Shown: one piece after another, positions 1 through 20,883 of the stretch
How the letters are laid out: each line of letters opens with the position of its first letter
Numbering within the stretch: position 1 is the first letter of the stretch
Virus record (IMG/VR): IMGVR_UViG_3300009158_000243
Coordinates: 1-20,883 of that record
Origin: a virus
DNA length: 20,883 nt
Direction: 5' to 3' (one strand)
Translations under genes and position numbers: made by a program
Notes under the pieces: model-generated
What the model was told of the DNA's origin: nothing
Databases searched by the model: none
The model's input: the letters and a program-made list of their open reading frames with translations, nothing else

Positions 1-202
1 AAATATAATTATTGAATTTGATGGTGTCTATTGGCATAATAAAAATAAAATAGATTCAGGCAAGACTGATAGAGAGAAGAAAAGAGATGAAATTCTTAAA
101 AAGAATAATTTTAAAGTTCTTCATGTAAATGAACTTGACTGGTATAAAAACCCAGAGGAAATAATAAACAAATGTATGACATTCATCTATAATAATCAGT
201 AA
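1..202 (+). CDS. Vsr-like free-standing homing endonuclease, C-terminal fragment (5' end outside window)
   Basis: The reading frame is open from base 2 to the TAA at 200-202, giving 66 visible residues. They begin NIIIEFDGVYWHN and continue with a basic helix (TDREKKRDEILKK), a strand (FKVLHVNE) and a closing helix. This is the end of the PD-(D/E)XK/Vsr-like fold used by phage homing endonucleases of the EDxHD type: an acidic strand followed by G-x-Y-W-H, then a basic helix and a strand. It sits directly before the C-half of a split-intein helicase gene and overlaps its start codon (TAATG at 200-204). Free-standing endonucleases lying between the two halves of a split-intein gene are a known arrangement in marine T4-like phages, so its likely role is spreading this gene break. 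Its N-terminus and catalytic set cannot be assessed here. Confidence 0.75.
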   Translation, partial: NIIIEFDGVYWHNKNKIDSGKTDREKKRDEILKKNNFKVLHVNELDWYKNPEEIINKCMTFIYNNQ

Positions 203-621
203 TGATAACACTAGAACAAATAACAGATTTCATAGAAGAAATGAATAATGATCTCTCTTCTCAAGTAGAAAGAAAATTTACCGAAACTTATGATGTTTCA
301 GATTATGAAGTCTGGACCCAGAATGGATGGATTAGTATTAAAAAAATAGGCAAAACCATTCCATATTTAAAATATAAGATTATAACAGAAAACTATGAAA
401 TAGAATGTGCAGATGACCATATTTTAATTGATTCTGAATGGGACCATATTTTTGCAAAAGATCTTAATAAAGACTCTAGACCTGATGGTATAATTACTGA
501 AAGCGGAGTTGAAATTGTAAGAGAAGTAATAAATACCGGTGAATATGAAGAAATGTTTGATATTGAATTAGATGAAGGCTCTAATCATCTTTTCTTTAGT
601 AATGGTATATTATCTCATAAT
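202..621 (+). other. Intein C-part (IntC, 140 residues, atypically split); splice junction N140/S141 at 621/622
   Basis: The common split inteins have a C-part of about 35-45 residues. Here the C-part is about 140 residues and already contains block B, so the missing N-part should be short: block A with the catalytic first residue, roughly 25 residues. This matches the atypical split class represented by AceL-TerL. The block B threonine of TxxH is replaced (ADDH at 70-73). No LAGLIDADG or HNH endonuclease lies between blocks B and F, so it is a mini-intein with the endonuclease supplied in trans by the preceding gene. The first ~30 residues (rich in Glu, Gln and Asn) look helical. Confidence 0.85.
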
Positions 622-1323
622 TCTATTTGGATGGCTAATGATGCAGCTAATTTCGTTAGAATGGGATATAATACAGTATATGTAACTGCTGAAATGTCAG
701 CAGTTAAGGTTTTAAAAAGAATAGGCTGCAACCTTCTTGGTATTTCGATGATGGATTATCAACAAAAGAGTGTTGATAGAGATTTTATGAAAAGAAGAAT
801 GGATAGAATATCAAATGGTTTAATGCCACCTGGTAAATTATTTGTAAAAGAATTTCCAACTAGTCAAGTTACTGTTATAGAAATAGAAAATTTTCTAAGA
901 AGTTTAGAAGAAAAACAGGGATTTAAATTAAAAGCTGTAATAATTGATTATATTAATATTTTATCAAATTATAGAAATCCTAACAGTGATCAAACTTATA
1001 TGAAAATAAAACAAATAGCAGAAGATCTTCGAGCAATGGCTGTTAGAAATAATTGGCTAATAGTTACAGCAACGCAGCTTAATAGAGGTGCATGGGATTC
1101 ATCTGAAGTAACAATGCAAAGTATTGCAGAGTCCGCAGGGCTTGCACATACTGCAGATACTATGTATGCAATTATACAAGATCAAATGATGCACTCGGCT
1201 AGAGAATATTGGCTAAAAGTATTAAAGATAAGAGATGGAGAAGGCAAAGGCACTAAATGTAGATTTACTATAGACTATAATCACATGAAGCTTTCTGAAA
1301 CTTCTGATTTAATTTCAAATTAG
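202..1323 (+). CDS. 41: C-terminal split intein fused to C-terminal part of T4 gp41-like replicative DNA helicase
   Basis: Residues 1-140 are the C-terminal part of an intein and residues 141-373 the C-terminal part of a gp41 (DnaB-family) helicase. Intein block B is seen at 65-75 (YEIECADDHIL, with H73), block F around 118-132, and block G ends in NGILSHN with H139-N140, followed by the +1 Ser141. The helicase part starts SIWMANDAAN, which aligns with T4 gp41 immediately after the GK of Walker A. Walker B (AVIIDY, 245-250), the TATQLNRGAWDSSEV segment (289-303) and IAESAGL (308-314) follow, all recognisable in T4 gp41. The start codon overlaps the preceding stop. The Walker A lysine and helicase N-domain must come from an N-half gene upstream of the window, joined by protein trans-splicing. 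The product would be the 5'-3' helicase of the phage replisome. Confidence 0.9.
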   Translation: MITLEQITDFIEEMNNDLSSQVERKFTETYDVSDYEVWTQNGWISIKKIGKTIPYLKYKIITENYEIECADDHILIDSEWDHIFAKDLNKDSRPDGIITESGVEIVREVINTGEYEEMFDIELDEGSNHLFFSNGILSHNSIWMANDAANFVRMGYNTVYVTAEMSAVKVLKRIGCNLLGISMMDYQQKSVDRDFMKRRMDRISNGLMPPGKLFVKEFPTSQVTVIEIENFLRSLEEKQGFKLKAVIIDYINILSNYRNPNSDQTYMKIKQIAEDLRAMAVRNNWLIVTATQLNRGAWDSSEVTMQSIAESAGLAHTADTMYAIIQDQMMHSAREYWLKVLKIRDGEGKGTKCRFTIDYNHMKLSETSDLISN

Positions 1324-1334
1324 AAAGAGTAAAA

Positions 1335-1437
1335 AACCTGTACCCTTGTAAAACTCGTATTAGCAATAATTATTAATTATTGTAAGATAAGCAGGTTAGG
1401 TCTGAAATAAAGGGGTATTAGAATAAGACCATTTTTT
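1335..1437 (+). ncRNA. Candidate structured RNA or terminator in the spacer after gp41
   Basis: This lies in the longest spacer of the window (1324-1455). Stem 1 pairs AACCTG (1335-1340) with CAGGTT (1392-1397). Inside it is a hairpin made by the near-perfect palindrome at 1364-1382 (CAATAATTA/TAATTATTG). Stem 3 pairs GGTCT (1399-1403) with AGACC (1426-1430) and is followed by six T at 1432-1437. TACCCTT (1341-1347) can pair with AGGGGTA (1411-1417) in the stem 3 loop, with one G-U pair, giving a pseudoknot. It may be a terminator with a long loop, a cis-regulatory RNA for the next gene, or chance pairing in AT-rich DNA. It matches no family I recognise. Confidence 0.35.
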
Positions 1438-1455
1438 AAAAATTATGATACATTT

Positions 1456-1920
1456 ATGATAGAAAAAAAAATAAATGAAAATCTTTTAAAAATTGATAAG
1501 ATTTTTGATAACACGTATGGTGATGTAGATTATGAACAACAAAATAAAGCTAATTTTGTAGTTGATAGTACTTTTCATTCATACGAGAATCTTGAAGAAA
1601 CATTGCAGGATGTAATTGTTTTTAAACAGATACATGATCTAATAGAAAACTCAAGATTTTCTACTAAACATTTAAGTGGAGATAAAATAAAATACAGAAA
1701 ATTAAATAAATTTGAAATTAATGAAGTATATGAATATATTTCATCTAATATATTAAATATTAGAAAAATAGATATTTTTTCTCATCTTACTGATTATTTT
1801 GATATTACTTCTAATAAATTTTATTCATCTTTATCGAATGTTTATAAAAATGAATTAATTAATGAACTTGATAAAATTACTAACGTTTTAGAAAAGAAAA
1901 ATATTAAAAAATTATTCTAA
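1456..1920 (+). CDS. Hypothetical protein, 154 residues
   Basis: I do not recognise this protein. It is soluble, charged (many Lys, Glu, Asp and Asn) and predicted mostly helical, with no signal peptide, membrane segment or cysteines. Its second half (from about residue 85, LNKFEINEVYEYISSN) looks like a compact helical domain, and it ends in a basic tail, KKNIKKLF. It lies between the helicase gene and the recombination genes and is coupled to the next gene by a TAATG overlap at 1918-1922, which suggests a role in phage DNA metabolism or transcription. The ATG at 1456 follows the structured spacer and has no Shine-Dalgarno sequence. Confidence 0.75.
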   Translation: MIEKKINENLLKIDKIFDNTYGDVDYEQQNKANFVVDSTFHSYENLEETLQDVIVFKQIHDLIENSRFSTKHLSGDKIKYRKLNKFEINEVYEYISSNILNIRKIDIFSHLTDYFDITSNKFYSSLSNVYKNELINELDKITNVLEKKNIKKLF

Positions 1921-3488
1921 TGAAATTTAAAGAATTAACTGAAGAAGATATTCAAAAAATAGCTTACATATACTATGATAAAGAAAAATCCTATGATGAT
2001 AGGATGAATGCAATAAGTGCTTTTATAGATAAATCTAAAAGAACTGTACATACTTGGATGTCTAAATTAGGCATACAAGAAAAAGTTGAGTGTGACTCTT
2101 TACAGTATAAAGAAGCTCGTAATAGAAAATTTGATAAGAAAAAAAATAAATTCATTATAACATGGGCGCAAAACAATACACCAGTACATGATGCTTTTAT
2201 TTCTAATATTGAGGCATACGCACTTAGTATAAATGCAAGTATTCATGTTATTGCTGGAAGATATAAAAATCCTACATCTATTTTTACAGACTCTGAAGAA
2301 ATATGGTCTAGCAGAATAACTTCTTATTTAGATGCCAATCGACATAAAATTCATAAATATATGTGGATAATGTCAGATGTTAAAATTCAACCAACTGCGG
2401 TAAATCCAATGACAGGTTTGCAAGGTATAACCGGAATTAATTCATGTATTTTTGGTTCTCCTAAAGTACATTTAGAAATGATCCCAGTTTTACATGATTG
2501 TGTTCCTAAAATGATGATGACTACCGGCGCATGTACTAGAAAAAATTATACAGATTCTAAAGCCGGCAAGAAAGGTGAATTTCATCATACATTAGGGTTT
2601 GTTATAGTAGAAATTAAAGATGATGAAGTATTTTTTTCTCGTCAAGTTACAGCAGATGATAATGGAGATTTTCATGATTTATATCATCATGTTAAATATG
2701 ATACTATTGCTAAGGAAAGTAAAATTAATAAAATTAATAAAATTTCAGGCATAGTTTTAGGAGATATTCATTACGGTCAACATGATGAACATGTCATAAA
2801 TGAAACATTAAAACTAATTAAAAAACTCAATCCTGAGAATGTAATTCTACATGATGTATTTGATGGTTTTTCTATTAATCATCATGAGCTTAACGACCCT
2901 TTTATACAATTTAAAAAAGAAAATGATGGAACTAATTCGCTTAAAGATGAAATAGAAGTAATGTTAAATGGATTGGAAGCTTTTAAAGATTATAATGTTT
3001 CAATCGTAAGAAGCAATCATGATGATTTTTTAGATAGATGGTTAAAAAATACTGATTGGAGAAAAGCAAATACAATGAAAAATTCCATAGAGTATATGGA
3101 ATATAGTTGGCTTCTTCTTAAAAATGCAGCACCGAATGGCATTATTCCATTTTTAATTAGGGGAAAATATCCTAAGATGAAGACGTTAAATAGAAATGAT
3201 AGTTTAATCATAAATGGCTGGGAAGTTGCACAACATGGCGATATAGGTTCTAATGGTTCTAGAGGTTCTCTTTTGCAGTTTAGAAAATTAAATACTAAAA
3301 TTATAGTAGGTCACTATCACTCACCAGAAAGAAAAGATGGAGCTTTATCAGTAGGTACTTCAACCAAGCTTAGGGTAAATTATAATCAAGGACCTAGTTC
3401 ATGGTTACATTCTCATGTTATTATACATACTGATGGCAAAGCGCAACATATTAATTTTTTAAATGGACATTTTACAACTTTTAAATGA
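1920..3488 (+). CDS. Metallophosphoesterase resembling phage T5 A1 (DNA degradation protein)
   Basis: The 522-residue protein has a small helical N-terminus resembling a helix-turn-helix (about 5-52). A conserved middle region follows, containing ITWAQNNTPVH (80-90) and GRYKNPTS (113-120), as in T5 A1-type proteins. The C-terminal calcineurin-like phosphoesterase domain shows GDIHYG (281-286, D282 and H284), HDVFDG (311-316), SNHDD (365-369), QHGD (438-441) and GHYH (464-467). These five metal-binding motifs are intact, although the usual GD and GNHD are written HD and SNHD. T5 A1 is needed for host DNA breakdown, so a nuclease role early in infection is inferred. Its start overlaps the previous stop (TAATG) and its stop overlaps the gp47 start (ATGA at 3485-3488). 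Confidence 0.75.
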   Translation: MKFKELTEEDIQKIAYIYYDKEKSYDDRMNAISAFIDKSKRTVHTWMSKLGIQEKVECDSLQYKEARNRKFDKKKNKFIITWAQNNTPVHDAFISNIEAYALSINASIHVIAGRYKNPTSIFTDSEEIWSSRITSYLDANRHKIHKYMWIMSDVKIQPTAVNPMTGLQGITGINSCIFGSPKVHLEMIPVLHDCVPKMMMTTGACTRKNYTDSKAGKKGEFHHTLGFVIVEIKDDEVFFSRQVTADDNGDFHDLYHHVKYDTIAKESKINKINKISGIVLGDIHYGQHDEHVINETLKLIKKLNPENVILHDVFDGFSINHHELNDPFIQFKKENDGTNSLKDEIEVMLNGLEAFKDYNVSIVRSNHDDFLDRWLKNTDWRKANTMKNSIEYMEYSWLLLKNAAPNGIIPFLIRGKYPKMKTLNRNDSLIINGWEVAQHGDIGSNGSRGSLLQFRKLNTKIIVGHYHSPERKDGALSVGTSTKLRVNYNQGPSSWLHSHVIIHTDGKAQHINFLNGHFTTFK

Positions 3489-4561
3489 AAATACAAGCAA
3501 CCAGAATTATAATGACCTCTGATTGGCATTTCGGGGTTAGATCTAACAATTTAGAATGGTTTGAAATAGCTAAAGACTATTTTGATAATTTTTTTATACC
3601 TTGGCTAGATCAAAATATGAAAAAAGGTGATGTTTTTTATTGTTTAGGTGATGTCTTTGATAATAGACAAAATTTAAATCTAATGATAGCCAGTTACGCT
3701 ATAGATTTATTTGAAAAAATAGCTAAAAAAATACCAGTTTATATAATAGTTGGTAACCATGACATCTATAAAAAAAATTCTAATGAAATTTCTTCAGTTG
3801 ATATATTAAAAAATATACAAGGTGTTACCATTTATAAAGAACCTGAAATACATGAATTTAAAAATAGCAGATGTCTTCTTATGCCTTGGAGAAGAGATAA
3901 GATTCATGAAAAAGAAACTTTAGCTCTGTATTCTAACATAGACTATGTATTTTGTCATTCAGAAGTAAGTGGTATCAGAGTTAATTCAAATCCTCATGTT
4001 ATACATGAAGGTGGTAATAGTTCTCAAATTTATAATGGATATAAAGGTATGTATTCAGGACATATTCATTATTCTCAAAAAAATAAAAATGTTACTTTTG
4101 TTGGTAATATTTTTCAAATGAATAGATCGGATAGAAATAATCCTAAAGGTATCTGGACTTTAGAACCTGATACTATGGTAGAAACTTTTTTTGAAAATAA
4201 GCATTCTCCTAGATTTTTAAAATTTAATATTGAAAATCTTTATGATAAAACTATTGAAGAATTAAAAAATGAATTTAATAATAATTTTGTAGATATTAAA
4301 GTTGATAGAAATAATTTTTCAGATTATAATATGAGTTTATTATTAAATCTCTTAGAAGGCTCAGCTAGAAGTATCCAAATGGAGATATTTGAAAAAGATG
4401 AAAATATATCTATTCTCGAAGAAGAAAACAATGATTATGATATTATGAATATTTCTTTAAGGTTTATAGAGTCTTCTAATTATGATAAAAAAATTAAACA
4501 AAAACTGATTAAATCAATTGACTCACTATATCAAAAAGTAAATAAGAATGAAAATATCTAG
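3485..4561 (+). CDS. 47: gp47-like recombination nuclease subunit (SbcD/Mre11 family)
   Basis: This 358-residue calcineurin-like nuclease carries the Mre11/SbcD motif series: SDWHFG (12-17, D13 and H15), GDVFDNRQ (55-62), GNHD (90-93), CHSEV (157-161) and GHIHY (192-196). T4 gp47 is about 340 residues and forms a complex with gp46 that processes DNA ends for recombination-dependent replication and takes part in host DNA degradation. The C-terminal third (about 230-358) is the less conserved capping and partner-binding part. Its gene overlaps gp46 by 14 bases, and the usual 47-46 order is kept, which supports co-translation of the two subunits. Confidence 0.92.
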   Translation: MKIQATRIIMTSDWHFGVRSNNLEWFEIAKDYFDNFFIPWLDQNMKKGDVFYCLGDVFDNRQNLNLMIASYAIDLFEKIAKKIPVYIIVGNHDIYKKNSNEISSVDILKNIQGVTIYKEPEIHEFKNSRCLLMPWRRDKIHEKETLALYSNIDYVFCHSEVSGIRVNSNPHVIHEGGNSSQIYNGYKGMYSGHIHYSQKNKNVTFVGNIFQMNRSDRNNPKGIWTLEPDTMVETFFENKHSPRFLKFNIENLYDKTIEELKNEFNNNFVDIKVDRNNFSDYNMSLLLNLLEGSARSIQMEIFEKDENISILEEENNDYDIMNISLRFIESSNYDKKIKQKLIKSIDSLYQKVNKNENI

Positions 4562-6215
4562 AGTAGAATTTCGTAATTTTGCATCGTATGGAAATAGAAT
4601 TCAGTCAATAGATATGGAATCTGAAGGCTGTCTTCATTTAATTACAGGTAATAATGGTAATGGTAAATCGACATTAGCAAATATTATTAAATTTTTATGT
4701 TATGGTAAAGTTGATGGTTTTACTAATTCTGATTTACCTAATAGAATTAATAAAGAATTATGGGGTAAAATTTATTTAGAAGCTAAAAATAAAAAAGTTG
4801 AAATAGAAAGAGGTATATCTCCATCTATATTTAAAGTTAAAATAGATGGTGTTGATTTTGATCAAGCTGGAAAAAATAATGTACAAGACTATCTAGAAGA
4901 AGAACTTTTTGGTATTAGTGCAAATGTATTTAAAAATCTTATCATTCTCTCTATAAATGATTTTAAATCATTTTTAACAATGTCACCGAGTGATAAAAAA
5001 ATGATAGTAGATAAAATATTTGGATTTTCAATTATTAATCAGATGCTTGACATTGTTAAAAAAGATAAAAGAGAAATTAAATCAAATATTAAATCAATTG
5101 AAGATGAATTAGGAACTATCTCAGAGTCTATTATATCAACTCAGAAAAAATTAGATTTTTTAGAAAAAAATGCTAAAGAACAAAATTTAGAAAAAGTAGA
5201 AAATTTAAAAAATGCATTACAGGAATTATCTGAAAGCAAGAAAAAATTAGAAAGCGCAAAAGAATCGATAAAAAAACAACAATTAGAAAAAGAATCTAGT
5301 CTAAGAGAAGATAGAAGAAATTTAATAAATAGAGAATCCAATAAAAAAAAATTAGAAAAAGAATTGGAGCTATTTAAAAAAGAAAAATGTCCAACATGTC
5401 ACGCTGACTTAAGTTCCAGTTTTCATCAAGATTTAAAATATCAAATAGAAGAAGAAAAAAATAATAATGAAAAAATACTTAAAGATATTCACAGTAAAGT
5501 AAATTTAGTTGAAAATGAAATTAAATCAATTAGAATTAAAGAAAATCAAGTTGGTACTAAAATTACTCAGCTATTAGTAAAAATTCAAAATTTTAAAAAT
5601 GAATTAATTGAACTTACTAAAAAAATGGATAAAGGTGAATATAAAGAATTTAAGTCACTGGTAGAAGAATTTAAAGAAAAAGAAAAAGAAAAAAATATTA
5701 AAAAGAATGATGTTATAGCAGATGAACAATATATTTCTATATTAGAAAATATGTTAGGCGAAGACGGCGTTAAAAATATAGCTATGAAAATGATTATACC
5801 ATCATTAAATGCTAATATTTTACAAATGTCTAAACAATTAGGACTTCATTTTAATATTGCATTTAACAACAAATTTGAATCAGTCATCACTCATTTAGGA
5901 GAAGAAATAAATCCAAGAACATTAAGTACAGGCGAAAGAAAGAAGGTAGATTTTTCAATTATTATAGCCTTAATTAAAATGATGAAAATTAGATTCCCTA
6001 CGCTAAATGTTCTTTTTCTTGATGAAATTTTTAGTTCCATTGACAGTGACGGTGTTTATCATATTTTAGAAATTTTACATCGCGCAATCAAAGAAATAAA
6101 AATGAATGCATTCGTAATTAATCATACAGTTTTGCCTAATGAACTTTTTGATAAAAAAATAGAAATAACAAAAGATTCAGGATTTAGTGAATTATCAATA
6201 GAATATATACATTAA
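4548..6215 (+). CDS. 46: gp46-like recombination ATPase subunit (SbcC/Rad50 family)
   Basis: The 555-residue protein has the Rad50/SbcC layout. An N-terminal ATPase half contains Walker A GNNGNGKST (34-42). A long charged coiled coil (about 170-400) is interrupted by the zinc-hook CPTC (281-284). The C-terminal ATPase half contains the ABC signature LSTGERKK (459-466) and Walker B VLFLDE (488-493). The length is close to T4 gp46 (about 560). It would dimerise through the hook and drive the gp47 nuclease. All key residues are present. It starts inside the gp47 gene. Nothing seen after it marks a terminator; the next gene begins 33 bases on. Confidence 0.94.
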   Translation: MKISRVEFRNFASYGNRIQSIDMESEGCLHLITGNNGNGKSTLANIIKFLCYGKVDGFTNSDLPNRINKELWGKIYLEAKNKKVEIERGISPSIFKVKIDGVDFDQAGKNNVQDYLEEELFGISANVFKNLIILSINDFKSFLTMSPSDKKMIVDKIFGFSIINQMLDIVKKDKREIKSNIKSIEDELGTISESIISTQKKLDFLEKNAKEQNLEKVENLKNALQELSESKKKLESAKESIKKQQLEKESSLREDRRNLINRESNKKKLEKELELFKKEKCPTCHADLSSSFHQDLKYQIEEEKNNNEKILKDIHSKVNLVENEIKSIRIKENQVGTKITQLLVKIQNFKNELIELTKKMDKGEYKEFKSLVEEFKEKEKEKNIKKNDVIADEQYISILENMLGEDGVKNIAMKMIIPSLNANILQMSKQLGLHFNIAFNNKFESVITHLGEEINPRTLSTGERKKVDFSIIIALIKMMKIRFPTLNVLFLDEIFSSIDSDGVYHILEILHRAIKEIKMNAFVINHTVLPNELFDKKIEITKDSGFSELSIEYIH

Positions 6216-6248
6216 ATTAAATTTAGATATATAAAATAAAAATAAAAG

Positions 6249-7193
6249 GTGTCAATTTATAATGCAGAATATAATAAAGATTTATCTTACTCTAGACATA
6301 TTATTGTAGCATTTTTGCAGGAATTATCTGATAGAGTGTATTGGTATAATGTAATAGATGAAGATTCAAAAATAAAAATCAACGTTCCATTCTATTATTC
6401 AGTAACAGGCCAAGAAAGATTTCTTCTTGATAATTTCTTGTTTGATAATTTAGAAGAAGGCAAAGCTATAGGTGATTATGAAAAGATACCAAGAGGTATA
6501 GTTCAACTTGATTCTTTAGCTATAGATTCTGAATCTTTAATTAATAAATTTGTTAGAACTCAGATTATAAGACCATATCAAGGACAGTTAAAAACATTTG
6601 CATTATTAACTCAGGCGATTCCAGTTATTTTTAATTTTACTACTACTGTAATAGTATCTAATACTATTGAACTTTTTAAAGCAAGTGAAGCTTTAATTAG
6701 TTCGCTATATAAAAATAATATTTTTTATGTAGATTATGGAGGTTTTCAAGCTCAATCTACTTTTCAACTTCCACCTGATTTTGATAAAGAACAGCTTTTT
6801 GAATACACTTTTAATGATAGAAAAGAATATAAAATATCATTTACTCTTGAAGTCAGAAGCTTTTTTTATATATTTGAAGGCGGCCTTCAATTGGCAGAAA
6901 TACCTATGAAGGTAGTTGAAAGTTCCAACAATTCAAAATTAGCAGGAGTTGGTCTTTATTATGGCGATGGCATTTATTTTGGAAATGTGATGGAAAGTAT
7001 TATAAGTACTATAGATGATTATAGAAAAGCACCATATAGTTCTATAGAAAGTAATACTGACTATAATAATTTATCAGACACTGATGGCATTTCACCAACA
7101 GGGCCTATTTATTCTGAAACTATTATAACATCCAATGATATAAGTAATACAGAATCTTTAATTAGTAAAAAATATAGAAATAGTGATATATAA
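6249..7193 (+). CDS. 15: Probable tail completion / sheath-stabilising protein, gp15-like
   Basis: The protein has 314 residues. The pattern matches T4 gp15 along its length: an N-terminal Y-N and helix; KINVPFYYS (compare RVPITYAS); KIPRGIVQLDSLAID (compare ILPRINLHLVDFSYN); PVIFNFTTTVIVSNTIELFKASEALI (in the place of PIKMIYELSIFTRY and the following helix); and YKISFTLEVRSFFYI (compare IEWSLTFEVNGWMY). T4 gp15 caps the tail tube and sheath and joins the tail to the head. The start is taken as GTG at 6249 because an in-frame TAA lies at 6243-6245 and no upstream ATG exists; it also gives an N-terminus like gp15. The extra C-terminus (from about 255) is Ser/Thr/Asn-rich. The call rests on remembered family patterns, so it is moderate. 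Confidence 0.55.
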   Translation: MSIYNAEYNKDLSYSRHIIVAFLQELSDRVYWYNVIDEDSKIKINVPFYYSVTGQERFLLDNFLFDNLEEGKAIGDYEKIPRGIVQLDSLAIDSESLINKFVRTQIIRPYQGQLKTFALLTQAIPVIFNFTTTVIVSNTIELFKASEALISSLYKNNIFYVDYGGFQAQSTFQLPPDFDKEQLFEYTFNDRKEYKISFTLEVRSFFYIFEGGLQLAEIPMKVVESSNNSKLAGVGLYYGDGIYFGNVMESIISTIDDYRKAPYSSIESNTDYNNLSDTDGISPTGPIYSETIITSNDISNTESLISKKYRNSDI

Positions 7194-7196
7194 ATA
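7189..7196 (+). promoter_or_regulatory. T4-type late promoter box TATAAATA
   Basis: This is a perfect match to the T4 late consensus, overlapping the stop codon of the preceding gene and 45 bases before the ATG at 7241. Transcription would start about six bases after the box, leaving a leader of roughly 40 bases. A gp55-like late sigma gene lies in the same window. In DNA this AT-rich an eight-base match alone is weak, but the placement is good. Confidence 0.5.
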
Positions 7197-7240
7197 TAAT
7201 CTTTAAAAATAAGATATATAAATTTAAAAATAGTTAAAAA

Positions 7241-9196
7241 ATGGGATATCCAGTTTATTTAAATGGTCAATTTCCAGGAATAAATTCTAATTCTCAAAAA
7301 GATACACTAAGTATTCTTATAGATGAATTTAGAAAAAGTGGAAAAACAGATGCACAAATTTATAGTATTCTAATTGGAATGGGCATTAGCGCTGATAAAG
7401 CTGCAAATGGCATTAATCATATTAGTGAAACTATACCAAACACATTAAATAGTAATATAGCTAGAACCTTCTTGCAGGTTATAGGAGTTGAAGAAAATGC
7501 ACAAAACAAAAAAATAAATATGAAATTTTCAATTGAAAATCTTGTGAGTAAGATACATGAAACAAAAAATCTTATAGAAGAGCTTAATGCTGCTAATTTT
7601 AATAGATATGGATTTTCTATTAATAAAATTAATGAAATATTAAATGAGTCACTATTATCTTTGGATATAAAAAAGGCTAAATCTATATTAGAATCTATTA
7701 ATGCTCTATCTAATTCTTTAGATAAAGCAACTTTAGATAAATCTAATGCTGAAAATGAATTAGATGTTCTTAAAAAACAGGCATCTTCTCTAGATGATAA
7801 AAAAAATATCATCAAAACAATTGACGAAGCAAATAAAAAACTCAATCTCTTAGGACTGCAGCTGCTAAATACTGATACTGATATTGATGTAGATGCTAAT
7901 GCACTACAACAAAATAATACAGTTAATGCTATTACTGAATCTATTAATACTGTAACTGAATATCTTAATGAAGCAACTAATAGCATAGTTAATATAAATA
8001 ATGAAATTACTGATCTTAAAAAACAAGTTATTTCTATATTAGGTAGAAAAAATATACTTGAAACAGTTTGTATAGCCAGACAAAAACTTCATGAACATGC
8101 ATGGATAGAATCAGTAAAAGAATTATGTCTCTATTTTGATAGAATAAAAAGTGAAAATACTTTTTCTATGATGTTAATGGAATCACTTCAAAATATGAAG
8201 ACTGATAAGTATACTGCATTTAATGCAAAACCAATAGATGCAATAGAAAAAATGATAGAAGAAGGAGAAGATTTTATTAAAGAAAACTATTTAACTTTAA
8301 AAGAATTTTCATGGACCATACCGTTAAAAAATGCTATATCCAAAATTGCAAATGCTTTAAATGAAATGACAGATAGCAGCGTTGCTGTAGTACAAAATAT
8401 ATATAGTCCTGTTCAGGAAAATGAGGACGGTTCTATTACTATATCTCTTTTTGGTAAATTTTATGCAGTTACACTGGACAATATTTCAGAAATAAATGAA
8501 AATCAAAAACCTAATATTAGATTTCTTAAAACATTAGATGCAATGTCTATGTTTTCTATTACCAATGAAGGTTTTGTATATCATGGAAAAAGAAAATCAC
8601 TTTCTCTAGTAGAAAATAAAATTTATGTAGAAAATACACCTCTTTTACAAAATAGTCCTGAAGCTATTATGGCTGCACTTCAAGAAAGCTCACTTACATC
8701 AAGTAATTCTTATCAGGTTGCTGAAAAAATTTCTTTTTTGGCTGAATCAATTGATACTGTTAAAGAGCTTGATATTTTTACATCTTTAGTGTCTAAACAT
8801 CACAAACATGTAGTTGTAAATATTGCTAAATTAAATGAAAATATTTTTATTAATAGAGTTAATAGCTCAATGAATCATAATGAAATTATTAAAGTTAGCA
8901 GTGCTAAAGTTGCACAAAGTTTAGTTAATGAGTATATAAATTTTGATATTACTCCTATTGTTAAAGAAATGCTTAGTAGAGAAGAAAGGCATTTATACAA
9001 TATTAATATAGAAAAAAATAAATTACAGGAGAGTATTGAAATTTTAGAAGATAAAAAGAAAGAAATACTTGCCAATATTGTATTTTATCCAAAAAGCGAA
9101 GAATTAAAAGAATTATACGATGTTGTAAATTCAGAGATTAATAATCAAGAAAAACAACTTCAATTAATTTATCATCAAGAAGGTAAAGGTAATTAA
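7241..9196 (+). CDS. Large helical protein of unknown function, possibly a processed virion component
   Basis: This 651-residue protein is not recognised. It begins MGYPVYLNGQFPG, then a short helical module (about 20-65, with GKTDAQIYSILIGMGIS). A long region with coiled-coil character covers about 95-270. A more mixed central region (about 330-470, including ISLFGKFYAVTLD) follows, and it ends with a charged helical tail (about 585-651). It has no signal peptide or membrane segment. It contains at least five (I/L)-N-E triplets (such as ILNESL, YLNEAT and KLNENI), more than expected by composition and similar to the head-protease sites in this genome, so it could be a prohead or virion protein. 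The late promoter box before it supports late expression. Confidence 0.8.
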   Translation: MGYPVYLNGQFPGINSNSQKDTLSILIDEFRKSGKTDAQIYSILIGMGISADKAANGINHISETIPNTLNSNIARTFLQVIGVEENAQNKKINMKFSIENLVSKIHETKNLIEELNAANFNRYGFSINKINEILNESLLSLDIKKAKSILESINALSNSLDKATLDKSNAENELDVLKKQASSLDDKKNIIKTIDEANKKLNLLGLQLLNTDTDIDVDANALQQNNTVNAITESINTVTEYLNEATNSIVNINNEITDLKKQVISILGRKNILETVCIARQKLHEHAWIESVKELCLYFDRIKSENTFSMMLMESLQNMKTDKYTAFNAKPIDAIEKMIEEGEDFIKENYLTLKEFSWTIPLKNAISKIANALNEMTDSSVAVVQNIYSPVQENEDGSITISLFGKFYAVTLDNISEINENQKPNIRFLKTLDAMSMFSITNEGFVYHGKRKSLSLVENKIYVENTPLLQNSPEAIMAALQESSLTSSNSYQVAEKISFLAESIDTVKELDIFTSLVSKHHKHVVVNIAKLNENIFINRVNSSMNHNEIIKVSSAKVAQSLVNEYINFDITPIVKEMLSREERHLYNINIEKNKLQESIEILEDKKKEILANIVFYPKSEELKELYDVVNSEINNQEKQLQLIYHQEGKGN

Positions 9197-9221
9197 AAAC
9201 GATTATACAAATTAAATATTT

Positions 9222-9590
9222 ATGAAGTCTAAAGAACACTATGTAAAACCTAAAGAATTTTATGAAGAAATAATAATCTCAAAAAGTAAAAACGCTTTAA
9301 CTCCTAGAGCTCAGGAAATGATGATTAAAATTGCAAATAAGGCTTCACAAAGACTCGTGTATAAAAATCCAGAAGATAGAAAAGACTGTATTTCTGCTGC
9401 ATATCTAGACCTTTTAAAATATTGGAGAAGTTTTAATCCGGAAAAAGGAAGTAATGCTTTTGCATATTTTACAGAAATAGCAAAAAAAGGATTTGCTAAA
9501 GGTTGGAATCAAATACATCCTAAAAAATATAAAGGTACTATAAGTATAGATAGTCATAGCGAAGATTCAGGAGGAATATATACTATTTAA
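9222..9590 (+). CDS. 55: gp55-like late sigma factor
   Basis: The 122-residue protein starts with HYVKPKEFYEEII (compare T4 gp55 NYVNNKELLQAI). It continues to KDCISAAYLDLLKYWRSFNP and EKGSNAFAYFTEIAKKGF (about 68-98), which match the gp55 region around IADGIEA and YKNPHAYITQ. gp55 is a minimal sigma that directs host RNA polymerase to TATAAATA late promoters. This copy is short (T4 gp55 is about 185 residues) and lacks the T4 tail with the clamp-binding SLDFLYE sequence; it ends GGIYTI instead, which may or may not replace it. Late boxes of the right type lie before 7241 and before gp23. No Shine-Dalgarno sequence is present. Confidence 0.8.
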   Translation: MKSKEHYVKPKEFYEEIIISKSKNALTPRAQEMMIKIANKASQRLVYKNPEDRKDCISAAYLDLLKYWRSFNPEKGSNAFAYFTEIAKKGFAKGWNQIHPKKYKGTISIDSHSEDSGGIYTI

Positions 9591-9606
9591 AATAATAAAA
9601 TAAAAA

Positions 9607-10122
9607 ATGAAAATTAAATTATTTAATGAATTTCTTAACGAAGGTATTATAATTAAAGATAAAGCAGGTAAACAACTTTTAGATATTGATACTTTAAGAG
9701 AAGCTGATTTAATGGATAAAGATCTAAGAGGCGCTGATTTATCAGGTGCTGATTTAACTGGTGCTGATTTAACAGGTTCTGATTTAACTGGTGCAAATTT
9801 AAGTGGTGCAAATTTAACTCGTGCAGATTTACACATGTCAAATTTAACAAATGCAGACTTAACTCGTGCAAATTTAACTGACTCTGATATGTCTCAAGTT
9901 AATTTTGCCGGTGCTGATTTAACTGGTGCAAATTTAACTGGTTCTTATTTAAGTAATGCAAATTTAACAAATGCAAATTTAACTGGTGCAAATTTAAAAA
10001 AATGTAGTATTACTAACGTTAATAATGTAAAAGGTGCTAATTTAAAAGGAATTATTTTAACTGGTGCACACTTAGTTAGAGTTGATTTTAGTAATGCTAT
10101 AAATGTACCTGCTAATCTTTAA
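9607..10122 (+). CDS. Pentapeptide-repeat protein with a capsid-targeting N-terminus (predicted internal head protein)
   Basis: The 171-residue protein begins MKIKLFNEFLNEG, which fits the T4 internal-protein targeting peptide (MKTYQEFIAEA) and offers a gp21 cleavage site, L10-N11-E12 before G13. From about 31 to 165 it is built of some 27 pentapeptides of the A-(D/N)-L-x-x type, for example ADLTG and ANLTG, which form a right-handed quadrilateral beta helix. Known members such as MfpA and Qnr mimic DNA and bind gyrase. I infer that this protein is packed in the head, trimmed, and possibly delivered with the DNA; a gyrase or topoisomerase target is only a hypothesis. The gene ends in a TAATG overlap with gp4 (10120-10124). 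The 15-base DNA repeats indicate growth by repeat duplication. Confidence 0.85.
   Translation: MKIKLFNEFLNEGIIIKDKAGKQLLDIDTLREADLMDKDLRGADLSGADLTGADLTGSDLTGANLSGANLTRADLHMSNLTNADLTRANLTDSDMSQVNFAGADLTGANLTGSYLSNANLTNANLTGANLKKCSITNVNNVKGANLKGIILTGAHLVRVDFSNAINVPANL
9697..10101 (+). repeat. Tandem 15-base coding repeats (pentapeptide array)
   Basis: About 27 imperfect 15-base units, such as GGTGCTGATTTAACT and GGTGCAAATTTAACT, encode the A-(D/N)-L-x-x array. Several neighbouring units are nearly identical at the DNA level, which points to recent slippage or unequal recombination rather than only protein-level constraint. Confidence 0.9.
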
Positions 10123-10601
10123 TGAATAACATAAAAAAAATAAAGCCTACATTTAAATCAGGTTTTAAGCAGAGTTATTTTCAGCCTACTAATATGCAAA
10201 AGTATGTTGGAGAATTTCCTATTATATGTAGATCATCATGGGAAAAAAAGTTTGCTATTTTTTGTGATACTAATCCATCCATAATTAAATGGAGTTCTGA
10301 GCCTGTAGAAGTTAAATATTATAATATTTTAGATAAAAAAATGCATAAATACTATCCTGATTACTTTATTATTGTTAAAAGAGGCGATATTGAAGAAAAA
10401 TGTTTAGTAGAAATAAAACCATCATCACAGTTAAAAAAACCAGAAGTTCCTAAAAAGTTAACAGAAAAAGCAGTAACAAATTTTAAACATGCATATAATA
10501 CTTATGTTAAAAATTTATGCAAAATTGAAGCTTTAGAAAAATTTGCAATTGATAGAGCAATGAAAGTTTTAATAATTACTGAAAATAGTAAATTGATATA
10601 A
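10122..10601 (+). CDS. 4: gp4-like head completion protein with nuclease-type fold
   Basis: The 159-residue protein has the features of the T4 gp4 (gp50/65) head completion family: PTNMQKYVG (22-30), ICRSSWEKKFAIFCD (35-49), IKWSSEPVEVKYY (55-67), HKYYPDYF (75-82) and VEIKPSSQ (96-103). The spaced acidic residues E41, D80 and E97-x-K99 form a PD-(D/E)XK/TnsA-like pattern, so the nuclease-type site looks intact. In T4 the protein is needed to finish filled heads before tail joining. It is translationally coupled to both neighbours by TAATG overlaps (10120-10124 and 10599-10603). Confidence 0.85.
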   Translation: MNNIKKIKPTFKSGFKQSYFQPTNMQKYVGEFPIICRSSWEKKFAIFCDTNPSIIKWSSEPVEVKYYNILDKKMHKYYPDYFIIVKRGDIEEKCLVEIKPSSQLKKPEVPKKLTEKAVTNFKHAYNTYVKNLCKIEALEKFAIDRAMKVLIITENSKLI

Positions 10602-11341
10602 TGCCTAATACTCCACTTCTTATTAAAATTCATGAGTCTAGAGTAGATAATATAAATGAATATCTTAAAATTAAAAAGATAAGAGATAATTTTATCAAAG
10701 AGGCTAAAGGTTTTGATAGTGCATCAACTGCAGTATTGAATTGGATAGAGGATGATCAAAATATAAAAAATTTATCTATTAAAAAAATTAAAAATAATGA
10801 TAGATTTCAGCCTGGCAAAATGTATTATATGGAATATCCTAATCCATTATGGCCTGAAGAACCTTTTGATGCAAAGCCTTTGATTATATGTTTAGGCGAA
10901 ACAGGAAAAGATTCAAATATACTATCAGCAGGATTTCAAGGCAAGTTTGATAAAAAATATATCTATCAACCAGGCTATATGATAGGAATTAATATTAATT
11001 TTCTTCCTGAGATAATAAAATCTAATTTTCTTCAAATGTGGTTTGATTTTTTTAAACCACAACTAATGCAGCAGTTTAAATTAGAATTTAAACATGCTAT
11101 AAAACAAAAATCTTTAAATTTCATATATAGTGATCTTTTTCCTATAGAAAAAAAATTCTATTTTTCTTATGCTGTCAGAATGTACAAAAAAACACAAATC
11201 AGATCAGCATCCGAATTAACTTATGAAAATTGGTATTTAGCAAGTTGTATTTCCCCTAAATTTTTTATTGGGACCAATTTGGTAAAAATAAATGAAAATT
11301 ATAAAAAATATATAAAAAGCAAGCATATCAAATATGCATAA
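10601..11341 (+). CDS. Hypothetical protein, 246 residues, next to gp4 and the portal gene
   Basis: I do not recognise this protein securely. Its centre, with PGKMYYMEYPNP (about 71-82), a KPLIICLGE strand and YQPGYMIGININFLP (about 121-135), resembles a small family of structural proteins in marine T4-like phages that have a G-x-M-Y...Y-x-P...P-L-(I/V)...G-(I/L)-N-x-x-(F/Y)-L-P core. The first 60 residues are helical and charged, and the C-terminus is basic. The place beside gp4 suggests a role in head completion or DNA-end handling, such as gp2 in T4, but this is speculation. It overlaps the gp4 stop by one base. Confidence 0.75.
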   Translation: MPNTPLLIKIHESRVDNINEYLKIKKIRDNFIKEAKGFDSASTAVLNWIEDDQNIKNLSIKKIKNNDRFQPGKMYYMEYPNPLWPEEPFDAKPLIICLGETGKDSNILSAGFQGKFDKKYIYQPGYMIGININFLPEIIKSNFLQMWFDFFKPQLMQQFKLEFKHAIKQKSLNFIYSDLFPIEKKFYFSYAVRMYKKTQIRSASELTYENWYLASCISPKFFIGTNLVKINENYKKYIKSKHIKYA

Positions 11342-11352
11342 ATTAAGTATTT

Positions 11353-13035
11353 ATGGCTGGATTTTCAGATAGAAGAGGTTCTTTAACTAAAGGCAACCCC
11401 GTATCAGATGCTCTTAAGAGATTAAGTAGATTAGGAATGCATTATGATGACATGGTCTTAAAAAATTCTAGAGCCGTAGGATTTACAGAAAATCAGATAG
11501 GATATGGTATGTTTAATCCAATGGGTTCTGATTCTGATGACATGTATTATCTATTTGCTTCATTATCAATGACTGATATTTCTAGTAAAAAAAATATTTC
11601 TTATTTTGATAAAAGCTATCAAAAGAAAAGAGATCAACTTAGAAATTTTGCAGTTCAAGATGAAATAGAAGATATTCTTGATACCATAGCAGATGAAGCA
11701 ATTGTATTTGATGAATCTAATTATTTTGCATATCCTATTATTAATACTGCAGTCAGTAAAGATGTAAAAGATGGTTTAATAGACTCATACAATAAATTAT
11801 ATGAATATTTTGGATTTAGTGATGGCCAATCAGTATGGAACTATTTTCGTAAATGGTTAGTAGATGGTTATTTATCTTTTGAGATTATTTATGATAATGA
11901 ACAAAAGCAAATAATAGGGTTTAAAGAACTAGATCCTGTTTCTCTTATGCCTGCTGTCGATAAAGAGTCAGGTAAGAAAATTTGGATTCAATATAAAGGA
12001 GGAGGTCCTAAAGAAAGAGTTCTTTTTGATTCTCAAATAATTTATTTAGCATATTCATCAGTAAATTCTCCTTCTAGAGTTTCTTATGTAGAAAGACTAA
12101 TTAGATCTTTTAATCTTCTTAGAATCATGGAACATTCTAGAATTATTTGGGCTGTTACTAATGCAAGTTTTAAAATGAAATTTGTTATTCCAGTTGGTGG
12201 TAAATCTAAAACTAGAGCAAAACAATCACTTGCACAATTAATGAATAATTATCGAGAGGTTGTTAATTTTGATATGCAATCAGGTGAAATTCAAACGAAT
12301 GGTAAGCCTATGATGCAATTTCATAAAGAATATTGGCTGCCTTCTAAAGACGGAGAACAACCTGAAATTGATACATTAGCAAATGATGGACCACAATTAT
12401 CTGATACTGAAGCTCTTCAATGGTTTTATGATAAATTAAAACTTGCTTCTAAAATTCCATTTAGCAGATTTGATAAAGATTCTCCAGCCACTTATGAAAT
12501 GGCAGCAGAAGGCATGAATAGAGAAGAAATTAAATTTGCAAAATTTATTAATAGATTAAGATCTATTTTTCAGGAAATTTTAGTTAAGCCACTATATCTT
12601 CAAATATGTTTAACTTATCCTGAATTAGAAGATGACACTAATTTCAAAGGAAATTTAACTATTAAATATAATAAAGATAATGTTTTTGAAGAATTAAAAC
12701 AAATGGAATTGGCTTCTAAGAGAATTGATTTTATTTCTACTGTTAGAAGTGGACTTGTTGAACAAGATAAAGATCTTAACGAAATACCTTTCTTTAATTT
12801 AGATTTCTTAATTAAAAAATATGGAGGCTTTACAGAAGAAGATTTAAAGAAAAATGAAAAAATGAAAAAAATCGAAGTATATGTAAAGCAAGGCTATTCT
12901 GTAGTTGATGCAGAAAAAATAGCAGATGGAGGAGATCCTAAAAAATATAAAATAAAAACAGATACAGAAGCTAGTGATGGAGAAGCTAGTGATAAAGATT
13001 TAAGTGATGAAGATATACCAAATCTTGAACTTTAA
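11353..13035 (+). CDS. 20: Portal vertex protein, gp20-like
   Basis: The 560-residue protein (T4 gp20 is 524) matches the portal of T4-like phages. Matching stretches are YQKKRDQLRNFAVQDEIEDI (88-107), LLRIMEHSRIIWAVTNASF (about 256-274), EYWLPSKDGEQPEIDTLAND (about 325-344) and LKLASKIPFSRFDKD (365-379). It forms the dodecameric ring at the head vertex through which DNA enters and which starts head assembly. The C-terminus is a charged, low-complexity tail with ASDGEASDKDLSDEDIP. The ATG at 11353 lies in an A/T-only leader. In T4 the genes 67 and 68 follow 20; here only 56 bases separate it from the protease gene. Confidence 0.93.
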   Translation: MAGFSDRRGSLTKGNPVSDALKRLSRLGMHYDDMVLKNSRAVGFTENQIGYGMFNPMGSDSDDMYYLFASLSMTDISSKKNISYFDKSYQKKRDQLRNFAVQDEIEDILDTIADEAIVFDESNYFAYPIINTAVSKDVKDGLIDSYNKLYEYFGFSDGQSVWNYFRKWLVDGYLSFEIIYDNEQKQIIGFKELDPVSLMPAVDKESGKKIWIQYKGGGPKERVLFDSQIIYLAYSSVNSPSRVSYVERLIRSFNLLRIMEHSRIIWAVTNASFKMKFVIPVGGKSKTRAKQSLAQLMNNYREVVNFDMQSGEIQTNGKPMMQFHKEYWLPSKDGEQPEIDTLANDGPQLSDTEALQWFYDKLKLASKIPFSRFDKDSPATYEMAAEGMNREEIKFAKFINRLRSIFQEILVKPLYLQICLTYPELEDDTNFKGNLTIKYNKDNVFEELKQMELASKRIDFISTVRSGLVEQDKDLNEIPFFNLDFLIKKYGGFTEEDLKKNEKMKKIEVYVKQGYSVVDAEKIADGGDPKKYKIKTDTEASDGEASDKDLSDEDIPNLEL

Positions 13036-13091
13036 TTCTAAATACTTATTTTTTTAAAAAAATTTTAATATATAAAAAATAAAACAAAACT

Positions 13092-14921
13092 ATGTCTAAC
13101 TTATTAATCTTAGAACGTTCCGGCGATACTCTATCTCAACAATATGATAATAACCATATTATCCTACAAGGGACTTTTACACAATTTGGTATAAAAAACA
13201 AAAATGGCAGAATTTATGAAGAAAAAGAATTCCTGCCACACCTTAAAGAACTTCAAGAAAAAGTTAAAAAAGGAAAACTTCTTGGCGAATTAGATCATCC
13301 TACTAAATTTGATATTTCTTTACAAAATGTTTCTCATGTTATTGAAGAACTAGAATATGATTCTAGTAAAAAACAAGTAATAGGTAAAATCAAATTATTA
13401 AACACAGATAAAGGTAAACAGGCTCAAGCATTAGTAGAGGCCGGTGTACCATTACATATTTCATCTAGAGCAGCTGGCAATGTAGGTGCAAATGGTAATG
13501 TTACAATACAAAAACTTTTTACCTATGATCTTGTTGCAGATCCCGGTTTTGCAGCAGCTGAACTTAATAGAGTAAATGAATCTTTAGGCTTTCAGGAAAA
13601 TGAAAATTTATTTATTTATGAAATAGATGAATCTGAAATAGATGATACAACATACAAATCAAAAAAAATAGAAAATATGAATAACTATGTCACAGCTGAG
13701 GACTTTAATTTGTATTCTGAATACATTAAAGAACAATTTGAATCTTTAAATAGTCAAAAAGAATCAGCACAATTTAATAAGCTAATTGAATATACAGATC
13801 ATTTAGCTGAAAATTTAAATAAACTTTTTAAATATACTGAATATTTAGCCGAAAACCTTGACAGCAATATTTCACATAATGATTATGTTGCAGAAAAAAT
13901 TGATTCTATTAAAGAATACTGTAATTATTTATCAGAAAATGGAAATAATAGTATTTTTTATTCTGAGTATATGGCTAAACAAACTAATAAATTAGTAGAA
14001 TATGTTGACTATATTTCAAAGCAACTTGATAAAAATATTTCATATAGTGAATATCTTGCAGAAAGCCAAAATTCTACAATAAACTATACTAATTATTTGG
14101 CAGAAAAGGTAGATCAAAATGTTTCATATAGTGAATACCTTGCAGAAAACCAAAATTCTACAATAAACTATGCTAATTATTTGGCAGAAAAAGTAGATCA
14201 GAACGTTTCATACGGAGAATACCTTGCAGAAAACCAAAATAATATGATTAACTATTCTGAGTATATTAAAGAAAATGTTGAAAATATAGGTAAATATGCT
14301 AACTATTTAGCAGAAAATATAAATGGAGATTTTGAAGATACTCCATCTGTTAAATCTCATGAGACTATAGAAAATTCATCTAATAAATCAATAATTTCTA
14401 AGATTGATAGTATACTTGAAACAGTTAAGAATAAGAATCTACAAAATGATGTAGATGATAAGCACTTTATGAGATTTTTAGATTCTACCAAAAGAAATGA
14501 ATTTGAATCTCTTAATGAAGATGTACAAAATAAAATAGTTGAAACATTTGCAAATAGTAAATATATGTCTTTTGCTGATGCAAATAGAATATGGGATTCA
14601 TGTTTTGCAAATGCACCATATACTCCAACACTTAATTATATAGATAATATGCCTTCTAAATATAGGTCACTTTATGAATCATTAAGTTCTGACAAGAAAA
14701 ATGCTATCTATAAGCAGTCAAAAGTATATCCATTAGAAACACAGTATCAAATAGATAATTTTTGGCAAACTAGAGATCTTAGACCTGCGCAATTTAAAAT
14801 TGAAAAAATAAACGAAAACGAAAACGTGGTTGGATTAGAAGAAAAATCTTCAGCAGGTGTTTCATTACAAGTAGTAAATGATGTTAGAGATGCTTTAAAT
14901 GCAAGGTTTAAAAATATATAA
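13092..14921 (+). CDS. 21: Prohead protease gp21 with a long scaffold-like (gp22-like) C-terminal extension
   Basis: Residues 20-165 match T4 gp21: GTFTQFGIKNKNGRIY (27-42), LLGELDHP (63-70, catalytic H69), GVPLHISSRAAG (118-129, catalytic Ser in SSR) and FTYDLVADPGFA (143-154). T4 gp21 is only about 212 residues; this protein has 609. After a linker come thirteen 14-residue repeats (234-415). A helical C-terminal region (about 455-609) follows and ends VVNDVRDALNARFKNI, resembling the end of T4 scaffold gp22. No separate gp22 gene lies before gp23. RVNE at 160-163, at the domain border, could be a self-cleavage site. M196 (base 13677) starts MNNYVTAEDF and could be an internal start giving scaffold alone. 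The fusion to gp22 is an inference from ending and position. Confidence 0.88.
   Translation: MSNLLILERSGDTLSQQYDNNHIILQGTFTQFGIKNKNGRIYEEKEFLPHLKELQEKVKKGKLLGELDHPTKFDISLQNVSHVIEELEYDSSKKQVIGKIKLLNTDKGKQAQALVEAGVPLHISSRAAGNVGANGNVTIQKLFTYDLVADPGFAAAELNRVNESLGFQENENLFIYEIDESEIDDTTYKSKKIENMNNYVTAEDFNLYSEYIKEQFESLNSQKESAQFNKLIEYTDHLAENLNKLFKYTEYLAENLDSNISHNDYVAEKIDSIKEYCNYLSENGNNSIFYSEYMAKQTNKLVEYVDYISKQLDKNISYSEYLAESQNSTINYTNYLAEKVDQNVSYSEYLAENQNSTINYANYLAEKVDQNVSYGEYLAENQNNMINYSEYIKENVENIGKYANYLAENINGDFEDTPSVKSHETIENSSNKSIISKIDSILETVKNKNLQNDVDDKHFMRFLDSTKRNEFESLNEDVQNKIVETFANSKYMSFADANRIWDSCFANAPYTPTLNYIDNMPSKYRSLYESLSSDKKNAIYKQSKVYPLETQYQIDNFWQTRDLRPAQFKIEKINENENVVGLEEKSSAGVSLQVVNDVRDALNARFKNI
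13791..14336 (+). repeat. Thirteen tandem 42-base units (14-residue repeats) in the gp21 extension
   Basis: The units follow Y-x-x-Y-(L/V/I)-A-E-x-x-x-x-x-I-x, for example YSEYLAENQNSTIN and YTNYLAEKVDQNVS. The spacing is exactly 14 residues, or two heptads, without gaps over 182 residues. Bases 14043-14126 and 14127-14210 are an 84-base tandem duplication with only about six differences. An outlying unit, YSEYIKEQFESLNS, lies upstream at residues 208-221, separated from the array by 12 residues. The periodic hydrophobic positions suggest a long helical rod. Confidence 0.92.
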
Positions 14922-14942
14922 TAAATTAAATAATGAAACATA

Positions 14943-16628
14943 ATGAAACACGTTAAAACATTTGATAAATTTATAGCAGAAGGATCTAGTGGCAATATCT
15001 TGAAAAAAGGATTTTATTTTTCTTCTCTAAGCAAAGGACATGAAATCAGAAATAAAAAAACAGGAAAGACTTATGTGGTGCAAAGTGTCGGTTCCGACAG
15101 TGCAGAGATTAAAGATAAAAATTCTTCTAAGTTTATAGGATTCACGATTATGTCTCTAAAAGACTATGAACCTGTAGATTCTACACTTTATGAAGATTGG
15201 TATAAAGAACCAGAAGACAGTGATGAGTATGATGAATTTATGGTTACAAACGAGGCTGCAAGAATACCTTCTAATATTTTAGATTTTGCTAAAAGAAAAG
15301 GAAGTTATGCAACTTCTTTAGTAAAGAAAGCTGCAACATGGGCTGAAAAAGCTGGTAAATATATTAGCGGTGGTACTGCTATCGGTAAAGATTACATGAC
15401 TATAGTTTTAGATATGAAACATCAAGGTTCTGAGATTTATATTAATTTAAATGATGAAACTATTGAATTATTCGGAGAAGAAGTTACTGATGCTAAATCA
15501 TTTGCTAAAGTTTTAAGCGCAAATGCTAGTGTAAATGAATCTCATTTTAAAGTTGGAGATAAGGTTAAAATGTCACATGGTGGAACTGGTGTAATTTTTT
15601 CTTTAGACAAAGCAGATGGAGCAGAAGATGAAAAGTACTACAATGTTAAATTACCTAATGGTGATATACACAAACATTCACCAAATGAACTTACTAAAGA
15701 ATATTTGCTCGATCCTAATTTAAATGAAGCACTTTCTTCATCAATTCTATCAAGTATTCTTGATTTAAAGTATGCAAATAAAGATCTTTTAAAACAGGTA
15801 TATGATAATTCAAAAATTCAACTAGATAAAATTAAAGATAGTGATCTCACTGTAGTAACTCCTCGTGAGGCTTCTAGGTGGAAAGGCAACGGTCTTGTAT
15901 TTTATGTTAGTTTAAGGGAAAAGCAAGATCCTTATACAGATGGTAATGTAATTCCAGCTAATTCTCTTTTAGCTGTTGTTACAGGCGAGAGAGCATTTAT
16001 TACTGTTAAAACTATCAGAAATCTTAATTCTTATAGAAAAACTTTTGCAAGTGTTGATAGGATTAATAGAGGTGACAGTAGTATTGGCATTGATAAGACA
16101 CAAGGTCTTTGGAATGTAAAAAGAATTGCTGAAGTTTCTGATATTGCATACATTCTTGATAAAAATGTGTTACCTAATACAAACCGTATTACTGCGTATC
16201 GAGCTGATCTTGTTAAAGGTGCAACTGCAATGAGACAGGCTAAAGATATTAGAGATGAAAATCTAGATAGATATAAACAAATATTAGCTACTAGATTTGA
16301 AAATGATGGTATCGATATAGCAATACAAAATGCCGTTAATAAAGTTAATGAGATAGTAGCAGGTGCTTTAAAAGTAATGAGAATAGGAAAATACGGTGAT
16401 ATCACTGCTGCTATGGATGGAAATAGAGAAATTAGTATGGATGATTATAGCAGATGGATATCTAGACTTATGGAAAGATATAAACGATATGTTTCGTATG
16501 CAGAAGCTTCACAGAAAACGCAGGATTATGAAGATACTTATTATAAAGGTAAAAAATTCGAAGAGGCTTCTGAAATTAAAAAACATATTGCAATATTAAA
16601 TAATTGGAGTATTCCAACAGAAAATTAA
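14943..16628 (+). CDS. Multidomain internal head protein (possible polyprotein) with capsid-targeting N-terminus
   Basis: The 561-residue protein starts MKHVKTFDKFIAEG, a targeting peptide with a gp21 site I11-A12-E13 before G14. Further E-P1 sites lie between apparent domains: TNE104/A105, VNE199/S200 and LNE262/A263. The pieces are 14-104 (a small beta-rich domain), 105-199, 200-262 (SH3-like, with KVGDKVKMSHGGTG and KLPNGDIHKHSPNEL) and 263-561 (a larger, mixed domain with VVTPREASRWKGNGL). None is assigned a function. It lies where T4 has scaffold gene 22. The start region is a tandem duplication: TAATGAAACA occurs at 14931-14940 and again at 14941-14950, and only the second ATG opens the long frame. 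Confidence 0.82.
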   Translation: MKHVKTFDKFIAEGSSGNILKKGFYFSSLSKGHEIRNKKTGKTYVVQSVGSDSAEIKDKNSSKFIGFTIMSLKDYEPVDSTLYEDWYKEPEDSDEYDEFMVTNEAARIPSNILDFAKRKGSYATSLVKKAATWAEKAGKYISGGTAIGKDYMTIVLDMKHQGSEIYINLNDETIELFGEEVTDAKSFAKVLSANASVNESHFKVGDKVKMSHGGTGVIFSLDKADGAEDEKYYNVKLPNGDIHKHSPNELTKEYLLDPNLNEALSSSILSSILDLKYANKDLLKQVYDNSKIQLDKIKDSDLTVVTPREASRWKGNGLVFYVSLREKQDPYTDGNVIPANSLLAVVTGERAFITVKTIRNLNSYRKTFASVDRINRGDSSIGIDKTQGLWNVKRIAEVSDIAYILDKNVLPNTNRITAYRADLVKGATAMRQAKDIRDENLDRYKQILATRFENDGIDIAIQNAVNKVNEIVAGALKVMRIGKYGDITAAMDGNREISMDDYSRWISRLMERYKRYVSYAEASQKTQDYEDTYYKGKKFEEASEIKKHIAILNNWSIPTEN

Positions 16629-16640
16629 AAAGATAAATAT

Positions 16641-16907
16641 ATGATTAAATCATTCGATGCGTTTAAATTAAACGAAGGTACACCTATTAGAAATCTGTCA
16701 CAAGAAGATAATGACATTTATCTAGAAGCAAAAGAATTATTAAAAAAAGAATTTGAAAACTTTATTAAAGATGTTAGTCCAAAGTTAAAAAAAATTGCTA
16801 ATAAAGCAACATATAAAGGCGAAGGTAGCATTATGATAAATTTGGAAAAACAACTTTCTGGTCAATATTTAATTGATGATTTTTATAATAAGTTCATGGG
16901 CTATTAA
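16641..16907 (+). CDS. Small internal head protein with capsid-targeting N-terminus
   Basis: The 88-residue protein begins MIKSFDAFKLNEG and has a gp21-type site L10-N11-E12 before G13. Removing the peptide would leave a 76-residue basic helical protein (KELLKKEFENFIKDV, then KLKKIANKATYKG), similar in size and charge to the small internal proteins of T4. No domain is recognised. Its start codon follows the preceding gene by 12 bases, so it is probably co-transcribed with it. Confidence 0.8.
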   Translation: MIKSFDAFKLNEGTPIRNLSQEDNDIYLEAKELLKKEFENFIKDVSPKLKKIANKATYKGEGSIMINLEKQLSGQYLIDDFYNKFMGY

Positions 16908-16936
16908 TTTTTAAAAAAGTTGTAAAGCTGAAAAAC

Positions 16937-16983
16937 AATATATAAAATGAAATAAAAGTTAATAAATAATATATAAAATGAAA
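16937..16983 (+). repeat. Direct repeat of AATATATAAAATGAAA (16937-16952 and 16968-16983)
   Basis: Two exact 16-base copies lie 31 bases apart. The second contains the start codon of the 16978 gene; the first contains a matching ATG that opens no long frame. They surround a segment that is also shared with the spacer after that gene (AAATAAAAGTTAATA at 16950-16964 and 17618-17632). Confidence 0.8.
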
Positions 16984-17604
16984 CATATAAAACTATTTGA
17001 AGACTTCGTAAACGAAGCTCTTTCTTCTAAGAAGCCTAACGAAATTATAACTATTGATTTAGATATGGTTTGGAATGATTCAAATACAGAAGAAGATAAA
17101 GCCACAAGAGATGCTTTCAAAAAATACAACATTAAAGTAAAAGAGGTTAAAAGCAACCCTGGAACTTTTAACGTAACTGGTAAGAAAAAAGACATCTTAG
17201 GCTATCTACAGAGCGAATTTTATGAAATGGATGCTGATGATATCAAAGAATTCTATCCTGAACTCTTAGAAGGAAATAGTGTTAATGAAAACGTATATCC
17301 TTCTAAAAAGGATGGTGAAATAAGTGCTTTTGGCCGTTCTGAAGAAATTGGCCGTATAGATCTTAAATCAAAAGGTAATACTATAGGGACTCTTTTAGTA
17401 TGGATGCAACCAAAATACGACTTTAATACTAAAGGTTATGATGAAAACTATTGGGAAGTAGGTGCTTCTTATACATCATATCCTTTATCCGATCCATCAG
17501 GAAGTACTGGTACTGGTGTATGGTCTTTACGTGGCTATAAGTCTACTAAAGAAGAAGCTGTAAAAGCTGGTGAAGAATTCATGAAAAGTATTAAATTGTC
17601 TTAA
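16978..17604 (+). CDS. Internal head protein with capsid-targeting N-terminus, two domains
   Basis: The 208-residue protein begins MKHIKLFEDFVNEA, almost the same targeting peptide as the 14943 protein, with a cleavage site V11-N12-E13 before A14. Two more possible sites, LLE98/G99 and VNE104/N105, divide it into an N-domain (about 14-98, with IITIDLDMVWND and a helix KDILGYLQSEFYEM) and a C-domain (about 105-208, rich in Gly, Ser and Tyr, with VWSLRGYKSTKEEAVKAGEEF). The function is unknown. The sequence NENVY at 103-107 recurs in the major capsid protein. The gene lies between two similar A/T-rich spacers, as if it were an insertable cassette. Confidence 0.82.
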   Translation: MKHIKLFEDFVNEALSSKKPNEIITIDLDMVWNDSNTEEDKATRDAFKKYNIKVKEVKSNPGTFNVTGKKKDILGYLQSEFYEMDADDIKEFYPELLEGNSVNENVYPSKKDGEISAFGRSEEIGRIDLKSKGNTIGTLLVWMQPKYDFNTKGYDENYWEVGASYTSYPLSDPSGSTGTGVWSLRGYKSTKEEAVKAGEEFMKSIKLS

Positions 17605-17634
17605 TTTTTAAAAAATAAAATAAAAGTTAATATA

Positions 17635-17642
17635 TATAAATA
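17635..17642 (+). promoter_or_regulatory. T4-type late promoter box TATAAATA upstream of gp23
   Basis: This is a perfect late consensus box, 90 bases before the gp23 start codon. Predicted transcription begins near 17648, so the mRNA would have a leader of about 84 bases. Gene 23 has its own late promoter in T4, which fits. Confidence 0.65.
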
Positions 17643-17652
17643 TATAAAATAA

Positions 17653-17700
17653 TTACGCTCTTTTAACCATTGAGAAGCAAAGAATGGTATTATGACGTAA
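17653..17700 (+). promoter_or_regulatory. Two-stem hairpin near the 5' end of the gp23 leader
   Basis: TTACG (17653-17657) can pair with CGTAA (17696-17700), and within it ACCATT (17666-17671) with AATGGT (17683-17688), leaving an 11-base loop. The outer stem would begin only a few bases after the transcript start predicted from the late box. This block is much richer in G and C than the A/T-only sequence around it. It may protect the abundant capsid mRNA or set its translation. No family match is known to me. Confidence 0.4.
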
Positions 17701-17731
17701 AAATTAAATTTAAAATTAAATTAATAAAACA

Positions 17732-19408
17732 ATGCACAATCAACTAATTAATGAAGCTGAAGTTGTAAAAACTTGGGCGCCGGTGATTGAAGAGGCTACA
17801 GGCATTAATGACAAGAATAAGCTTTCTTGGATGTCTAAATATTGCCATTTTCACCAACTAAATGAAAACGTATATAACCAAGTTCACCTTAATCCAAATA
17901 TGAATTTATATGGCATGGGTGCAGTTGCCTTCCCTGGTGATCCTGGTTTAAATACTGGGTTTCCAACCCAAACTGCAGGATCAGGTGATAAACCTTTTAG
18001 TTTACTTCCACTTGCTATGCAAGTTGCAGCGCAAACTGTAGGATTAGATCTTGTACCAGTTGCTCCAATGAGTGGCCCACTTGGTATTCTTACCTATTTA
18101 GATTTTATTTATCAAGGCGGTCGTCTTGATAGTTTAGAAACACCTTTAATGGTTAGAATCGACGGTGGTAATACTACTTATACTTCTGGCTATGCTGCAT
18201 CATCTTTTGTAGGTAATACTGTTTATTACTTAAGGGATTCAGGTGCAACTACTCGATATGCACTAACTTTTATTGGTCTTTCTCGTATTGATGGATGGCC
18301 TATTTTTAAAATTAATGTATGGGCTTCTTCGGCTCAGCAGCCTAATGGCACTACGGGTGCAGTTACTCTAGCTGCTGCAGTTGACGGCGGAGACATCTAC
18401 ACTGCAGCTTCAGGCGGAACTAAAATTGCAGATCTTACTGCAGGTGCGGCTCTTCTTGTTAAAGCGTTAGAAGATCACATTACAGGTTTCTCTGGACAAG
18501 GTCTTGCAGGATTCGGTGGTACAGCGAACAACGTAACTTCTAATCAACCTTACTTAAGACAAAATGGTGAAAACACTGGCGATAACGTTATGGGTCTTTC
18601 ATTATTTAATAAATCAGTTGAAGCTTTTACCTACCAGGTAGCAGCAGCTGTAACTCGTGAACAGGTACAAGATTTAAAACAATTCGGAATTGATGCAGTT
18701 GCTCAAGTAGAAGCTGTATTAGTAAATGAATTAACACAATCTATTAATAAACTGATTCTCGGAAGACTTTTCGAACTTGGTACTACTAATGCTGAAAAAG
18801 TATTTTCACTAGACGGTACTAATTTAAATCTGTATGTTGCTTCAACTTCAACCTCAGCTTCACTTGCATTAGGTAATGACTGGGAAGGTAATGCTGTAAG
18901 CATTTCTACCTCTTCTACAGTTCCAACTTCAGGTGATAATGCAGGAACACTACAGAGAAGAATTCTTTCTAAAATTCTTGCAGCTTCTAATTTAATTGCA
19001 ATTCGTGGACGTAGAGGTGCTGCTAATTTTGCTGTAACTAATGGACAAGTAGCTTCTGCATTACAAGATATTGCAGGATTTATGACATATCCTCTAGCTA
19101 ACACAATTAATCAGGCAGGTGGTTCACTTTACCCGGTTGGTTCTCTTGCAGGTGTAACTGTATATGTTGACCCTAACATGAGCTGGACTGATACTAGAAT
19201 TTGCGTAGGCAGAAAAGGTGATGGAAATTCTCCTGGTTTAGTTTTTATGCCATATCTTATGGCTGAAAGCGTACAAACTATTGCTGAGCTGACAATGGCT
19301 CCAAAAATTGCAGTGAAAAGCCGTTTCGCCTTAGTAGACGCAGGTTTCTTCCCATTCCTTTACTACTTTACAATGAGAGTAAGATTTGACAATTACCAAA
19401 TTATCTAA
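17732..19408 (+). CDS. 23: Major capsid protein, gp23-like
   Basis: The 558-residue protein (T4 gp23 is 521) matches the T4-like capsid protein: VVKTWAPVIEEATGIND near the start (compare ELLNKWKPLLEG), VPVAPMSGPLGILTYLDFIY (compare CGVQPMNSPTG), AAAVTREQVQDLKQFGIDAV, RGRRGAANFAV and the ending MAPKIAVKSRFALVDAGFFPF. It forms the HK97-fold hexamers of the head. Near the N-terminus LINE8/A9 is a gp21-type site. The likely cut that removes the whole propeptide is QLNE45/N46, at about the place of the T4 cut at residue 65. Codon use is more G/C-rich than in the neighbours, as expected for a highly expressed gene. It has its own late promoter and terminator. Confidence 0.96.
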   Translation: MHNQLINEAEVVKTWAPVIEEATGINDKNKLSWMSKYCHFHQLNENVYNQVHLNPNMNLYGMGAVAFPGDPGLNTGFPTQTAGSGDKPFSLLPLAMQVAAQTVGLDLVPVAPMSGPLGILTYLDFIYQGGRLDSLETPLMVRIDGGNTTYTSGYAASSFVGNTVYYLRDSGATTRYALTFIGLSRIDGWPIFKINVWASSAQQPNGTTGAVTLAAAVDGGDIYTAASGGTKIADLTAGAALLVKALEDHITGFSGQGLAGFGGTANNVTSNQPYLRQNGENTGDNVMGLSLFNKSVEAFTYQVAAAVTREQVQDLKQFGIDAVAQVEAVLVNELTQSINKLILGRLFELGTTNAEKVFSLDGTNLNLYVASTSTSASLALGNDWEGNAVSISTSSTVPTSGDNAGTLQRRILSKILAASNLIAIRGRRGAANFAVTNGQVASALQDIAGFMTYPLANTINQAGGSLYPVGSLAGVTVYVDPNMSWTDTRICVGRKGDGNSPGLVFMPYLMAESVQTIAELTMAPKIAVKSRFALVDAGFFPFLYYFTMRVRFDNYQII

Positions 19409-19430
19409 TGATTTGATCAAATTTTAAATA

Positions 19431-19466
19431 AAAAAGAAAGGACTTGAAACATAGTCCTTTCTTTTT
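19431..19466 (+). terminator. Rho-independent terminator after gp23
   Basis: A perfect 14-base inverted repeat (AAAAAGAAAGGACT at 19431-19444 and its complement at 19453-19466) encloses an 8-base loop TGAAACAT. The 3' arm ends in five T. It lies 23 bases after the gp23 stop and, having A and T tracts on the two sides, could work in both directions. Confidence 0.9.
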
Positions 19467-19498
19467 GCTATAAATTTTAGTTTTAAACTTTACTGCCT

Positions 19499-20883
19499 AT
19501 GAACTATGAAGAGCTGATAAAAAATAACAGGCTGATCAAGATTAGTATGATGATCAGCGATAGGAATGTAAGCAAAAATGAAAAATTTGCAAGCTGGTTG
19601 CATCTAAAAGTTAATGGAGAATTTACTCTGAGAGAAAAGGCTATTCTTATTAAAAATGGTTTTATCGATTTGCCTCTCTGTATGTATTGTGGATCTAATC
19701 CTGTAAAATTTCAAATCAAAGATCCTTATTTGAGTAATATATGTTCAGATCCTGAATGTTGTAAAATACATTTTAATGAAAAACGTAAGAATACTTCAAT
19801 TAAAAAATATGGAACTGCTCATCCTACGCAAAGTTCTATAGTCAAAGAAAATTTTAAAAAGAAGTCACTTGAAAAATGGGGAGTTGATAACCCAGCCAAA
19901 GCTGATGAGATTAAACTCAAAATAGGTAATACTGTCAAAGAAAACAAAATGACTATCTTTATAGAAAATAATCCTAATTTAGATATATTAGAAAAAATAG
20001 ATTCTTTTACATATAAAATCAAATGTAAATCATGTGGACATGAACAAGTAGAACAAAGACAGTTAATAAGAATTTATGCAAAGAGTTCCAAAATAATATG
20101 TGAAAAATGTAACCCTTCAATACAAATTAAAACGTCGATTCTTGAAGATTCAATATCAGATTTTATTTCCTTACATTATAAAGACGAATTTATTAAGAAT
20201 TATAATGGCTTTAATTTTACAAAAAAAGAAGCAGACATATACATACCTGATTTATCTTTAGTTATAGACATTAACGGACTATATTGGCACTCTGAACTAT
20301 TTAAAGAAAATAAATATCATATTAATAAAAAAATAGAATTTGAAAAAGCTGGAATAAAATTTATACATTTGTGGGAAGATGACCTATTAAATCCAATAAA
20401 AAGAGAAATTGTAAATTCACGTCTTCTTAACTTATTTGGATTAAGTGTTAAAATGTATGCCAGAAAATTAAATATTTTTTTTAGCAAATACAATAAAGAA
20501 TTTAAAGATTTTCTAGACAAGAATCATTTACAAGGATATGTAAATGCTTCAGAATATTATTGTCTTAGAGACTCTAATGGAATTTTAATATCTTTAATGA
20601 GTTTTAAATTTTCTAAAGGTATTTGGGAACTTGTAAGATTTTGTACATTAAAAAATGTAACTGTGACAGGCGGAGCTTCAAGACTTATTAATGCTTTTTT
20701 AGAAACTCATCCAGGTAAAAAGTTATTTAGTTACGCTGATTTAGATTGGAGTTCTACTAATATGAATAATGTATATGATTCTTTAGGTTTTGTAAGATCT
20801 AGAATTACAGCACCTGGATATTTTTGGGTTCGTAGAGGGCAACGCTTTAGTAGAAATTCATTTATGAAAAATAAAATACAACA
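19499..20883 (+). CDS. Vsr-like homing endonuclease, free-standing (3' end outside window)
   Basis: The frame is open from ATG 19499 to the window end, giving 461 residues. Zinc-ribbon cysteines appear in CMYCG (61-65) with CSDPECC (82-88), and in CKSCG (176-180) with CEKC (201-204). Two short DNA-binding type repeats are KKYGTAHPTQ (102-111) and EKWGVDNPAK (125-134). The PD-(D/E)XK/Vsr-like core is ADIYIPDLSLVIDINGLYWH (245-264) followed by FIHLWEDD (288-295). A C-terminal domain (about 317-440, with GGASRLINAFL and FSYADLDWSS) is often attached to this endonuclease family and looks acetyltransferase-like, though its role is unknown. It would cut alleles lacking the insert next to gene 23. 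A weak late-like box, TATAAATT, lies at 19469-19476. Confidence 0.85.
   Translation, partial: MNYEELIKNNRLIKISMMISDRNVSKNEKFASWLHLKVNGEFTLREKAILIKNGFIDLPLCMYCGSNPVKFQIKDPYLSNICSDPECCKIHFNEKRKNTSIKKYGTAHPTQSSIVKENFKKKSLEKWGVDNPAKADEIKLKIGNTVKENKMTIFIENNPNLDILEKIDSFTYKIKCKSCGHEQVEQRQLIRIYAKSSKIICEKCNPSIQIKTSILEDSISDFISLHYKDEFIKNYNGFNFTKKEADIYIPDLSLVIDINGLYWHSELFKENKYHINKKIEFEKAGIKFIHLWEDDLLNPIKREIVNSRLLNLFGLSVKMYARKLNIFFSKYNKEFKDFLDKNHLQGYVNASEYYCLRDSNGILISLMSFKFSKGIWELVRFCTLKNVTVTGGASRLINAFLETHPGKKLFSYADLDWSSTNMNNVYDSLGFVRSRITAPGYFWVRRGQRFSRNSFMKNKIQ

Follow-up and report, generated by a model that had tools for sequence, protein, structure and literature searches.

Unrelated proteins of a T4-like phage share an N-terminal tag that very probably loads them into the head

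Four open reading frames in the stretch of viral DNA analysed here (the window: 20,883 nucleotides, positions 1 to 20,883 of IMG/VR record IMGVR_UViG_3300009158_000243) raise the question of why proteins that are unrelated to one another should begin alike. They start at positions 9607, 14943, 16641 and 16978, and their translations open with MKIKLFNEFLNEG, MKHVKTFDKFIAEG, MIKSFDAFKLNEG and MKHIKLFEDFVNEA, respectively, a peptide of the general form M..[FY]xxF..[ILV]xE↓[AG] in which the arrow marks the predicted cut. The initial annotation had pointed to these four starts, and the translations confirm them at the positions claimed. A 10–20-residue N-terminal peptide common to otherwise unrelated proteins is thus a real feature of this genome. 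We conclude that it very probably acts as an address label that loads proteins into the head before infection, and that it does so for more proteins than in T4. The tagged genes and their neighbours are listed in Table 1.

Table 1. Tags, tagged genes and neighbouring head genes of the window.
Feature	Position	Strand	Details and evidence
Late sigma factor (gp55-like)	9222..9590	+	phrog_234 E=9.3e-15
N-terminal tag, cargo 1	9607..9645	+	MKIKLFNEFLNE↓G, predicted cut after Glu12; translation, tag statistics
Cargo 1, 171-aa pentapeptide-repeat protein	9607..10122	+	Pfam PF00805 E=3.6e-47
Head-closure / TnsA-like nuclease (gp4-like)	10122..10601	+	phrog_218 E=4e-37, PF08722
DNA end protector (gp2-like)	10601..11341	+	phrog_429 E=3.6e-10
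T4-like portal (gp20)	11353..13035	+	PF07230 E=1.8e-74
Prohead protease (gp21-like, S77) fused to scaffold-like region	13092..14921	+	PF03420 E=1.1e-12, phrog_207 E=6e-36
N-terminal tag, cargo 2	14943..14984	+	MKHVKTFDKFIAE↓G, predicted cut after Glu13; translation
Cargo 2, 561-aa protein	14943..16628	+	without Pfam family
LNE↓A, possible internal protease site of cargo 2	15720..15731	+	at conserved-domain start
N-terminal tag, cargo 3	16641..16679	+	MIKSFDAFKLNE↓G, predicted cut after Glu12; translation
Cargo 3, 88-aa protein	16641..16907	+	without family
N-terminal tag, cargo 4	16978..17019	+	MKHIKLFEDFVNE↓A, predicted cut after Glu13; translation
Cargo 4, 208-aa two-domain protein	16978..17604	+	
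VNE↓N, possible internal protease site of cargo 4	17281..17292	+	between domains A and B
Major capsid protein (gp23-like)	17732..19408	+	PF07068 E=1.3e-34

In all four tags two aromatic residues lie three apart (F6/F9, F7/F10, F5/F8 and F7/F10), as do Tyr4 and Phe7 in T4; the tag retains these two targeting aromatics. Mutagenesis of the T4 capsid-targeting sequence (CTS) assigns residues 4 and 7 to targeting and residues 8 and 10 to processing; Asp at position 10 prevents cutting and leaves targeting intact (PMC9026906). Hydrophobic-x-Glu followed by a small residue is also present in each window tag, P3 being Val instead of Leu/Ile in the tag of ORF 16978. Among core-sampled tags, an adjacent LxE is found in only ∼60% of those on contigs with T4 head genes, and its presence shows no significant tie to such genes (protease or capsid protein) on the contig (p=0.17). 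Two of the contigs that lack head genes, G029 and G032, are tag-rich and encode homologues of T4-like reference-genome proteins, so that the absence of a gene from a fragment means little. Retention of the core despite frequent loss of the cut site fits the T4 division between targeting and processing residues. The (L/I)xE site that had been expected behind the tag is thus frequent, and complete in the window apart from the one Val, but missing from ∼40% of core-sampled tags; being targeted and being cut are two functions to be separated. Upstream of the tagged genes the T4 late promoter TATAAATA is not enriched.

The genes around the tags point to a head of T4 type. The window encodes both a protease of gp21 type and a capsid protein of gp23 type whose cut motif matches, as do most large tagged contigs. 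The capsid propeptide has a predicted cut at FHQLNE45↓NVYNQ, where close relatives have [LI]xE↓[NS], and the scaffold-like region of the protease fusion carries repeated LAE↓N sites; the fusion has nine strong [ILVM][NTASH]E[ASGN] sites, every one beyond residue 160. The cargo 1 gene has the late sigma factor gene on one side and the gp4-like gene on the other. On a longer contig from this phage (G012/L001) three further tags lie downstream of the window, all in the head-gene half; there 7 of 16 genes are tagged, against 0 of 19 elsewhere (p=0.002). The original description of the peptide as a T4-type capsid-targeting signal is supported by the targeting residues and the head genes, with the amendment that this is a phage-specific version and not the T4 peptide itself.

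The tag is far commoner at protein starts than chance allows. In 14 related genomes, a regular expression for the tag matches at 73 of 2143 start methionines and at 28 of 7017 internal ones (odds ratio 8.8, p=2e-25), many of the internal matches being the cut site of the capsid protein itself. The residue after Glu (P1′), which the regular expression left free, is A/G/S/N in 68% of tags compared with 26.5% after other LxE (p=4e-16). Tag spelling differs genome by genome: this expression found no tags in PAU, whose spelling was recovered by a pattern-free test that counts non-homologous protein pairs agreeing at 7 or more of their first 12 residues, detectably homologous pairs being excluded. 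On the 34-kb contig of the window phage, 5 of 465 pairs share their start in this way, against 0 of 325 at internal methionines. Sharing extends to several T4-like giant phages, with 17–37 proteins in G029, PAU and LR756500.1 (in PAU, 19 proteins whose N-termini follow MKT[LI]xxLYE). The same test gave no N-terminal sharing in crAss001 or phiKZ and little or none in the T4-like phages HTVC008M and MaF61. Raw counts for LR745206.1 and G032 are upper bounds, because ordinary common starts are also picked up (signal peptides and MxxVGDK starts, respectively).

Relatives of the tag occur widely among viruses. An exact DNA pattern for MKHIKxFE[DE]F, the 10-residue core that the cargo 4 tag also has, matches IMG/VR contigs in at least 119 stretches; in bacterial and archaeal genomes (257 Gb) it has one match, on a 254-kb contig that itself encodes S77 and Gp23. 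Behind the tags the proteins vary greatly. The 73 tagged proteins fall into 51 clusters, and those of the MKHIKxFE[DE]F stretches, with ten from a second pattern, into 68. Cargo includes enzymes, leucine-rich-repeat and pentapeptide-repeat proteins, and some tagged proteins resemble ordinary metabolic enzymes (RimK-like ATP-grasp, glycosyltransferase). The proposal that any cargo gene can acquire the tag draws on this diversity, and not on an acquisition seen happening.

Three of the four window proteins have no Pfam match at E<0.01, the fourth being the pentapeptide-repeat protein, and the internal-virion-protein PHROGs matched elsewhere in the tagged set are matched by none of the four. Structure predictions for cargoes 2 and 4 are weak (mean pLDDT 54 and 53.5) and give no PDB match at E≤0.001. 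Cargo 2 has a conserved C-terminal domain, common to other tagged proteins, that begins at about residue 263 and is preceded by LNE262↓A; homologues spanning this boundary have [LI]xE↓[AS] there (alignment A2). A public phage collection holds no relatives of cargo 2, a pattern search of viral contigs matched only its own contig, and the relatives of its C-terminal domain come from loci fetched for their tag. No homologues of cargo 3 were found outside the phage's own contig. Cargo 4 has a domain A, reaching to about residue 100, and a domain B; in relatives either one also stands alone behind a tag, and the junction between the two, [IV][NS]E↓[NS]VYP[ST], recurs in L002 and L004. Tagged proteins as a whole show no enrichment of internal protease sites, and we reject the idea that cargo consists of polyproteins in general; for cargoes 2 and 4 alone we retain splitting as possible.

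Where the tagged genes lie bears on whether they encode cargo at all. Three of the window's four lie between the protease-scaffold and capsid genes, the site of scaffold gene 22 in T4, and the tagged PAU gp152 is annotated 'scaffolding'. Tagged proteins might then be mostly scaffold or core components consumed in head maturation, like T4 gp22, gp67 and gp68, and not delivered to the host. We consider this improbable, since scaffold function is apparently already fused to the protease, many tagged proteins are enzymes, and the general lack of enrichment in internal sites is unlike a degraded scaffold. The contents of the interval also argue against it. In sampled relatives almost all genes there are tagged (L002–L004, L006–L008, L021, L029 and L030 have it filled with tagged genes), yet the contents vary among phages with 93–94% identical capsid proteins, and some phages have nothing in the slot. 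Turnover of the protease-capsid slot is rapid in the window's group.

Virions of other phages contain tagged proteins, as published proteomes attest. A genome-wide scan of the cyanophage S-CREM2 finds exactly five tagged genes (SAM hydrolase, APH-like kinase, cytidylyltransferase, gp13 and gp136), and all five products appear in the published virion proteome, in which 52 of 219 CDS are detected (p=6e-4; p=4e-5 against the proteome without structural proteins). The p-value is somewhat flattering because the pattern was set after the virion list had been viewed; the test is small, and S-CREM2 is distant from the window phage. The authors of that proteome also note that CsCl preparations may carry soluble proteins. 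Virion-detected NMNAT/cytidylyltransferases of S-SCSM1 and S-SZBM1 are tagged too (MKSFLQFLKE↓A and MRFRQFIIE↓A). The enzymes recovered from mature S-CREM2 virions weigh further against consumed scaffold, and such virion proteins against a second alternative, that the tag sends proteins not to the prohead but to a replication compartment, membrane or ribosome. Tags on enzymes without an obvious virion role, tags lying well away from the capsid gene, as in LR756500.1, and the often missing cut site would agree with another address. Both parts of the tag resemble the T4 CTS, however, P1′ matches the protease specificity, and tags cluster around the head genes both in the window phage and in PAU, where 14 of 19 tagged proteins lie near the capsid cluster (p=2e-9). 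Two of the 19, gp142 and gp154, are annotated 'internal capsid protein'. We regard another address as very unlikely.

Common ancestry, with the tags as relics on diverged paralogues, can hardly be the explanation: some tagged proteins are paralogous, such as five leucine-rich-repeat proteins of LR756500.1, but the 51 and 68 separate clusters, the exclusion of homologous pairs from the pattern-free test, and the finding of one domain behind differing tags and in differing fusions all speak against it. A signal carried by the nucleotides, for translation initiation or as a DNA repeat, is just as hard to credit, since same-codon use at shared residues exceeds the value predicted from codon usage in PAU (0.69 vs 0.50) but is below expectation in LR756500.1 (0.695 vs 0.777) and G006 (0.485 vs 0.571) and close to expectation in G029 (0.631 vs 0.585), and the conserved positions are amino-acid classes (F/Y, I/L/V) at varying offsets; conservation is mainly at the amino-acid level.

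A head-targeting tag of T4-CTS type on unrelated cargo is, with considerable confidence, the best reading for the window phage, because of its T4-type protease, portal and capsid protein, the T4 targeting residues in the tags and the tagged proteins in cyanophage virions. During prohead assembly the aromatic core [FY]xx[FY] would dock the tagged protein on the scaffold core, and the head would thereby enclose it. If [ILV]xE comes next, the prohead protease would remove the tag behind Glu, at the stage of maturation at which the capsid protein is trimmed at LNE↓N. Once released, the proteins would remain in the head with the DNA, presumably to be ejected into the host and to take effect early there, counteracting defences or acting on host metabolism, for instance. 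The tag is modular, fronting many unrelated domains, and the protease-scaffold/capsid interval is a fast-changing slot for tagged genes in the window's group. We think it reasonably probable, though less so, that giant T4-like phages use a general cargo-loading code, in which a genome-specific peptide co-evolves with its own scaffold and fronts 20–40 or more unrelated proteins, several of them possibly protease-split multi-domain cargo.

If so, the protein content of a phage head could be predicted from sequence alone through the genome's own tag, and the virion would amount to a kit of injectable proteins, its contents readable from the genome. Hundreds of uncharacterised giant-phage genes would become testable as probably injected, early-acting proteins, and tagged genes would be a likely place for new anti-defence proteins. 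Packaging tags would be gained for several phage groups besides T4, and the SAM hydrolase, kinases and cytidylyltransferases of cyanophage virions would be explained.

Those cyanophage enzymes (SAM hydrolase, APH-like kinase, cytidylyltransferase/NMNAT) bear the same kind of tag; the available portions of the papers describing them treat them as unexplained or as possible contaminants and mention no tag (PMC10665884, PMC9602691). The DarB packaging signal of P1 is alike in that N-terminal residues suffice to bring a foreign protein into the head, and its cargo is antirestriction; it belongs to another phage type and has 30 residues and one known cargo (PMC9024508). The ejection proteins of SPN3US/phiKZ-type phages are likewise internal and trimmed after Glu by the prohead protease during head maturation, but most of their propeptides exceed 100 residues and they share no short tag (PMC5694885). 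The closest system is T4, where the tag alone suffices for packaging a foreign protein, as shown in T4 only, and where a 2022 review had already proposed the CTS as an uptake route for various proteins in T4-like phages (PMC9026906). The CTS of IPI–III (MKTYQEFIAE↓A) is, like the window tags, a short N-terminal peptide on unrelated proteins, with aromatics three apart and a hydrophobic-x-Glu cut site before a small residue, and both genomes encode a T4-type protease, portal and capsid protein. Unlike the T4 internal proteins, no window protein is an IP homologue, none showing homology of its mature domain to the IPI, IPII or IPIII families. In the window phage and its relatives, unlike T4, the spelling is genome-specific and the cut site often absent, and whereas the CTS is common to two to three internal proteins, their tags front from 5 to ∼40 unrelated ones.

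All four N-terminal peptides that the initial annotation had reported on otherwise unrelated proteins are present in the window sequence. The window is a 20,883-base IMG/VR piece of a T4-like phage, encoding a late sigma factor (phrog_234), gp4-like and gp2-like proteins, a T4 portal, a gp23 capsid protein and an S77 prohead protease to which a scaffold-like region is fused. The 33.9-kb contig G012 (locus L001), which represents the same phage (capsid identity 100%), carries three further tags, MEHIKLFEEFIDEQ, MKHIKLFEEFSSEE and MKRVKLLEEFIAEQ, just beyond the capsid gene and its adjoining homing-endonuclease-like ORF; on this contig 7 of 16 genes in the head-gene half are tagged, against 0 of 19 elsewhere (p=0.002). 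By capsid protein, the closest long relative is the 462-kb huge phage LR756500.1 (60% identity), followed by Lak megaphages, Tenacibaculum pT24/PTm1, PAU and others.

Coordinates of tagged genes and neighbouring features (window unless another contig or locus is named)
Feature	Position	Strand
Cargo 1	9607-10122	+
Cargo 2	14943-16628	+
Cargo 3	16641-16907	+
Cargo 4	16978-17604	+
DnaB-like helicase	1-660, with upstream G012 25026-26824	
Untagged 651-aa protein	7241-9196	
Scaffold-like near-repeats	13740-14330	
Homing-endonuclease-like ORF	19499-20881	
S-CREM2 gp12	L376:7704-10313	
T4 gp61.1	L133:18966-19130	

The tags exceed chance expectation. In 14 related genomes the regular expression matches at protein starts rather than at internal methionines with an odds ratio of 8.8 (p=2e-25), and the residue after the tag Glu, which the expression leaves unconstrained, is A, G, S or N in 68% of cases, compared with 26.5% after other LxE (p=4e-16). 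A pattern-free test, counting protein pairs without detectable homology that have at least 7 of 12 N-terminal residues in common, gave 169 pairs in LR756500.1 (37 proteins), 71 in contig G029 (17), 57 in PAU (19), 13 in contig G006, 5 in the window phage, 2 in P-SSM2 and 1 in T4 (IPII/IPIII); no such pair was found in crAss001, phiKZ or HTVC008M. Internal-Met controls were close to zero, the maximum being 16 of 51,040 pairs (LR756500.1). For G032 and LR745206.1 the pair counts are too high, since other kinds of common start contribute to them.

The tag version differs genome by genome: MKHIKLFEDFVNE in the window group, MIKxFDEFxNES in G006 and G007, MKYIKEYEEFLLE in LR756500.1, MKTLSKLYEAKLNEA in PAU, MITKFKIFE in G032, MKxFxxFLTE in S-CREM2 and MKTYQEFIAE in T4. 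Codon agreement at shared tag residues is not above codon-usage expectation in LR756500.1 and G006, approximates it in G029 and exceeds it in PAU. It is thus chiefly the amino-acid sequence of the tag that is conserved; in PAU some tags may have been copied recently.

Searched as an exact DNA pattern, MKHIKxFE[DE]F matched at least 119 stretches in IMG/VR contigs, and the tagged proteins among the listed matches and ten stretches from a second pattern form 68 clusters by cargo similarity. Across 257 Gb of bacterial and archaeal genome sequence the same pattern matched once; the contig concerned, 254 kb long and from a Bacteroidetes MAG, has S77 and Gp23 of its own. Among the first 11 tagged contigs >150 kb tested, S77 protease is present in 10 and gp23 in 9; in the one with protease but no gp23, the protease lies at the contig end. 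The remaining contig, G032 (168 kb), has neither gene and is itself tag-rich. As tagged contigs alone were counted, these figures show compatibility, not association.

Three tagged genes occupy the slot between the protease-scaffold and capsid genes in the window, and three each, some differing from the window's, in the related loci L002, L004, L006 and L007; in one L002 and one L004 gene the aromatic core is kept and the cut motif is farther downstream or absent. L003, L008, L021, L029 and L030 have one tagged gene each, and the slot is without genes in L009, L011, L012, L014, L017, L018, L020, L023, L024 and LR756500.1. Two untagged genes in L027 are the only exception found. Since the slots differ despite capsid identities of 93-94% to the window (L002-L007), slot turnover is fast. 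Cargo 4 consists of the tag, domain A, VNE↓NVYPS (↓, putative cut) and domain B; domain A stands alone behind a tag in L218 and domain B in L002 and L004, so that these domains are shuffled between tagged proteins. The conserved domain of cargo 2 begins directly after [LI]xE↓[AS] in homologues covering that boundary, and the N-terminal part differs in each homologue.

Several other features of the region were observed. Near-repeats (YSEYLAENQNSTINYTNYLAEKVDQNV...) in the scaffold-like part of the protease fusion place an LAE↓N or LAE↓K site every ~14 residues. The untagged 651-aa protein, without convincing family match, has 16 [ILVM]xE[ASGN] sites (~25 per 1000 aa against an average of ~6); it could be a core protein or another substrate of the prohead protease. 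The homing-endonuclease-like ORF lies immediately 3' of the capsid gene; in PTm1, too, a Hef-like homing endonuclease is annotated a short way behind the capsid gene. The DnaB-like helicase gene is apparently fractured: its N-part terminates in GKCFSKDTILKIRNKKTGEIEQIPIISFMERLKIKQ (~38 aa of N-intein), next comes a free-standing homing-endonuclease-like ORF, and then the C-part, which opens with ~120 aa of intein ending SHN/S. This appears to be a split intein whose N-half is unusually short.

Published virion proteomes agree with the tag assignments. The published virion proteome of S-CREM2 (OR473000) comprises 52 proteins (PMC10665884). Scanning the genome with M-x(1,3)-[FL]-xx-F-[LMFIV]-x-E yields exactly five genes: gp6 (SAM hydrolase, MKDFDSFLEE), gp13 (MKDLHSFLTE), gp14 (APH-like kinase, MKRFDAFLTE), gp136 (MQTFSMFFSE) and gp154 (cytidylyltransferase, MKNFSSFLTE). 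Each of the five products is among the listed virion proteins (p=6e-4; 4e-5 without the 24 structural proteins), the pattern having been chosen with the list already known, so that the test was not blind. NMNAT/cytidylyltransferases detected in S-SCSM1 and S-SZBM1 virions are also tagged. S-CREM2 gp12, a Cas9-like nuclease detected in virions, has a tag-like LRFASFMAE↓A near its N-terminus (FASFMAE↓A at about residues 19-26); either the protein is extended at its N-terminus or its start was mis-called. In PAU both 'internal capsid protein' entries of the examined 31.7-kb stretch are tagged (p=0.004), the name being the depositors' annotation, with no basis stated in the record; 14 of 19 PAU tags lie near capsid genes (p=2e-9). 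A nucleotidyltransferase-like protein of the jumbo contig L295 (motif GRFMPVHNGH) bears MKHIKLFEEFISE, placing similar cargo behind two spellings; its sequence match to S-CREM2 gp154 is short.

In T4 IPIII, targeting depends on residues 4 and 7 and processing on residues 8 and 10, Asp at 10 blocking cutting and leaving targeting intact (PMC9026906). This division predicts a conserved aromatic core and an optional cut site. Among tags sampled by the decapeptide core only, ~60% have an adjoining LxE in contigs with T4 head genes and ~40% in contigs >=60 kb without them, a difference that is not significant. T4 gp61.1, a hypothetical protein of 54 aa, begins with MKTFKEFIKED; this resembles the T4 capsid-targeting sequence (CTS) except for Lys-Glu-Asp at the cut position, so gp61.1 may be an internal protein that is cut poorly or not at all. 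A segment resembling the mature capsid N-arm (GMGAVxxPGNPGTxxxFxxQxxGSGDIP) occurs in non-capsid proteins of L229 (a G001_48557 homologue), L070, L075 and L292, in which a DUF3008-like stretch, SKxQQRLMxxAYALKKG, stands at the start or elsewhere; the segment may be another type of sequence that localises proteins to the head.

The window cargo comprises one pentapeptide-repeat protein and three proteins without family assignment; structure models of cargoes 2 and 4 were too weak for use. Cargo in relatives includes leucine-rich repeats, RimK-like ATP-grasp, PNK3P phosphatase, a VWA/metallopeptidase domain pair, GH108 lysozyme, NUDIX, cupin, glycosyltransferase and cytidylyltransferase. T4 IPI blocks GmrSD (PMC3012670) and IPIII is required for infection of ECOR17 (PMC9391042); because T4 internal proteins counter host defences, tagged cargo probably acts early in the host. 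The CTS is known, and that it serves T4-like phages as a general loading device has already been proposed (PMC9026906); in open-licence full texts we found no account of tags of this type for giant phages or for the enzymes in cyanophage virions. The new elements are the scale of tagging, spellings that are specific to each genome, the slot for cargo genes, the natural separation of core from cut site, and agreement with published virion proteomes.
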